Assembly: GCF_001278945.1 (NCBI RefSeq)
Contig: NZ_LGRV01000003.1
Coordinates: 124,001-188,000, forward strand
Direction: 5' to 3'
Source of the DNA: Lysinibacillus contaminans
Lineage (GTDB): Bacteria > Bacillota > Bacilli > Bacillales_A > Planococcaceae
Length of the DNA stretch: 64,000 bases
The translations under genes and the position numbers were made by a program. Positions 1-64,000 of this stretch are shown piece after piece. The notes beneath the pieces are model-generated. The model saw only the letters and a list, made by a program, of their open reading frames with translations. It searched no databases and had not been told where the DNA came from. Numbering within the stretch: the stretch's first letter is position 1; each line of letters begins with the position of its first letter.

Positions 1-197
1 ACAACAGTTCAAACAAGCTTGCAGTACCTGGTGTACAACAAGCACTTGATCAAATGAAATACGAAATTGCACAAGAATTTGGTGTTCAATTAGGAGCTGA
101 CGCGTCAGCCCGTGCTAACGGTTCCGTCGGCGGTGAAATCACTAAACGTCTTGTACAAATGGCAGAAGCCCAATTAAAAGGGATGCCAAAACAATAA
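1..197 (+). CDS. sspA: alpha/beta-type small acid-soluble spore protein, 3' part
   Basis: This is the C-terminal ~64 codons of a SASP that enters from the left edge; the reading frame is fixed by the stop TAA at 195-197. The family coats and protects DNA in dormant spores and is cleaved by the Gpr protease at germination. The visible protein contains the two family blocks, [10 protein letters not shown] (the Gpr cleavage region has the form E-(I/F)-A-x-E-F) and a [12 protein letters not shown]-like block. The start codon and promoter lie outside the window. Presence of this gene marks the organism as an endospore former. A symmetric terminator follows. The family is certain; the exact paralogue name is inferred from synteny with the thiI-sspA-ytcI order of B. 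subtilis. Confidence 0.93.
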
Positions 198-234
198 CAA
201 ATAAAAACTCACATAATGAGTAATTATTTGGCTG

Positions 235-267
235 AAAACCAGTGACCTTCAAAGGCACTGGTTTTTA
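235..267. terminator. bidirectional intrinsic terminator between sspA and thiE
   Basis: Arms AAAACCAGTG (235-244) and CACTGGTTTT (256-265) are perfectly complementary around a short loop. T-rich sequence follows on the plus strand and the A-run serves the minus strand, so it can end both sspA and the convergent thi operon. Confidence 0.85.
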
Positions 268-273
268 GTTTGC

Positions 274-924
274 TTAAATATGTTGGTTATTATGAATGGT
301 AAGTTTTTTAAATTGAGCAACAGTATTATGAATATCATTACTTTCACAAATAGCGGAGATGACCGCTACTCCGTCAGAGCCAGCTTCAACTACTGTGCGT
401 GCATTAGCGTTGTCAATGCCACCAATCGCTACAATCGGCAAATCGGGATGTTTTAAACGTACTTGCTGTAAAAAAGCAGTTCCACTTGGCACATTGGCAT
501 CATTTTTTGAACGAGTTGCAAAAATCGGTCCTATGCCAACATAATCAGCTTTATATTGTAAAGCTATTTGTAGTTCTGCATCTGTATGTACAGAAATACC
601 GATTAGCATATCGCCAATTTTTTCTCGCACGAGTGAAATGTGCAAATCATCTTGGCCGATATGAATGCCATCCGCTTTTAATTTTAAGGCAAGCTCAACG
701 TCATCATTGACGATAAATGGTACATGATACTGCTGACAAAGTTTTAGACAATCGTGCGCGAAATGTTCATAGGCATGGCCAGTCAACGCATTTGGTCCTT
801 TTTCACGGAACTGAAACATCGTAATACCTGCTTGTAAAGCCTCTTTCAGTATAACTAAAGGTTCGCGTTGCTTCGCATTTTCAGAGCCCATGATGAAATA
901 GAGCTGTAAATTTTCACGCTTCAA
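274..924 (-). CDS. thiE: thiamine-phosphate synthase
   Basis: ThiE couples HMP pyrophosphate with thiazole phosphate to give thiamine monophosphate. The 216-aa protein has the TIM-barrel motifs of the family: VNDDVELALKLKADGIHIGQ, the YVGIGPIFATRSK phosphate/thiazole loop, and the C-terminal GGIDNANARTVVEAGSDGVAV phosphate-binding segment. The start is TTG at 924, inside the end of thiD (11-nt overlap), preceded by GAGGTGA about 7 nt upstream; no better ATG exists. It is the last gene of the tenA-thiM-thiD-thiE operon. With ThiM and ThiD upstream it completes assembly of thiamine phosphate from salvaged pyrimidine and thiazole moieties. Confidence 0.96.
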   Translation of the reverse strand: MKRENLQLYFIMGSENAKQREPLVILKEALQAGITMFQFREKGPNALTGHAYEHFAHDCLKLCQQYHVPFIVNDDVELALKLKADGIHIGQDDLHISLVREKIGDMLIGISVHTDAELQIALQYKADYVGIGPIFATRSKNDANVPSGTAFLQQVRLKHPDLPIVAIGGIDNANARTVVEAGSDGVAVISAICESNDIHNTVAQFKKLTIHNNQHI

Positions 925-1738
925 GCACAGTCACCTCGGATATTTCCATATTTTTTCGATAGGCAAAATGGTTTGTTGGACCGTGGCCGTTGCCAATGTT
1001 TAAATCATGCGTAATCGCCATTTGAATAAATTTTTTTGCTTCGATAATTGCTTGTTCTAATGGCAGTCCTTGAGCAATAAAAGCGGTCAATGCTGCAGAA
1101 AATGTACAGCCTGTTCCATGCGTATTTTTAGTGTTTATGCGTTTTGCTTGCATTGAAAATGTCCGACCATTGTTAAAAAATACATAATCGGTAGCATATT
1201 TTTCATCAACTAAATGGCCACCTTTAATAACAACACATTGTACACCTAAACGTATCAGTGTTTCTGCGGCATGTTTAATATCAGCAATACTTTCGATTTT
1301 TTTTCCTGTTAGCACTTCTGCTTCAGGAATATTCGGTGTAAGGACAGTAGCTAACGGCAATAAATATATTCGTAATGCTTCGATGGCTTCTTGCTGCAAT
1401 AAGTTTTCGCCGCCTTTTGCGATCATTACTGGATCAACAATCAGAGGGATTTCTAAATCTTTAATCTGACTTGCGATTACCTGAATAATCTTAGATGAAA
1501 ATAACATACCGGTTTTAATTGCACTAAGTGGGAAATCTTCTAATAGCGCAAGAACTTGCTTTTCAATAAAACTTACTTCTATCGGTAAAACGCCAGATAC
1601 ACCCAATGTATTTTGAGCCGTTAAAGCTGTAATGACGGAAGTACCAAATACATCTAGTTCTTGGAACGTTTTTAAATCTGCTTGAATGCCAGCACCTCCA
1701 CCACTATCAGAGCCAGCAATTGTAGTAACAATTCGCAT
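914..1738 (-). CDS. thiD: hydroxymethylpyrimidine/phosphomethylpyrimidine kinase
   Basis: ThiD phosphorylates HMP to HMP-P and then HMP-PP. This 274-aa ribokinase-fold protein opens with IAGSDSGGGAGIQADLKTF (HMP pocket) and carries the catalytic anion-hole motif NTHGTGCTFSAAL near residues 207-219, in which the Cys/Asp-equivalent position sits after GTG. The start ATG (1736-1738) shares one base with the thiM stop (TAATG), indicating translational coupling. Its own end overlaps the thiE start. A single-domain length (~270 aa) argues for the true thiamine kinase rather than a ThiD-ThiE fusion. Confidence 0.96.
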   Translation of the reverse strand: MRIVTTIAGSDSGGGAGIQADLKTFQELDVFGTSVITALTAQNTLGVSGVLPIEVSFIEKQVLALLEDFPLSAIKTGMLFSSKIIQVIASQIKDLEIPLIVDPVMIAKGGENLLQQEAIEALRIYLLPLATVLTPNIPEAEVLTGKKIESIADIKHAAETLIRLGVQCVVIKGGHLVDEKYATDYVFFNNGRTFSMQAKRINTKNTHGTGCTFSAALTAFIAQGLPLEQAIIEAKKFIQMAITHDLNIGNGHGPTNHFAYRKNMEISEVTVLEA

Positions 1739-2493
1739 TATTTTTCACCTTCCTGTGAAAGACGATGTAATTCATTAAGTACAGTTATCTGAAAATCACC
1801 AATATATTTTGTGGACATCTTGGCATTTTCAGCGATTTTTTTGTAGGTCATCAACGTATCTGCTAACTGAGTGAAGGGGTCATTTCCGACAACCAAGGCA
1901 GCGCCACAAATTGCACTTAGTAGGCAACCGGTACCTGTAATTTCTGTCATTTGGTGATGACCTCCAGCAATCCACTGTGATTGTACACCATCAGTTATGA
2001 AATCTTTTTCACCTGTGACAATGACAATACAATTGTATTGTTGGGCAATTTTTTTTGCTTCATCGGTAATTGCTATTGAACCATTACCGCTATCGACACC
2101 CTTTTGTTGCCACCTTACATTTGCGATAGCAGCAAGTTCACCAACGTTGCATCGGATAAGATTAAATTTCACTTGTGCTAAGAGATGTTGTACCGTTTTT
2201 TTTCGGAAAGCTGTCGCGCCAGCACCTACTGGATCTAAAATAACGGGAATACCCATTGTATTTGCTTTTTTCCCAGCAAGTAGCATCGATTCTTTTGTCC
2301 GTTCATTTAGCGTACCGATATTGATTAATAAGGCAGACGCAATCGATACCATTTCTTCAACTTCATGTAATTCATCTGCCATGACTGGAGAAGCACCGAT
2401 TGCCAGTAAGCCATTTGCTTGAAAATTTGCTACAACATAATTCGTGATACTATGAACGAGAGGCTGTTTTTTTCGAATGGCTTGTAAAATCAT
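1738..2493 (-). CDS. thiM: hydroxyethylthiazole kinase
   Basis: ThiM phosphorylates 4-methyl-5-(2-hydroxyethyl)thiazole, salvaging the thiazole half of thiamine. The family opening LVHSITNYVVANFQANGLLA and the active-site loop TGTGCLLSAI are present. A longer open frame exists upstream to 2541, but the ATG at 2491-2493 is chosen. It overlaps the tenA stop as ATGA, has GGAG 8-9 nt upstream, and gives a protein of 251 aa beginning just before the conserved PLVHSITN block. It lies second in the operon and is coupled to tenA upstream and thiD downstream. There is no thiC/thiG nearby, so the operon is salvage-oriented. Confidence 0.95.
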   Translation of the reverse strand: MILQAIRKKQPLVHSITNYVVANFQANGLLAIGASPVMADELHEVEEMVSIASALLINIGTLNERTKESMLLAGKKANTMGIPVILDPVGAGATAFRKKTVQHLLAQVKFNLIRCNVGELAAIANVRWQQKGVDSGNGSIAITDEAKKIAQQYNCIVIVTGEKDFITDGVQSQWIAGGHHQMTEITGTGCLLSAICGAALVVGNDPFTQLADTLMTYKKIAENAKMSTKYIGDFQITVLNELHRLSQEGEK

Positions 2494-3164
2494 CGCACTG
2501 TCTCCGGAACCCAATTTTCCTTTGTCCAAGCCATTTCCCAAAATTGTAATTCGTAATAACAGCTATTTTTAAAATGACTCTTTAAGATCGCTAATTTTTC
2601 AGGAGAAGCTGCAGCAGCATAAGCGTTCATCATTGAAATTTGTGTTTGAATTGTAGCCTGGAAATCCTCATTACTGTACATTGCAATCCAATCTTCGTAT
2701 AGCTTAACACCAGGTTTAGCGTCCTTGTAATACAAGCCTATTTCTAAATAAAGCCAAGGACAAGGCATCATAGCTGCAAATGCTTCTGCCACGTCCCCAT
2801 TATGCACGGCACTATACATATGGTTAATATAATTAATGGCACCTGGTGCAGGTTCACTCTGTTCAATTTCCTCTGGCGTTACGTTTAGTTCTAAGAAAAC
2901 AGAATGATGCAATTCGAGTTCAGCTTCCGTAATAAATTTTGCCATATCTGTGTAGTAAGCAAATTCTTCGGGTGTTTCACATTTAGCAGCCGCAAATGCT
3001 AAGACCTTTGCGTAATGCTTTAAATAAAACGCATCTTGTATCATATAGTATTTAAATTTATCGATAGATAATGTACCGTCTGCAATCCCTTTTACAAAGG
3101 GATGCTGAAAGCTTCCTTCCCAATAGATATCCGTTTCTTTTCTTAATTCATCACAAAATGTCAT
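2490..3164 (-). CDS. tenA: thiaminase II / aminopyrimidine aminohydrolase
   Basis: TenA hydrolyses 4-amino-5-aminomethyl-2-methylpyrimidine from degraded thiamine to HMP, feeding ThiD. The 224-aa protein shows the heme-oxygenase-like helical fold signatures. These include the active-site Cys in MPCPWLYLEIG (PCxWxYxEIG is typical) and the C-terminal catalytic Glu in YYELQFWEMAW. The start at 3164 is preceded by AAGGAGGAC at good spacing; the longer upstream frame (to 3230) runs into the riboswitch expression platform and is rejected. It is the first gene of the operon and is controlled by the two TPP aptamers upstream. Confidence 0.95.
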   Translation of the reverse strand: MTFCDELRKETDIYWEGSFQHPFVKGIADGTLSIDKFKYYMIQDAFYLKHYAKVLAFAAAKCETPEEFAYYTDMAKFITEAELELHHSVFLELNVTPEEIEQSEPAPGAINYINHMYSAVHNGDVAEAFAAMMPCPWLYLEIGLYYKDAKPGVKLYEDWIAMYSNEDFQATIQTQISMMNAYAAAASPEKLAILKSHFKNSCYYELQFWEMAWTKENWVPETVR

Positions 3165-3199
3165 ATAAAGTCCTCCTTGGTTGGTGGACGTAAGTATGC

Positions 3200-3240
3200 A
3201 AAAAGCTCTTCTCGTGCGTGAAATACACATAAAAAGAGCT
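3200..3240 (-). terminator. expression-platform terminator of the promoter-distal TPP riboswitch
   Basis: On the minus strand, arms AGCTCTT and AAGAGCT flank a long loop and are followed by a short U-run (complement of 3200-3204). It sits between the second aptamer and the tenA ribosome-binding site, as expected for TPP-induced termination. Confidence 0.7.
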
Positions 3241-3261
3241 TCTTCATCAAGAAAATGATGT

Positions 3262-3341
3262 GCTGCTCCCTACGTCAGTATTAACTAACAGGTTCAAAGG
3301 GTCAGGTTTTAACCTTCTCAACTCAAGATGAGTCCCCCCGC
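3262..3341 (-). promoter_or_regulatory. TPP riboswitch aptamer 2 (promoter-distal)
   Basis: Read on the minus strand, the THI-box core is present: GTTGAGAAGG, then ACCTGACCC, then GAACCTGTTAGTTAATACTG, then ACGTAGGGA. It lies directly upstream of tenA-thiMDE and has its own downstream hairpin (3200-3240). TPP binding should favour the terminator and shut the operon. It is nearly identical to a second aptamer about 170 bp upstream. Confidence 0.93.
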
Positions 3342-3371
3342 AATCAAAATATTTAGTTGGAAGTTAGAATG

Positions 3372-3400
3372 AAAAAAGCTCCCCTACAAATGAGGAGAGC
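3372..3400 (-). terminator. expression-platform terminator of the promoter-proximal TPP riboswitch
   Basis: The minus strand reads GCTCTCCTCATTTGTAGGGG followed by AGC and six Us, a compact G+C-rich hairpin with a U tract. It lies between the two aptamers, so each aptamer has its own termination decision. Confidence 0.85.
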
Positions 3401-3432
3401 GTATGTACAAAAAAAGCATAAGTGCAATTGTA

Positions 3433-3514
3433 CATTGCTCCCTACGTTAGTGTTAACTAACAGGTTCAAAGGGTCAGGTTTTAACCTTCTCAACTCAAGA
3501 TGAGTTCCCCTGCA
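3433..3514 (-). promoter_or_regulatory. TPP riboswitch aptamer 1 (promoter-proximal)
   Basis: The THI-box core is the same as in aptamer 2, with only a few substitutions over about 74 bp (for example in the ACGTAGGGA-proximal stem). It is followed by its own U-tract terminator. Tandem TPP aptamers in front of tenA are known from the Bacillus cereus/anthracis group; this copy shows the same architecture. Confidence 0.93.
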
Positions 3515-3706
3515 AATAATTGATTTGACCAAATGTACCATACTTTACCTGTAGGAACAAGGACAATTTTGTTTTGCTTTAAAAGCGATGACCGATGCCA
3601 TATGTAAGAGCATGATAATTGTCATGACTTTTAAAATAAGAGAGTCTTTTATTGAAAACTATAAAAATCAAGTTTTATAATGAGCGTAACAAAGGGGGCA
3701 ATACTG

Positions 3707-5281
3707 ATGAGAAGACAAGATTTAATCGCACCAGAATGCTATAACATTGTAGAGGAATTTGAAAAACATGCACAGGATTTCAATAAAAACGCACTAATAG
3801 TTTATGATGAAAACGGAGGAATTGAGTACATAACCTATGTAAGTTTACTAGAAAAAGCAAATCAAGCAGCGCATGTGTTAACGGCGCAGGGATTAACAAA
3901 AGGGGATGTTATTCTCATCATGGTACCTAGATCCATAGAGGCTTATGTTGCGTACATAGCAGCTTTAAAAGTAGGTTTAGCAATTATTCCAAGCTCAGAA
4001 ATGTTACGTGCAAAGGATATTGATTATCGCATTACACATGCTAATGCAAAGGCTGTTATTGCCTATGAACCGTATATTGAACAATTTGACGATGTTGAAA
4101 ATTTAGCAGGTTTACAACAATTTGTTATTGGACAAGCACATGCACCATGGCAGTCATTACTTGAAAAAATGGAACAACAGCCTATAACCTATACAAATAC
4201 TGAACCTACCAAAAGTACAGATATCGCATTTCTTGCATACACAAGTGGCACAACAGGCAATCCAAAGGCAGCAATTCATACACATAGTTGGGGTTATGCG
4301 CATTTACGTACGACAGCACCGAATTGGTTAGGTGTCCGAGAAAATGACATTGTATGGGCAACTGCGGCTCCGGGCTGGCAAAAATGGATTTGGACCCCGT
4401 TCCTTGCAACGTTGGGGAGCGGTGCAACAGCTTTTGTATACAAGGGTAAATTTGATGCGGCAACGTATTTAACATTAATCGGAAAATTCAACATCGATGT
4501 ACTTTGCTGTACGCCAACAGAATATCGTTTCATGGCTGCGCTCGAGAATTTACGTGATTTTCATTTAACGGATGTTCGCCAAGCTGTTTCTGCAGGAGAG
4601 CCGCTAAACAGTGAAGTGGTTAAGGTTTTTTCAACTACATTTGACTTGCAAGTGCGTGATGGCTATGGACAAACAGAAAACACGCTACTTGTTGGGACAA
4701 TGGTTGGTATGGAGGCACGTATTGGTTCAATGGGTAAACCAACCCCGGGAAATACTGTAGAGATCATTGATGATTTGGGTAATCCACTTTCCGAAGGCGT
4801 TGTTGGCGATATTGCCGTACACAAAGAGACACCTGCGCTATTTAAGAAATATTTCAAGGACCCAGAGCGTACAAATCTGCAATTCCGAGGAGATTGGTAT
4901 ATTACTGGGGACCGTGCTTATAAAGATAAAGAAGGCTATTTTTGGTTTGAAGGACGAGGCGATGATGTGATTATTTCCTCAGGTTACACGATTGGTCCAT
5001 TTGAAGTCGAGGATGCGTTATTAAAGCATGTTGCTGTTAAGGAAACGGCCGTTGTGGCAAGTCCAGATGAGGTGCGAGGCAATATTGTGAAGGCTTTTGT
5101 TGTTTTACGAGAAGGTATTACAGGAGATGAGTCACTTATCCAACAACTACAAAATCATGTTAAGACATTAACAGCACCATATAAGTATCCTCGAGCAATT
5201 GAATTTGTAGAGGCGTTGCCAAAGACAGCTTCCGGCAAAATTCGCCGTGTAGAGCTACGACAACAAGAGCAAATTCAATAG
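3707..5281 (+). CDS. acyl-CoA synthetase, AMP-binding (YtcI-like)
   Basis: An adenylate-forming enzyme that activates a carboxylic acid to acyl-CoA via acyl-AMP. The P-loop-like motif AYTSGTTGNPKAAIHTH lies around residues 175-191, the YGQTE motif around 324, the GDWYITGDRA hinge-region motif around 395-405, and the C-terminal catalytic Lys in PKTASGKIRR around 509. The 524-aa length is typical of short/medium-chain acyl-CoA synthetases. The ATG at 3707 is preferred over 3680 because AAAGGGGG lies 8 nt upstream. The neighbour order (SASP-this-sppA) matches B. subtilis ytcI. The real substrate cannot be read from sequence. A strong hairpin terminator follows. Confidence 0.9.
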   Translation: MRRQDLIAPECYNIVEEFEKHAQDFNKNALIVYDENGGIEYITYVSLLEKANQAAHVLTAQGLTKGDVILIMVPRSIEAYVAYIAALKVGLAIIPSSEMLRAKDIDYRITHANAKAVIAYEPYIEQFDDVENLAGLQQFVIGQAHAPWQSLLEKMEQQPITYTNTEPTKSTDIAFLAYTSGTTGNPKAAIHTHSWGYAHLRTTAPNWLGVRENDIVWATAAPGWQKWIWTPFLATLGSGATAFVYKGKFDAATYLTLIGKFNIDVLCCTPTEYRFMAALENLRDFHLTDVRQAVSAGEPLNSEVVKVFSTTFDLQVRDGYGQTENTLLVGTMVGMEARIGSMGKPTPGNTVEIIDDLGNPLSEGVVGDIAVHKETPALFKKYFKDPERTNLQFRGDWYITGDRAYKDKEGYFWFEGRGDDVIISSGYTIGPFEVEDALLKHVAVKETAVVASPDEVRGNIVKAFVVLREGITGDESLIQQLQNHVKTLTAPYKYPRAIEFVEALPKTASGKIRRVELRQQEQIQ

Positions 5282-5314
5282 TATTATTAGTTATTTCCTG
5301 GGGAATAATGTCGG

Positions 5315-5356
5315 AAATCAAAGTTCAAGTAAATTTTATGAACTTTGATTTTTTTA
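5315..5356 (+). terminator. intrinsic terminator after the acyl-CoA synthetase
   Basis: AAATCAAAGTTCA and TGAACTTTGATTT form a 13-bp perfect stem followed by T7. Confidence 0.85.
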
Positions 5357-5422
5357 TGTGTTAAAATTGTTGTTTATGGAACAATGAATTAGAGATAATT
5401 CTTGCATAATCTTGAATAAAAA

Positions 5423-5448
5423 TGAAACGTTTTATAGATTGAGACGTA
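5423..5448 (+). promoter_or_regulatory. ECF sigma-W-type promoter for sppA
   Basis: TGAAAC (5423-5428), a 16-nt spacer, then CGTA (5445-5448): an exact match to the B. subtilis sigma-W consensus. The predicted start is a few bases before AAGGAGG of sppA. B. subtilis sppA-yteJ is a known sigma-W operon, which supports the call. Confidence 0.85.
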
Positions 5449-5473
5449 TAACGTTTTAAGGAGGCGGAAAAGA

Positions 5474-6487
5474 ATGAATGCAAAAAGGTGGGGAGCCTTA
5501 GTTGTTGCGGGTGTATTACTAGTGTTTTCACTAGGAATAAATACGGTATTTGCGTTTTTAAAAGCTGATTTCTTCGGTAATTTTGACAGCGTAATGGAGG
5601 GCAATAATTTAGATGTTTATGAAACTGTAGTAGAAAGTGGCAATTTTGATAAACGAATTGCACATTTGACATTGGATGGTACGATTCAAGATGTTGGTTC
5701 CGGTACGGTATGGCAGCAGGTTGCCTATGATCATCAGTTTTTCTTAGGGCAATTAGAAAATATTTTAAATGATGAAACGGTGCAGGCAGTTATATTAAGT
5801 GTGAATACACCAGGTGGTGGCGTAACAGAGTCTGCTGAAATTTATAAAAAGCTACTACAAATTAAAGAAGAACGACAAATTCCAATTTACGTATCGATGG
5901 GTTCTATGGCGGCCTCAGGAGGTTATTATATTGCAGCACCAGCAGATAAAATCTTCGCAAATCGCGATACGATAACAGGTTCAATCGGTGTCATTATGCA
6001 ATCCATTAACTATCAAGCGCTTGCTGAAAAAGTTGGTGTCAAATTTGAGACGTTTAAATCAGGTGAGCATAAAGATATGCTAAGCCCGATGCGTGATGTC
6101 ACAGAAGAAGAACGAGCGATGATGCAAGATATGATTAATGAATCATATGAAGAGTTTGTTGATATTATTGAAAAGGGCCGTAATATGTCGGAAGTAGACG
6201 TGAAAAAAGTAGCGGATGGCCGAGTTCTTGGTGGTACAAAAGCCCTTGAGGCAGGCTTAATCGACGAAATTGGCGATGAAGAAGCGACAATTGCTGCATT
6301 ACGTGCTGATTATGACTTAGAGGACGCAGAGCTATTTGAATACACATCTGATATGGGCGGCTGGCAGTCGTATCTAGGTGTGAAAATTGGATCATTCATT
6401 GGACCTTCAACAGAAGAAAAAATGCTGATGAAAATTATGTCAGATTATAGCGCGCCGAAAATGATGTACTTATACGGCGAATACTAA
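5474..6487 (+). CDS. sppA: signal peptide peptidase SppA, S49 family
   Basis: A membrane-anchored serine protease that degrades remnant signal peptides and takes part in envelope-stress resistance. The 337-aa protein has one N-terminal transmembrane helix (about residues 8-28). The S49 catalytic Ser is in GSMAASGGYY at residue 148 and the general-base Lys in FKSGEHKDM at residue 200; these match the Ser147/Lys199 dyad of B. subtilis SppA. The single-S49-domain length is the Gram-positive form, not the ~600-aa E. coli type. It has a sigma-W-type promoter and is followed 12 nt later by the RDD gene. Confidence 0.96.
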   Translation: MNAKRWGALVVAGVLLVFSLGINTVFAFLKADFFGNFDSVMEGNNLDVYETVVESGNFDKRIAHLTLDGTIQDVGSGTVWQQVAYDHQFFLGQLENILNDETVQAVILSVNTPGGGVTESAEIYKKLLQIKEERQIPIYVSMGSMAASGGYYIAAPADKIFANRDTITGSIGVIMQSINYQALAEKVGVKFETFKSGEHKDMLSPMRDVTEEERAMMQDMINESYEEFVDIIEKGRNMSEVDVKKVADGRVLGGTKALEAGLIDEIGDEEATIAALRADYDLEDAELFEYTSDMGGWQSYLGVKIGSFIGPSTEEKMLMKIMSDYSAPKMMYLYGEY

Positions 6488-6499
6488 GGAGGGCGTATC

Positions 6500-7099
6500 A
6501 TGACTAATAATGAATTCGTTGTGCAAGGGCCACTTCCTAGTGAAGCAATATTAGCGAGCTATATTCCAACAATGCCGACAAAAGAAAAACATTATACATT
6601 AAAAACAGCGGGATTTTGGGTGCGCTTTTGGGCATTTTTGATTGACTCACTTGTTATATCAGCGGTTATTGGTATTTGTATTAATCCAATATTTTATATA
6701 ATGGATTGGTCGTTAGCGGAATCGATTTGGTATGCGCCCATCTCTATCATTTCTGCAGTCATTTACTACGCATATTTCGTGTTAATGACAAAGTTTTTAG
6801 GGCAAACATTAGGGAAAATGGCTTTTGGATTACGTGTTGTATCATTGAAACATGAAACGTTATCGTGGTCTGATGTTTTATTCCGTGAATGGATTGGCCG
6901 TTTTATTAGCAATATTATTATGCTACTTTATGTCTTTGTAGCCATTTTACCAAACAATCAAGGCTTACATGATTACTTTGCGGACACAACAGTTGTCCAT
7001 GAGAAAATCTATGTAGAAAAAGAAATTGAGCATCCAGCACCAACAGTAAAAGAAACAGTGATAGAGCCTGGAGTGCAAGAAGAACCAACAAAAGAATAG
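6500..7099 (+). CDS. RDD-family membrane protein (YteJ-like)
   Basis: A 199-aa integral membrane protein with an RDD domain. A soluble N-terminal ~30 residues is followed by FWVRFWAFLIDSLVISAVIG, which contains the R and D residues that name the family. Then come further transmembrane helices, with GQTLGKMAFGLRVV between helices 2 and 3, and an acidic Glu/Pro/Thr-rich cytosolic tail. The RBS AAGGAGGG overlaps the sppA stop, so it is co-transcribed with sppA. In B. subtilis YteJ protects SppA function and contributes to lantibiotic resistance; the same pairing here suggests the same job (inference). Confidence 0.88.
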   Translation: MTNNEFVVQGPLPSEAILASYIPTMPTKEKHYTLKTAGFWVRFWAFLIDSLVISAVIGICINPIFYIMDWSLAESIWYAPISIISAVIYYAYFVLMTKFLGQTLGKMAFGLRVVSLKHETLSWSDVLFREWIGRFISNIIMLLYVFVAILPNNQGLHDYFADTTVVHEKIYVEKEIEHPAPTVKETVIEPGVQEEPTKE

Positions 7100-7104
7100 T
7101 GAAT

Positions 7105-7135
7105 GAAAACCTCTAATATGCTGTTAGAGGTTTTC
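7105..7135 (+). terminator. intrinsic terminator after sppA-RDD operon
   Basis: GAAAACCTCTAA and TTAGAGGTTTTC form a 12-bp perfect stem with a short loop. Confidence 0.75.
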
Positions 7136-7221
7136 ATATGTATATTCGAGCTGTCTGAGTTGCATTTAATTCCCTACATTTAGTAGTATTATGTACATAT
7201 GATGAAATAGGAGGCGTTGAC

Positions 7222-7725
7222 ATGGTACAAGTTACTTTCAAAAATGGCCCAGTAACACTAATAGGAAACGAAGTTAAGGTTGGAGACCAAGCACCAAATT
7301 TCACAGTTTTAGATAATGGACTAGCACCGGTTACTTTAAAAGATTCAGAGGGTAAAATTCGTTTGTTTAGTGTTGTCCCATCATTAGATACAGGCGTATG
7401 TGATGCCCAAACACGTAAATTCAATGAAGCTGCAGCTGAATTAGGGGATAATGTTGTAATTTACACAGTATCAGTTGACCTACCATTTGCTCAAAAACGT
7501 TGGTGCGGCGCTGCGGGTATTGACGCAGTACAAACTGTTTCTGATCACCGTGACCTTTCATTTGGTGAAGCGTACGGAGTATACATTCAAGAATTACGTT
7601 TACTTACACGTGCCGTATTCGTAGTGGATGCAACTGGTAAAGTAACTTACGTTGAGTATGTACCAGAAGCAACAGATCATCCAAACTACGAAGCAGCAAT
7701 TGCTGCTGTAAAAGCACTAGCATAA
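7222..7725 (+). CDS. tpx: atypical 2-Cys thiol peroxidase
   Basis: Reduces hydrogen peroxide and alkyl hydroperoxides using thioredoxin. The 167-aa peroxiredoxin has the peroxidatic Cys60 in [13 protein letters not shown] and the resolving Cys95 in FAQKRWC, the classical Tpx pair, plus the Thr (Thr57) and Arg expected at the active site. The start ATG has AGGAGGC upstream. It is monocistronic, with its own upstream region, and sits next to ytxK as in B. subtilis. Confidence 0.97.
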
Positions 7726-7762
7726 TTTGATTCTTTTAGGCTAAGATAGTACCAGACAACGG

Positions 7763-7793
7763 GGGCTGTGACAAAGATGTTTGTCACGGCTCC
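7763..7793 (+). other. inverted repeat between tpx and ytxK
   Basis: GGCTGTGACAA and TTGTCACGGCT can form an 11-bp stem with two G-U pairs, but the following sequence (CCTTTCTGC) is a poor U tract. It could be a weak terminator of tpx or an attenuating hairpin immediately ahead of the ytxK RBS. Confidence 0.45.
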
Positions 7794-7817
7794 TTTCTGC
7801 GTGAAAGGAAGTTTTGT

Positions 7818-8747
7818 ATGGAAAAGATTGAAAAGTTATTTGGCATGATGAATGCTCATGCTGAGAAAATAGAAAAAGAGCAAGAGGCTACGTTTTTAGA
7901 GGGTATTTTAGATGCACTTGAGGCGTGGTTAAACGGTGAGGTAGATTTCACAGTTGAAGGGGCAACAAAGGAAGATATACGTAAAGCAGTACAAATTGCT
8001 ATTTTAAAAGGGATGCGTAAAGGTTCGCAGCCAAATCATCAAATGACGCCCGATACACTTGGCTTACTTGTTGGTTACTTTGTGGAGCAATTTTTCGAGG
8101 AACGTCTAGCGAAAGAGAAAATTTCGATAATGGACCCAGCCGTTGGAACAGGGAATTTATTATTAACAGTGATGAATTTACTCGATGGCAAGGTAGAGGC
8201 AACTGGTGTAGAAGTGGATGAATTGCTTATTCGTTTAGCAGCAGCGACAGCGGATTTAACAGAGCAACCTGTATCGTTATATCGACAAGATGCTTTGCAA
8301 GATTTACTAGCTAATCCAGCAGATGCAGTAGTATGTGATTTACCAGTTGGCTATTATCCTAATGACGAAGTGGCACTTGATTATGAACTATGCGCAGCAG
8401 AAGGCATGAGCTATGCACATCACTTATTTATAGAGCAATCGGTGAATTATACAAAAGATGGAGGCTACTTATTTTTCTTGGCACCAACGCATTTGTTTGA
8501 ATCAGAGCAATCAAAACAACTTCATAAATACATTAAAAAGAATGCATGGATTCAAGCGATTATTCAGTTGCCAGACACAATGTTTGCCAATAAAGCACAT
8601 GAAAAGAGTATTGTTATTTTACAAAAGCAAGGTGAAGCATTTAAGGCACCAAAAGAAGTACTTCTAGCAAAAGTACCGAATATGCAAAATAAACAAGCAC
8701 TTGCCATGTTCTTTGAAAAAGTACAAATGTGGAAAGAATCGAAATAA
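7818..8747 (+). CDS. class I SAM-dependent methyltransferase, N6-adenine-like (YtxK family)
   Basis: A 309-aa protein with a ~95-residue helical N-terminus and a Rossmann methyltransferase domain. SAM motif I is MDPAVGTGNLLL near residues 111-122, and the family motif IV appears as DLPVGYYP near residues 174-181 where DNA methylases have (D/N)PP(F/Y). There is no specificity subunit or restriction gene nearby, so it is a housekeeping YtxK-type protein, not a restriction-modification enzyme. The substrate is unknown. The change of the NPPY tetrad to LPVG is consistent with a non-DNA or altered substrate (inference). Confidence 0.88.
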   Translation: MEKIEKLFGMMNAHAEKIEKEQEATFLEGILDALEAWLNGEVDFTVEGATKEDIRKAVQIAILKGMRKGSQPNHQMTPDTLGLLVGYFVEQFFEERLAKEKISIMDPAVGTGNLLLTVMNLLDGKVEATGVEVDELLIRLAAATADLTEQPVSLYRQDALQDLLANPADAVVCDLPVGYYPNDEVALDYELCAAEGMSYAHHLFIEQSVNYTKDGGYLFFLAPTHLFESEQSKQLHKYIKKNAWIQAIIQLPDTMFANKAHEKSIVILQKQGEAFKAPKEVLLAKVPNMQNKQALAMFFEKVQMWKESK

Positions 8748-8824
8748 TAAAAAGAAAAATGCTAAAGATCCGGGTTACCCCAACAAGTGACCTCGAGGGG
8801 ATGGATTTTAGCCTAGACAATAAT

Positions 8825-8860
8825 AAAAAAGGTATCCAAGAAAATTGGATACCTTTTTAT
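8825..8860. terminator. bidirectional terminator between ytxK and uspA
   Basis: AAAAAGGTATCCAA and TTGGATACCTTTTT form a 14-bp perfect stem with an AGAAAA loop and T/A runs on both sides, serving both convergent genes. Confidence 0.9.
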
Positions 8861-8871
8861 GTACGGAGAAA

Positions 8872-9321
8872 TTATTGTTCTGGCGTACGGATAACAAGTA
8901 CGTCACATTTTGCAGAACGTACGATTGCTTCAGAAACAGAACCGATAAGGAAACGTTCTACTGCGTTAAGACCTGTAGCACCACAGATGATTAGATCTGC
9001 ATCTACAATAGCAGAAAGCTCTTTTGTGATGATATTTTTCGGAGAACCGTATTCAATCACAAGATTTACATTTGTTAAGCCTTCTTCTTCTGCTTGTTTT
9101 TTGTAACCGTTTAATAATTCTTCAGAGAATGCTTGTGCACGCTCAGCGATTGAACGGTCATATGCCTCGATTGCAGCGAAAGAACGAGTGTCGATAACGT
9201 TTACTAAGTTAAGAACTGCACCTTCGTTACGTTTTGCCACATCGATTGATTTACGGAAAGCGTATTCAGCTTCTTTTGAACCGTCAACTGCAACTACAAT
9301 ACTTTTATAATGATTAGCCAT
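8872..9321 (-). CDS. universal stress protein, UspA family
   Basis: A 149-aa single-domain Usp. It has the ATP-binding signature G-2x-G-9x-G-S (GATGLNAVERFLIGSVS, residues ~114-130) and an N-terminal VAVDGSKEAEYAF segment, so it belongs to the nucleotide-binding branch. The start ATG has GGGAGG upstream. It is divergent from ald; a long inverted repeat lies between the two genes. The exact stress role cannot be read from the sequence. Confidence 0.93.
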   Translation of the reverse strand: MANHYKSIVVAVDGSKEAEYAFRKSIDVAKRNEGAVLNLVNVIDTRSFAAIEAYDRSIAERAQAFSEELLNGYKKQAEEEGLTNVNLVIEYGSPKNIITKELSAIVDADLIICGATGLNAVERFLIGSVSEAIVRSAKCDVLVIRTPEQ

Positions 9322-9376
9322 TTGTATTACCTCCCTATCTTTATATTCTGATTATACCAAATGATTGCCTAAAGGA

Positions 9377-9417
9377 AATACTTTCATAGATAAAAATTGT
9401 GAAAAAATGAAAGTATT
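9377..9417. promoter_or_regulatory. 11-bp inverted repeat in the uspA-ald divergent region
   Basis: AATACTTTCAT (9377-9387) and ATGAAAGTATT (9407-9417) are perfect inverted copies with centres 30 bp apart, about three DNA turns. They lie upstream of the minus-strand TATAAT-like element (near 9353) of uspA. A regulator binding both sites is plausible; the regulator is unknown. Confidence 0.45.
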
Positions 9418-9598
9418 CACTGTGAAATGCTTTATATCTCGTTAATAATCAATAGATTTTGTAGATGAAAACCTTTATAAAATTTGATTGGGAGCGCTTT
9501 AATTAAAGCATTTTCACAATTTATTTGGTAATATGGAAGGGCAAGGGATGTTTAAGAAATTATTTATATTTCATATGTAGTGAAAGGGGTAGAAATTT

Positions 9599-10720
9599 AT
9601 GAAAATTGGGATTCCTAAAGAGATTAAAAATAATGAAAATCGAGTAGCAATGACACCAGCGGGTGTTGTGACGCTAACAAAATCAGGCCATGAGGTATTT
9701 ATTGAGTCTGGAGCTGGTATCGGTTCTAGCTTTTCTGATGCAGATTACGTAGCAGCTGGTGCACATATTGTGACGACAGCAAAAGAAGCATGGTCACAAG
9801 AGTTAATATTAAAAGTGAAAGAACCTGTTTCATCAGAATATGATTATTTTTATGAAGGACAAATATTATTTACATATTTGCACCTAGCACCAGAACGGGA
9901 GTTAACGCAAGCTCTTTTAGATAGAAAAGTAGTAGGTATCGCCTATGAAACTGTGCAATTAGCAAATGGCTCATTACCGTTATTAACACCAATGAGTGAA
10001 GTTGCTGGTAAAATGGCAACACAAGTGGGTGCGCAGTTTTTAGAGAAAACTAACGGTGGAAAAGGTATTTTACTAGGAGGGGTGTCAGGTGTACCTCGTG
10101 GTAAAGTAACGATTATTGGTGGTGGTATTGCAGGAACAAATGCCATCAAAACGGCTGTCGGTATGGGAGCAGACGTAACAGTCATTGATTTAAGCCCTGA
10201 ACGCCTTCGCCAATTAGAAGATGTATTTGGACGAGAAGTACAAACATTAATGTCTAACCCTTATAACATCGCAGAGTCTGTGAAAAATTCGGATTTAGTT
10301 ATTGGTGCTGTGTTAATTCCGGGTGCTAAGGCTCCTAAGCTTGTGACGGAAGAAATGATTCAATCGATGCAGCCTGGTTCAGTAGTCGTTGATATTGCGA
10401 TTGACCAAGGTGGTATTTTTGCAACGTCTGATCGTGTGACGACACATGACAATCCAACGTATGAAAAGTATGGGGTTGTACATTATGCAGTGGCTAATAT
10501 GCCGGGTGCGGTACCTCGTACGTCTACAATAGCATTAACAAATAATACGATTCCTTATGCACTGCAAATTGCAAATAAGGGCTTTATGCAAGCATGTATT
10601 GAAAATGCGGCATTGAGAAAAGGTGTTAATACGTTAGACGGACATGTAGTTTACAAAGCTGTTGCTGATGCACAAGGTATAAACTATACGTATGTTGATG
10701 ATTTAATGACATTGAAATAA
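9599..10720 (+). CDS. ald: alanine dehydrogenase
   Basis: NAD-dependent reversible oxidative deamination of L-alanine to pyruvate and ammonia; in sporeformers it lets alanine serve as carbon source during sporulation. The 373-aa protein has the N-terminal signature [17 protein letters not shown] with Arg15, Lys74 in KVKEP and His95 in FTYLHLA (pyruvate-binding/catalytic residues), and the Rossmann glycine motif [27 protein letters not shown] precedes the ATG. It is monocistronic with a strong terminator. Confidence 0.97.
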
Positions 10721-10722
10721 TG

Positions 10723-10760
10723 AAAAAGGAAGCGCCATTTTTAAATGGACGCTTCCTTTA
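10723..10760. terminator. bidirectional terminator between ald and the M24 peptidase gene
   Basis: AAAGGAAGCG and CGCTTCCTTT, extended by CCATTT/AAATGG, form a long stem between the convergent genes. Confidence 0.88.
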
Positions 10761-10765
10761 TTAAT

Positions 10766-11854
10766 TTAAAGCACTGTCAATGTTTTTGGGAACTTCGTTA
10801 GTACTTCTACGCCGTCTTTTGTAACAACGACATCATCCTCTATACGAACGCCTGTCACATCTGATTTATATATACCTGGTTCGATCGTGAAGACCATGCC
10901 TGCCTCCATTGTCATGTTATTTGTACCTGTGACAGATGGGAACTCATGAACAGAAATGCCAAGGCCATGACCGAGACGGTGTGTGAAGTATTCGCCGTAG
11001 CCAGCGTCGGTAATGACATCACGTGCAATTTTGTCTAAGTCCATTGCACGAACGCCAGGTTTAACTGCTGCAATTGCATTTGTGTTGGCAGCAAGAACGG
11101 CATTGTAAATATCTTTTTGTGCTTCAGAAGGTTCGCCGAATGCAACTGTCCGTGTAATATCTGAGCAGTAGCCGTCGTAAATCACACCTAGGTCGAATAA
11201 CACCATATCGCCTTTTTGAATTTTACGAGTCCCTGGTATACCGTGTGGGGAAGCAGTTTTAGGACCACTTAAAACCATTGTTTCAAATGACATTTTGCAA
11301 CCTTTTTCCTGAATAGCATTTTCAATTGCTGTTAGGATTTCTATTTCTGTTTTACCTTCAGCAATTTCTTTACAGCCAACTTCAATTGCATAATCTGCAA
11401 GCTCGGCAGCTTTACGTAATTTATTTAACTCTGTTTCGTCTTTAATAACACGCATTGCATTAATTTTTTCATCAAGTCGTACATAGCTTGCTTGTGGGAA
11501 TAATTGTTGAAGTGATTCTAAGCGTTCTACGATTAAGTGTGCTTTTTCAATAGCGAAAATTGCTGGATCAACTCCACGCGCTTTAATGGCGTCAGCAAGT
11601 ACAACCATAGAATCTTCTGTATCTTGGTGACCAATAACTTCATATGACCAACCAGCAGCTTTTGCATCAGGTATCTCCATCTGAGGGCAAATTAAGAAAG
11701 GCTCAGCTTCTTTAAAGATCATAACGCCTAGCAATCTTTCGTGAGGGTCGCTTTTAAAACCCGAAATGTAAAAGACATTGTCTGGTGTCGTTACAAAAGC
11801 AGCATCAATATTGTTTTCTAGTAAATAACTTTTAATTTCTTCATACTTTGACAT
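10766..11854 (-). CDS. M24 family metallopeptidase (Xaa-Pro peptidase-like)
   Basis: A two-domain creatinase/aminopeptidase-P-fold enzyme of 362 aa. The N-terminal creatinase domain (1-125) is followed by a pita-bread domain with the dinuclear metal ligands. These are Asp in FDLGVIYDG and Asp in CSDITRT (about residues 221 and 232), His in HRLGHGLG, and Glu in TIEPGIY and RIEDDVVV. The likely activity is release of N-terminal residues ahead of proline or Xaa-Pro dipeptide cleavage; specificity cannot be read. The ATG at 11854 is chosen over 11878 because CGGGAGGA lies directly upstream of it. It is divergent from ytkL. Confidence 0.92.
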   Translation of the reverse strand: MSKYEEIKSYLLENNIDAAFVTTPDNVFYISGFKSDPHERLLGVMIFKEAEPFLICPQMEIPDAKAAGWSYEVIGHQDTEDSMVVLADAIKARGVDPAIFAIEKAHLIVERLESLQQLFPQASYVRLDEKINAMRVIKDETELNKLRKAAELADYAIEVGCKEIAEGKTEIEILTAIENAIQEKGCKMSFETMVLSGPKTASPHGIPGTRKIQKGDMVLFDLGVIYDGYCSDITRTVAFGEPSEAQKDIYNAVLAANTNAIAAVKPGVRAMDLDKIARDVITDAGYGEYFTHRLGHGLGISVHEFPSVTGTNNMTMEAGMVFTIEPGIYKSDVTGVRIEDDVVVTKDGVEVLTKFPKTLTVL

Positions 11855-11982
11855 AATGTATATCCTCCCGTGCAACAACGGATTTTTTTTAACTCATATA
11901 GTAGCATATCAAAAAAAGGGAAATACCGCATTTGTGGAGAATTAAGCAAGGGTAGAAAGCATAATGTTAGGAGGAATTATTG

Positions 11983-12666
11983 ATGGAAATTAGTTATCAC
12001 GGACATTCAGTTGTAAAGATTCAAACAAATGGTACAACAATTTTAATCGATCCCTTCATTAATGGAAATGGGTTAACGGACTTAAAAGTTGAGGAGGAAG
12101 CACCAGATATTATTTTGTTAACACACGGACATAATGATCATGTGGGTGATACGGTTGAGCTTGCAAAGAAAAAGGATGCCCTCGTTATCGCACCACATGA
12201 GCTGGCCAACTGGATTTCATGGCAGGGTGTGAGAGCACACCCGATGCATATTGGTGGAGCGAGGGAGTTTGATTTTGGAAAGGTGAAGTTTACTCAAGCC
12301 TTCCATGGATCTTCTTATACGACGGATAACAATGAAATCATTTATATGGGCATGCCTGCTGGAATTTTGCTTTTTATTGAAGGGAAAACGATCTATCATG
12401 CTGGAGATACGGCATTATTTAGCGATATGAAATTAATCGGTGAGCGCCATCCAATCGATGTAGCTTTCGTACCGATTGGCGATAATTTCACAATGGGACC
12501 AGAGGATGCAGCGTGTGCAGTGGCTTTCCTCAAGCCGAAGATTGTTGTACCGATTCATTACAATACGTTCCCACCAATCGAGCAGGATCCACAAGTTTTT
12601 GCAGATTTAGTGGAAAATACAGATGTGCAAATTTTGAAAATCGGTGAAAAAGTAAACTGTTACTAA
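11983..12666 (+). CDS. metal-dependent hydrolase, metallo-beta-lactamase fold (YtkL/UlaG-like)
   Basis: A 227-aa protein with the HxHxDH zinc motif in [11 protein letters not shown]. It also has an N-terminal [10 protein letters not shown] strand pair, the HAGDTALF motif supplying a bridging Asp, and the terminal His in [10 protein letters not shown]. This domain architecture is the UPF0173 metal-dependent hydrolase family, found in the same place in B. subtilis (ytkL). The ATG at 11983 is preferred to the TTG at 11980 because of spacing from GGAGG. The physiological substrate is unknown. Confidence 0.92.
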
Positions 12667-12819
12667 CAAATTTACAAGCTGTACTATATAGTTTAACATC
12701 ATGTTAATAGTTGAAATGGTGGGCAAAGATGTGATATTTCATCTCTTTATACTCAATGCTTTCGTGAAAAATATGGTACACTAAGAGTAGAATTGATTGA
12801 TTGAGAAATAGGTGATATT

Positions 12820-14127
12820 TTGTCTACTAAACATGAAAAAATCTTACAATATATTGAATCCTTACCGGTGGGCGATAAAATTTCTGTGCGCCAAATCGCA
12901 AAAGAAATGCAAGTAAGTGAAGGAACAGCTTACCGTGCCATTAAAGAAGCGGAAAACCGTCGTTTAGTTAGCTCGATTGAACGTGTAGGAACGATACGTA
13001 TTGAGAAGAAAAAGAAAGAAAACATTGAAAAATTAACATTTGCTGAAATTGTCAATATCATAGATGGACAAGTACTTGGTGGGAAGTCAGGTCTCCACAA
13101 AACGTTAACGAAATTTGTTATTGGTGCCATGCAGTTAGAAGATATGATGCGTTATACAGATGCAGGTAGCTTGTTAATTGTTGGTAACCGAATGAAAGCG
13201 CATGAAAATGCGTTGCGTGCTGGAGCTGCAGTACTCATCACAGGTGGTTTTGATACGACAGAGGATAATAAGCAGCTCGCAGATTCACTCGATATGCCAA
13301 TTATTTCAACGAGCTATGATACATTTACAGTGGCGACGATGATTAACCGAGCGATTTATGATCAACTGATTAAGAAAGATATTTTATTTATCGAAGATAT
13401 CTTTATTCCTATGACTGAAACTTCTGTGCTTCGAAACGACGAAACAATTCAACATTTCCATAAGTTAAACGAACGTACAACGCATGGGGCATTCCCAGTT
13501 GTAACGGCGAATAACAAATTAGTGGGAATGGTGACAGTAAAAGACGTTATCGGTAAAGAAGAAGATGAGCCTATTGAAAAGGTGATGACGAAAAATCCAA
13601 TTGCTGGATCAATGAAGATGAGTGTTGCCTCAGCGGGACATCGTATGATTTGGGAGGGCATTGATTTATTGCCAGTCGTGGATGATGATAATATCTTACA
13701 AGGTGTAATTAGCCGTCAAGATGTCTTAAAGGCTTTGCAACTGGCACAACGTCAGCCGCATCAGGGTGAGACCATCGATGATTTGGTGAAGAATGAGATG
13801 AAGGTGCTTGGCGATGAGAATTTAATCGTTGAGTTTAAAGTAACCCCGCAAATGACGAATCAATATGGCGCGATTTCTTATGGTGCCTTTACAACATTAC
13901 TAGCAGAGGTAGGTTCATTTGCATTAAAACGTCGTAAACGCGGTGATGCGATTGCAGAGAATATGACAATTTACTTTATTAAGCCAGTGCAAATGGAAAG
14001 TATTCTTACGGTTAAACCTCGTATACTAGATATGAGTCGTAAGTTCGTAAAAATGGACTTCGAGGTCTTTAGTAATCAAACACTTGTTGGTAAAGCGATG
14101 ATGACGTTCCAACTATTGGAACGCTAA
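12820..14127 (+). CDS. CBS-DRTGG-hotdog regulator (YtoI family)
   Basis: A 435-aa modular protein. Residues 1-60 are a GntR-like winged helix (QIAKEMQVSEGTAYRAIKEAENRRLV). It continues with a DRTGG domain (about 70-180), two CBS repeats (about 195-310) that should bind an adenosyl ligand, and a C-terminal hotdog/thioesterase-like domain (about 330-435). The start is TTG at 12820 with AGGTGATA just upstream; no ATG fits. The layout suggests a ligand-responsive transcription factor linked to acyl-CoA or nucleotide sensing, but no regulon is known to me. It is monocistronic with a strong terminator. Confidence 0.88.
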   Translation: MSTKHEKILQYIESLPVGDKISVRQIAKEMQVSEGTAYRAIKEAENRRLVSSIERVGTIRIEKKKKENIEKLTFAEIVNIIDGQVLGGKSGLHKTLTKFVIGAMQLEDMMRYTDAGSLLIVGNRMKAHENALRAGAAVLITGGFDTTEDNKQLADSLDMPIISTSYDTFTVATMINRAIYDQLIKKDILFIEDIFIPMTETSVLRNDETIQHFHKLNERTTHGAFPVVTANNKLVGMVTVKDVIGKEEDEPIEKVMTKNPIAGSMKMSVASAGHRMIWEGIDLLPVVDDDNILQGVISRQDVLKALQLAQRQPHQGETIDDLVKNEMKVLGDENLIVEFKVTPQMTNQYGAISYGAFTTLLAEVGSFALKRRKRGDAIAENMTIYFIKPVQMESILTVKPRILDMSRKFVKMDFEVFSNQTLVGKAMMTFQLLER

Positions 14128-14145
14128 ATAAAGCATTCATTGACG

Positions 14146-14178
14146 AAGGGGTGACCTAGACGCTAGGTCACCCCTTTA
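14146..14178. terminator. intrinsic terminator after ytoI
   Basis: AAGGGGTGACCTAG and CTAGGTCACCCCTT form a 14-bp perfect stem with a 3-nt loop. Confidence 0.85.
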
Positions 14179-14282
14179 ACATAAATCAGTAGAAATCCCG
14201 ACTTTCATTCGAAATCTGAAAGCATTATTTGTCAGTGTGAGCAAAGTAGTAGGCCAATTACGCCAAGGTGTAATGGATTCGA

Positions 14283-14588
14283 TTATTTATTGATTTGGAA
14301 TTCTTCTTCTACAAATTGTCCATAATGGCGTACTTTTTTAACATTTTCCATAATAACAAAGATGCCTAAAATGACAAGAATTGCTACAATAATAAATGTA
14401 TACAAACCAGGGAATAAATAAGCTTGGTTAAGGGCGAATAGTAGAATAAACGCACCAAGTCCTATGTTAGCTTTGCATTTATACCAATTTTTAGCGATTG
14501 GTAATGCCGAGCGAAACTGTTTTGTTTTAAAGTAAAAGTAAACAACAAACGATATTATGATCGCGAAGACAAAAATTAAATTGAGCAT
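14283..14588 (-). CDS. small membrane protein, YtpI family
   Basis: A 101-aa protein with three predicted transmembrane helices: residues ~2-20, ~45-65 and ~67-87. Basic loops (KTKQFRS, KVRHYGQ) lie between or after them, and the C-terminus is acidic. Start ATG 14586-14588 is chosen because AGGAGG sits 5-10 nt upstream; the longer frame to 14738 runs through nrnA's promoter region. It is divergent from nrnA as in B. subtilis ytpI/ytqI. Function unknown. Confidence 0.85.
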   Translation of the reverse strand: MLNLIFVFAIIISFVVYFYFKTKQFRSALPIAKNWYKCKANIGLGAFILLFALNQAYLFPGLYTFIIVAILVILGIFVIMENVKKVRHYGQFVEEEFQINK

Positions 14589-14678
14589 AGTAAACCTCCT
14601 AGCATAACTAGTCATAATTGTAACGATAAACGAAAAAAAATGCGAATGGATTTTACTATCATATTGGAGGAAACTATT

Positions 14679-15626
14679 TTGAAAAGACAAATCATTGACA
14701 CAATTGCGAAATACGACACAATTATTATTCACCGTCATGTGCGTCCAGATCCAGATGCATATGGTTCACAATTAGGTTTAAAAGAGCTCATTTTAGCGAA
14801 CTACCCAGAAAAAAAGGTTTATGCAGTAGGCGAGCATGAAACGTCTCTATCATTTTTAGCGATGCCTGATGAAATTGCAGATGAAGTATATAAAGATGCG
14901 CTCGTAATTGTAACAGATACGGCAAATACAGAGCGTATAGACGATCAACGCTATACAAAAGGTAAAATGGTTATTAAAATTGACCATCATCCCAATGACG
15001 ATGCATACGGTGACTTCCGTTGGGTAGATACGACTGCTAGCTCGTGCAGTGAAATGATCTATGAATTATTCGAAGAAGGAAAAGAAGTAGCAAATTGGAA
15101 GTTATCAGATGCATCGGCAAGACTATTATTTGCTGGTATTGTGGGGGACACAGGGCGATTCCAATTCCCAAGTACGACGGTCAAAACATTTAAAGTTGCT
15201 GGTGAGCTTATTACATATAATTTTGATCGTAATCAAATCTTTGACGGTATGTATGAAATGGACCATAAATTACTAAATCTACAAGGCTATATCTATCAAA
15301 ATTTTAAAATGGATGAAAACGGAGCTGCCTATGTAAAACTAACAAAAGAATTACTAGCAGAATTTGACGCAGTACCGTCAGAGGCTTCTTTATTAGTCGG
15401 TTGTCTGGGAAGTGTGAAAAATATTTGTGCGTGGGTAGTGTTTATTGAAGAATCCGATCAAATTCGTGTACGCCTCCGCTCTAAAGGCCCAGTAATTAAT
15501 ACATTAGCTAAAGAGTTCAATGGTGGTGGACATCCACTTGCCTCAGGTGCTACAGCTTATTCATGGGAAGAGGCAGAGCAAGTGATCAAACGTTTGCAAG
15601 AAGTTTGTGCAACGTATAACGTATAA
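14679..15626 (+). CDS. nrnA: oligoribonuclease/pAp phosphatase NrnA (DHH-DHHA1)
   Basis: Degrades 2-5-nt RNAs and dephosphorylates 3'-phosphoadenosine 5'-phosphate. The 315-aa protein begins at TTG 14679, preceded by GGAGGAAAC; the in-frame ATG at 14640 lacks an RBS. DHH motifs: HRHVRPDPDAYGS (metal site I), VTDTANTER, IDHHPNDD (about residues 102-107), and the DHHA1 substrate motif GGGHPLASGA near the C-terminus (about 282-291). Its length equals that of B. subtilis NrnA (YtqI). It lies just upstream of dnaE. Confidence 0.94.
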   Translation: MKRQIIDTIAKYDTIIIHRHVRPDPDAYGSQLGLKELILANYPEKKVYAVGEHETSLSFLAMPDEIADEVYKDALVIVTDTANTERIDDQRYTKGKMVIKIDHHPNDDAYGDFRWVDTTASSCSEMIYELFEEGKEVANWKLSDASARLLFAGIVGDTGRFQFPSTTVKTFKVAGELITYNFDRNQIFDGMYEMDHKLLNLQGYIYQNFKMDENGAAYVKLTKELLAEFDAVPSEASLLVGCLGSVKNICAWVVFIEESDQIRVRLRSKGPVINTLAKEFNGGGHPLASGATAYSWEEAEQVIKRLQEVCATYNV

Positions 15627-15645
15627 GTGAAAGGTCGGGATACTA

Positions 15646-18600
15646 TTGACACATGTATATACACAAATGCATACGAGCGCGGATATACTAAAAAGTACGA
15701 TTCGACTTGAACAATTGATCCCTTTTCTACAAGAACAAGAAACACAAGCCTGTGCAATCGTGAATACGAAATTGTACGGGCTTTTGCCTTTTTGTAAAGC
15801 AATGCAGCAAGCGAATTTACATGTAGTGATGGGACTAACTGTGATCGTGCAATGGCGAGAAATGACGATGCCACTTGTGCTTTATGCACAGACGCAGGAA
15901 GGTTATCAAAATTTATTAAAAATCAGTAGCGCTGTGTCTATTAGACAAGATGAGTTATTACCGTGGAAATGGCTTGAAGGCTATCAGACTGGTTGTATGG
16001 CGATGCTTGTTGGAACAGATTGTCAAGAAAAATTGGATATGTGGAAATCCTTTGCTAGTAGTCTTCATGGCGTATTTGGTGAGCGTTTTTTTGTTGGGGT
16101 GGCAAGGCCATTAGGGATTGTTTCTGAACAAGAAGCGGCGATTGTTTCATGGTGTACTTCTGAAAATGTGGCCATAGGTGCTACACAATTTAGTTGTTTT
16201 TTACGTCCAGAGGATCACTTCGCCTACGAGGTAGCTAGAGCGATTGACACGGGTGAAAAACTAAGTGAGGAAATGGTTACTGCGGATTCGCAAGGGCTAT
16301 TCGTTCCAACAGCGGAGGAATGGAATACTTGGTTTTTAGACCGACCAGAATGGCTTGAAAAAAGTGCTAGTATGCTAGTAAGTTGTACGGCTGAAGTTCC
16401 AGAAGCGCATACGCAAATGCCCAAATTCCCAGTACCAACTGAAGAAACAGCTGAGAGCTTACTTGTGAAGGAGGCGTATTCAGGATTAACAGCCCGCCTA
16501 CAGCAACCGTTAACACAGGATTATCAGGAACGGCTGGATTATGAACTTGATGTCATTTGTTCGATGGGGTACGCAGATTATTTTTTAATCGTAGCTGATT
16601 TTATGCGCTTTGCGAAAGATAATCGTATTTTAACTGGTCCGGGTCGGGGCTCCTCTGCAAGTTCACTAGTGGCATACAGTCTATCGATTACACAAGTGGA
16701 TCCACTGATGTACGGCTTACTATTTGAGCGATTTTTAAATCCAGAACGTGTATCACTACCGGATATTGATATTGACTTTGTTGATGCCAAACGACAAAAG
16801 GTTATTCAATATGTAGCGCAAAAATATGGCAAGGCAAATGTAGCACAAATCATTACATTCGGGACATTGTCGGCAAAGGCTGTTGCGCGAGACGTCGCGC
16901 GTGTCTTTAATTTTGAGACGGAAACACTTGAGAAAATTTCAAAAATGATTCCGAATAAGCCCGGTATGACCTTGCAAAGAGCATATGCGGAATCACCTGC
17001 CCTTCAGCAATGGATTGCAGAAAATGAGGCACACGGCCGGTGGTTTGATGTGGCATTAAAGCTAGAAGGCTTACCACGAAATGCTTCAACACATGCTGCT
17101 GGAATTGTTCTTGCTCCAACGCCACTAGTGGAAACGGTACCGATTGAAGAAGGACATGACGGGATCTATTTAACACAGTGGCCAATGGGAGATGTTGAAG
17201 CAAGTGGACTTGTGAAAATGGATTTTTTAGGCTTGAGGAATTTAACAATATTAGAGCAAATCCGTTGGTCAATTTATAAGGCAAATGGTCCGTGGATAGA
17301 GTTTGAACGAATCCCAATGCATGATGAGAAAACGTTTCAGTTATTGCAAGAAGGTGATACGACGGGTATTTTCCAATTAGAATCTGACGGCATGCGACAG
17401 GCATTACGAGATATTTGTCCAACGCATTTTTTAGATATTGTGGCCGTCAATGCCTTGTATCGACCTGGCCCAATGGATTTCATACCTGTGTATGCAAAGC
17501 GAAAGCACGGGAAAGAGCCGGTTGTGTTGCCGCATCCTGTGTTAGAGCCGATTTTACGTGAAACCTTTGGTGTTATTGTGTATCAAGAGCAAATTATGCG
17601 CATCGCTTCAGTGATGGCTGGCTTTACGATGGGACAAGCCGATTTATTACGCCGTGCGGTAAGTAAAAAAAAGCGTGAAGTGTTAGAAGAACAACGTGCA
17701 GCGTTTGTAAGTGGTGCAATGCAGCAAGGTTATACGACGGCAGTAGCTGAGGAAGTATATGCGTTAATCGTACGTTTTGCGGATTACGGCTTTCCGAAAA
17801 GTCATGCAGTAGCTTATAGTGTCATTTCTTATCAAATGGCTTATTTAAAGGCACATTTCCCACAAAGCTTTTACGCAGCGTTACTGTCAAATGCCACAGG
17901 TAATGCCGATAAAATTCAGCAGCTTGTTGCAGAGGCAAAGGATAAAGGAATCGTATTTTATCCTCCTTCCCTTATACAGAGTACAAAGTTTTTCACAGTA
18001 GAAAATGAAGGTATTCGCTATGGCTTATCGGGTGTGAAGGGTGTTCCACAGCCATTTTTAGAGAAGTTACTGACGTTACGTAAAGCAAATAGACCTGCAT
18101 TTGATAATTTATTTGATTTGGCTGTTTTATTGAGTGCGCAGCATTTTAAGCCGAAAATTATAGAATCATTAATTTTCGCTGGGGCACTTGATTATTTGGA
18201 GAAAGACCGAGCTGTATTGCTTGCCACATTAGAAGCTGCTTTGAAGCAGGCAGAATTGCTGCGTCCAACTGATGATATTGATTTGGAAGCTGCCACTGCG
18301 TTTAGCTTTGGTAAACCAAAATATATGCAGGCAGAACTGATGCCAAGAAAAGAAATGCTTCAGCGTGAGAAGGAAAGTCTTGGCTTTTATATTTCAGCGC
18401 ATCCGGTGTCGGAGGAAAGAGCGTACTGGCAAGAGGTTAATGCTACGTGCCGAGAGTTAAAGCAGATGCGTGAGGGAACGTACGTGAAAATGATTGGTAT
18501 GATTGAAGAAGTGAAAATAATTCGCACGAAAAAGGGCGAGCAAATGGCTTTCGTGCAACTACAAGATGAATACAGTTCCGCTTCAATTACACTGTTTCCA

Positions 18601-18723
18601 CAAGTGTTCCAACTCGTGCAAGATGTGCTACAAGAGGACGAGATGCTTTATATTGAAGGTACACTTGAACTACGGTTCGGTAAACCACAAGTGAAAGCAA
18701 AACATGCGCAAACGACGAGATAA
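15646..18723 (+). CDS. dnaE: DNA polymerase III subunit alpha, DnaE type
   Basis: The error-prone C-family polymerase that in Bacillus extends primers at the lagging strand before hand-off to PolC. Order: N-terminal PHP domain (1-~200), palm with GPGRGSSASSLVAY (~330) and the catalytic LPDIDIDF Asp cluster (~371-378), the third acidic site in VKMDFLGLRN (~526), tandem HhH, and a C-terminal OB fold (~930-1010). At 1025 aa it is shorter than B. subtilis DnaE (~1115). The PHP metal ligands are largely lost: the HxH and TDHG-type motifs read QMHTS and AIVNTKL. The start is TTG at 15646 with a weak GGTCGGGA RBS. Confidence 0.95.
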   Translation: MTHVYTQMHTSADILKSTIRLEQLIPFLQEQETQACAIVNTKLYGLLPFCKAMQQANLHVVMGLTVIVQWREMTMPLVLYAQTQEGYQNLLKISSAVSIRQDELLPWKWLEGYQTGCMAMLVGTDCQEKLDMWKSFASSLHGVFGERFFVGVARPLGIVSEQEAAIVSWCTSENVAIGATQFSCFLRPEDHFAYEVARAIDTGEKLSEEMVTADSQGLFVPTAEEWNTWFLDRPEWLEKSASMLVSCTAEVPEAHTQMPKFPVPTEETAESLLVKEAYSGLTARLQQPLTQDYQERLDYELDVICSMGYADYFLIVADFMRFAKDNRILTGPGRGSSASSLVAYSLSITQVDPLMYGLLFERFLNPERVSLPDIDIDFVDAKRQKVIQYVAQKYGKANVAQIITFGTLSAKAVARDVARVFNFETETLEKISKMIPNKPGMTLQRAYAESPALQQWIAENEAHGRWFDVALKLEGLPRNASTHAAGIVLAPTPLVETVPIEEGHDGIYLTQWPMGDVEASGLVKMDFLGLRNLTILEQIRWSIYKANGPWIEFERIPMHDEKTFQLLQEGDTTGIFQLESDGMRQALRDICPTHFLDIVAVNALYRPGPMDFIPVYAKRKHGKEPVVLPHPVLEPILRETFGVIVYQEQIMRIASVMAGFTMGQADLLRRAVSKKKREVLEEQRAAFVSGAMQQGYTTAVAEEVYALIVRFADYGFPKSHAVAYSVISYQMAYLKAHFPQSFYAALLSNATGNADKIQQLVAEAKDKGIVFYPPSLIQSTKFFTVENEGIRYGLSGVKGVPQPFLEKLLTLRKANRPAFDNLFDLAVLLSAQHFKPKIIESLIFAGALDYLEKDRAVLLATLEAALKQAELLRPTDDIDLEAATAFSFGKPKYMQAELMPRKEMLQREKESLGFYISAHPVSEERAYWQEVNATCRELKQMREGTYVKMIGMIEEVKIIRTKKGEQMAFVQLQDEYSSASITLFPQVFQLVQDVLQEDEMLYIEGTLELRFGKPQVKAKHAQTTR

Positions 18724-18745
18724 TAGTGATTACTAAAGATATATT

Positions 18746-18776
18746 AAAAACTGCATAAAATTTATGCAGTTTTTTC
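18746..18776 (+). terminator. intrinsic terminator after dnaE
   Basis: AAAAACTGCATAAA and TTTATGCAGTTTTTT form a 14-bp stem with T6. Confidence 0.88.
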
Positions 18777-18817
18777 TTTACTTTTAAACAGTTATTTTGT
18801 AAGATAAAATCATCACA

Positions 18818-18838
18818 AAAAGTGGTCTGACCACTTTT
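18818..18838. promoter_or_regulatory. FadR/GntR-type palindromic operator
   Basis: AAAAGTGGTC T GACCACTTTT is a perfect 10+1+10-bp palindrome, 40 bp before the GntR-family gene. Its TGGTCTGACCA centre is the classical FadR-subfamily operator form. It most likely serves autoregulation of the downstream regulator-accDA unit. Confidence 0.8.
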
Positions 18839-18877
18839 GGGCGGAAGAAGTAAGTATGGTAACAGAGGAGTTGTCAT

Positions 18878-19510
18878 ATGGATAAACAAACCGAAAACAA
18901 AAAAGTTTTTTTGGAAATCGTGCATCAGCTTCGTCAACTCATTCAAGTAGAACAAATTCAATCAGGAGGAAAACTTCCTTCTGAGCGTGTGCTTTCAGAG
19001 CGATTAGGTGTTGGGCGTTCTTCTGTAAGGGAAGCACTTAGAAGTTTAGAGTTACTAGGGCTAATTGAAACAAGACATGGTGGTGGAACATTTCTTGCTA
19101 CTACGCATAATCATCAGCTTGTAGAAGTTTTGTCGATGTTTATATTAGATAATGAAAAATCAAAAAAAGATGTCGAGTTAACGCGACAAATTCATGAAAA
19201 GGAAGCAATTCGCGTAATAACTTGTACAGAGGTACTGCGTACACTTCCGGTGTGGGACAGTTATTTTGTGAAATTAGAAATCGACGGTGCCGTGAATTGT
19301 AGAGATGTTTTACGTGAAATATTGATTACTTCAGGCAACCGACTATCATTGAAGATTTGGTTTCAGTTAGTGGCGTATGATGGTGACCGTTTGAACCGCC
19401 TTTCAATGGAAGAGGAAAAGCTCATTATTCAAACCATGCTAAAGTCAATGCAACTAGGTTATGAAAAAGAGGCATTACAAGCGTATGAAAAGTGGATGGA
19501 AACTGTATAA
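18878..19510 (+). CDS. FadR-subfamily GntR transcriptional regulator
   Basis: A 210-aa regulator with an N-terminal GntR winged helix: [20 protein letters not shown], then [20 protein letters not shown] (residues ~28-70). The C-terminal part (~75-210) is helical like an FCD effector domain but lacks an obvious metal-binding Asp/His set, so the ligand is unclear. GAGGAG precedes the ATG. It lies immediately upstream of accD (29 nt), so an acyl-CoA, malonyl-CoA or related signal controlling carboxylase genes is a reasonable inference. B. subtilis has the malic enzyme ytsJ in this place. Confidence 0.87.
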
Positions 19511-19539
19511 ATCATCTTTACAACAGAGGGGGATACAAA

Positions 19540-20406
19540 ATGGCAATACGCAATTTATTTAGTGGTAATCGTAAAAAGAAAACAATGATTCAAGATGGAC
19601 AAGAAAAGGCATTTCCAGAAGGGTTGATGACAAAGTGTTCAGAATGTCGTCATATTCAGCTAACAAAAGAACTAGAAAAGCATTATAAAGTTTGCGTGAA
19701 ATGCGGGCATCATTTTAAAATGAAGGCACAGGAACGTGTTGCAATTTTCTTAGATGAAGGCTCTTTTGTTTCGATGGATGATCATTTACAAACGATCAAT
19801 CCCCTGAATTTTCCTGCTTACGTGGAGAAAGTAACCGTGGATCAGCAAAAAACAGGATTAAATGAAGCTGTGTTAACGGGAGTAGGAACAATAGAAGGTG
19901 AAGAAATTGTGGTAGCTATTATGGATTCTCATTTCCGTATGGGCTCAATGGGTTCTGTCGTGGGAGAGAAAATTACACGTGCTGTTGAAAAAGCAACTAA
20001 AATGCGTGTGCCGTTTATTATTTTCACAGCGAGTGGTGGTGCGCGTATGCAAGAAGGTGTGCTGTCACTAATGCAAATGGCAAAAACAAGTGTAGCTTTA
20101 AAACGCCATAGCGATCAAGGGTTGTTATTTATATCAATTTTAACGCATCCAACAACAGGTGGTGTATCCGCAAGTTTTGCATCGGTTGGCGATATTAATA
20201 TTGCAGAACCACAAGCACTCATTGGCTTTGCTGGTCGTCGCGTTATTGAAGAGACTGTACGAGAAAAATTACCGAGTGATTTTCAAACTGCTGAGTTTTT
20301 ATTAGCTCATGGTCAACTTGATGCGATTTTCCATAGAAAAGATATGCGAAAACAAGTCGCAATGCTTGTGAAAATGCATACGAAGGGTGGCGTCCAACAT
20401 GTCTAA
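19540..20406 (+). CDS. accD: acetyl-CoA carboxylase carboxyltransferase subunit beta
   Basis: The beta subunit of the carboxyltransferase that makes malonyl-CoA for fatty-acid synthesis. The 288-aa protein has an N-terminal zinc ribbon with Cys33, Cys36, Cys52 and Cys55, followed by the crotonase-fold carboxyltransferase core with [20 protein letters not shown] and [11 protein letters not shown] (oxyanion/CoA loop). ATG 19540 is used (RBS AGAGGGGG) rather than the longer frame that overlaps the regulator. The end overlaps accA by 8 nt. Confidence 0.96.
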
Positions 20407-21352
20407 AACACTAGCGTTTGAGGAACCGGTTGTACAATTACGAGAAAAAATTGATGAACTTAAAACAATAGCTGCCGAGGCAGATGTGGATATGGCTGGG
20501 GAAATTGAAAAGCTTGAAACAAGATTATCCCAGTTGGAGCAGTCCGTTTATGCGAATATGAAACCGTGGGACCGCGTGCAAGTTGCTCGCCATCCTGAAC
20601 GCCCAACAACATTACAATATATAGAAGCAATGTGTGAAAACTTTATCGAATTACACGGTGATCGTAATTTTGGTGATGATGCGGCAATCATTGGTGGTAT
20701 TGCCTTTTTTGAAGGGCAGCCGGTCACACTAATTGGTCATCAACGTGGAAAATCGACGAAAGAAAATATCCGCCGTAATTTTGGAATGCCCCATCCTGAA
20801 GGGTATCGAAAAGCACTACGCTTAATGAAGCAGGCTGAAAAATTTAATCGACCGATAATTTGCTTCATTGATACGAAGGGTGCGTATCCTGGGAAAGCAG
20901 CGGAAGAACGAGGGCAAAGTGAAGCCATTGCACGTAATCTAATCGAGATGGCGGGTTTAAAAGTACCTGTTATTAGCATCGTTATTGGTGAAGGTGGAAG
21001 CGGCGGCGCACTTGCTTTAGGTGTTGCCAACCGTGTCTTTATGTTGGAAAACTCGACGTATTCGGTGATTTCTCCAGAGGGGGCTGCTTCAATCTTATGG
21101 AGAGATGGAAGCTTAGCGAAGCAAGCAGCAGAGGCGCTACGTATTACAGCACCAGATTTAAAAGAACTAGGTGTTATTGATGGTATTATTCTAGAAGTAG
21201 CAGGTGGTGCACATCGAAACGTAGCCAAGCAAGCACTGTATTTAAAAGATTGTATTAGTGATACATTAAAAACGCTAAGTGTTTTAAATGCCGAGCAATT
21301 AGTCGAAGATCGTTATGATAAGTTTAATAAAATTGGTCAGTTTGCCGAATAG
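20399..21352 (+). CDS. accA: acetyl-CoA carboxylase carboxyltransferase subunit alpha
   Basis: The alpha partner of AccD in the A2B2 carboxyltransferase. It has a coiled-coil-like N-terminus, then the [19 protein letters not shown] family block, the biotin/CoA-site loops [13 protein letters not shown], and the [17 protein letters not shown] oxyanion motif; 317 aa. The start is most likely ATG 20399, overlapping the accD stop by 8 nt; the in-frame GTG at 20387 is the alternative. Overlap with accD indicates coupled translation and equal stoichiometry. Confidence 0.95.
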
Positions 21353-21383
21353 CAGAACTTTACAGATGCTTAATTTTAGATGG

Positions 21384-21420
21384 AAGGGATGCGAAAAACG
21401 CATTCTTTTCATTTTTTTTT
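21384..21420 (+). terminator. probable terminator after accDA
   Basis: AAGGGATGCG and CGCATTCTT form a stem (with one G-U) followed by TTCA and a T9 run. Confidence 0.65.
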
Positions 21421-21493
21421 GTACAAGTTATGTTTTTGTGTTTTTTGTACACTTTCCTAGTTTGTTTTTTCATGTTAATGTGAATAATAGTAG

Positions 21494-22477
<984 letters not shown>

Positions 22478-22504
22478 ATTGGTGTAAAACGGAGTGGGCA
22501 GATA

Positions 22505-24265
22505 ATGAGAAAAACGAAAATAGTATGTACAATTGGTCCAGCAAGTGAGTCAACAGAAACTTTAGAGAAATTAATCGAAGCAGGTATGAACGTTGCTCGC
22601 TTAAATTTTTCGCATGGAACACATGAAGAACATGAAGTGCGCATTAACTTAATTCGTGAAGTAGCAGAAAAATTAGGCAAGCCAGTCGGTATTTTACTCG
22701 ATACGAAAGGTCCCGAAATTCGTACACATAATATGCGTAACGGTGAACTTCACTTAACGGTAGGACAAGTAATCGATATTTCAATGACTGAAGTTGAAGG
22801 GACAGAAAAATGTTTTTCTGTGACGTATGATCGTTTAATCGAAGACGTTGAGCAAAACTCTAAAATTTTGTTAGACGATGGTTTAATTGAATTACGTGTT
22901 CTGGCTAAGGATATTGAAAATGGTTTAATCCATACAATTGTTGAAAATGCTGGTGTCTTAAAAAATAAAAAAGGTGTCAATGTGCCAGGTGTGTCTGTAC
23001 AGCTTCCTGGTATTACTGAAAAAGATGCGCAAGACATTCTATTTGGTATTAAGCAAGGCGTAGACTTTATTGCGGCATCGTTCGTGCGTCGTGCAAAAGA
23101 CGTGTTAGAAATTCGTGAGTTGCTAGAGCAAAATGGTGGTAGCCACATTCAGATTATCCCGAAAATCGAAAACCAAGAAGGTGTCGATAACATCGATGAA
23201 ATCATTACTGTATCAGATGGTTTAATGGTTGCACGTGGTGATCTTGGTGTGGAAATCCCAGCAGAAGAAGTACCATTAGTACAAAAGAAATTAATTTTAA
23301 AATGCAATCAAGTTGGGAAACCAGTTATTACAGCTACGCAAATGTTGGATTCAATGCAACGTAATCCACGTCCAACACGTGCGGAAGCAAGTGATGTTGC
23401 GAATGCAATTATTGATGGTACAGACGCTATTATGCTTTCAGGTGAAACAGCAGCGGGACTTTACCCTGTTGAATCGGTGCAAACAATGAATAAAATTGCA
23501 GAGCGTACAGAGAATTCACTTGACTACAGACAAATTGTGTCAAAACGTAGCCGTGAAAAAGAAGCAAATATGACAGAGGCAATTTCGCAAGCTGTTGCTT
23601 ATACGTCTATCAATTTAGGCGTAAAAGCTGTACTTGCACCAACTGAAAGTGGTAACACTGCAAAAATGATTGCAAAATATCGTCCAGGTGTACCGATTAT
23701 AGCGGTAACTGGTTCTGTGAATTCAGCGCAAATGTTAACACTTGTATGGGGTGTGCAGCCAGTTGTTTGTCAACGTGTGACTTCAACTGATGAAATTTTA
23801 GAGTTAGCTGTAGATGAAAGCCTGAAACACGGTTTTGTAAATCACGGTGATGCAGTTGTTATCACAGCTGGTGTACCAGTTGGCGAAGCAGGCACAACGA
23901 ACTTGATGAAAGTTCATATCATCGGTGACTTACTAGCACGTGGTCAAGGAATCGGTAAAGCCTCTGTTGTTGGCAAAACAGTTATAGCGAAAAATGCTGC
24001 AGAAGCACTTGCGTATGAAACAGAAGGGCACATTTTAGTAACGGTCGGTTCTGATCGCGAAATGATGCCGGCTCTTGAAAACTGTATCGGGCTAATTACT
24101 GAAGAAGGTGGGCTTACAAGTCACGCAGCAGTGGTGGGCTTAAGTCTTGGTATTCCAGTTATTGTTGGTGTGAAAGAAGCAACTACTTTAATTCGCCACG
24201 GACAAGAAATTACGATGGATGCTGAAACAGGTGTTATTTATAAAGGACATGCGAGTGTTCTATAA
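22505..24265 (+). CDS. pyk: pyruvate kinase with C-terminal PEP-utilizer domain
   Basis: Converts PEP and ADP to pyruvate and ATP. The core (1-~475) includes [20 protein letters not shown], the [10 protein letters not shown] metal/substrate motif and ATQMLDSM. The 586-aa length reflects the Bacillus-type extra C-terminal sequence (~500-586) with the [20 protein letters not shown] motif of PEP-utilizing mobile domains, the segment involved in allosteric control. Co-transcribed with pfkA and followed by a strong terminator. Confidence 0.98.
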
Positions 24266-24275
24266 TATCGAAATG

Positions 24276-24320
24276 AAAAGCTCTAGTACGCATAAAAGTA
24301 CTAGAGCTTTTTCTTTTTTC
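24276..24320 (+). terminator. intrinsic terminator after pyk
   Basis: AAAGCTCTAGTAC and GTACTAGAGCTTT form a 13-bp stem, followed by TTCTTTTTT. Confidence 0.9.
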
Positions 24321-24323
24321 TAG

Positions 24324-24350
24324 TGAAACTTATTGAGCTATAATAACGTA
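24324..24350 (+). promoter_or_regulatory. ECF sigma-W-type promoter for fxsA
   Basis: TGAAAC (24324-24329), a 17-nt spacer, then CGTA (24347-24350, continuing TA): a strong sigma-W-like match 35 bp before the fxsA start. I do not recall fxsA as an established member of the B. subtilis sigma-W regulon, so this is a prediction from sequence. Confidence 0.7.
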
Positions 24351-24384
24351 TAGTAAGTAGTAGTTTTTTCGAAGGGAGAAAAGT

Positions 24385-24774
24385 ATGAAAAAGATTTTTC
24401 TTAGTTTCGTTGTCTATTCTTTAGTCGAATTGGCGTTATTAATAGGTATTGGTCAAAAAATTGGTATTTTTAACACGCTGTTATTGATCGTTGCAACAAG
24501 TGTTATTGGTATTTATGTAGCGAAAAATAAGGGCATGAATTCGGTTCAAAAAGTAAAGAACTCTTTAGCGCTTGGTGAAGCACCGGGTCCCGCTGTCATA
24601 GATACAATGTTGAATTTTAGTGGTGGATTGTTATTAGCACTTCCAGGTTTCCTAACAGATATACTGGGTTTACTCTTATTGTTGCCATTTACACGAAAAA
24701 TGTTCCAACCGTTAGTCTTTTACTGGATGCGAAAAAAAATGAAAAACGGCCAGTTCATTATCGTTCAAAGATAG
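24385..24774 (+). CDS. fxsA: FxsA family membrane protein
   Basis: A 129-aa integral membrane protein with the FxsA domain. A first hairpin of helices (residues ~5-45) contains LLIVATSVIGIYVAKNKG. The middle segment includes LALGEAPGPAVIDTMLNFSGGLLLALPGF, conserved in the family, and LLLLPFTRKMFQP plus a basic tail follow. E. coli FxsA suppresses F-plasmid exclusion of phage T7; the Gram-positive role is not defined. The gene overlaps the 3' end of convergent ytvI by 17 nt with no terminator between them. Confidence 0.9.
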   Translation: MKKIFLSFVVYSLVELALLIGIGQKIGIFNTLLLIVATSVIGIYVAKNKGMNSVQKVKNSLALGEAPGPAVIDTMLNFSGGLLLALPGFLTDILGLLLLLPFTRKMFQPLVFYWMRKKMKNGQFIIVQR

Positions 24775-25723
24775 CATTTTCTTTTAGCTTGACAGCCAGG
24801 AATAAAAATATCGGACTGAGTAAAATGCCGTAAAAACCGAATAGTAATATTGAGGCAGCACTGATGAAAAATGTATGGACAGTACGTAATTGTAACGTAT
24901 TGGACCAAAGCATAGAATCAGCTAGCTGCCTTGTTAGTTGTATGAATAAATATAATAACAAAATAGAGATACATAAAAATGTATTGCCATTGAAGTAAAA
25001 GTAAATACTCATGGGGATGAGGAATACGCCAATTCCGAAAAAGGGAAGTACATCAGCAAAAGCAACGACGAATGCTTTTATAATTGCATTCTCAAATTGT
25101 AGTAGCATAAAGCCTGCGCATAGTAGGAATAATGTAATCGTGAACAGTTGGAATTCTACAAACAGAAAGTAATGAAAGAGCTTCATTATTTTAGAAAAGT
25201 GAGATTGCCACTCGATACGATATTTTTTAGGTACGTATTGGAAGAACCAATAGCGAGATTTTCGTGTTTCCAAAAGTGCGATGTAATAAGCAACAAGGAA
25301 GATAAACACTTCAATAAGATGTTTCATGAAGAGTTGTAGTATATTTGCTGTGTATATCAGGATCGTGTCGAAAATCGACAGTGATTTTTCTTGAAGTACT
25401 TGTATGAACATCGATTCATATTCAGTGAATAAGTGGAAATTTTGAAGTGTGTCTCGTATTTCGGGAAAAATGAGAATAATACTGTTAATGGAAATAATGA
25501 TAAGGAGAATAATGCTTGAAAGAATGAAAATTTCTACTAAAATTGCCGCGAGCCAATAGGCGATTTTAAAATACTTATGAAAGAAATTTATTATAGGGTA
25601 AGTAGAAAAAGATAAAAAAATCGCAAGTGATACCGGTAGAACAAACCAAAGAATCAGGAAGTAAAATAATAGAAGTGTAATGTTTATGGTTCTTTCGTAT
25701 GAAAAATACTTAAAATTCTTCAT
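24758..25723 (-). CDS. AI-2E family transporter-like permease (YtvI-like)
   Basis: A 321-aa polytopic membrane protein of the UPF0118/AI-2E family. About eight hydrophobic segments are visible, with the family's central hydrophilic stretch before the C-terminal FADVLPFFGIGVFLIP and LLFGFYGILLSPIFLF repeats. Members export autoinducer-like molecules or act in Na+/H+ exchange; the actual cargo is unknown. ATG 25723 is preferred over GTG 25738, because that GTG lies in the AGAGGTGA RBS. The sequence is unusually rich in Phe/Ile/Leu encoded by AT-rich codons compared with its neighbours. Confidence 0.85.
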   Translation of the reverse strand: MKNFKYFSYERTINITLLLFYFLILWFVLPVSLAIFLSFSTYPIINFFHKYFKIAYWLAAILVEIFILSSIILLIIISINSIILIFPEIRDTLQNFHLFTEYESMFIQVLQEKSLSIFDTILIYTANILQLFMKHLIEVFIFLVAYYIALLETRKSRYWFFQYVPKKYRIEWQSHFSKIMKLFHYFLFVEFQLFTITLFLLCAGFMLLQFENAIIKAFVVAFADVLPFFGIGVFLIPMSIYFYFNGNTFLCISILLLYLFIQLTRQLADSMLWSNTLQLRTVHTFFISAASILLFGFYGILLSPIFLFLAVKLKENAIFER

Positions 25724-25841
25724 TTTTAATAAAATCACCTCTTTTTAAATGAATCGATATTGTTGAAAAATTCACAATAAACTCTTAAATACAATAATAC
25801 AGTCGCTCGCGCGTTTTTTTCTTTATTTAAAGGAATGGCAT

Positions 25842-25869
25842 TCACAAAACTGTCAAAAATGATTATAAT
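25842..25869 (+). promoter_or_regulatory. sigma-A-type promoter for citZ
   Basis: TTCACA (25842-25847), 16 nt, then TATAAT (25864-25869), followed by ~105 nt of leader. Two cre-like elements lie around and below it. Confidence 0.55.
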
Positions 25870-25874
25870 AACAA

Positions 25875-25943
25875 TGTAAGCGATTTACTTAATGGTTCAT
25901 TTGAGCAAAAACGTAAGTGTTCATAAAATAGAAAGCACTTACA
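25875..25943. promoter_or_regulatory. two cre-like sites in the citZ leader
   Basis: TGTAAGCGATTTAC (25875-25888) and AGAAAGCACTTACA (25930-25943, reading TGTAAGTGCTTTCT on the minus strand) each resemble the CcpA catabolite-responsive consensus with about two deviations. Catabolite repression of citZ is known in B. subtilis. The match is imperfect. Confidence 0.4.
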
Positions 25944-25976
25944 CAAACAAAACAAAGTATGAGGGAGCGATAATTT

Positions 25977-27107
25977 ATGTCAGCAACAAAAGGTTTAGAA
26001 GGTATCGTAGCAGCGGAATCTAAAATCAGTTCGATTATCGATGACACACTTACATATGTTGGTTACGACATCGATGATTTAGCTGTTAATGCATCTTTTG
26101 AAGAGGTAATTTATTTATTGTGGCACACTCGTTTACCTAAAGCGGACGAGCTAGCTGAATTAAAACAACAATTAGCAGACAACATGTCTATTCCACAAGC
26201 AATTGTAGACCAATTCAAATCATACCCTCTATCAACTGTACATCCAATGGCTGCGCTACGTACTGCAGTATCTTTACTGGGTGTATTCGATGAAGAAGCG
26301 GATGTAATGGATCCAGAAGCTAACTACCGTAAAGCTATCCGTCTACAAGCTAAGATTGCAACAGTAGTAACTGCATTTGCACGCGTTCGTAAAGGGTTAG
26401 AGCCAATTGCGCCAAAACCAGAACTAGGTTACGCAGCTAACTTCTTATATATGTTAAAAGGTGAAGAACCTGCAGCAATCGAAGTTGAAGCATTCGATAA
26501 AGCTTTAGTTTTACATGCTGACCATGAATTAAACGCATCTACATTTACAGCACGTGTATGTGTAGCGACACTTTCAGATGTTTATTCTGGTGTTACTGCA
26601 GCTATAGGTGCATTAAAAGGACCACTTCACGGTGGTGCAAACGAGCAAGTTATGAAAATGTTAACTGAAATCGGTTCACTAGATAACGTTGAATCTTATA
26701 TTCAAACTAAATTAGACAACAAAGAAAAAATTATGGGCTTCGGTCACCGCGTATACCGCAAAGGCGACCCACGTGCACCGCACTTACGCGTAATGTCACA
26801 GAAATTAACTGAATTAACTGGGAAACCAGAACTTTATGATATGTCAGTTAAAATTCATGATATGATCGTTGAACAGAAAAAACTACCAGCAAACGTAGAT
26901 TTCTTCTCTGCTTCGGTATACGATTCTTTAGGTATTGATCATGACTTATTCACACCAATTTTCGCAGTATCTCGTACTTCTGGTTGGGTAGCTCATATTC
27001 TTGAACAATATTCAAATAACCGTCTTATCCGTCCACGTGCAGATTATGTTGGACCTGGCATGCAAAAATATGTTCCAATCAGCGCGCTAATTAGAAAAAT
27101 ATGCTAG
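25977..27107 (+). CDS. citZ: citrate synthase
   Basis: Condenses acetyl-CoA and oxaloacetate, the entry to the TCA cycle. The 376-aa type II-like Gram-positive enzyme has catalytic His in LHADHELNAST and GPLHGGANE, the MGFGHRVYRKGDPRA block and the DFFSASVYDSLGI motif with the catalytic Asp. It leads the citZ-icd-mdh cluster; codon use is skewed towards highly expressed-type codons, as in icd and mdh. The C-terminus ends in ALIRKIC, a few residues beyond the usual VPI-x-x-R-type end; the +1 frame reads Ala-Arg-stop at that point. Confidence 0.97.
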   Translation: MSATKGLEGIVAAESKISSIIDDTLTYVGYDIDDLAVNASFEEVIYLLWHTRLPKADELAELKQQLADNMSIPQAIVDQFKSYPLSTVHPMAALRTAVSLLGVFDEEADVMDPEANYRKAIRLQAKIATVVTAFARVRKGLEPIAPKPELGYAANFLYMLKGEEPAAIEVEAFDKALVLHADHELNASTFTARVCVATLSDVYSGVTAAIGALKGPLHGGANEQVMKMLTEIGSLDNVESYIQTKLDNKEKIMGFGHRVYRKGDPRAPHLRVMSQKLTELTGKPELYDMSVKIHDMIVEQKKLPANVDFFSASVYDSLGIDHDLFTPIFAVSRTSGWVAHILEQYSNNRLIRPRADYVGPGMQKYVPISALIRKIC

Positions 27108-27115
27108 AATATGTG

Positions 27116-27141
27116 GGACTGTGTTAGCTTTAACACAGTCC
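27116..27141 (+). other. intercistronic hairpin between citZ and icd
   Basis: GGACTGTGTTA (27116-27126) and TAACACAGTCC (27131-27141) form a perfect 11-bp stem with a 4-nt loop, starting 9 nt after the citZ stop. No U tract follows, so it is more likely an mRNA stability or processing element than a terminator. Confidence 0.6.
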
Positions 27142-27170
27142 TATGATTATGAATTTAGGAGGCAACAATT

Positions 27171-28433
27171 ATGTCAAACAAAATTGTAGTAGAAAATGGC
27201 GTACTTAACGTACCAAACAATCCGGTAATTCCATTCATCGAGGGAGACGGAATCGGTTCTGATATTTGGGCTGCAGCATCTCGCGTAATCGACGCAGCTG
27301 TTGAAAAAGCTTATAATGGCGAAAAGAAAATCGAATGGTTAGAAGTTTTAGCTGGTGAAAAAGCATTCAACCAAACTGGTGAATGGTTACCACAAGAAAC
27401 TTTAGACAAAATTAACGAATACTTAATCGCAATCAAAGGTCCTCTTACTACTCCAATCGGTGGTGGTATTCGCTCTTTAAACGTAGCATTACGTCAACAA
27501 CTTGACCTATATGTATGCTTACGTCCAGTACGTCACTTTGACGGTGTACCTTCTCCAGTTAAACGCCCTGAAGACGTTGATATGGTTATCTTCCGTGAAA
27601 ACACAGAAGACATCTACGCTGGTATCGAATTCGAAGCAGGCTCTGAACAAGCTAAAAAAATCATCAACTTCTTACAAACTGAGTTTGCTGTAAGCCAAAT
27701 TCGTTTCCCAGAAACTTCAGGTATCGGTGTTAAGCCAGTATCTCAAGAAGGTACTGAGCGTTTAGTTCGTGCTGCAATCAACTATGCAATCGAACAAGGC
27801 CGTGATTCTGTTACTCTAGTACACAAAGGTAACATCATGAAATACACTGAAGGTGGTTTCAAAAAATGGGGTTACGAATTAGCTGAAACTGAATTTGCTG
27901 ACAAAACATTCACTTGGAACCAATATGATGCTATTAAAGCTGAACAAGGTGAAGAAGCAGCAAACAAAGCACAAGCTGACGCTTTAGCAGCAGGTAAAAT
28001 CTTAATTAAAGATTCAATCGCTGATATCTTCTTACAACAAATCTTAACTCGTCCAAAAGAGTTCGAAGTAGTAGCTACTATGAACTTAAATGGTGACTAT
28101 ATTTCTGATGCATTAGCTGCACAAGTTGGTGGTATCGGTATCGCTCCAGGCGCAAACATTAACTATGTAACTGGACATGCGATCTTCGAAGCTACTCACG
28201 GTACTGCACCTAAATATGCTGGTTTAGATAAAGTAAACCCATCTTCAGTATTACTTTCTGGCGTTCTTATGTTAGAACACCTTGGTTGGAAAGAAGCTGC
28301 GGATATGATTACAGAATCAGTAGAAAAAACAATCTCTTCTAAAGTTGTAACTTACGACTTTGCACGTTTAATGGATGGCGCTACAGAAGTTTCTTGTTCT
28401 AAATTCGCTGATGCATTAATTGAAAATCTATAA
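27171..28433 (+). CDS. icd: isocitrate dehydrogenase (NADP-dependent type)
   Basis: Oxidative decarboxylation of isocitrate to 2-oxoglutarate. The 420-aa protein has [14 protein letters not shown] at the N-terminus and the substrate loop [19 protein letters not shown], which contains the Ser and Arg residues that bind isocitrate. It also has [13 protein letters not shown], the Lys in [14 protein letters not shown], and the Asp cluster in [16 protein letters not shown]. The length and N-terminal type fit the E. coli/B. subtilis Icd class. Second gene of the TCA cluster, RBS TAGGAGGC. Confidence 0.98.
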
Positions 28434-28493
28434 TATTCAGGCAACTTATTGACTTTAGTACAATTAAGTGTCTACAATATACTTGTTTAAGTA

Positions 28494-28525
28494 AGGGGGG
28501 GAGAATTAATCTCCTCCTTTTTTTA
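28494..28525 (+). terminator. hairpin with U tract between icd and mdh
   Basis: GGGGGGAG and CTCCTCC(TT) flank AATTAAT and are followed by T7. It may end citZ-icd transcripts partially, leaving mdh to read-through or an internal promoter. Confidence 0.7.
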
Positions 28526-28562
28526 AAAACATTTATTCCAAATCAAAAGGAGCGTATTCCAA

Positions 28563-29501
28563 ATGACTTTGAAACGTAAAAAAATCTCAGTTATAGGTGG
28601 CGGCTTTACTGGCGCTACGGTAGCATTCCTAGCAGCGCAAAAAGAACTTGGTGATGTAGTATTAGTTGACACCCCAGCAGCAGAAAACCCAACAAAAGGC
28701 AAAGCTCTTGACATGTTCGAAGCTTCTCCAATCCAAGGTTTTGATTCTTCAGTAATTGGTACTTCTAACTATGAAGATACTGCTGATTCTGCTGTAGTTA
28801 TCATCACTGCTGGTATTGCTCGTAAACCAGGGATGAGCCGCGATGATTTAGTGCATATCAACCAAAACGTTATGAAATCTGTATCTAAAGAAATCGTTAA
28901 ATACTCTCCAGAAGCAACAATTATCGTATTGACAAACCCTGTTGATGCTATGACTTACACTGTATACAAAGAAACTGGATTCCCTAAAAACCGTGTAATT
29001 GGTCAATCTGGTGTACTTGATACAGCTCGTTTCCGTTCATTCATAGCTGCAGAACTTAACATCTCTGTTAAAGACATCACTGGTTTCGTACTAGGTGGCC
29101 ACGGTGACACTATGGTTCCACTTACTCGTTACTCATGTGCCGGTGGTATTCCACTAGAAACTTTAATCGCTCCTGAACGTTTAGAAGAAATCGTAAATCG
29201 TACCCGTAACGGTGGTGCTGAAATCGTCAACCTACTTGGTAATGGTTCTGCATACTACGCTCCAGCTGCTGCAATTATTGAAATGACTGAAGCGATTCTT
29301 AAAGACCAAAAACGTATACTTCCATCAATCGCACTTCTTGAAGGTGAATATGGCTACGAAAATATCTACCTAGGTGTACCAACTGTACTTGGCGCTAACG
29401 GAATCGAAAAAATCTTCGAACTTGAATTGACTGACAAAGAGAAAGCTGCGTTAGACAATTCTGCTAAAGCTGTTAGAGCAGTTATGGAAGTTCTAGCTTA
29501 A
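28563..29501 (+). CDS. mdh: malate dehydrogenase
   Basis: NAD-dependent oxidation of malate to oxaloacetate. The 312-aa LDH-like MDH has the Rossmann motif [35 protein letters not shown] with the substrate-loop Arg residues, the catalytic Asp in [12 protein letters not shown] and the catalytic His in [11 protein letters not shown]. Third gene of the citZ-icd-mdh cluster, with an AAAAGGAG RBS. Confidence 0.98.
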
Positions 29502-29513
29502 TAGTAAGCTTAT

Positions 29514-29550
29514 GAAATCGAGCGGGGATCCATTCCAGTTCGATTTTTTC
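29514..29550 (+). terminator. probable terminator after mdh
   Basis: GAAATCGA and TCGATTTTTTC enclose a G+C-containing loop and end in T6; the stem is only 8 bp. Confidence 0.5.
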
Positions 29551-29672
29551 TCTTTTGAGAGCATTTACTTAAATCATAAAGTCACATTCCCTGCATTTGG
29601 CTTTTCATTGTGCTTTTAGAAAAAAATTGATACTATAAAAGTAGATATGAGAGAAAAGGGGTTGGCGAGTCA

Positions 29673-30113
29673 TTGCTTCAAAAAAACAGTAAGATTGGTC
29701 TCACTATTGACGAAATTACGATTGGCGAGAAGATTCAAATTACTGAAAAAATAGAAGACAAAGATTTACTTCTTTATTTAGGATTGACAAATGATAGTAA
29801 TCCGCTCTATATTCAACATGATTATGCAGCGACAACGCCTTTTAAAAAGCCGATTGTGCCGACAATTATGTTAAATGGCATTATCACGTCTGCTGTTTCT
29901 AAATACATCCCAGGGCCTGGTGCACGTATCATTGAACAGCATTTAAAATATTTAGGACCGCTCTATCATTATGAATTATTCGATACATTCTTAGAAGTTA
30001 CAGAAGTAAACAAAGAAAATAATACGATTACTGTAGCAGTACATTCTTATGACGAGCAAAAGAAACTTGTCATAGAAGGAAACTTAACGGTTACACCACC
30101 ATTATCGTATTAG
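29673..30113 (+). CDS. MaoC-like hotdog-fold protein, degenerate hydratase motif
   Basis: A 146-aa single hotdog domain related to MaoC/(R)-specific enoyl hydratases. The hydratase-2 signature (G-D-x-N-P-hydrophobic-H) appears as TNDSNPLYIQHDYA, keeping the catalytic Asp and the Asn but with Tyr where the catalytic His is expected. This may mean altered chemistry or a binding role. The start is TTG 29673 with AAAAGGGG about 12 nt upstream, so the start is uncertain. It sits between mdh and phoP, a conserved position in several Bacillales. No enzymatic function is asserted. Confidence 0.75.
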   Translation: MLQKNSKIGLTIDEITIGEKIQITEKIEDKDLLLYLGLTNDSNPLYIQHDYAATTPFKKPIVPTIMLNGIITSAVSKYIPGPGARIIEQHLKYLGPLYHYELFDTFLEVTEVNKENNTITVAVHSYDEQKKLVIEGNLTVTPPLSY

Positions 30114-30125
30114 TACGTCTTAATG

Positions 30126-30147
30126 ATTTGAAATGGGGGTTTCAAAT
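30126..30147. promoter_or_regulatory. inverted repeat just upstream of phoP
   Basis: ATTTGAAA (30126-30133) and TTTCAAAT (30140-30147) around six bases, 21 bp before the phoP start. It could be a weak terminator of the MaoC-like gene or an operator; the sequence does not decide. Confidence 0.35.
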
Positions 30148-30167
30148 TATTACCCGGAGGCATAAAC

Positions 30168-30884
30168 ATGACAAAGACTATTTTAGTTGTAGAAGACGAA
30201 CACTCAATTGCTACCTTATTAAAATATAATTTAGAGCAGGCTGGTTACGTGGTAGAGACGGCACATGATGGTCAAGAAGGTTTAGACAAGGCCATTGGGA
30301 TTCAGCCTGATTTAGTACTTCTGGATATAATGCTGCCGAAACTGGATGGCACTGAAGTATGTAAACAAATCCGCCAACAACGTATGAACACACCAATTAT
30401 TATGCTAACAGCAAAAGACGATGAGTTCGATAAAGTTCTTGGTCTAGAGCTTGGTGCCGATGATTATATGACGAAACCGTTTAGTCCTCGCGAAATGCTA
30501 GCACGTGTGAAGGCAGTACTACGACGCTTTTCACAAAGTGTGGTGGTAGAGGATAAGAATGAGTTACAAGAAAAAATGTATGAATTTGGGCATTTACGTG
30601 TGTATCCTGAGCGCTTCGAAGTGTTTCTTCAAGATGTGGCACTTGAATTTACCCCAAAGGAATTTGAACTGCTTATCTATTTATTAGAAAATAAAAATCG
30701 TGTGTTAACGCGTGATCAGTTACTAAGTGCGGTTTGGAAATATGATTTTGCGGGCGATACACGTATTGTAGAGGTGCATATTAGCCATTTGCGCGATAAA
30801 ATCGAAGAGAATAGCCGTAAGCCACTATTTATAAAAACGATTCGTGGTCTTGGTTATAAATTTGAGGAGCCGAAAACGACATGA
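30168..30884 (+). CDS. phoP: phosphate-regulon response regulator PhoP (OmpR family)
   Basis: A 238-aa response regulator. The receiver domain (1-~120) has the acidic pocket Glu9-Asp10, the phosphoacceptor Asp53 in VLLDIMLPKLDG, and the conserved Lys in TKPFSPRE. The OmpR-type winged helix (~135-235) includes FTPKEFELLIYLLENKNRVLTRDQL and the HISHLRDKIE recognition helix. ATGA overlap with phoR, preceded by CGGAGG. Position after mdh and before polA is that of phoPR in B. subtilis. Confidence 0.95.
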   Translation: MTKTILVVEDEHSIATLLKYNLEQAGYVVETAHDGQEGLDKAIGIQPDLVLLDIMLPKLDGTEVCKQIRQQRMNTPIIMLTAKDDEFDKVLGLELGADDYMTKPFSPREMLARVKAVLRRFSQSVVVEDKNELQEKMYEFGHLRVYPERFEVFLQDVALEFTPKEFELLIYLLENKNRVLTRDQLLSAVWKYDFAGDTRIVEVHISHLRDKIEENSRKPLFIKTIRGLGYKFEEPKTT

Positions 30885-32434
30885 AATCAATGAGCAACCG
30901 CTTATTCTTGACGTTTATGTTATTGCTCGGAACAATATTAGCTGTCCTAGTCATTGTCATAGGTCAGCTTTTTCCTGTTTACTTGGAGCAATACAATTCA
31001 CAGGCGAGCTCAGCCATTCAAGAAGAGCTGAATAAAGTTATAGAAGAACGACAAATCGAATTATCTGAAGATGATAAAGAAGCCTTGTTTGTGGTACAAA
31101 CCGTAGGAATAGACGAACAGGCACTATCGTATAGTCATACACGTCTTTTTACGTTACTTGCAATCTTGTTTATCATTGCGATTTTGTTACTGGGTATTGT
31201 GAGTCGCTATATGATTCGTGATTTCACAGCGCCGATTGATAATGTAACCGAAACGGCGCTTGAACTGGCTAAGGGTAATTATCGTGCACGTGCTCATGAA
31301 AATGAGCAGGAACGTTCGATGCCGCTAAGTCATTCTATTAATATTTTGGCACGTAATTTACAGGACATTACAACGATTCGTGAGGTCGAAGAAGAACGAC
31401 TGAAAACACTAATTGAAAACATGGGTAGTTCACTAATGATGATTGGCAGAGAGGGTAATGTGTCGATCGTGAATCGCGTATTTTTAAATCGCTTTGGTAT
31501 GCCGCTAGAGGATGTCAAAGGAAAAGTATTCCGGACGATTGGTTTGCCGAAATCATTGGAGCAGTTTATCGACCATGTCTTTTTAACAGAGATGCCTTAT
31601 CGTCAGCAAATAAAAATGGAAATACAACAGGAGTATTACAACAATGAAGTGTATGGAGCGCCAGTTATTGGGGATCATGGGCGTTGGCTTGGTGTCGTTG
31701 TTGTTATGCACGATATAACGGAACTGGTACGTCTAGAACAAATTCGAAAAGACTTCGTTGCGAATGTGTCACATGAGCTACGGACGCCGATTACTTCCAT
31801 TAAAGGATTTTCAGAAACATTACTAGACGGTGCCTATAAAGATGAGACGATGCTACTATCATTTTTAGAAATTATTCATAAGGAAAGTAATCGATTGCAA
31901 ATGCTGATTCAGGATTTACTAGAATTATCGAAAATTGAGCAGCATGGCTTCACAGTCAATATAATGCCGATGAGCTTGCAGGAAGTACTCATTCGTGGAG
32001 CGGAGCTAACAAGTCCACGTTTGGATGAGAAAAATATGAGTTTTAACGTTGATATTGCTCGTGATGTGCAGGTCATGGGTGATGCTAATCGTATTATTCA
32101 AATTGTTACTAATTTAATTACGAATGCCATTACGTATTCGCCAGAGGATACGGTGGTGACGATTCGTTTGAAGGAAAATGAGGAATACGGCATACTCGAA
32201 ATAGAAGATGAAGGAATTGGAATTGAGAAAAATGAAATTCCGCGTGTTTTTGAGCGTTTTTACCGTGTTGATCGTGCACGTAGCCGAAATTCTGGGGGCA
32301 CAGGGTTAGGATTAGCCATTGTTAAGCACTTAGTGGAAGCGCATAATGGGCGTATTCTGGTGGAAAGTGAAGTCGGTAAAGGAACAAAAATAAGCGTATC
32401 GATTCCGAAATATTCAACGGAGACATTAATCTGA
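30881..32434 (+). CDS. phoR: phosphate-regulon sensor histidine kinase PhoR
   Basis: A membrane kinase of 517 aa: TM1 (~8-30), a short extracytoplasmic segment (~31-90), TM2 (~91-112), HAMP (~113-165), PAS (~180-280), HisKA with the phosphoacceptor His298 in VANVSHELRTP, and HATPase_c with N-box NLITNAITYSP, DEGIGIEKNE, and the G2 box GGTGLGLAIVKHLVE. Its extracytoplasmic loop (~60 aa) is shorter than the PDC-like sensor of B. subtilis PhoR (~579 aa total). This makes direct phosphate-ligand sensing outside the cell unlikely (inference). Confidence 0.93.
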   Translation: MKSMSNRLFLTFMLLLGTILAVLVIVIGQLFPVYLEQYNSQASSAIQEELNKVIEERQIELSEDDKEALFVVQTVGIDEQALSYSHTRLFTLLAILFIIAILLLGIVSRYMIRDFTAPIDNVTETALELAKGNYRARAHENEQERSMPLSHSINILARNLQDITTIREVEEERLKTLIENMGSSLMMIGREGNVSIVNRVFLNRFGMPLEDVKGKVFRTIGLPKSLEQFIDHVFLTEMPYRQQIKMEIQQEYYNNEVYGAPVIGDHGRWLGVVVVMHDITELVRLEQIRKDFVANVSHELRTPITSIKGFSETLLDGAYKDETMLLSFLEIIHKESNRLQMLIQDLLELSKIEQHGFTVNIMPMSLQEVLIRGAELTSPRLDEKNMSFNVDIARDVQVMGDANRIIQIVTNLITNAITYSPEDTVVTIRLKENEEYGILEIEDEGIGIEKNEIPRVFERFYRVDRARSRNSGGTGLGLAIVKHLVEAHNGRILVESEVGKGTKISVSIPKYSTETLI

Positions 32435-32472
32435 TTCAGCAAGCGAGACATTGATCGAATCAGTTCCAAAAG

Positions 32473-32489
32473 TTAACAAAACATTTACA
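32473..32489 (+). promoter_or_regulatory. two-unit Pho-box-like repeat
   Basis: TTAACA (32473-32478), 5 nt, TTTACA (32484-32489): two units of the PhoP direct repeat at the canonical 11-bp period, 39 bp after phoR. A TATAAT (32521-32526) follows without a recognisable -35. PhoP normally needs about four units, so this is weak evidence. Confidence 0.35.
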
Positions 32490-32579
32490 TTAGCTATATG
32501 GTAGCTTCATAATAAGGGACTATAATCAATTCTAGAAACCCCCTTATATAGTTTGAGAGACGAATAGATAATTGAGAGG

Positions 32580-32609
32580 CCTGTATGCACCTGCATACAG
32601 GTTTTTTCT
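32580..32609 (+). terminator. intrinsic terminator after phoPR
   Basis: CCTGTATGCA and TGCATACAGG form a 10-bp perfect stem with a C-rich 2-nt loop, then T6. Confidence 0.9.
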
Positions 32610-32674
32610 GTTTTACTATTATATTAAATAGGAGTAAAGTATATAGGAATAATTAGTTTGAAAGAAGGATTATA

Positions 32675-33043
32675 ATGAGGTTTGCTAAAAGTATCCTGCA
32701 AATTGGATACCTTTACGTCATGTTGTTTATTGGTAATAGTATTTCGAGTGTACTACATATTCCAATCCCGGGGAGCATCATTGGACTCGGATTATTATTT
32801 TTATTATTACAGTTCAATATTATCAAGCTAGAATGGGTTGAGCTTGGAGCGGGCTTACTACTAAGTGAGCTATTATTATTTTTCATTCCATCAGCAATTG
32901 GGGTTATCAATTACGATGAACTTTTTGGAGTTCAGGGCATGAAAGTGATCGCAGTGATTGTTGGTAGTGGAATTGTTGTTATGCTTGCAACGGGCTATAT
33001 GGCTGAGTGGTTTGGTCATAGGAAAAAAGGTGACGTTGTATGA
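32675..33043 (+). CDS. CidA/LrgA family membrane protein
   Basis: A 122-aa protein with four predicted transmembrane helices and the family motif IPIPGSIIGLGLLFLLL in helix 2. It is the small subunit of a CidA/LrgA-CidB/LrgB pair; its start has AAGGAT about 6 nt upstream. The pair was first described as holin-like murein hydrolase regulators, but in B. subtilis the LrgAB homologues PftAB (YsbAB) form a pyruvate transporter. Pyruvate/short-acid transport is favoured here but not proven. ATGA overlap with the next gene. Confidence 0.88.
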   Translation: MRFAKSILQIGYLYVMLFIGNSISSVLHIPIPGSIIGLGLLFLLLQFNIIKLEWVELGAGLLLSELLLFFIPSAIGVINYDELFGVQGMKVIAVIVGSGIVVMLATGYMAEWFGHRKKGDVV

Positions 33044-33753
33044 CATTTTTAATAGCGTTTATTAGCTTACTAGGTACAATCGCGATTTTTTACGGTAGTA
33101 AAACCATATACGCTAAATTTGGATTCGCATGGCTATCGCCCATTATCCTTACACCGGTTGTAGTCATTCTGATATTGCTTGTAACCGGTACGCCCTATGA
33201 AAAATATAATGCAGGGGGTAGTATTTTATCAAATCTCCTTGGCCCAGCAACTGTTGCTTTTGCAGTGCCGATTTATAAAAATTTTGTACTGTTAAAAAAA
33301 TATGCGATAGAAATAATGGTGAGCATTACGGTTGGTTCTGCGGTGGCCATCACGTCGTCTTTTTTACTAGCGTTACTTGTTGGTTTAAATGAAGAACTTA
33401 CGCATAGCTTAGTGCCGCGTTCTGTCACAACACCGATTGCCATGGATATCTCAACGATGATTGGTGGTTCGCCAACATTAACGGCCATTTTTGTTATGAC
33501 AACAGGTATTCTCGGAGGTTTGTTAGCGCCGATGCTGATTCGAACATGTCATTTTAATACACCATCTGCGAAAGGTTTAATGCTCGGTATGGGTGCTCAT
33601 GGTACGGGAACGTCGAAGGCTTTTGAGTTTGGAGAGCTAGAAGGAACATTTTCAAGTATTGCGATGGTGGTAGCTGCCCTAATTAGTATTGTCTTATCAA
33701 CGACACTTTTCCCTGTTTTTGAACAATTTGTGATGAGTAGCTTGTTACCTTAA
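33040..33753 (+). CDS. LrgB/CidB family membrane protein
   Basis: A 237-aa partner of the preceding gene with about seven transmembrane segments. Family motifs: LLGPATVAFAVPIYKN, SVTTPIAMDIS, and the glycine-rich MGAHGTGTSKAFEFG near the C-terminus, the most conserved LrgB block. It overlaps the LrgA-like gene by 4 nt, indicating a coupled two-component membrane complex. No LytST two-component system is adjacent, unlike B. subtilis ysbAB. Confidence 0.88.
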   Translation: MTFLIAFISLLGTIAIFYGSKTIYAKFGFAWLSPIILTPVVVILILLVTGTPYEKYNAGGSILSNLLGPATVAFAVPIYKNFVLLKKYAIEIMVSITVGSAVAITSSFLLALLVGLNEELTHSLVPRSVTTPIAMDISTMIGGSPTLTAIFVMTTGILGGLLAPMLIRTCHFNTPSAKGLMLGMGAHGTGTSKAFEFGELEGTFSSIAMVVAALISIVLSTTLFPVFEQFVMSSLLP

Positions 33754-33783
33754 TAGGTAGCAGGCTTTTTTATTTGAAAATTA

Positions 33784-33810
33784 TGAAACTTTTACGCGTA
33801 GTCCTCCGTA
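33784..33810 (+). promoter_or_regulatory. ECF sigma-W-type promoter for hflKC
   Basis: TGAAAC (33784-33789), 17-nt spacer, CGTA (33807-33810), about 34 bp before the hflK start. Confidence 0.65.
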
Positions 33811-33843
33811 AAGAGTAGTACAAAGCATAAGGGAGGAACATAC

Positions 33844-34812
33844 ATGAGTGTGAAAAGAACACTAATGATGGTGGGACTTGGGATTTTTGGTATTGTGGCT
33901 CTTATCGCAGTATTTACTTCGTGGTACACGGTAGATGAGTCAGAACAGGCGGTTGTAATCACATTTGGTCGTGCAGACGAAACAGTGACAGAATCAGGTT
34001 TGCACTTTAAATTACCTTGGCCAGTGCAGTCGGTTGAGATTTTATCAAAAGAAACCTTTAGTTTGCAGTTTGGTTATAAGCAAGATAAGTCAGGCGAGTT
34101 GGAGGCCTATGATGCTGAAACAAAAATGATTACAGGGGATGACAACATTGTCTTAACGGATTTAGTTGTCCAATGGAAAATTACAGATCCACGTAAATAC
34201 TTATTCAATGCACAAAAACCAGAGGAAATTTTACATAGCGCTACATCAAGTGCCATCCGCTCGATTATTGGAAGCTCGAAAATCGATGAAGCGTTAACAG
34301 ATGGAAAAGGCGAAATAGAGGTAGAAACACGTGACTTACTCGTCAATCTCATTGAAAAATACGATATTGGTATCAGTATTTTAGGGGTGAAATTACAGGA
34401 TGTTGAACTACCTAACAAAGATGTACGAGCGGCTTTTACAGCGGTAACTGATGCGCTAGAAACGAAAAACACAAAAATAAATGAAGCAGAAAAATATGTG
34501 AATAAGCGTATTAATGAAGCGCAAGGTGAAAAGGATGCCATCAATTCCAAAGCCATAGGTGCAAAAACTGCACGTATCCAGCAAGCGCAGGGGGATGTAG
34601 CAGTCTTCAATAAAATGTATGAGCAGTATAAGGGGAACCAACAAATAACACGTGAGCGTTTAATCTTAGAAACACTTGAAAATGTTTTACCGAAAGCGCA
34701 ACTTTACATTATGAATGATGATGGTGGCACGATGAAGTACTTGCCACTGCCAGGTCTTCAACCAACAGCACAGCAGACCACAACGGAGAAAAAAGAAGGG
34801 AGCGGTAACTAA
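33844..34812 (+). CDS. hflK: SPFH-domain protein HflK
   Basis: A 322-aa type-II membrane protein: one N-terminal transmembrane helix (~9-27), an SPFH/prohibitin domain beginning VDESEQAVVITFGRADETVTESG, a long coiled coil (~205-275) and a Gly/Thr/Gln-rich tail. HflK with HflC forms a large cage around FtsH and modulates membrane-protein degradation. RBS GGGAGG. The stop overlaps the hflC start by one base. B. subtilis lacks clear HflKC and uses flotillins, so this is a lineage-specific SPFH choice. Confidence 0.92.
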   Translation: MSVKRTLMMVGLGIFGIVALIAVFTSWYTVDESEQAVVITFGRADETVTESGLHFKLPWPVQSVEILSKETFSLQFGYKQDKSGELEAYDAETKMITGDDNIVLTDLVVQWKITDPRKYLFNAQKPEEILHSATSSAIRSIIGSSKIDEALTDGKGEIEVETRDLLVNLIEKYDIGISILGVKLQDVELPNKDVRAAFTAVTDALETKNTKINEAEKYVNKRINEAQGEKDAINSKAIGAKTARIQQAQGDVAVFNKMYEQYKGNQQITRERLILETLENVLPKAQLYIMNDDGGTMKYLPLPGLQPTAQQTTTEKKEGSGN

Positions 34813-35822
34813 TGGACAAAAAGAATAATGATCTTGATAAATTTCTGAATTTTTTATCTGGAAAAACGAAAAAATCCGCTCCTACTGAAGATGGGACTGT
34901 AGACAATGTTGTGGAAATGTCCCAAAAGAGTCCAATGGATCCAAAGAAATATATTTCAATTGCGGTCACGTTAACAGTCGTTTTCGCAATTGCAGTCATT
35001 TTATTTGCGAATGTTTATATTGTCAAAGAATCTGAGTATGTCGTTGTTCGTCAATTTGGAGAAGTGGTGAAATTTGAACGTGAGCCTGGCTTGAATATGA
35101 AGGTGCCGTTCATTCAAAGTGTGACGAGATTACCGAAAAACCAAATGACTTATGAGATTTCGGAAGAGGAAATTAATACTCAGGATAAAAAGCGCATTAT
35201 TATTGATAATTATGCGGTCTGGCGTATTACGGATCCAAAGCTATTAATTTCAAATGCAGGTACGATTGAAAAGGTAGAGGCTCGTATGGAGGAATTCATT
35301 TATTCAGTAATTCGTACAGAGCTTGGACAGATTAAATACAAAAATATTATTAATGATAAAAGTTCAGAGCGTGGGGGTATTAATGACCGCGTAACAGAAC
35401 GCGTTAATAAATTATTATCAGACGATAAATATGGTATAGAAGTGGTCGATGTACGTATTCGTCGTATCGACTTACCAGCTGAAAATGAACAGTCCGTCTT
35501 TACGAATATGGTGTCAGAGCGCGAATCGATTGCTCAAAAGTATTTATCAGAGGGTGATGCGGAGAAGCGTCGTACTGAAGCGCAAACAGATAAAGAAGTT
35601 CAAGAGTTGCTTGCAACAGCAAATAAAGAAGCTGCGTTAATTCAAGCAGATGGAGAAGCTGAGGCGGCAAAAATTTACAATAATGCGTTCTCGAAAGACC
35701 CTGAATTCTATTCACTGTATCGTACGCTAGAATCCTATAAGAAAACTATTGGCGAAGATACAGTGATTATTTTGCCATCAACATCGCCATATGCAAAAAT
35801 ATTATCGGGTTACCTAGAATAA
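34812..35822 (+). CDS. hflC: SPFH-domain protein HflC
   Basis: A 336-aa partner of HflK: a ~55-residue charged cytosolic N-terminus, one transmembrane helix (~57-77), an SPFH domain starting VKESEYVVVRQFGEVVKFE, the ERESIAQKYLSEGDAEKRRT coiled-coil helix, and the C-terminal family block PEFYSLYRTLESYKKTIG. The translational overlap (TAATG) implies 1:1 assembly with HflK. The N-terminal extension before the membrane helix is longer than in E. coli HflC. Confidence 0.92.
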   Translation: MDKKNNDLDKFLNFLSGKTKKSAPTEDGTVDNVVEMSQKSPMDPKKYISIAVTLTVVFAIAVILFANVYIVKESEYVVVRQFGEVVKFEREPGLNMKVPFIQSVTRLPKNQMTYEISEEEINTQDKKRIIIDNYAVWRITDPKLLISNAGTIEKVEARMEEFIYSVIRTELGQIKYKNIINDKSSERGGINDRVTERVNKLLSDDKYGIEVVDVRIRRIDLPAENEQSVFTNMVSERESIAQKYLSEGDAEKRRTEAQTDKEVQELLATANKEAALIQADGEAEAAKIYNNAFSKDPEFYSLYRTLESYKKTIGEDTVIILPSTSPYAKILSGYLE

Positions 35823-35860
35823 ACAAGCAATCCGTGTTGGGATTTGTGAAAGAGGATAGA

Positions 35861-35897
35861 GGCATCTCAGAAGTTTTTTCTGAGATGCTTTTTTTTG
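35861..35897 (+). terminator. intrinsic terminator after hflKC
   Basis: GCATCTCAGAA and TTCTGAGATGC form an 11-bp stem followed by T8. Confidence 0.9.
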
Positions 35898-36044
35898 TGC
35901 CGAAAATAGGATGGTAACTATAAAAGTACCGATATAACTTATTTTCCGCTTTTTACTAGTGAATATTCACAACTCTATGTTTCATAGAATGCTATTTTTT
36001 GATAAAATTATGGTGTTAAAAAGAGATAAATGGGGGTAATTGTT

Positions 36045-36479
36045 GTGAAATTGAAAATTAGCACGTGGCTCCAAAATCTAGGGATTGCTTGTAGTATTGC
36101 GTCGTTCTTTACACTTTTTTTCCGCCTGACAGAATTTGAATGGGTGACGAAGAGTGTTTTTAATATACCTGTATTTTTTGTGGTTTTATTTTTGTTAGGA
36201 CTTATGATTGCTGAAGATGTGCGTAAAGTGTTTAAAAGAATGTTTTGGTACGAGAAACGTGAGGAGAAGCGTCCTATTTGGCAAGTTGGGATTGGATTTA
36301 TTTTCTTTCTTGCGCAAATTGGTATTGTGATGGTGTTTAGTACGGAGCTTACACAGCCAAAGTTAGGTGGCATGCCATTATTTTTAGTGTTTGCTTTCAT
36401 GAATGCATTTATTTTGACGATTATTTATGAAGAGATTTTTTATGGCAAAGATAAAACGAATGAGCTAAATAGTCAATAA
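36045..36479 (+). CDS. hypothetical four-helix membrane protein
   Basis: Not recognised. The 144-aa product has four hydrophobic segments (~10-28, ~41-62, ~85-105, ~112-132) with a basic loop RKVFKRMFWYEKREEKRP between helices 2 and 3 and a polar C-terminus. GTG 36045 is preferred because GGGGG lies 9 nt upstream; an in-frame ATG at 36030 would place the RBS inside the gene. It is monocistronic, between hflKC and polA, with its own terminator. No function can be assigned. Confidence 0.72.
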   Translation: MKLKISTWLQNLGIACSIASFFTLFFRLTEFEWVTKSVFNIPVFFVVLFLLGLMIAEDVRKVFKRMFWYEKREEKRPIWQVGIGFIFFLAQIGIVMVFSTELTQPKLGGMPLFLVFAFMNAFILTIIYEEIFYGKDKTNELNSQ

Positions 36480-36484
36480 GAGAA

Positions 36485-36518
36485 GAAGTCGATTGCTACG
36501 TGCAGTCGGCTTTTTTTA
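36485..36518 (+). terminator. intrinsic terminator upstream of polA
   Basis: AGTCGATTGC and GCAGTCGGCT form a 10-bp stem with G-U pairs, followed by T7. Confidence 0.82.
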
Positions 36519-36640
36519 CGAAAAATCACTCTATGATTGGTAAAAAGTTTATTTTCCCGATAAAGTAGGGAAGACAAGCATTTTCAAACATACGTTTTCG
36601 TTTTACAATAAGAAGAGATGAGAATTCAGGAGGACATGAG

Positions 36641-39268
36641 ATGACAAAAGATAAGTTGCTATTACTAGACGGTAATAGCTTGGCGTACCGCGCGTTTTTT
36701 GCGTTGCCACTTTTAACGAATGATAGTGGAATTCACACAAATGCAGCGTATGGTTTTACGACGATGCTACAGAGGATATTAGAAGAAGAGAAACCGACAA
36801 AAATGTTGGTAGCATTCGATGCTGGCAAAACAACATTCCGTCACGATACGTTTACAGAATATAAGGGTGGACGTCAGAAAACGCCCCCAGAATTATCGGA
36901 GCAATTTCCGTATATTCGTAAGTTGATTGATGCATATGGGATTAAGCGTTATGAGCTTGAGATGTATGAGGCAGATGACATTATTGGTACATTGGCGAAA
37001 GAAGCGGCAACGCAAAATATGGACGTCATTATCGTATCAGGTGACCGCGACTTAACACAGCTTGCGACAGAGCAGGTAACTGTTTACATTACGAAAAAAG
37101 GTATTTCGGAAATTGAGAAAAATACACCTGCATTTATCGAAGAAAAGTACGGGTTAACACCATTACAAATAATTGATATGAAGGGCTTAATGGGTGATGC
37201 TTCAGATAATATCCCTGGCGTGCCGGGTGTCGGTGAAAAGACAGCGGTGAAATTATTAAAAGAGCATGGGTCAGTTGAGGCGCTTTATGAGGCAATCGAC
37301 ACGTTGAAAGCTTCAAAAATGAAAGAAAAGCTTGTGGCAAATGAAGAGCAGGCGCATATGAGTAAGAAGCTTGCAACAATTTTTACAGAGGCGCCAATCG
37401 AGGTGTCACTTGCAGACCTTGCCTATAACGGGCCTAATGAGGAAGAACTTATCAATGTGTGGCAGGAGCTTGGTTTTAAATCATTGATTGAGAAAAGTGA
37501 TTTTGTGGTCGAGGAAGAAGAACGAGCGCCGTTCGCATATGAAATTGTAGAAGATGTGAAGCCTGAACAGTTGAAAGATACGATGGCAGTACATGTAGAG
37601 CTTGAAGACGAGCATTACCATACTTGTCAGCAACTTGGACTGGCTCTAACGGATGGAACGGATACTTTTTATGTAACATTTGAGAATGCTGCCAAATCGG
37701 ATACACTCCGATTATGGTTAGAGGATGCGACGAAAACGAAGTATATGGCAGACTCTAAGGCATCTCAAGCAGCGTTAAAACGTGCTGGTATTAAACTTGC
37801 TGGTGTTGAATTTGATTTACTACTAGCTTCATACATTAATAATCCTGCACTTAGTGGTGATGATGTAGCGACACTAGCGAGAGATCTTGGTTACCGTGAT
37901 GTGCAAGCCAATGAATCCGTATACGGAAAAGGTGCAAAGCGTGCTGTACCAGAGCAAGATGTACTTGCTGAACATGTGAGCCGTAAAGCATTTGCTGTTT
38001 GGACACTGCAACCGAAACTTGAAACACTACTACGCGAAAACGAACAGTTTGATTTATATAAAAACCTTGAGCTGCCACTTGCTTCGATTTTAAGCGAGAT
38101 GGAAAGTGAAGGGATTACGGTCAACCGAGCAACGCTTGAAAAGATGGGCCAAGAGTTAGGTGAAAAGCTGACTGTCATTGAGCAGGATATTTATGCGGAA
38201 GCTGGCGAAGCATTTAACATTAATTCACCAAAGCAACTAGGGGTTATCCTCTTTGATAAACTAGGATTACCTGTTATTAAAAAGACAAAAACAGGTTATT
38301 CAACAGCGGCTGATGTATTAGAAAAATTAAAACCAGAGCATGCCATTATTGAGCATATCCTCTTGTATCGTCAATTAGGGAAGTTACAATCGACATATAT
38401 TGAAGGTCTATTAAAAGAAATTCATGAAGATGACGGGAAAGTGCATACGCGTTTCCAACAGGCATTAACGTCGACTGGTCGTTTAAGTTCTACCGACCCA
38501 AACTTACAAAACATCCCTGTCCGTTTAGAAGAAGGACGTAAAATTCGTCAAGCATTTGTGCCGTCGCATGAAAACTGGATATTGTTCTCTGCCGATTACT
38601 CACAAATCGAACTACGCGTACTTGCGCATATGTCAGAGGATAAAAACTTAGTGGAAGCTTTCCGTGAAGGAATGGATATTCATACACGTACGGCGATGGA
38701 CGTGTTCCACGTATCTGCAGATGAAGTGGATAGCGATATGCGTCGTGCAGCAAAGGCTGTTAACTTTGGGATTGTGTACGGTATCAGTGATTATGGCTTG
38801 TCACAAAACTTAGACATCACACGTAAAGAGGCGGCGATATTTATTGAGAAATATTTGGCGAGCTTCCCTGGTGTAAAGGGTTATATGGACAATATCATAC
38901 AAGATGCGAAATTCAATGGCTTTGTGACGACAATTTTAAATCGACGTCGCTATTTACCGGATATTACGAGCTCTAATTTTAACCTACGTAGTTTTGCAGA
39001 ACGTACAGCGATGAATACGCCGATTCAAGGTTCGGCGGCCGATATTATTAAAAAAGCGATGATTGATATGGATGCACGCTTGAAAAAAGAAAATATGCAG
39101 GCGAAATTACTACTACAAGTGCACGATGAATTAATCTTCGAAGCACCACAGGAAGAATTAGCAATGCTAGAAAAAATCGTACCAGAAGTAATGGAAAATG
39201 CGATCGCGCTTGCCGTGCCATTAAAAGTGGATGTCAACTACGGTGCAACTTGGTACGAAGCAAAGTAA
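36641..39268 (+). CDS. polA: DNA polymerase I
   Basis: An 875-aa repair and Okazaki-fragment maturation polymerase. The 5'-3' exonuclease domain (1-~290) has LLLDGNSLAYRAFFAL, YEADDIIGTLA and GVPGVGEKTAVKLL. The 3'-5' exonuclease domain (~300-470) is inactive by sequence: the DxE motif reads VHVELED. The polymerase domain has motif A DYSQIELRVLAHMS, motif B RRAAKAVNFGIVYGIS and motif C QVHDELIFE. It heads the polA-mutM-coaE cluster; RBS CAGGAGGA. Confidence 0.98.
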   Translation: MTKDKLLLLDGNSLAYRAFFALPLLTNDSGIHTNAAYGFTTMLQRILEEEKPTKMLVAFDAGKTTFRHDTFTEYKGGRQKTPPELSEQFPYIRKLIDAYGIKRYELEMYEADDIIGTLAKEAATQNMDVIIVSGDRDLTQLATEQVTVYITKKGISEIEKNTPAFIEEKYGLTPLQIIDMKGLMGDASDNIPGVPGVGEKTAVKLLKEHGSVEALYEAIDTLKASKMKEKLVANEEQAHMSKKLATIFTEAPIEVSLADLAYNGPNEEELINVWQELGFKSLIEKSDFVVEEEERAPFAYEIVEDVKPEQLKDTMAVHVELEDEHYHTCQQLGLALTDGTDTFYVTFENAAKSDTLRLWLEDATKTKYMADSKASQAALKRAGIKLAGVEFDLLLASYINNPALSGDDVATLARDLGYRDVQANESVYGKGAKRAVPEQDVLAEHVSRKAFAVWTLQPKLETLLRENEQFDLYKNLELPLASILSEMESEGITVNRATLEKMGQELGEKLTVIEQDIYAEAGEAFNINSPKQLGVILFDKLGLPVIKKTKTGYSTAADVLEKLKPEHAIIEHILLYRQLGKLQSTYIEGLLKEIHEDDGKVHTRFQQALTSTGRLSSTDPNLQNIPVRLEEGRKIRQAFVPSHENWILFSADYSQIELRVLAHMSEDKNLVEAFREGMDIHTRTAMDVFHVSADEVDSDMRRAAKAVNFGIVYGISDYGLSQNLDITRKEAAIFIEKYLASFPGVKGYMDNIIQDAKFNGFVTTILNRRRYLPDITSSNFNLRSFAERTAMNTPIQGSAADIIKKAMIDMDARLKKENMQAKLLLQVHDELIFEAPQEELAMLEKIVPEVMENAIALAVPLKVDVNYGATWYEAK

Positions 39269-39281
39269 GGAGGCAGAGTGT

Positions 39282-40154
39282 ATGCCTGAATTACCAGAGG
39301 TAGAAGGTGTCGTAAGGGCATTAAAACCAGAAATTGAGGGCAAAACAATAGAAAGTGTCGAGCTTTCAGAGACGATTCGCTTATCTTTTAGTGAGGGTAA
39401 GCAATGTATCGTCAAACAAGCTGAGCCTGATGCATTTGAAGCGGTACTTGCCGATACAACAATTACGAAAGTTGTGCGTCGGTCAAAATATATTTTTTTT
39501 CATTTGTTAAAAGAAGATGTGCCATATTTTTTAGTGAGTCATTTAGGAATGACAGGCGCGTGGTTTGTCGTTGATTCCCCGGATGATATTAGTGAGGCAA
39601 AATTTAAAAAGCATATTCATGCGACGTTTCATTTAACGGATGGTCGATTTTTAATTTATTCGGATATCCGACGTTTTGGGGAACTACGTTTTTTAGCGAA
39701 TTTGGAGGATCATGCACCCCTAACCAAAATGGCCCCAGAGCCATTTGATGAGGAAGCTAGTGATTATTTCATTGCGAAAACTCTTTTGCCAAAATACGAG
39801 AAAAAGGCTATCAAAGAAGTAATTATGGATGGGCAAGTAATATCAGGTTGTGGCAATATTTACGCAACTGAAGCGTTATTCACAGAGAGGATTCACCCTG
39901 CACGTAAAGTGAATCGCATTAGTGAAAAGCGTAAACGAGCGCTATTTGATGCAGTTGTAGCTGTATTGCGTAAAAGTATTGAAGCGGGTGGCTCGACGAT
40001 TTCAGATTACCGTAATATTAACGGCGAGGCTGGTAGTATGCAAAATCGGCTACAAATGTACGGCAAAAAGGTGTGCCCAGCGTGTGGGACACCAACGAGT
40101 CAAATGACAATTGGGGGACGCACGTCTGTCTTTTGTCCAAATTGTCAACATTAA
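39282..40154 (+). CDS. mutM: formamidopyrimidine-DNA glycosylase
   Basis: Removes 8-oxoguanine and ring-opened purines and nicks the abasic site. The 290-aa protein starts with the catalytic PELPEVEGVVRAL (Pro2 nucleophile, Glu3) and has the Lys of RRSKYIFFHL. A helix-two-turn-helix region follows, then the C-terminal zinc finger with two CxxC pairs (CPACGTPT, FCPNCQ) and the DNA-binding GGRTSVF loop. ATG 39282 follows TAAGGAGG; the longer frame that overlaps polA is rejected because Pro2 must follow the start. Confidence 0.97.
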   Translation: MPELPEVEGVVRALKPEIEGKTIESVELSETIRLSFSEGKQCIVKQAEPDAFEAVLADTTITKVVRRSKYIFFHLLKEDVPYFLVSHLGMTGAWFVVDSPDDISEAKFKKHIHATFHLTDGRFLIYSDIRRFGELRFLANLEDHAPLTKMAPEPFDEEASDYFIAKTLLPKYEKKAIKEVIMDGQVISGCGNIYATEALFTERIHPARKVNRISEKRKRALFDAVVAVLRKSIEAGGSTISDYRNINGEAGSMQNRLQMYGKKVCPACGTPTSQMTIGGRTSVFCPNCQH

Positions 40155-40168
40155 AGGGGATTTAGCTT

Positions 40169-40762
40169 ATGATTATCGGATTAACAGGCAGTATTGCAAG
40201 CGGAAAAAGTACAGTAGCGAAAATGATGAAGGAACTTGGCCTACCTATTGTTGATGCGGATGTTGTCGCACGTGTCGTGGTAGAACCAGGTACTGAGACG
40301 CTCGGAATAATTGCTCAAAACTTTGGGGAAGATATTTTACTTGAAGATGGCAATTTAAATCGGGCGAAACTTGGCGATATTATTTTTCACGAACCTGCTA
40401 AACGAAAAATCTTAAATGATATCATGCACCCGGCTATTCGTGCGGAAATGATCCGTCAACGTGATGCATTATTAGCAGCAGGCGAAAAGCATGTCGTGAT
40501 GGATATTCCATTGTTATTTGAAAGTAAATTACAACATTTTGTTGAGCGCATTTTAGTTGTGTCGGTCAAAGAAGAAGTGCAACTACAACGTTTAATGGAA
40601 CGTAACGCATTATCTAAAGAAGATGCACTTGCTCGCATTCATTCGCAATTGCCAGTTTCTGTGAAGGAAAAGGGTGCACACGCCGTTATTTACAATAATG
40701 AAAAGCTAGAACAAACGAAGGAGCAACTGGAAAAAATCCTTACTCATTGGGAAGTTATATAG
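40169..40762 (+). CDS. coaE: dephospho-CoA kinase
   Basis: The last step of CoA synthesis, phosphorylating the ribose 3'-OH of dephospho-CoA. The 197-aa P-loop kinase has GLTGSIASGKSTVA at the N-terminus, IVDADVVAR (the catalytic/CoA-site Asp), VVMDIPLLFE and a lid region with QLQRLMERN. It lies 14 nt after mutM with an AAAGGGGA RBS. Confidence 0.96.
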   Translation: MIIGLTGSIASGKSTVAKMMKELGLPIVDADVVARVVVEPGTETLGIIAQNFGEDILLEDGNLNRAKLGDIIFHEPAKRKILNDIMHPAIRAEMIRQRDALLAAGEKHVVMDIPLLFESKLQHFVERILVVSVKEEVQLQRLMERNALSKEDALARIHSQLPVSVKEKGAHAVIYNNEKLEQTKEQLEKILTHWEVI

Positions 40763-40768
40763 TTTAGG

Positions 40769-40805
40769 TGCGTAGCGAAAAATCATCGCTATGCATTTTT
40801 TTTTA
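40769..40805 (+). terminator. intrinsic terminator after polA-mutM-coaE
   Basis: TGCGTAGCGA and TCGCTATGCA form a 10-bp stem (one G-U) followed by T9. Confidence 0.9.
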
Positions 40806-40916
40806 TGCATTTCGACGAAAAATAAGCATAAACTTTGAGGGTATTATGTTCGCTTTATTTGTCAGAATAAAAGAACTTTTTTAATGTGAGTATTTAATGT
40901 TCATCTTTTTTAAAAT

Positions 40917-40927
40917 TGTGTTATACT
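40917..40927 (+). promoter_or_regulatory. CcpN-type operator overlapping the gapB -10
   Basis: TGTGTTATACT fits the B. subtilis CcpN consensus TRTGHYATAYW at all positions. It contains an extended -10 (TG-T-TATACT, -10 at 40922-40927), so a bound repressor would cover the promoter. CcpN represses gapB in the presence of glucose in B. subtilis. Confidence 0.6.
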
Positions 40928-40981
40928 AATTTCGTATAGTATATAACTAATATGAAAACGTATTCACAGGAGGATTTACAA

Positions 40982-42004
40982 ATGACAGTATCTATTGCTA
41001 TTAATGGTTTCGGACGTATCGGACGTATGGTTTTCCGTCAAGCGATCGTACAAAAGGATTTAAATATCGTTGCGATTAACGCCAGCTATCCAGCTGAAAC
41101 GTTAGCACATTTGATTAAGTATGACACAAATCACGGAACATTCGAAGGTACAATTGAAACAGCAGGCGATGCACTATTGGTAAATGGTAAGCGCGTACAA
41201 ATTATTAGCGAACGTGACCCACTACAATTACCATGGGCTGCAATGGGCGTAGATATCGTTATTGAAGCAACTGGTAAATTCAACGAACGTGAAAAAGCGG
41301 CAATGCACATAGAAGCAGGCGCAAAAAAAGTTATCTTAACAGCACCAGGTAAAAACGAAGATATCACTGTTGTATTAGGTGTAAACGACGAATTACTTGA
41401 TATTGAAAAACATGACGTGATTTCAAACGCTTCTTGTACAACAAACTGCTTAGCACCAGTAGCAAAAGTATTAAACGACACATTTGGCATTAACAACGGT
41501 TTAATGACAACGGTTCATTCATACACAAACGACCAAAAGAATCTTGATAACCCGCATAAAGACTTACGTCGAGCGCGTGGTTGTGCACAATCAATCATCC
41601 CGACATCAACGGGTGCTGCAAAAGCTTTAAGACTAGTATTACCAGAGCTAGATGGCAAGATTCATGGTATGGCACTACGTGTTCCAACTCCAAACGTATC
41701 CCTAGTAGATCTTGTTGTGGATTTAGATACTGATGTAACAGTGGAATCAGTCAATGCTGCATTTAAAAAAGCAGCCGCTGAAGGTCCGATGAAAGGTATT
41801 TTAGACTTCACAATGGAACCACTTGTATCGTCTGACTTCAATACAACAACTTTCTCATCTACAGTAGATGGTCTTTCTACAATCGTTATGGCTAGCCGTA
41901 AAGTGAAAGTACTAGCTTGGTACGATAATGAGTGGGGCTACTCTGCACGTGTAGTGGATCTTGCGAAAAAAGTTTCAAAAGCTCTAACAGCAGTAAACGC
42001 TTAA
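40982..42004 (+). CDS. gapB: glyceraldehyde-3-phosphate dehydrogenase, gluconeogenic GapB type
   Basis: Interconverts glyceraldehyde 3-phosphate and 1,3-bisphosphoglycerate. The 340-aa enzyme has INGFGRIGRMVFRQ and the catalytic Cys152 in SNASCTTNCLAPVAK, then the His-containing VHSYTNDQKNLDNPH. Position 32-34 reads INASYP instead of the NDL motif typical of NAD-specific glycolytic GapA. This residue change, the length, the synteny (coaE-gapB-nrdR) and the CcpN-like box support an NADP-preferring gluconeogenic GapB. ATG 40982 follows AGGAGGA; the frame from 40952 lacks an RBS. Confidence 0.94.
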   Translation: MTVSIAINGFGRIGRMVFRQAIVQKDLNIVAINASYPAETLAHLIKYDTNHGTFEGTIETAGDALLVNGKRVQIISERDPLQLPWAAMGVDIVIEATGKFNEREKAAMHIEAGAKKVILTAPGKNEDITVVLGVNDELLDIEKHDVISNASCTTNCLAPVAKVLNDTFGINNGLMTTVHSYTNDQKNLDNPHKDLRRARGCAQSIIPTSTGAAKALRLVLPELDGKIHGMALRVPTPNVSLVDLVVDLDTDVTVESVNAAFKKAAAEGPMKGILDFTMEPLVSSDFNTTTFSSTVDGLSTIVMASRKVKVLAWYDNEWGYSARVVDLAKKVSKALTAVNA

Positions 42005-42018
42005 TACGTAGAATTTAA

Positions 42019-42054
42019 ACACACTGAAATCTTCTCGATTTCAGTGTGTTTTTT
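42019..42054 (+). terminator. intrinsic terminator after gapB
   Basis: ACACACTGAAAT and ATTTCAGTGTGT form a 12-bp stem with a CTTCTCG loop, then T6. Confidence 0.92.
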
Positions 42055-42096
42055 CGTGTGAATTAGTTGGTGAAATATACAATTTGCTATAGAGCG

Positions 42097-42180
42097 TGCA
42101 TAATAGAAGGTAAGTTGTGCATGATTGCCATGAGTAAATGCATGATAGAAACATGTTGGTGTATGATTGACGTGCTTTCT
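42097..42180. repeat. four-unit direct-repeat array with exact 21-bp period
   Basis: TGCATAATAG (42097), TGCATGATTG (42118), TGCATGATAG (42139) and TGTATGATTG (42160) start exactly 21 bp apart; a degenerate fifth unit may start at 42181. The conserved core is about 10 bp and the remaining 11 bp of each unit vary. The array lies between the gapB terminator and the nrdR promoter. A 78-codon frame across it encodes five Cys-led heptads but has no RBS, so coding is unlikely. Confidence 0.75.
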
Positions 42181-42198
42181 TGTTGTATAAGGTCGATA

Positions 42199-42216
42199 GG
42201 AAGTGACTTAACTTCC
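42199..42216. promoter_or_regulatory. small inverted repeat upstream of nrdR promoter
   Basis: GGAAGT and ACTTCC around six bases, 17 bp ahead of the -35 element. Possible operator; low specificity. Confidence 0.3.
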
Positions 42217-42232
42217 GAAAAAGAAAGTGATT

Positions 42233-42260
42233 TTGTCCACGGGGGAAATTTTGTTATAAT
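42233..42260 (+). promoter_or_regulatory. sigma-A promoter of nrdR-dnaB-dnaI
   Basis: TTGTCC (42233-42238), 16 nt, TATAAT (42255-42260) with an upstream TG (extended -10). Confidence 0.7.
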
Positions 42261-42299
42261 AGAAATACTAAATTGTAGGAAAATCAGGGGAGTAAATAT

Positions 42300-42767
42300 A
42301 TGAGATGTCCATCTTGCCAATTTAACGGAACACGTGTAGTAGATTCGAGGCCTGTAGATGATAATAAAGAAATACGTAGACGTCGTGAATGTGAGTCGTG
42401 TGGTTTCCGTTTTACAACGTTTGAAAAAATTGAAGAAACGCCATTAGTCGTTGTGAAAAAAGAAGGGTCACGCGAGGAGTTTAGCCGAGAAAAAGTACTG
42501 CGTGGTTTAATTCGCGCGTGCGAAAAACGTCCTGTCTCACTTGAAGTGTTAGAGGGAATGGTACTTTCAATTGAAAAAGATTTACGCCGTATCGGTAATG
42601 CAGAAGTGCGTTCTGAGGATGTTGGTGAAATGGTGATGGATCGCTTAGCGAAAATTGATGAGGTTGCTTATGTACGCTTTGCATCTGTCTATCGTCAATT
42701 TAAGGATATCAACGTATTCATTGAGGAATTAAAAGAAATTATCCAACGACAAACTGAGCAAAAATAA
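42300..42767 (+). CDS. nrdR: transcriptional repressor NrdR
   Basis: An ATP/dATP-sensing repressor of ribonucleotide reductase genes. The 155-aa protein has an N-terminal zinc ribbon (Cys3, Cys6, Cys31, Cys34), [20 protein letters not shown] as the DNA-contact region, and an ATP-cone domain (~50-140) starting [20 protein letters not shown]. It is the first gene of an operon with dnaB and dnaI, linking dNTP supply to replication initiation as in B. subtilis. Confidence 0.97.
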
Positions 42768-42788
42768 TGTGGCAAAAAGAGAGGATGA

Positions 42789-44171
42789 ATGGCGTTGATT
42801 CATTTGTATAAGGAGTTACAGCCATCGGATACTTTTGACATTCGCTTACCTCATGCGCTTTCAACGCAGGAACGTCAGCTGGTGACACTGTTTTATCAGC
42901 CATTAACTGGTGCTGAGCCGATTAGTTTGTATTTGACGTTATGGGCTGAGGCCGAGCAAATGAAGTCACAACATCTATCGCATTATTATTTAATGAATGT
43001 GCTTGGGATGCCAATTGGCAAAGTGTTTGAGGCGCGAGTTGCTTTAGAGGCAATTGGTTTGTTACGTACGTGGAAAAAAGAAAGTGAAGAACAGCGTTCC
43101 TTTTTATATGAACTAGCACGTCCACTTGATGCAGACAGCTTTTTGAAGGACCCGCTTTTGTCGATGTTTTTATTTAGTAAAATAGGAGAACAGGCGTATC
43201 GTAAGTTGCGTCAGCGCTTTATTTTACCGGCAAGAGAGGCGGAATACAAGGATGTATCGCGTGCTTTTATTGATGTTTATAAGCCAGTGAATACGAATAT
43301 TCCAGCTGATTTACAAAGTGATGATGGCTTAAAAGTAAAGCCTCAAAAAGCATATCCTTTCTACTTTGAACAGTTCGACTTTAATTTATTACAAGCAGGG
43401 CTGTCTGAGCAGTTGGTACCGTCGAGTTTGCTGACACTTGAGGTGCGTGAAGCGATTGCGAAGCTTGCCTTCTTATATAATTTAACGGCGTTGGATATGC
43501 AAAAGGTCGTTATTTTAGCTCTCGATGATGATTTAGGTATTTCATTGGAACGATTGCGTAAGGCAGCAGCTGATTATTATAAGCTGACAGTTTCTAAGGA
43601 ACCACCGAAACTTGCGCGTGTTTATGATACGCCGAGTGTCGAGGATACAGCCCAAATGACAAAGGATCAGGAATTGCAACATTATTTAGAGACAACACCG
43701 CCCGTACAAGTATTACGCGATATCAATAACGGCAAAGAGCCGCTACAAACATCTGTCCAGCTTGCGGATAGCTTAATTGTGCAACACGGCATGCCTGTTG
43801 GCGTAGTTAACGCGCTGCTAGAGTACGTTATGTTGACAACTGACATGAAGTTGCCGAAAAAATATGTAGAAACAATTGCTGACCATTGGGTGCGAAAAAA
43901 TTTGCAAACAGCTAAAGAGGCAATGGAGCTTGCACGCAAAGAGCATGATAAATATACGGCTTGGAAAAACAAGCCGCAAACACCAAGTAAAACTAATAAT
44001 TATACAAAAGGACGCTCGACTAATCGCCGTGAGGAAAAAGTGCCCGATTGGTTTTATAAGCGTAATGAAAAATCAGAAGAAGTACCGGCAGACAAGACAA
44101 GTACAGGCGGAACGGATTTTGAAAAAGAACGTCAAAAAATATTAGACAAGTTAGGCAATCAACAAAAGTAA
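42789..44171 (+). CDS. dnaB: replication initiation and membrane attachment protein DnaB
   Basis: The Firmicute-specific helicase co-loader (unrelated to E. coli DnaB). The 460-aa protein has an N-terminal DnaB/DnaD DDBH1-like domain (~1-300). The second DDBH2 domain (~310-400) contains LIVQHGMPVGVVNALLEYVM, then DHWVRKNLQTAKEAMELARK, the DnaD-like YxxxIxxxW-type region. The C-terminal tail (~400-460) is Lys/Asn-rich and probably disordered. It sits between nrdR and dnaI and works with DnaD and DnaI to load DnaC at oriC and restarted forks. Confidence 0.93.
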   Translation: MALIHLYKELQPSDTFDIRLPHALSTQERQLVTLFYQPLTGAEPISLYLTLWAEAEQMKSQHLSHYYLMNVLGMPIGKVFEARVALEAIGLLRTWKKESEEQRSFLYELARPLDADSFLKDPLLSMFLFSKIGEQAYRKLRQRFILPAREAEYKDVSRAFIDVYKPVNTNIPADLQSDDGLKVKPQKAYPFYFEQFDFNLLQAGLSEQLVPSSLLTLEVREAIAKLAFLYNLTALDMQKVVILALDDDLGISLERLRKAAADYYKLTVSKEPPKLARVYDTPSVEDTAQMTKDQELQHYLETTPPVQVLRDINNGKEPLQTSVQLADSLIVQHGMPVGVVNALLEYVMLTTDMKLPKKYVETIADHWVRKNLQTAKEAMELARKEHDKYTAWKNKPQTPSKTNNYTKGRSTNRREEKVPDWFYKRNEKSEEVPADKTSTGGTDFEKERQKILDKLGNQQK

Positions 44172-44186
44172 GGTAGGTGAATAACC

Positions 44187-45125
44187 ATCGAACCAATTAA
44201 TGGACCGCTACAGCGCGCAGTAAAAGTACCATCTTTTAAAGAACGCTACGAGGCGATGCGTCGAGAAATTTTAGAAAATCCACGTGTGCAGGCTTTTTTA
44301 GCTGAACATATGGAGGAATTGAGCTATGACGCAATTGAACGCAATTTGCCAAAATTACAAGAATTTATTAATCAATCAACGGAATGTTGCGGCTGTGACA
44401 ATACGGCTCATTGCACAAATTACTTAAAAGGCTTTATTCCGAAGTTGCGCACAGTACGAAATACAGTGGAAATCGATTATGTACGCTGTGAGCAAAAAAT
44501 ACGTGAGGATGATCGCCGTGATGTCGCTAATATGATTGCAAGTATGCATATGCCAAAAGATGTGCTACAAGCGACAATAGGTGATTTATTCATTGATGAT
44601 TATTCACGTGTAGATATTGCAAATCGTGCTGCTGATTTTGTACAAAAAACGCGTGAAACAGGAGTATTACCGACAAAGGGCTTTTATCTATATGGTCAGT
44701 TTGGCGTTGGTAAATCATTTGTTTTAGGTGCACTAGCAAATGAGCTTGCGACGCTTAAAGTGAAATCTGTAGTCGTGTTTGTACCAGAATTTTTACGAGA
44801 AATGAAAAATGCTATTGGTGATAATACGTTGCAAGAGAAAGTTGATTACGTGAAAAAAGCACCTGTACTGATGCTCGATGATTTAGGAGCGGAAACGATG
44901 TCGGCTTGGACACGTGATGAAATACTCGGGACAATTTTTCATTATCGTATGGCCGAGCAATTGCCGACTTTTATTACGTCGAACTTTAATTATGATGAGC
45001 TAGAGCATCATTTAGCACAATCACAAAAGGGCGATTTAGAGGTCGTGAAAGCGGCGCGTATTATGGAGCGCATTAAGGCGATTACCGAGCCCGTTCAAAT
45101 GGGTGGGAAAAATCGCCGAGGGTAA
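44187..45125 (+). CDS. dnaI: primosomal helicase loader DnaI, probable AUC start
   Basis: An AAA+ ATPase that delivers the replicative helicase. No ATG, GTG or TTG lies before 44256, but an ATG 44256 start would delete ~23 residues of the helicase-binding domain. Starting at ATC 44187 gives 312 aa (B. subtilis DnaI is 311) and an N-terminus (I/M)-E-P-I-N-G-P-L-Q that parallels B. subtilis MEPIGRSLQ. GGTGA precedes it by 6 nt. Zinc site Cys66/67/69/75 region (CCGCDNTAHC), Walker A GQFGVGKSF (~169-177), Walker B VLMLDDLGAE, sensor TSNFNYDELE. The AUC start is inferred. Confidence 0.9.
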   Translation: MEPINGPLQRAVKVPSFKERYEAMRREILENPRVQAFLAEHMEELSYDAIERNLPKLQEFINQSTECCGCDNTAHCTNYLKGFIPKLRTVRNTVEIDYVRCEQKIREDDRRDVANMIASMHMPKDVLQATIGDLFIDDYSRVDIANRAADFVQKTRETGVLPTKGFYLYGQFGVGKSFVLGALANELATLKVKSVVVFVPEFLREMKNAIGDNTLQEKVDYVKKAPVLMLDDLGAETMSAWTRDEILGTIFHYRMAEQLPTFITSNFNYDELEHHLAQSQKGDLEVVKAARIMERIKAITEPVQMGGKNRRG

Positions 45126-45134
45126 TTTTGAAGG

Positions 45135-45163
45135 TTGCATTTTATGACAATCGAGCGTATACT
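45135..45163 (+). promoter_or_regulatory. promoter of the thrS T-box transcript
   Basis: TTGCAT (45135-45140), 17 nt, TATACT (45158-45163). Transcription would start near 45170, just ahead of the structured T-box leader. Confidence 0.65.
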
Positions 45164-45184
45164 GTCACATATAATATATATCAA

Positions 45185-45426
45185 TGAAATGCATTGATGA
45201 GGACATGAATCTTGTGTATCTGCTTTTAGAGAGGGAAGTCGCCGGCTGTAAGCTTCCTAGTATGAGCATATGATTTACTACCTACTGAGCAGCGAAAGGG
45301 AATAATCTTTCGCCGGTACTAGCCCGTTAGCTAGCCTTGAGCTTCGTCTGACTTTTTAGTCGGAAGGAAGAAGGGTGGAACCACGAGCATACGCTTCGTC
45401 CCTTTCGTTAGGGACGGGGCTTTTTT
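45185..45426 (+). promoter_or_regulatory. T-box riboswitch upstream of thrS
   Basis: The leader has the T-box sequence AGGGTGGAACCACG (45372-45385) that pairs with the tRNA acceptor end. It also has a stem I region with AGAGAGGGAAG and the GAGCAGC element, and a specifier region TTTACTACCTACTGAGC in which adjacent triplets ACT and ACC both encode threonine. It ends in an intrinsic terminator (45393-45426). Uncharged tRNA-Thr should stabilise the antiterminator and allow thrS transcription. Confidence 0.95.
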
Positions 45427-45427
45427 G
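45393..45427 (+). terminator. T-box terminator
   Basis: GCTTCGTCCCT and AGGGACGGGGC pair over 11 bp (with G-U) followed by T6; its 5' arm region is shared with the antiterminator next to the T-box sequence. Confidence 0.9.
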
Positions 45428-45550
45428 TTTTTCAGGCGATTTTTGAAGTAAGTCGCTTAACATCGGTGGTAAATCGCTCAACATAAGGCGAATACGAAAT
45501 TTCCGTCGCATCATGCATCACAATTAAACCTAAGAAGGAGTGCAAACAAA

Positions 45551-47485
45551 ATGTCAGATATGATTAAATTAACTTTTCCAGATGGCGCAGTAAAGGAATT
45601 TGCAAAGGGCACATCTACTGATGATGTCGCATTATCAATTAGTCCAGGTCTTCGTAAAAAAGCTTACGCAGGTAAAGTAAACGGTGAGTTAGTCGACTTA
45701 AAAACACCAATTGAAGAAGATGCAACAATTGCTATTATTACTCAAGATGATGCAGAAGCACTTGAAATTCTACGTCACTCAACAGCCCACCTAACTGCAC
45801 AAGCGGTGAAACGTCTATACCCTGACGCTAAATTAGGAATTGGCCCAGTGATCGAAGGTGGTTTCTACTACGATATCGATTCACCAACACCAATCACTGC
45901 AGAAGATCTACCTGTAATCGAAAAAGAAATGAAAAAGATCATTGCTGAAAACTTTGAAATCGAACGCAAAAACGTTTCACGTACTGAAGCACAAGCGATC
46001 TTCACAGAAATTGACGATGAATACAAATTAGAACTGCTTGAGGCTATTCCAGCTGATGAGCAAGTGTCAATTTATTACCAAGGTGAATTTTTCGATCTTT
46101 GCCGTGGTATTCATGTACCATCAACAGGGAAACTTCGTGAATTTAAACTTCTTTCATTAGCAGGTGCTTATTGGAGAGGGAACTCTGATAACAAAATGCT
46201 ACAACGTATTTACGGTACAGCTTTCTTCAAAAAAGAAGAGCTAAAACATCACCTACAAATGCTTGAAGAAGCAAAAGAACGTGACCACCGTAAAATCGGT
46301 AAAGAATTAGAGTTATTCACAACTTCACAAAAAGTCGGTCAAGGGTTACCACTTTGGTTACCAAATGGTGCGACAATTCGTCGTGTGATTGAGCGTTATA
46401 TCGTGGATAAAGAATTATCTCTTGGTTATAAACATGTGTACACACCAGTACTTGGTTCAAAAGAACTTTATCAAACTTCTGGTCACTGGGATCATTACCA
46501 AGATTCTATTTTCCCTCCAATGGAAATGGATAATGAAACATTAATTTTGCGTCCAATGAACTGCCCTCACCATATGATGGTGTACAAAAATAGTATGCAC
46601 TCTTACCGTAGCTTACCATTACGTATCGCTGAACTTGGTACAATGCACCGTTATGAAATGTCAGGTGCTGTTTCAGGACTACAACGTGTACGTGGGATGA
46701 CTTTAAACGACGCACATATCTTTGTTCGTCCAGATCAAATTAAAGCAGAATTCCAAAAAACAGTTCAGTTAATCCAAGAAGTTTATAAAGACTTCGATTT
46801 AAACGATTACTCATTCCGCCTGTCATACCGTGATCCGGCAGATACTGAGAAATATTTCGATGACGATGCGATGTGGGAAAAAGCACAAAGTATGTTAAAA
46901 GAAGCAATGGATGAACTTGGCTTAGATCACTTCGAGGCTGAAGGCGAAGCTGCATTCTATGGTCCTAAACTTGACGTACAAGTAAAAACTGCAATTGGTA
47001 AAGAAGAAACTTTATCTACAGTTCAACTTGACTTCTTATTACCAGAACGCTTTGATTTAACGTATGTTGGTGAAGATGGTAAACCACATCGTCCGGTTGT
47101 TATTCACCGTGGTGTTGTATCAACAATGGAACGTTTCGTAGCCTTCTTAATCGAAGAATACAAAGGTGCCTTCCCAACTTGGTTAGCACCAGTACAAGTA
47201 GAAGTGATTCCTGTATCGAATGAAGCACACTTCGATTATGCAAAACAAATCGAAGAACAATTAACAGCTGCAGGCTTACGTGTAGAAATGGATGACCGAG
47301 AAGAAAAACTAGGTTACAAAATCCGTGAAGCACAAATGAAAAAAATCCCGTACATGCTTGTCATTGGGGATAAAGAAGTAGAAGCTGGTGGCGTAAACGT
47401 TCGTCGTTACGGCTCTAAAGATTCAGAAACAATTAGCTTTGAAGAATTCTTGGCAAATATTAAAGCGGAAGTAGCTCGCTTCTAA
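45551..47485 (+). CDS. thrS: threonyl-tRNA synthetase
   Basis: Charges tRNA-Thr. The 644-aa class II synthetase has an N-terminal TGS domain (1-~62) and an SAD/editing domain with [11 protein letters not shown] and [14 protein letters not shown] (HxxxH and the CxxxH metal/editing residues). The catalytic core has [11 protein letters not shown] (zinc Cys) and motif 2 [20 protein letters not shown]. It also carries the zinc His in [13 protein letters not shown] and a C-terminal anticodon-binding domain (~540-644). RBS AAGGAG. Controlled by the T-box leader; B. subtilis ytxC, usually upstream, is absent. Confidence 0.98.
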
Positions 47486-47503
47486 TTTTTAACATGATTA
47501 AAT

Positions 47504-47541
47504 GAAAGACCTCGTCCCAAAATAGGAACGAGGTCTTTTTC
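47504..47541. terminator. bidirectional terminator between thrS and mcp
   Basis: AAAGACCTCGT and ACGAGGTCTTT form an 11-bp stem with T/A runs on both sides. Confidence 0.92.
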
Positions 47542-47543
47542 TA

Positions 47544-49226
47544 TTAAATGCGGAATTGATTGACCGCATTTTGTAAATCGATTGCACGGTTACTTAAGTC
47601 ATTTGAGACAGCGCTAATTTCTTGCATTGTCGATAATTGTTGTTGTGAAGCCTCTGTTGAACTTTCAGCTTGTTCAGCTGTAGTTTTCGCAGCTATTGCG
47701 ATTTCAGTAACAGAAGCGGCTACCTCTTCAGCTGCTGCAGAAATTTCTTCTGTGATGGCAGAAATATCTTCAATCTGTGATTTCATATCGTCTACGGCAT
47801 TTTCGATTTGGCTAAATGATGTGCCAGCTTCGTTAATAATCCCAACTCCAGCTTCTACAGTTTGTAAACTTTCTTGAACTGCTTTTTCCACATTTTTCGT
47901 TTCTGTTTGAATTTCATTTGTTAATGCGACGATTTGACTTGCGGATGCATTTGATTCTTCAGCGAGTTTACGTACTTCATCAGCTACAACGGCAAAGCCT
48001 TTACCATGTTCTCCGGCACGTGCAGCTTCAATGGCAGCGTTTAGTGCCAGTAAGTTAGTTTGTTCTGTAATGCTTGTGATTACGCGCGAGATGCTTTCAA
48101 TTTCTTCGGATTGCTTACTTAATTTTTGAATGAGTTCAGTTGTTAACTTAGTTGATTCGTAAATTGTTGTCATTTGCTTGCTAGCAGAATTGATATTTGT
48201 TGCCCCTTGATCGGCTATTTCTGCTGTATCAGAAGCTTTATTGTGTAGCATTTGTGAAGATTCAGCAATCCGCTGAATTGCAGAAGCAGTTTCATCCATC
48301 GCTACTGCACTTTCCTGAGCAGTTTGTGCTGCTGATAGCGTATTTTGAGCACCTAGTTCAGAACGCTGTGCCATCTCAATGGCTGAGGCAGTCACTTCTT
48401 CGGTTGATGCACTTAACTCTTCAGCAGACGAACTTAAATGAGTAGCATTGTCTGATAAATGTATGATTAGCTTTTGTAATGAATCCTTCATTACATTGAA
48501 CGAAGTTGTTAATTGTCCTATTTCGTCTTTTGATTTTATTTCTAATGTAGGAACGCTTAAATCACCATCGGCAATTTGTTGTACGTTAATTTGTAAATTT
48601 CTTAATGGCATAGCGATTAATCGATTTAACATGAATGAAGTTGCAATTCCGATGAAAATAGCAATAATAAAAATTAGAGTGCCAGTATATAACGATTGTT
48701 GTGCTTTTTTATCGGCCTCAAGTATTGCATTATCAAAAAAAGTACTGATTAATATTGTTAATTCACCTGTTGATGCAATTGCTTGTGTGCTTTTTTCTTT
48801 TACATCTGTCACGTAGTAGGCAGCTGCAGTAGTTACATCCTTCGTATCATTAAGATTAATAGTTTCATTTACACTTTTTTCAAGCGCCTCAACATCTCGG
48901 ATAACATCTTTTAGTAACAGTTGTGCTTCATCGTTTTTGAGTGTTGTATTTAACTCTTGAGTGTTTTTATTTATTTGTTGCTGCACTTCTTTAACTAGAC
49001 CAAGTGCTTCTTGATCGCCCAGTAGATAGCTCTGTACCTGTGTCATTTGCATTTGTGTGTAGTATTCAATGTCGGAAGCTAGTTTTAATTGCGGTAATCC
49101 GACTGTTATTGTGTTGTTGTATTGCGATTCGATGCTACGTAATTGCCAGAAAGAAGCGGTACATGCGAGTAATGTTACAATAACAGAAATGCCAATGCTT
49201 AATAAAAGTTTTTTACGAATAGTCAT
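47544..49226 (-). CDS. methyl-accepting chemotaxis protein (4HB sensor type)
   Basis: A 560-aa transmembrane chemoreceptor: TM1 (~8-30), a helical four-helix-bundle-like extracytoplasmic domain (~31-180), TM2 (~181-203), HAMP (~204-258) and a long cytoplasmic coiled coil. The tip is [20 protein letters not shown], which binds CheA/CheW. Gln/Glu pairs around ASSA-type sequences suggest methylation sites. The ligand is unknown. ATG with GAGGAAAAG RBS; a sigma-D-like promoter lies upstream. No CheB/CheR is nearby, so it is an orphan receptor gene. Confidence 0.94.
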
Positions 49227-49303
49227 TTGCTTTTCCTCAATTCGTTAGAATATTTGTACTTTCATAATAATCATAAAACAAATACCAAGAAATGTTAAGG
49301 TAA

Positions 49304-49330
49304 TATTTGGCATTAAGTATTTTTGTCTTA
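49304..49330 (-). promoter_or_regulatory. possible sigma-D-type promoter for the chemoreceptor gene
   Basis: On the minus strand TAAG, 15 nt, GCCAAATA approximates the motility sigma factor consensus TAAA-N15-GCCGATAT (3/4 and 6/8 positions). It lies 78 bp upstream of the start codon. Confidence 0.4.
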
Positions 49331-49440
49331 ATTTTGAAATTAATAAATAATCGTGTATATTATAGTAGGAAGAAACACGAGTGTTCCTATCGTAATTTAG
49401 TAGTAGAATCGAGCTTATATATGGATGATATAAAATATAG

Positions 49441-49469
49441 TTGACTTTCAAAAAAAGACATGATACTAT
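49441..49469 (+). promoter_or_regulatory. promoter of infC-rpmI-rplT
   Basis: TTGACT (49441-49446), 17 nt, TACTAT (49464-49469). The transcript would begin near 49476 and include the L20-type leader. Confidence 0.65.
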
Positions 49470-49489
49470 TGTGAAGGTTAATGAATACA

Positions 49490-49642
49490 AAGTTTGTGGT
49501 TGAAGTAGAGGCTGCCCGCTTCTCACCTGATTAACGCTCTTTATGAGTTGTTTCAAGGTTATGACACGTTGAATTGTTTTACGCTTTGATGGCGTATGCA
49601 CATATAGCGGGCGGACATCTTCAAAATGTCCGTCTTTTTTTT
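49490..49642 (+). promoter_or_regulatory. ribosomal protein L20-type autoregulatory leader
   Basis: A ~230-nt leader precedes infC-rpmI-rplT. It ends in a terminator whose 5' arm overlaps AGCGGGC (49606-49612). That heptamer is perfectly complementary to GCCCGCT (49514-49520), giving a competing long-range antiterminator. This is the arrangement of the Bacillus L20 leader, in which L20 (RplT) binding promotes termination. Confidence 0.85.
49610..49642 (+). terminator. terminator of the L20 leader
   Basis: GGCGGACAT and ATGTCCGTC form a 9-bp stem with a CTTCAAA loop, followed by T8. Confidence 0.9.
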
Positions 49643-49732
49643 ATGGACAGACGCTAGAAGGTTGTACCGTTCAACCGGGCAAGGCTTTGCCCAAACCATG
49701 TATTCGCGACAACTACTTGGAGGTGGATTACT

Positions 49733-50248
49733 ATTAGCAAAGACATGTATGTAAACGAAGGCATTCGCGCACGTGAACTTCGATTAATCGATCACAATGG
49801 TGACCAGCTTGGTGTAAAGACACGTAATGAAGCGTTGGAAATCGCCACTCGTGTAAACTTGGATCTTGTCCTTGTGGCCCCTCAAGCCAAGCCGCCAGTC
49901 GCTCGTATCATGGACTATGGTAAATTTAAGTTTGAACAGCAAAAGAAAGACCGCGAAATTCGTAAAAATTCAAAAGTAATCGTGATGAAAGAGGTTCGTT
50001 TGAGCCCGTCAATCGATGAAAATGATTTCCAAACGAAGCTACGTAACGCTATCAAATTCCTTGAAAAAGGCGATAAAGTTAAATGTAGCCTACGTTTCAA
50101 AGGTCGTGCGATTACACACAAAGAGATTGGTCAGCGTGTGCTAGATCGTTTTGCTGAAGCTTGTGCTGAAGTGTCTACGGTTGAACAAAAGCCGAAGATG
50201 GAAGGCCGAAGCATGTTCTTAGTTCTTCAACCAAAGAACGAGAAATAA
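49733..50248 (+). CDS. infC: translation initiation factor IF-3, AUU start
   Basis: IF-3 prevents subunit re-association and rejects non-canonical start codons. The frame has ATT at 49733 placed 6 nt after GGAGGTGG, giving (M)[19 protein letters not shown], the normal Gram-positive IF-3 N-terminus. The downstream in-frame ATG (49745) has no proper RBS spacing. An AUU start of infC is the known autoregulatory device. The 171-aa protein continues with the linker-plus-C-domain block [20 protein letters not shown] and [13 protein letters not shown]. Confidence 0.96.
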
Positions 50249-50279
50249 TATTAAACGAACAGTTTAGGAGGAATTCGAC

Positions 50280-50480
50280 ATGCCAAAAATGAAAACACAC
50301 CGTGGAGCTGCGAAACGTTTCAAAAAAACGGGTACTGGGAAATTAAAATTTGACCGTGCTTTTGGTAGCCACTTATTCGCTAACAAATCTACAAAAGCTA
50401 AACGTAAACTACGTAAAGCTAAAATCGCTACATCTGGTGATTTCAAACGTATCCGTACGTTACTTACTTACATGAAATAA
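50280..50480 (+). CDS. rpmI: 50S ribosomal protein L35
   Basis: A 66-aa, Lys/Arg-rich L35 with the family signature [20 protein letters not shown] at the N-terminus. Located between infC and rplT as in nearly all Firmicutes; RBS AGGAGGA. Translationally and transcriptionally controlled with its operon through L20. Confidence 0.98.
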
Positions 50481-50534
50481 GATCGAACAAAAACATAAAA
50501 TTCATTTTTAAATGAAAAGCAGGAGGTAATTAGT

Positions 50535-50894
50535 ATGCCACGCGTAAAAGGCGGAACAGTAACGCGCAAGCGTCGTAAAAAGGTTTTAAAATTAGCAAAA
50601 GGTTATTACGGTTCAAAACATACATTATACAAAGTTGCTAACCAAGCAGTAATGAAGTCAGGTCAATATGCATACCGTGACCGTCGTCAAAAGAAACGTG
50701 ATTTCCGTAAATTATGGATCACTCGTATCAACGCAGCTGCTCGCATGAACGGTCTTTCATATAGCCGTTTAATGTACGGTTTAAAACTTGCTGGTATCGA
50801 AGTTAACCGTAAAATGTTAGCTGACCTAGCTGTAACTGATGCACAAGCATTCACACAACTAGCAGATGCTGCTAAAAGTGCAATTGCTAAATAA
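50535..50894 (+). CDS. rplT: 50S ribosomal protein L20
   Basis: A 119-aa L20 binding 23S rRNA early in large-subunit assembly and repressing its own operon at the leader. Signature [19 protein letters not shown] at the N-terminus and the globular C-domain [31 protein letters not shown]. Confidence 0.98.
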
Positions 50895-50926
50895 TTTTTG
50901 ATTATGTCAAAAATATTTACATTTAA

Positions 50927-50957
50927 GGCTGATGGATTTTTCCGTCAGTCTTTTTTT
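50927..50957 (+). terminator. intrinsic terminator after rplT
   Basis: GGCTGATGGA and TCCGTCAGTC form a 10-bp stem (two G-U) with a T4 loop, followed by T7. Confidence 0.88.
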
Positions 50958-50975
50958 CTAGCTAAGGAGGTAGTT

Positions 50976-51248
50976 ATGGCACAGGCTCTACTTGCTTATA
51001 TGGCAGTTGTTTCACTTGTATTGCTCGTTTTCATGGGGATGGATAAATCTCGTGCGAAAAAGCAGGAGTGGCGAATTGCTGAACGTACATTATTTACTCT
51101 AGCAATCTGTGGTGGTGCTGTTGGTGGTGTACTAGGCATGTATCTATTTCGCCACAAAACGCGTCATAATAGCTTCGCATTCGGCTTTCCATTACTGGCC
51201 GCGTTGCAAATATTCATGATTGTGCGTTTATGGGGCATCTCTCTTTAG
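50976..51248 (+). CDS. DUF1294 membrane protein (YsdA-like)
   Basis: A 90-aa protein of the DUF1294 family with three hydrophobic segments and the family block MDKSRAKKQEWRIAERTLF followed by GGAVGGVLGMYLFRHKT. ATG 50976 is chosen because AAGGAGG is just upstream; the longer frame from 50898 would pass through the rplT terminator. Position after rplT matches B. subtilis ysdA. Function unknown. Confidence 0.87.
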   Translation: MAQALLAYMAVVSLVLLVFMGMDKSRAKKQEWRIAERTLFTLAICGGAVGGVLGMYLFRHKTRHNSFAFGFPLLAALQIFMIVRLWGISL

Positions 51249-51369
51249 TTGGGAGGTGCTTTTTATGTGTTTGTAAGGTTGGTGTAGATAATTTAATAAA
51301 GTTATCCGATAAAATTAGTAAACTGTTTGATAAATCTAAAATTCGATTCGATAACAAAAAAATACGCCC

Positions 51370-51765
51370 TCAGTTCGAGGACGTATCGCGCATAAGCTGT
51401 TCAATAGGTTGTTTCCAGTTAATTTTTGCATTTGGGTAGCTCGTTAAAATCTCTTGTTGCAGGTATTCGAAGTCATTTTTTGTGAGACCTTGCAATGTAG
51501 CGGCGTCACGTGCACCGATGAAAATTGTCACGATTTCAAAAGCATCTTCTGTAGTGCCTAAGTATTTTTCGCCTTCAAAAAGTGCACCCTTGTAGGAGAT
51601 GAAGAAATTCTTACGGACATTTTTGACATCATCATAAAAATAATATTGGTTTTTTTCGTAGGCCTCGTCCAGTTTTCGCTTTGGGTCTGTTATATAACGA
51701 ATCGCTTTATAAAATACATAAATAATAAGCGCAATGACAGCAAGTCGAATTAGTAATGGCAACAT
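51370..51765 (-). CDS. ysdB: sigma-W pathway protein YsdB-like
   Basis: A 131-aa protein with one N-terminal transmembrane helix (~5-24) followed by a soluble domain starting ITDPKRKLDEAYEKNQYYFYDD, as in B. subtilis YsdB. Its biochemical role is not known. The gene runs on the minus strand and has a sigma-W-type promoter 40 bp upstream, agreeing with sigma-W control of ysdB in B. subtilis. Confidence 0.85.
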   Translation of the reverse strand: MLPLLIRLAVIALIIYVFYKAIRYITDPKRKLDEAYEKNQYYFYDDVKNVRKNFFISYKGALFEGEKYLGTTEDAFEIVTIFIGARDAATLQGLTKNDFEYLQQEILTSYPNAKINWKQPIEQLMRDTSSN

Positions 51766-51804
51766 GTTAGATTTTCCCCCTTGTATAAAGGTTATTCTTT
51801 TCTA

Positions 51805-51831
51805 TACGATTAGGGGGTGCAATTAGTTTCA
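51805..51831 (-). promoter_or_regulatory. ECF sigma-W-type promoter for ysdB
   Basis: Read on the minus strand: TGAAAC (51831-51826), 17-nt spacer, CGTA (51808-51805, continuing TA). Confidence 0.8.
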
Positions 51832-51862
51832 TTTTTCAAAAAAAAAAATTAGGAGAAATATA

Positions 51863-52348
51863 ATGAATTTACAAAAACTGTTTGAAATGCAAAAAGGGCT
51901 AGATACCTTTATCGAGAAAACGCAGAAGATTGAGCGCGATGTTTTTAAGGAGAAGGGACTTGCACTCATGGTAGAGCTTGCAGAGCTTGCTAATGAAACA
52001 CGGTGCTTTAAATTTTGGAGCACGAAGGGTCCTTCTGAACGAAATGTAATTTTAGAAGAGTATGTAGACTCAATCCACTTTATTTTATCACTGGGCTTAC
52101 TCAAAGGCTTTACGGCAATCGAGAAGTGGCCAGTTATTGAAGAAAAGCAGGATTTAACAGAAATTTTCTTAATGACGCAAAATACAATTTTAACGTTTAT
52201 CCACAATCCGACAGAGGATGACTACCTAGCTATTTGGCAATGCTATGGATTAATTGCTTATAATTTAGGTTTTAGCTTTGAAGATGTGGTGCGTGCGTAT
52301 ATAGAAAAAAATGAGGAAAATTATAAACGCCAACGTACGGGCTATTAG
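51863..52348 (+). CDS. dimeric all-alpha dUTPase (dUTP diphosphatase)
   Basis: Hydrolyses dUTP to dUMP and pyrophosphate, limiting uracil in DNA. The 161-aa protein has the all-alpha NTP pyrophosphatase motifs: EKGLALMVELAELANETRCF supplies the first E-x-x-E metal pair and EEYVDSIHFILSLG the E-x-x-D pair. This marks it as the dimeric MazG-related type, not the trimeric beta-type. RBS AGGAGAAA. Strong terminator downstream. Confidence 0.88.
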   Translation: MNLQKLFEMQKGLDTFIEKTQKIERDVFKEKGLALMVELAELANETRCFKFWSTKGPSERNVILEEYVDSIHFILSLGLLKGFTAIEKWPVIEEKQDLTEIFLMTQNTILTFIHNPTEDDYLAIWQCYGLIAYNLGFSFEDVVRAYIEKNEENYKRQRTGY

Positions 52349-52353
52349 CGAAA

Positions 52354-52397
52354 AACCTTATGCAAACACATTCATTGTGTTTCATAAGGTTTTTTTT
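52354..52397 (+). terminator. intrinsic terminator after the dUTPase gene
   Basis: AAAACCTTAT-CAAACAC and GTGTTT-ATAAGGTTTT form a long stem with one bulge pair, followed by T8. Confidence 0.9.
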
Positions 52398-52475
52398 GCC
52401 TAAAAGAGGGAAAATTCTTTAAACATAAAGCGTAACATAAAATTATAAAGAAATATGCCGAAAATACGGCTGTAT

Positions 52476-52514
52476 TGTAAACACTATGTAAAGAAAATGT
52501 TAAAACTCTGCTGA
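52476..52514 (-). promoter_or_regulatory. Pho-box-like array upstream of the Na/Pi symporter gene
   Basis: TGTAAA, TGTAAA, TGTTAA and TGCTGA begin at 52476, 52487, 52498 and 52509, exactly 11 bp apart. On the minus strand the first three read TTTACA, TTTACA, TTAACA, the PhoP consensus TTHAYA with 5-bp spacers. The array lies 27 bp upstream of a TATAAT (52542-52547) that lacks a good -35. Confidence 0.6.
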
Positions 52515-52577
52515 AGGTCAACACAGAAGGGCGCGATTTTTTATAATGAATGTGATCAAACATGAAGGAGTGGCAAC

Positions 52578-54206
52578 ATGGAGTTAAATTGGCAGGAAAT
52601 GATTTTCGAATTCTTAGGAGGTCTAGGGCTCTTTTTATTTGCAATTAAATATATGGGCGATGGTCTGCAAAAAGCAGCTGGAGACCGTTTAAGAGATATA
52701 TTAGATCGTTTTACGACCAATCCATTTATGGGTGTATTAGTTGGTATTTTTGTCACAGTACTTATTCAGTCGAGCTCAGGGACAACCGTCATTACGGTCG
52801 GTTTAGTTAGCGCTGGCTTTATGACATTACGACAAGCGATTGGTGTCATCATGGGGGCGAATATCGGGACGACAGTTACTGCCTTCATCATCGGGATAGA
52901 TGTAGGGGAATATGCATATCCTATTATGGCACTTGGGGCAGTCCTGCTATTTTTCTTTAAGAAAAGTAAAATTCAAAATATTGGTCAAGTATTATTCGGC
53001 TTCGCGGGCTTATTTATCGGCCTAGAGTTGATGTCGAGCGGTATGAAACCTTTACGCGAATGGCCGGCTTTTATTGATTTAACTCTAAATATGAGTGATT
53101 CGCCGTTTCTAGGCGTCATTGTTGGTACGATTTTTACGTTAATTGTACAGTCATCTTCTGCAACAGTAGGTATTTTACAGGGCTTATATGCAGAAAACTT
53201 AATAACGCTTGATGGTGCGTTACCAGTACTTTTCGGTGATAATATCGGGACAACGATTACTGCGATTTTGGCAGCATTAGGGGCTTCTGTTGCGGCAAAG
53301 CGTGCAGCGGCAACGCACGTATTATTTAATGTATTTGGTTCAATTATTTTCTTGCTCATCCTTGGATTATTTACGAATTATATCGAGTGGATTTCGGGCG
53401 TATTAGGATTAGAACCTAAAATGCAAATTGCTTTTGCACATGGATCGTTCAACGTTGCTAATACACTTATTCAGCTACCATTAATAGGTGTTTGGGCTTA
53501 TGTCGTGACGAAACTAATTCCAGGTGAGGACACAATTGTTGAATATAAACCGCAGTTCTTAGATTACTCGTTGATTACAAAATCGCCAGGTATTGCGTTA
53601 GGACAAGCAAAACAAGAGGTTGTGCGTATGGGTGATTTTGGTGTACAAGGCTTACTTGCATCACTCGATTATTTAAAAACAATGGATACGAAGCAGGCAA
53701 ACACAGCTGCACAATTAGAAGAGGCAATTAATAATCTCGATCAAAAAACAACGGATTATTTAGTTAGCTTATCGAAGCAATCATTATCAGGTGCAAATTC
53801 TCATATCCATCATGCGTTACTTGAAAATATTCGGGATATTGAGCGTGTTGGTGATCATGTAGAAAACTTAATCGAGCTTATTGACTATAAAGAATCGAAC
53901 CGCATAAAACTTAGTCAAGAAGCAACGCAAGAGCTAGAGGAAATGTTTGAGCTTGTCATTGATACAGTAAAAGTAGCAATGCAGGCACTTGATACACGCG
54001 ATGTGTCGTTGGCACAGCAAGTGAGAGAGCAAGAAAACCGTATTGATGAAATGGAACGTAAATTACGCAAACGCCATATTCGACGTTTGAATGAAGGTAT
54101 TTGCTCGGGCTCAGCAGGCATTGTATTTGCGGATATTATCAGTAATCTAGAACGTATTGGCGACCATGCCAACAACATTGCTGACACAATTTTTGAACAA
54201 GATTAA
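52578..54206 (+). CDS. Na/Pi cotransporter family protein with C-terminal PhoU domain
   Basis: A 542-aa NptA-type sodium-phosphate symporter. Two inverted transport repeats carry the signature Gln-Ser-Ser-Ser: QSSSGTT at residues 64-70 and QSSSATVG at ~191-198. Each repeat is followed by GANIGTTVTA or GDNIGTTITA. About eight transmembrane helices precede a cytoplasmic PhoU-like helical domain (~350-542) with two IERVGDHVEN/LERIGDHANN metal-site motifs. The Pho-box-like array upstream and phoPR elsewhere in the window suggest induction under phosphate starvation. Confidence 0.93.
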   Translation: MELNWQEMIFEFLGGLGLFLFAIKYMGDGLQKAAGDRLRDILDRFTTNPFMGVLVGIFVTVLIQSSSGTTVITVGLVSAGFMTLRQAIGVIMGANIGTTVTAFIIGIDVGEYAYPIMALGAVLLFFFKKSKIQNIGQVLFGFAGLFIGLELMSSGMKPLREWPAFIDLTLNMSDSPFLGVIVGTIFTLIVQSSSATVGILQGLYAENLITLDGALPVLFGDNIGTTITAILAALGASVAAKRAAATHVLFNVFGSIIFLLILGLFTNYIEWISGVLGLEPKMQIAFAHGSFNVANTLIQLPLIGVWAYVVTKLIPGEDTIVEYKPQFLDYSLITKSPGIALGQAKQEVVRMGDFGVQGLLASLDYLKTMDTKQANTAAQLEEAINNLDQKTTDYLVSLSKQSLSGANSHIHHALLENIRDIERVGDHVENLIELIDYKESNRIKLSQEATQELEEMFELVIDTVKVAMQALDTRDVSLAQQVREQENRIDEMERKLRKRHIRRLNEGICSGSAGIVFADIISNLERIGDHANNIADTIFEQD

Positions 54207-54210
54207 GATA

Positions 54211-54242
54211 AATAAGCATTCTTTCGGGAATGCTTATTTTTT
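54211..54242 (+). terminator. intrinsic terminator after the Na/Pi symporter gene
   Basis: AATAAGCATTC and GAATGCTTATT form an 11-bp stem with a TTTCGG loop, followed by T5. Confidence 0.88.
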
Positions 54243-54326
54243 ACCTCAATTTTCAGACGATTTATTAGAAATATTTCGGTAAACGAATTATAATAGGGGA
54301 AGACATAAGATTTAGGAGGAAAAATC

Positions 54327-55415
54327 ATGACGCAATTAGATTCAACATTGCAAATGTTTAAAGATTTAACAGATGCAAATGGTATCCCAGGTAACGAACG
54401 TGCACCACGTGAAGTGATGAAACAATACATTGCACCTTATGCAGATTCAATTGAAACAGATAATTTAGGTAGCCTAATCGCCAAAAAAGTGGGCGATGAA
54501 AATGGTCCTAAAATTATGGTCGCAGGACACTTAGATGAAGTCGGCTTCATGGTAACACAAATCGATGACAAAGGATTTATCAAATTCCAAACTGTTGGCG
54601 GTTGGTGGAGCCAAGTAATGCTTGCACAACGTGTGACGATTACAACTCGTAAAGGCGAAGAAATTATCGGGGTAATCGGTTCTAAACCACCTCACATTTT
54701 ACCGGCTGAAGTACGCAACAAAGTCGTAGATATTAAAGATATGTTCATCGATATCGGTGCAGCTTCTAAAGATGAAGTACTTGGATGGGGCGTTAGTCCT
54801 GGCGATATGGTGACACCATATTTTGAATTCAACGTCATGAAAAACGACAAATACTTATTAGCAAAAGCTTGGGATAACCGTATTGGTTGTGCTATTGCAA
54901 TTGATGTGATGAAAGCATTAAAAGATGAAAAACATCCAAACATTTTGTACTCAGTGGGCAATGTACAAGAGGAAGTCGGCCTACGTGGTGCGAAAACGTC
55001 TACATTCAAAATCCAACCAGATATCGGATTTGCAGTGGATGTAGGTATTGCAGGAGATACACCTGGAGTAACTCCAAAAGAATCAAATAGTAAAATGGGT
55101 GCTGGCCCACAAATCGTCGTGTTCGATGCATCGATGGTATCACACCGTGGCTTACGTGAATTTGTACTAGATGTAGCAGAAGAAAATAACATCCCTTATC
55201 AATTTGAGGCGATGGCTGGTGGCGGTACGGATGCTGGCTCTATTCACGTAACTGCAAACGGTATCCCTGCACTATCAATCGGTATTGCGACACGCTACAT
55301 CCACTCACATGCGGGAATTTTACATCGTGACGACTACGATAATGCCGTTAAATTAATCGTAGAAGTGATTAAGAAATTAGACCGTGATGCAGTGAATAAA
55401 ATTATTTTTGACTAA
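54327..55415 (+). CDS. M42 family metallopeptidase (YsdC-like aminopeptidase)
   Basis: A 362-aa M42 (glutamyl/TET-type) aminopeptidase, often misnamed endoglucanase. Metal ligands are recognisable: His in [11 protein letters not shown], Asp in [13 protein letters not shown], the Glu pair in [12 protein letters not shown], Asp in [11 protein letters not shown], and His in [10 protein letters not shown]. Members form dodecameric tetrahedral particles that trim peptides. Same neighbourhood as B. subtilis ysdC. RBS TAGGAGGA. Confidence 0.95.
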
Positions 55416-55426
55416 ATACGTAAAGT

Positions 55427-55457
55427 GAGCTTGCCTTCAGAGGTAGGCTCTTTTTTC
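55427..55457 (+). terminator. intrinsic terminator after the M42 peptidase gene
   Basis: GAGCTTGCCT and AGGTAGGCTC pair over about 10 bp (one G-U) around TCAG, followed by T6. Confidence 0.82.
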
Positions 55458-55519
55458 TCAATGGAGTTACATAAAATAATAAAATTGCTAATTGACAAAA
55501 TTGTAAATTTTTAGTAAGG

Positions 55520-55529
55520 TCACTAGTGA
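55520..55529. promoter_or_regulatory. palindrome at the tetR promoter
   Basis: TCACTAGTGA is a perfect 10-bp palindrome 25 bp before the tetR start. It is downstream of TTGACA (55492-55497), where an autorepressor would bind. A related TCACTA half-site occurs near 58465-58474 upstream of the flavoprotein gene. Confidence 0.45.
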
Positions 55530-55553
55530 TTAATAGGGGTGAGGTTGTAAAGC

Positions 55554-56195
55554 ATGAATGAACAAAAAAGTAAGGTTCTACGTGAGCGCCGCACACAGCA
55601 TATTTTGCAGGCAGCTTTTAAAGTTTTTGTGAGGAAGGGTTTTGAGTGGTCGACAATGCAGGATGTGGCACATGAGGCAGAGCTTGGTGTTGCAACAGTA
55701 TTTCGTTATTTCCCAAAGAAGAATAAGCTAATTATTGCGGTGATCAGGCAAATATTAGAGCAAAGTCTACCGACATTTGAAAAAATATTACAAAGTGGTG
55801 GGACGAGCTATGAGAAATTTGAAAAGGTACTCAATCACTACATAAAGTTATCAGAACCAGAATTATTAGATAAGATGAAGCTACTTGAAGCATTTGAGAC
55901 GTATGTAGCATTTTCACAGGAACCACTTGAAGATATCGCTCAATACTACGAGGCCTATGCTAATATTACGAATACTATTGCGCAAATGATTCGTGAAGGA
56001 CTTGAGGATAAGTCTGTACGAGAAGACATTTCAATAGAAGCAACGATGAGTGCCATGGCAAATGTGTTTGGCATTTTTGGAAGAAAGCTATCATTTTTTG
56101 AAAGTGCGCGAATGGGAACGTTGGATTTCATTCCAACCGATCAAGCGATGATTGTGAAAAATATATTTTTAGATTATTTAAAACCGAAACACTAA
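55554..56195 (+). CDS. TetR/AcrR family transcriptional regulator
   Basis: A 213-aa regulator with an N-terminal TetR HTH (residues ~12-58): QHILQAAFKVFVRKGFEWST, then MQDVAHEAELGVATVFRYFP. The C-terminal helical ligand/dimerisation domain is not assignable. It is convergent with the SRPBCC-flavoprotein pair and separated from it by a bidirectional terminator. It is the obvious local candidate to control that pair, though this is inference from position. Confidence 0.9.
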   Translation: MNEQKSKVLRERRTQHILQAAFKVFVRKGFEWSTMQDVAHEAELGVATVFRYFPKKNKLIIAVIRQILEQSLPTFEKILQSGGTSYEKFEKVLNHYIKLSEPELLDKMKLLEAFETYVAFSQEPLEDIAQYYEAYANITNTIAQMIREGLEDKSVREDISIEATMSAMANVFGIFGRKLSFFESARMGTLDFIPTDQAMIVKNIFLDYLKPKH

Positions 56196-56229
56196 TCTAA
56201 AGACTACATAGGTAATTATTTTCTAAAAA

Positions 56230-56266
56230 AAAGAGGTTGGTTCACATAGGTGAACTAACCTCTTTG
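56230..56266. terminator. bidirectional terminator between tetR and SRPBCC gene
   Basis: AAAGAGGTTGGTTCAC and GTGAACTAACCTCTTT form a 16-bp stem (one G-U) around ATAG.. with A/T runs on both sides. Confidence 0.92.
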
Positions 56267-56280
56267 TTGAGTTTGGAAAT

Positions 56281-56736
56281 TTAAGCTGTTACACCTTCAA
56301 CTTCGTGGATTTTTGCAGCGATTGTGTCTGTTAGCTCAGTAGCTGTTTCCGGTACGAAGTTTTTCAGAATGGTGTTAATCATTGCACCCATCATACCACC
56401 AGCTGTAATGTCTAAATAACCAGTCATGCGCGTGGAGTTCGCATCGATGACTTGTGCCTCGAAGTAACCGCCACCGTTAAAGTTGTCAGAAAGTCCTTTA
56501 AGGTTGAATGTTACTTTTGTTGGCTCTAGCCATTCAGTAATATCTACTTGTAATTTAACTTTTTTCTTCATGAAGCCAAGATCGCCTTTGAATTCCCAAG
56601 TAGATTGGTTTTCACTTAATATTTCGTGATGAATGTAACCAGGTACAAGAGGTGCCCAGTTGTTCATGTCTTGCACGAAAGCCCAAATTCTTTCGATTGG
56701 TACTTGTAGTTCTACTGTATGTGTTCCGTTTGGCAT
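56281..56736 (-). CDS. SRPBCC (CoxG-like) family protein
   Basis: A 151-aa START/Bet v1-fold protein (SRPBCC superfamily), most like CoxG-type members: PIERIWAFVQDMNNWAPLVPG at the N-terminus and a C-terminal helix with GAMINTILKNFVPETATEL. The fold makes a deep hydrophobic pocket for steroids, polyketides or lipids. It is 29 nt downstream of the ketosteroid-dehydrogenase-like gene, so a hydrophobic-substrate carrier or membrane-recruiting partner of that enzyme is plausible (inference). Confidence 0.83.
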   Translation of the reverse strand: MPNGTHTVELQVPIERIWAFVQDMNNWAPLVPGYIHHEILSENQSTWEFKGDLGFMKKKVKLQVDITEWLEPTKVTFNLKGLSDNFNGGGYFEAQVIDANSTRMTGYLDITAGGMMGAMINTILKNFVPETATELTDTIAAKIHEVEGVTA

Positions 56737-56765
56737 AGTTGTTTACGCTCATTTCTCTAGTTAGA

Positions 56766-58409
56766 TTAGATAGTACGAGATGCTGTGGCACCTACTACTT
56801 TTCCTAGTACATATCCCATTGTCATAGCTGGCCCGATCGTACCACCAGCACCTGGATAAATTGGGCCAAGCATGCTCATTGCGGCATTACCTGCAGCATA
56901 TAAGCCTTCAATTACATTGCCGCGAAGATTCATCACTTGTCCTTGTTCATTGATCTTTGGTCCACCATTCGTGCCAAGTGCGCCAAAGTTTACAGGTACT
57001 GCATAAAATGGTGCTTTTTCAATGCGACCAAGATTGGCTTCGGCATTACCGCCACCGCCTAAAATGTTTTCAAAATGCGTTGTGCCTCGGTGGAAATCCG
57101 GATCCACACCGTTATCGCAATGTTCATTCCAACGAGCAACTGTCGCTTCTAAGCCAGCAGCGTCTACACCGATTTTTTCAGCTAATTCCGTTAGCGTTTG
57201 CGCTTGGTCTACCCAATCAGGAGTAGGCTCGCCTGGCATCATTGTAATAATCATTGTACTGTCTTTTAGTTGTTGGTCGAAAACCATCCATACAGGCGGT
57301 TCGTTTGGATACTCCAGTTTTACAGGATCGAACTCGTAGAATGCACGTGGTAAATCATTGTATGTAGTGCCTTCGTGTACGAAACGTTTACCATACTTGT
57401 TGACCATAATACTGTTAGGACCCATACGACCACTACCAGTCTGGTTGATAATGTGGCCTTCGTATTCAAATGTTGGATCTTGCATGGATGGATACCACCA
57501 AGCTTCACTCATATTGCCAAGCGCGGCACCAGCTTCCATTGCCATAATCAGTGCATCTCCTTCGTTTCCAGGAGGGGACATTGGATGCGTGATTTCACCT
57601 TTAAGGAAGGTTTTCACTAATTCCTTATTCCATTCATAGCCACCAGATGCTAAAACAACACCTTTACGTGCGCCGATGTAAATTTTTTCGCCGTCCTTTT
57701 CCGCCACAACGCCAATAACATTGCCGTTGTCATCTACTACTAACTCTTTACCTGGTGTATTGATGCGAATATCGATACCGCGGTCAAGAGCACCTTTTAA
57801 TAATGAAGCGATGAGAGAACGTCCCATTGTGACAATGTTATTTTCCATACGGTCTGCTACGACTGTAAAATCGATTCCACCAATTGCACCACCCTCATTT
57901 AGTGTAAGAGGCGGGAATAATGGATTTTGACGAACTAATGAGCCCCATTCGCCAATTGTATTTAAATCAAATGGATCTGGATCGAGCGAACGTGTACTGT
58001 TATGAAGTGCTTCAGGTAAATGGGCGTAATATTCTGAATATGTTCCCGGTACAGAGAATCGTACGGGTGTATTTTCATGTAAATAGTCGATCATTGCATG
58101 ACCGTTGTCTACAAATACATCAATTAATGCCGGATTTGGTTCTTTCCCTTGTGAAAGACGTTTAATGAAGTTGAGTGCATCTTCACGTGAATCTTCAATG
58201 CCTGCTTCTTTCATATAGCGGTTCATTGGAATCCAAGGAACGCCACCTGAATAAGCAGTAGTACCACCAATTTGGTGTGTTTTTTCAAGCATTAAAACTT
58301 TTGCGCCTTGGTCAGCAGCTAAAATAGCTGATGTAAATGCTGCTCCACCTGTTCCGAGTACTACTACATCGACTTCTTCGTGCCATTGTGCAGGTTTTTT
58401 TGCTGGCAT
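56766..58409 (-). CDS. FAD-dependent dehydrogenase, 3-ketosteroid delta-1-dehydrogenase-like
   Basis: A 547-aa flavoprotein of the fumarate reductase/ketosteroid dehydrogenase family. The N-terminal Rossmann FAD motif is VVVLGTGGAAFTSAILAADQ. It is followed by GGTTAYSGGVPWIPMN, a KstD/fumarate-reductase block. The C-terminal GPIYPGAGGTIGPAMTMGYV contains the Tyr and Gly positions used in KstD catalysis. No other steroid-degradation genes are visible, so the substrate could be another cyclic ketone or enone. RBS TAGGAGGT. It forms an operon with the SRPBCC gene. Confidence 0.87.
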   Translation of the reverse strand: MPAKKPAQWHEEVDVVVLGTGGAAFTSAILAADQGAKVLMLEKTHQIGGTTAYSGGVPWIPMNRYMKEAGIEDSREDALNFIKRLSQGKEPNPALIDVFVDNGHAMIDYLHENTPVRFSVPGTYSEYYAHLPEALHNSTRSLDPDPFDLNTIGEWGSLVRQNPLFPPLTLNEGGAIGGIDFTVVADRMENNIVTMGRSLIASLLKGALDRGIDIRINTPGKELVVDDNGNVIGVVAEKDGEKIYIGARKGVVLASGGYEWNKELVKTFLKGEITHPMSPPGNEGDALIMAMEAGAALGNMSEAWWYPSMQDPTFEYEGHIINQTGSGRMGPNSIMVNKYGKRFVHEGTTYNDLPRAFYEFDPVKLEYPNEPPVWMVFDQQLKDSTMIITMMPGEPTPDWVDQAQTLTELAEKIGVDAAGLEATVARWNEHCDNGVDPDFHRGTTHFENILGGGGNAEANLGRIEKAPFYAVPVNFGALGTNGGPKINEQGQVMNLRGNVIEGLYAAGNAAMSMLGPIYPGAGGTIGPAMTMGYVLGKVVGATASRTI

Positions 58410-58455
58410 GGTTATACCTCCTATAATATAAAATATGTATTGAATCTTCAGAAAA

Positions 58456-58472
58456 TGATAGCATCACTATCA
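58456..58472. promoter_or_regulatory. inverted repeat upstream of the flavoprotein gene
   Basis: TGATAG (58456-58461) and CTATCA (58467-58472) around CATCA; a candidate operator for the minus-strand flavoprotein-SRPBCC operon, 47 bp before its start. Confidence 0.4.
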
Positions 58473-59010
58473 CTAATTGTATTTTAAGGGATATTTGTAA
58501 GTCATATCAAGTATAATTTAGTAAATGATTGGAAGTTACTAGTTATTAAGAAGTATAAGAGGAAAAAACGTTTAATTTGTAGGTAAAATTAATAATTTTC
58601 TGTTTAAATCAATAATTTGCTATCAAACGCATGGTGGGCACTCAAAAAATCTGTTGCTTTTTTAAGTGTCAATTGGGGTAATATTGTATTTTTGACGTTA
58701 TATACTAATCTTCTCATAAAAAGATTTACCGGAAATAGAGAGCTATTTTTGTAGAGTGTAGCAGGGGGTATTCGACGCTCGTCCGCAGGGGAGCTAGTAG
58801 TCTGTAGCGGAAATCAACTTTTTCTATTATTAGGATTGGGTGAAAATGATTAATCAATACGCCTGATTGCTTTTCTTTAAATAGAAAGAAGTAGGTACGG
58901 TGATGCGATACTCTTGTAAAAGTACCCATCTCTATTTATCAGCAATTAAATTTTTCAATGTCTTTGACTATAAATTTAAGAGGGTATATGGTGGAAGTGT
59001 AATGATGTAA

Positions 59011-59095
59011 TATGCATAAAAATGCGTTAAGTCGTATTTTTGACACAAAGTATATGTGAATTCTAACTTTTTGAAATAAACATAAAAATTCAGTT
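59011..59095. promoter_or_regulatory. two ARG boxes at argF
   Basis: TATGCATAAAAATGCGTT (59011-59028) and AAACATAAAAATTCAGTT (59078-59095) both resemble the Bacillus AhrC/ArgR consensus CATGAATAAAAATKCAAK. The second overlaps the argF -35 element, so arginine-bound repressor would block transcription, with the first as an upstream auxiliary site 67 bp away. Confidence 0.65.
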
Positions 59096-59122
59096 GATTT
59101 TATATTTATGCATGTATATAAT
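59094..59122 (+). promoter_or_regulatory. sigma-A promoter of argF
   Basis: TTGATT (59094-59099), 17 nt, TATAAT (59117-59122), 36 bp before the start codon. Confidence 0.75.
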
Positions 59123-59157
59123 AAACTCAACAGCAACGAAAGCAAGGAGCGAGAGCA

Positions 59158-60123
59158 ATGAAATTACTAGAAGAAGTTCAGTTAAAGTTAGTATCCAGTT
59201 TAAAAGGGAAAGACTTACTGACATTGCTTGACTATACAAGTGAAGAGGTAGAGCAATTAGTAGCACTGTCAACGCAACTAAAGACAATTACAAAAGCAGG
59301 GAAATGCCCTAAATTACTAGAAGGTAAAACGCTTGGCATGATTTTTGAAAAACATTCAACGCGTACACGTATTTCATTTGAAGTAGGTATGAATCAGTTG
59401 GGCGGTAAAGGTATGTTTATGCATGCACGTGATTTACAAATCGGACGCGGTGAGTCAATTCATGATACAGCACATGTGCTATCAGGCTACTTGGACGGCA
59501 TTATGATTCGTGCAAACTCTCATGCGATGGTGAAAGAACTTGCCGAGCATGCAGTAATTCCAGTGATCAATGGCTTAACAGATATTTATCACCCTTGCCA
59601 AGCTTTAGCGGATTTAGAAACAATCGCTGAAAATAAAGGTGAACTAAAAGGACTTAAAATTGCATATGTTGGAGATGGCAACAATGTGGCGCACTCATTA
59701 GTAGTCGCTTCTGCACACGTAGGTATGCACGTGGCAGTCGCAACGCCAGTTGGCTATGAATGCGATTCAGAGGTTATCGCAAAAGCACACGCTATCGCAG
59801 CAGCAAACGGTAGTACAATTACAATTACGAATGATCCTGTAGAAGCAGTCAAAGATGCTGACGCTGTATATGCAGACGTTTGGACATCGATGGGACAAGA
59901 AGAGGAAGCTGCAAAACGCTTACAAGACTTCGCTGGTTACCAAATCAACGATGAGCTTGTAGCAAATGCAAAACCTGATTACATGTTCTTACATTGTTTA
60001 CCAGCTCACCGTGAGGAAGAAGTTGCAACATCTGTTATCGATGGTCCAAATTCCTACATCTTTGAGCAAGCAGAAAATCGTTTACATGCTCAAAAGGCAG
60101 TACTCGCTTCAATTCTAGCGTAA
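59158..60123 (+). CDS. argF: ornithine carbamoyltransferase
   Basis: Forms citrulline from ornithine and carbamoyl phosphate. The 321-aa OTCase has the carbamoyl-phosphate loop Ser67-Thr-Arg-Thr-Arg71, [12 protein letters not shown], and the ornithine-site Cys280 in [16 protein letters not shown] sits 8-13 nt before ATG. It is solitary, with no other arg or ADI-pathway genes next to it. Together with the ARG boxes this favours the anabolic, arginine-repressed enzyme (argF) over the catabolic arcB. Confidence 0.95.
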
Positions 60124-60319
60124 TGTTCGACATATGCTTCTCTGGTTGAGAAGTACTATATATAGAGTTCACATTGGCAACAGAGGGTGCCAATGTGAAT
60201 AACATAATCAGTGGCATGCAGACAGAGGGATGTAAACCACGCGCGATGTACGTTATCAAGATGGATGGCTTCATCGCTACATAGTGAAAGTAACCTGGGA
60301 GACGCTGGGTTGCTTTTTT
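60124..60319 (+). ncRNA. candidate structured RNA or 3' UTR after argF
   Basis: This ~195-nt segment has no convincing ORF but a chain of hairpins: CTTCTC/GAGAAG (60137-60153), TTCACATTGGCA/TGCCAATGTGAA (60168-60199, 12-bp perfect stem), GTGG/CCAC (60211-60240), and GCGATG/CATCGC (60243-60277). It ends at an intrinsic terminator (60289-60319). I do not recognise it as a known riboswitch. It may be a long argF 3' UTR, a relict leader or an independent small RNA. Confidence 0.35.
60289..60319 (+). terminator. terminator ending the argF downstream segment
   Basis: AGTAACC and GGTTGCT pair over 7 bp around TGGGAGACGCTG and are followed by T7. Confidence 0.7.
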
Positions 60320-60373
60320 TGTTATGAATAGGAAAAAACCGCACAAAATTCGCAGTTCAATATGATTACATAT

Positions 60374-60660
60374 TAGATTTCCCCGTATGCTAAATAAGGG
60401 AAGAAGCCTTCGAAAAACCAATCAGTTGCTGGTATGAAGTAAGAGCCGTAGTGGAAATCTAGATCCAGCGTTGTAATAATCCATTTACCACTAGTGGAGT
60501 GTGTATCTATGTACATGACTACACCGCCATTTTCTGTTGAGATTAAAACTTCAGCATGCTCAGGTGGCCAAAAAACACCAAAGCGTGATGGCTACGTACC
60601 CCAAGCACAAAAAAATGGTGTTTGGTTTTTAAATTGAGGAACTTGTTGTGATGAGGCCGT
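60374..60660 (-). pseudogene. decayed C-terminal gene fragment with an in-frame TAG
   Basis: The minus strand keeps an open frame of ~95 codons ending at TAA 60406/60374-region (…FFPYLAYGEI-stop). It is broken by one TAG near 60592-60594 between ...CAWGT and PSRFGVFWPPEHAEVL. Downstream of the TAG the frame reads STENGGVVMYIDTHSTSGKW and TTLDLDFHYGSYFIPATDWF, which look like real protein (strand-turn pattern, aromatic-rich). No start codon with an RBS lies upstream and more stops occur beyond 60690. The family is not recognised; I read it as a gene remnant. Confidence 0.5.
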
Positions 60661-60817
60661 ATTTTCCTCAGTTAAAAGTTATCCTGTATGTTATTTATAG
60701 CGGAGTATAGCCAACTGTGCGGCACGTAGTAAATCAATAGAACACGAGATAGATGTCGCAATTCTACACCATAATTGGATTAGTTCTGTTTTGTCAAATT
60801 GTAAACAAAAAAGAACT

Positions 60818-60825
60818 AGCGTTAG
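60818..60825. repeat. left copy of 8-bp target-site duplication
   Basis: AGCGTTAG immediately before the left terminal inverted repeat; identical to 61081-61088. Confidence 0.7.
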
Positions 60826-61080
60826 AAGGGCACTGAAAAACTCTAAACTAAGATTATTTTATAGTAATTTTTCATAGGGTATTATTTTACTATGCAAGGA
60901 TTTTGCGCGGCAGCGTGAGACTCCAGCAGGAACAGCACAAGACGTAAGACGCAACAAACCGCGCGTAGCGAGGGTTGCGGCTTACGCTGTGCCTGCGGAA
61001 AGCGAATGCTAGAGCGCAAAATCCTTTAGGTCCTATTTTTATTAGAGAATTTATTAAAAAAACATTTTTTCCGTGCCCTC
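60826..61080. mobile_element. 255-bp MITE-like element
   Basis: The left end AAGGGCACTGAAAAA (60826-60840) and right end TTTTTCCGTGCCCTC (61066-61080) are inverted copies (13 of 15 positions). They are bordered by the perfect 8-bp direct repeat AGCGTTAG, the footprint of transposition. No transposase is encoded; inside lies a 131-bp palindromic unit. It is best read as a non-autonomous element mobilised by an insertion sequence with GGGCACTGAAAAA-type ends elsewhere in the genome (inference). Confidence 0.65.
60896..61026. repeat. 131-bp long-palindrome repeat inside the MITE-like element
   Basis: AAGGATTTTGCGC (60896-60908) and GCGCAAAATCCTT (61014-61026) are perfect 13-bp inverted ends. 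The interior also folds on itself, for example GTAAGACGCAAC with GTTGCGGCTTAC and AGCACA with TGTGCC. The GC-rich body with GAGACTCCAGCAGGAACAGC and CCTGCGGAAAGCGAA resembles a hairpin repeat dispersed in many Bacillaceae genomes. Confidence 0.75.
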
Positions 61081-61088
61081 AGCGTTAG
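61081..61088. repeat. right copy of 8-bp target-site duplication
   Basis: AGCGTTAG immediately after the right terminal inverted repeat; identical to 60818-60825. Confidence 0.7.
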
Positions 61089-61105
61089 CTAGCTCCTTTT
61101 TACAA

Positions 61106-63157
61106 TTACAACCTGAATTGATGTATTACTTCTTCCAGTTCTACTGCCATTTTCGCTAATTCTTTAGCTGCATATGATACGTCTTCCATGGATGCGCTCA
61201 TTTCTTCAGAAGATGCAGCAACATTTTGAGAATGGTCATTCACACTTAGAGAAGTTCGAGACACATGCTCAATTTGATTGACCACCTCTGAAATACGATG
61301 TTTCATATTAGTTATGGCTGAACCAACCTCATTAATATTCGTTGAAACAGTTAAAACGGAGTCTTTGATTTCGTTAAAGGCTCTTCCGCTTTGATTCACA
61401 AGTTTCAAACCTTCCTTTGTTGAATTCGATCCCTGTGCTACAAGGTCCATGGAATCTTGAATACCAACTTTAATATCCATAACAATTTCACTTATTTGTA
61501 GTGCCGAATGGCTTGATTGTTCCGCAAGTTTACGAACTTCATCTGCTACAACAGCGAAGCCTCTACCGTGATCGCCAGCTCTTGCAGCTTCAATTGCAGC
61601 ATTCAATGCTAGTAAATTTGTTTGTTCGGAAATTGATTGTATCATCAAACTAATTTGACTTACTTCATTCGATTTTTCATGTAATTCGCCGATTTTTTCA
61701 GCAGAAGAGGTAACGTTTCTATCAATCTCATCCATTTGTTTAACAGTTTGATTGACAACTTCACTACCTTGTTTAGCTGTTTCAGCTGAAAGATCAATCG
61801 AATTACTTACATCATTCATGCTACCAGTAACGTCTTCTACATGCTTGGAAACTTCATTTATTATTCCTACAGCATGCTCCATAGCCATATTCTGTTCATC
61901 GGTCCCTGCAGCAACACTTTGAATAGATTCTGATATTTGAGTTGATGCTTTTTGGTTCTCTATTGCACCAGCAGCTAGTTCTTCAGATGTCGCTGATAAT
62001 TGTTGAGAGCCATCTGAGATTTTTGTAATGACTTCTTTCAAACTCTCAGCCATAATGTTGTAATTTTTACCCATATCTCCAATTTCATCGTTGGCTTTGA
62101 TGAAAATGCGTTGTGTTAAATCGCCTGTAGACATGGCTAAAGATATGTCACTCACTTTTTTGATGTTTCCAGTTATACGAGAGCTCATTACAAACGAAAC
62201 TAACACCGCAAGACCTGCAAAAATGGCGCCTAAGAAAATGATGATTTTCCCTATGTAATCCCCAGTAGCAGCAAGCTCATTTTGTTCAATAACAGCGATG
62301 TACTTCATACCTTCATTGTTAGAACTTACTACGTTTAATAAGAAGTCTTTCCCATCAATTTTTGCTTCAACTGTCCCATCTTTTTCTAAATTCTTTAAAG
62401 CAGGTACGTCTAATTTAGAGACTTTTTCAAAATTTAGTTTAGGATTAGCAGGGTTTGCTAATATCGTGCCATCGTTTTGTACTAAAATTACATAGCCATT
62501 TTTTCCGATTGTTATATCATTAATAATAGTAGTTAATCCGTCTAGACTAACATCGATACCTAGTGCACCTATTGGCGTTCCATCTTGTTCAATAGTCACT
62601 ACATTACTTACGATAACCCCATCAATTCCAGTTGCAGCATAGGCACTCGTTACTTTTACTTTTCCTGGATTTTCTAAAGCTGTCGTATACCAAGGACGAT
62701 CAGTTGGGTTGAAATTAGGGATAGTAGGACCTTCAGGATATTGAACATATCCACCATCAGCAGTACCCATGTAAACATAGGCTGCATCAGGATGTGTTTT
62801 CCCGAATTGTGCAAATACGTCATAGATGGCTTTCTCTTTTGCCCCATTTTTTGACGGTGTCATTTCTAGTAAATTACTATCTGTAATATCTACATAAGAT
62901 GTAATGCTATTATCGGCATTCACTATAGATGGGTTGGTAGCTAACAACATCGCATTTTCTCTAATTGATTGGAAGAAGATTGAAAGTGCATTGTCAACTT
63001 GCTTAATTTCTCGTTCACTAAATTTAATATAATCTTCCTCTGTTGATTCACTAACCTCAGCATTAACAAACAGTCCAATTAAGGTCATTGGTAATAATGA
63101 AAGAAGTAATGAATAAATTAATAGCTTTGCTTTAAATGAAAATCTACCTTTACTCAC
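61106..63157 (-). CDS. methyl-accepting chemotaxis protein, dCache sensor type
   Basis: A 683-aa chemoreceptor: TM1 (~10-30), a large extracytoplasmic dCache domain (~38-290) with [20 protein letters not shown] and [20 protein letters not shown] (the W-Y ligand-site region). TM2 (~300-325), HAMP (~326-380) and a cytoplasmic signalling coiled coil with the tip [20 protein letters not shown] follow. The Cache motif is like amino-acid/amine receptors, but no ligand can be named. Start GTG 63157 with GAGGTGG RBS. It lies 58 bp downstream of, and probably in one transcript with, the nitrilase-fold gene. Confidence 0.93.
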
Positions 63158-63179
63158 ATTTCCACCTCTGTTTATGCAC

Positions 63180-63207
63180 GAAGAAGGTACACCACTGTAC
63201 CTTCTTC
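63180..63207 (-). other. perfect hairpin between nitrilase-fold and chemoreceptor genes
   Basis: GAAGAAGGTACA (63180-63191) and TGTACCTTCTTC (63196-63207) form a 12-bp perfect stem with a 4-nt loop. There is no U tract on either side, so it is not a standard terminator. It may adjust the relative amounts of the two proteins through mRNA processing or stability. Confidence 0.6.
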
Positions 63208-63215
63208 TAATGCAT

Positions 63216-64000
63216 TTATTCTAATATTAATGGTTTAAAGTAAGCAGGCTGTCTTGAAAGAATTAACATCTCTTGGTTAAACCAAGCATCTGCTTGAATC
63301 GTTTCAAATGTAACAGTTACCGCTTCTTCTTTGTTACTTGATGCTACTACTGGTTGGTCAAGTCCATATAGAGGATCTAGTGTATATAAACTACTGCCAC
63401 CTAAGTAGTTATCTTCAGTACCAACGTAATTGGCTACTACAGTATAAGCTTGTGCACCAATGGCTACTGCATCCCAAATAACCATGGAATTTTCTGGATA
63501 TTTGTTAACAGACATAACTTTGTTGATTTCCATTTTACCGCCATATTGGCCGTTCCAAGCCGATGGAATTGCGATCATATCTGCGCGTTTCACCGCTAAT
63601 ACACCAGATGCTTCAGGATACATCGCATCTTCGCCTAAAAGTATGCCAATTTTCCCGAGGTTTTCTGTTTCAAATACTGGTAGTGATGAACCAGCTGTCG
63701 CCCATTTTTTATCACTAGTGCTTAAGTGTGTTTTTTGATATTTACCAGCAATTTTCCCATCATTTGAAATAAGTTGTGCTGAATTGTAAAGATTTTTATT
63801 ATCTTTTTCGATAAATCCATAAACAATTGAAATGTTCAATTCTTTTGCAAGTGCGGTAATAAATTGTGTAGAATCTCCATTTGGATCTTCAGAAAGATTA
63901 TTAATTTCTTTTTCTGTTAATTTATTGACAGGACCTGTTAATGATAATTCAGGTAAAACAACTAAGTTTAATTTAGGGTTCTCTTGCTTTGCTTGTTTAA
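63216..64000 (-). CDS. carbon-nitrogen hydrolase (nitrilase) fold protein, 5' end beyond window, nucleophile Cys missing
   Basis: An open frame of 261 codons continues past the right edge, so the start is not visible. It has nitrilase-superfamily layout: catalytic-type Glu in [11 protein letters not shown] and Lys in GKYQKTHLS. Where the family carries the nucleophile (I-C-x-D...P-E) it reads [14 protein letters not shown], with Gly at the Cys position. The C-terminal part contains the ALxxxALxYGxD-like [15 protein letters not shown] segment typical of the fold's end. It therefore may bind but not hydrolyse an amide/nitrile. It precedes a dCache chemoreceptor. Confidence 0.8.

Follow-up and report, generated by a model that had tools for sequence, protein, structure and literature searches.

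The 3' end of a minus-strand chemoreceptor gene in the window (the whole stretch of 64,000 nt that was analysed) is followed by a terminator hairpin split by a 255-bp element (Table 1). The sequence-only reading had proposed a MITE-like element with 15-bp terminal inverted repeats and a perfect 8-bp duplication, and we re-derived both its coordinates (60826-61080) and its ends (AAGGGCACTGAAAAA and GAGGGCACGGAAAAA, which agree at 13 of 15 positions). There is no ORF of at least 80 aa inside. The 131-bp inner palindrome of that reading exists as well, at 60896-61026, but it is imperfect: its 52-nt arms, with 27 nt between them, are 71% complementary. Rfam gave one match, S. aureus tsr24, whose 23.8 bits are below the gathering score of 50. 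The stretch 60383-60580, which lies between the element and the argF-like gene, has matches of up to 82% at other places in several genus genomes and may be a gene remnant.

What did the site look like before the insertion? When the flanks are joined and one copy of the duplication is dropped, the minus strand reads GTAAAAAGGAGCTAGC-taac-GCTAGTTCTTTTTTGT, a hairpin of 16 pairs (two of them G-U) with a 4-nt loop that sits directly past the stop codon of the chemoreceptor gene. Of 21,267 window positions, 25 equal or beat its score of 31.2, and the 57-nt sequence formed by joining the flanks has a folding energy of -23.5 kcal/mol. The claim that removal of the element restores the terminator of the chemoreceptor gene is thus borne out.

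Table 1. Features of the element, its target and the neighbouring chemoreceptor gene
Feature	Position	Strand	Description
MITE without transposase gene	60826..61080	.	255 bp; ends, duplication, repeated copies
Left terminal repeat AAGGGCACTGAAAAA	60826..60840	+	14/15 bases identical to the resident 1687-bp IS end
Right terminal repeat GAGGGCACGGAAAAA	61066..61080	-	14/15 bases identical to the resident 1687-bp IS end
Target duplication AGCGTTAG, left copy	60818..60825	.	8 bp, perfect
Target duplication AGCGTTAG, right copy	61081..61088	.	8 bp, perfect
Imperfect inner palindrome	60896..61026	.	Has in its middle a REP-like repeat that also occurs by itself in other genus genomes
Split terminator, 3' arm and T-run	60807..60820	-	Hairpin of the joined flanks
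Split terminator, 5' arm	61088..61101	-	Hairpin of the joined flanks
Chemoreceptor gene, terminator split	61106..63157	-	Methyl-accepting chemotaxis protein; MCPsignal, dCache_1, HAMP

Parentage and mobility of the element

In the same genome (G000), the 255-bp element has 25 matches, full or partial. A scan of it with the end sequences revealed four end pairs 1685 bp apart, which delimit four copies of a 1687-bp IS with zero differences among them. Since these copies are identical, their movement was probably recent. The transposase of this IS has 490 aa and scores 366.5 bits with NF033551, against a curated IS1182 cut-off of 270. The 255-bp element has ends in common with this autonomous IS, lacks a transposase gene and is found at multiple sites, and its duplication of 8 bp is of the size class of the full-length relatives. 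These properties point to a MITE of an IS1182-family clade, and we propose a transposase of this clade as its mover.

The mobility claimed by the sequence-only reading is supported by the four identical full-length copies, by many diverged short copies and by uninterrupted sites for three full-length insertions. The latter were identified at L126 (in G005; 5 of 5 aligned relatives, with 93% identity over 260 nt in G001), L113 (7 of 7) and L112 (3 of 3), while at L119 a hairpin whose sequence has diverged is present in 4 of 4; these ratios cover the relatives picked for alignment, a subset of the genomes searched. The L112 insertion is one of the four identical full copies (C1:1596808-1598494) and interrupts a gene for a LysE-type exporter that is whole in three relatives. 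Its site is only a weak palindrome within a gene, which counts against targeting. The search for empty sites was successful for these full-length insertions but not for the window copy, for which three queries, the chemoreceptor gene's end (31 genomes including its own), the left flank (32 genomes) and the joined flanks (32 genomes), found none; this, too, counts against our reading. Among the 31 other genus genomes searched, the gene's end had its sole match in G006, which has a close relative of the gene (71%), and there the DNA past the gene differs.

Which member of the clade was the mover? It could have been, instead of the resident 1687-bp IS, a relative of a 1680-bp type found in G007, now absent here. 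The sub-terminal bases of other MITE copies (CTC..., GTGGTT...) are closer to this G007 relative than to the resident IS, and several MITE copies of this genome lie in the type of REP-like repeat that the G007 element favours. Against this, the 15-bp ends are common to all types and the right sub-terminal bases of the window copy itself have diverged. We regard a mover of the G007 type as a tentative option, somewhat short of an even chance. Full-length elements of 1.87 kb in Lysinibacillus xylanilyticus contain a core with 97% identity over 84 bp to that of the MITE copy at C1:1506815.

Some observations concern the individual copies. The 1680-bp relative has twelve copies in G007, most of them at one point of another REP-like repeat (loci L117, L124, L129, L136, L138-L144). 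Their common insertion point is GATCAGCGTC or similar, usually with a 10-bp duplication, and this type looks specialised in its target. At C1:1668335-1668704 of the own genome, two MITE copies (L003, L007) form a composite inside a REP-like repeat, probably because they are nested or have recombined.

Insertion at the centre of hairpins

To describe the targets of the clade we used its full-length elements, found in 10 of 32 genus genomes and, at E 1e-180 and with at most six candidates scored per genome, in 38 of 261 genomes of the order, from which four partial matches were left out. Named genomes were a third source and contributed the best 80 of 223 relatives. Among the resulting 173 loci (93 + 80), 150 had acceptable ends and 23 did not; after setting aside 28 in which no clean duplication reached 8 bp, together with 23 repeat sites, 99 distinct insertions were left. 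Duplications of 8, 9 and 10 bp occur in 53, 42 and 4 of them, respectively.

These insertions are concentrated at hairpins. With both strands scored, 66 of the 99 have a hairpin that scores at least 20 and whose axis is within 2 nt of the duplication centre, versus 244 of 21,267 window positions. This is our main figure; a scoring on one strand, which counted G-T pairs in one orientation only, gave 57 of 99 versus 81 of 8,640 positions in the flanks and 21 of 1,460 immediately 3' of genes. The axis lies at the very centre of the duplication in 52 sites, at +1 in 16, at -1 in 10, at +2 in 6 and at -2 in 3, and offsets of 3 to 6 nt have 0 or 1 site each (counted in half-nt windows, neighbours of which overlap). 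Many of the targets resemble terminators: among the 57 strong sites of the one-strand scoring, 49 carry a T-run, which in 30 of them is present on both strands. Judged by eye, a plasmid-borne copy from Priestia megaterium also lies at the centre of such a hairpin. The negative control was IS256, for which 22 of 28 matches were used, from two genomes of the same genus; after dropping the 5 of these 22 without duplication, 0 of 17 insertions score 20 or more and 1 of 17 scores 16 or more.

Hence, the preference for terminator hairpins that had been suspected from the window copy is upheld by these counts: the preference for hairpins is real and general. It is not absolute, and the suggestion that the copies of the ends would lie in hairpins with a duplication holds in part. 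At 33 of the 99 full-length insertions no hairpin reaches a score of 20, some of these insertions being in REP-like repeats, and this counts against targeting. Four MITE copies of the own genome have a clean duplication, the others having none. Two of these four are hairpin-centred, the window copy (31.2) and C1:1966441 (23.4), and two are not, C1:1506815 (7.6) and C1:1540484 (8.8), which also counts against it.

We conclude, with a probability of about 0.85, that the 255-bp MITE belongs with an IS1182-family clade whose transposase targets the centre of the dyad in intrinsic terminators and, more rarely, in other palindromic repeats. Could the same pattern arise without any targeting? Insertions might be random and survive only in harmless places such as terminators, which are non-coding, and the full-length elements supply terminator-like hairpins of their own (see below). 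However, survival does not account for insertions that all but coincide (to 1-2 nt) with the axes of hairpins unrelated to one another, and it leaves unexplained both the parity effect described below and the absence of hairpin-centred insertions in IS256 of the same genus. Because of the axis precision and the IS256 control we reject this explanation as very improbable. Terminators apparently offer a landing place where few genes are harmed.

Target readout and the fate of termination

The geometry of the insertions is informative about how the target is cut. Whether the hairpin axis is even or odd is reflected in the length of the duplication: of the 8-bp duplications, 31 are on even and 10 on odd axes, and of the 9-bp ones, 6 are on even and 19 on odd axes (Fisher p 8e-5). 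Loops are 3 to 12 nt long, and the length of the duplication does not track theirs. We dropped the idea that the duplication is simply the loop, as the two are equal and centred in only 5 of 57 strong sites. Since the duplication tracks the parity of the axis and not the loop, both cuts are symmetric about the dyad, and we infer that each cut is measured from its own arm. In the mechanism we propose, the transposase of the clade would steer insertion to the dyad centre of a terminator hairpin and cut on each side of the axis at an equal distance of about 4 to 4.5 nt, which would lead to duplication of the central 8-9 bp, i.e., the loop and the closing pairs. Both hairpin arms would stay intact and flank the inserted element.

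This raises the question of what the transposase recognises. An alternative to the reading of a folded hairpin is that each subunit reads a double-stranded half-site, with an A-tract 12-17 nt and C-rich DNA 6-10 nt from the centre, and that terminators are hit for offering two such half-sites in inverted orientation. A-tracts on both sides are present in 33 of 51 strong targets versus 65 of 293 control terminators, and the C fraction at 6-10 nt is 0.47 in targets versus 0.24 in control terminators. Direct reading suggests that the element ends are similarly laid out, with an A or T run some 11-15 nt inwards and, close to the edge, GGG or CCC. Of 21 targets that have weak hairpins and are not in REP-like repeats, 9 also have both tracts, which argues against pure hairpin recognition. 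On the other hand, A-tracts are missing from REP-like and similar palindromic targets (e.g., L176, L177, L290, L297), which argues against pure half-site recognition, and no strong base consensus lies within 8 nt of the duplication. Half-site readout is a serious contender, although we would not quite back it at even odds. We lean slightly toward a symmetric recognition of the arms over the alternatives.

What happens to transcription when a terminator is split? Full-length elements may bring a solution with them. Among 80 distinct full-length elements, a terminator-like hairpin is predicted at the 5' end, facing incoming transcripts, in 69, for the outgoing transposase transcript in 64 and for antisense transcripts in 70; inside the transposase gene, taken for comparison, it is found in 1 of 80. 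Since such hairpins are predicted just inside both ends, an element that breaks a host terminator probably supplies the replacement, and a transcript deprived of the host terminator would probably stop within the element. The MITE has no such hairpins. The sequence-only reading had seen in the window copy a possible mobile terminator, and this part of it is not supported: on both strands of 60700-61250 there is no terminator-like site (a hairpin followed by a T-run), inside the element or beside it, and none scores 20 or more in the window MITE.

The split terminator of the chemoreceptor gene could still work over a long range, if a large hairpin, formed by the entire element in the nascent transcript, rejoined the old arms. 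In folding predictions of the interrupted transcript these arms pair in both the minimum-energy and the centroid structure, the whole stretch has a z-score of -6.75 versus shuffles, and the T-run and both arms are undamaged. But about 270 nt separate the arms, the last 60 nt fold locally at merely -4.5 kcal/mol, and 60700-61250 is devoid of terminator-like sites, while a weak one for the chemoreceptor strand lies further on, at 60358-60336. We consider long-range termination unlikely, though not far-fetched.

Dyad-centred targeting could be part of a broader habit. In such a scenario, a widespread terminator-homing clade would swap terminators: it would read the shape of an extruded hairpin or cruciform, cut evenly on both sides of the dyad, with the parity of the axis setting the length of the duplication, and insulate host genes with its own terminators at both ends, its MITEs targeting alike but bringing no replacements. 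We put this forward tentatively, as slightly less probable than its opposite.

Relation to known systems

The targeting of hairpins and terminators by IS1182 elements is already known from passages of PMC4923244 and PMC5678879. According to these, IS1272 and TnSha1 (IS1182 family) have as targets terminators and other hairpins without common sequence, and IS1272 removes the stem-loop wholly or partly and makes no target duplication. The present clade resembles them in its IS1182-family transposase and in its hairpin targets, and differs from IS1272, as described there, in that both arms are kept and a central duplication of 8-9 bp is made among the 99 retained insertions. A stem-loop deletion of the IS1272 type, without duplication, does not describe these 99; among the 150 elements with acceptable ends, 28 lacked a clean duplication. 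The model in PMC5678879 includes loop duplication as one hypothetical pathway, which is related, but here the duplicated size is fixed and does not equal the loop. Passages of both papers also quote Siguier et al. 2015 for IS1182 members said to target palindromes, and some of these may behave like the present clade.

Among the open-access titles and abstracts searched we found no description of dyad-centred insertion with duplication for IS1182 elements, which may be covered in ISfinder, TnPedia or subscription papers. The central duplication with both arms kept appears to be a new variant of hairpin targeting by this family. The transposases of the present clade are about 21-22% identical to plasmid ISEfa7 transposases. 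Group IIC introns are retro-elements that prefer intrinsic terminators and insert beside the stem. They share the terminator preference with the present clade and differ from it in having neither inverted ends nor a target duplication.

The clade bears on how a transposase can select its target by shape instead of sequence, for which IS1272 has been a puzzle case within the IS1182 family. It adds insertion at the dyad with duplication, arms that are kept, terminator-like hairpins that are usually the element's own, and MITE offspring. It offers many natural insertions in which the cut is marked by a duplication, so that the geometry (the dyad centre, and 8 or 9 bp by parity) can be read directly, and it makes shape and half-site readout testable on simple target plasmids. 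It also suggests a route by which a mobile element could become nearly harmless, by landing in terminators and supplying the replacement.

Insertion sequences in REP palindromes are the subject of PMC1525189. The likeness is that extragenic palindromes are hit, and part of the present copies are also in REP-like repeats; the difference is that the target described there is a repeated sequence family, whereas the present clade is mostly in unrelated terminators. REP-like DNA is also part of the MITE itself. The middle of its core (60913-61006) has matches at E 1e-15 in at least 7 other genomes, of 32 genus genomes, with at least 45 matches in G040 and at least 44 in G038. These repeats (L240, L241, L248, L254, L260, L266) often stand in rows, about 210-270 bp apart. 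At one locus of the own genome (L009), the REP-like core is found alone, between GTAAAAATCCGC and GCGGATTTTTAC.
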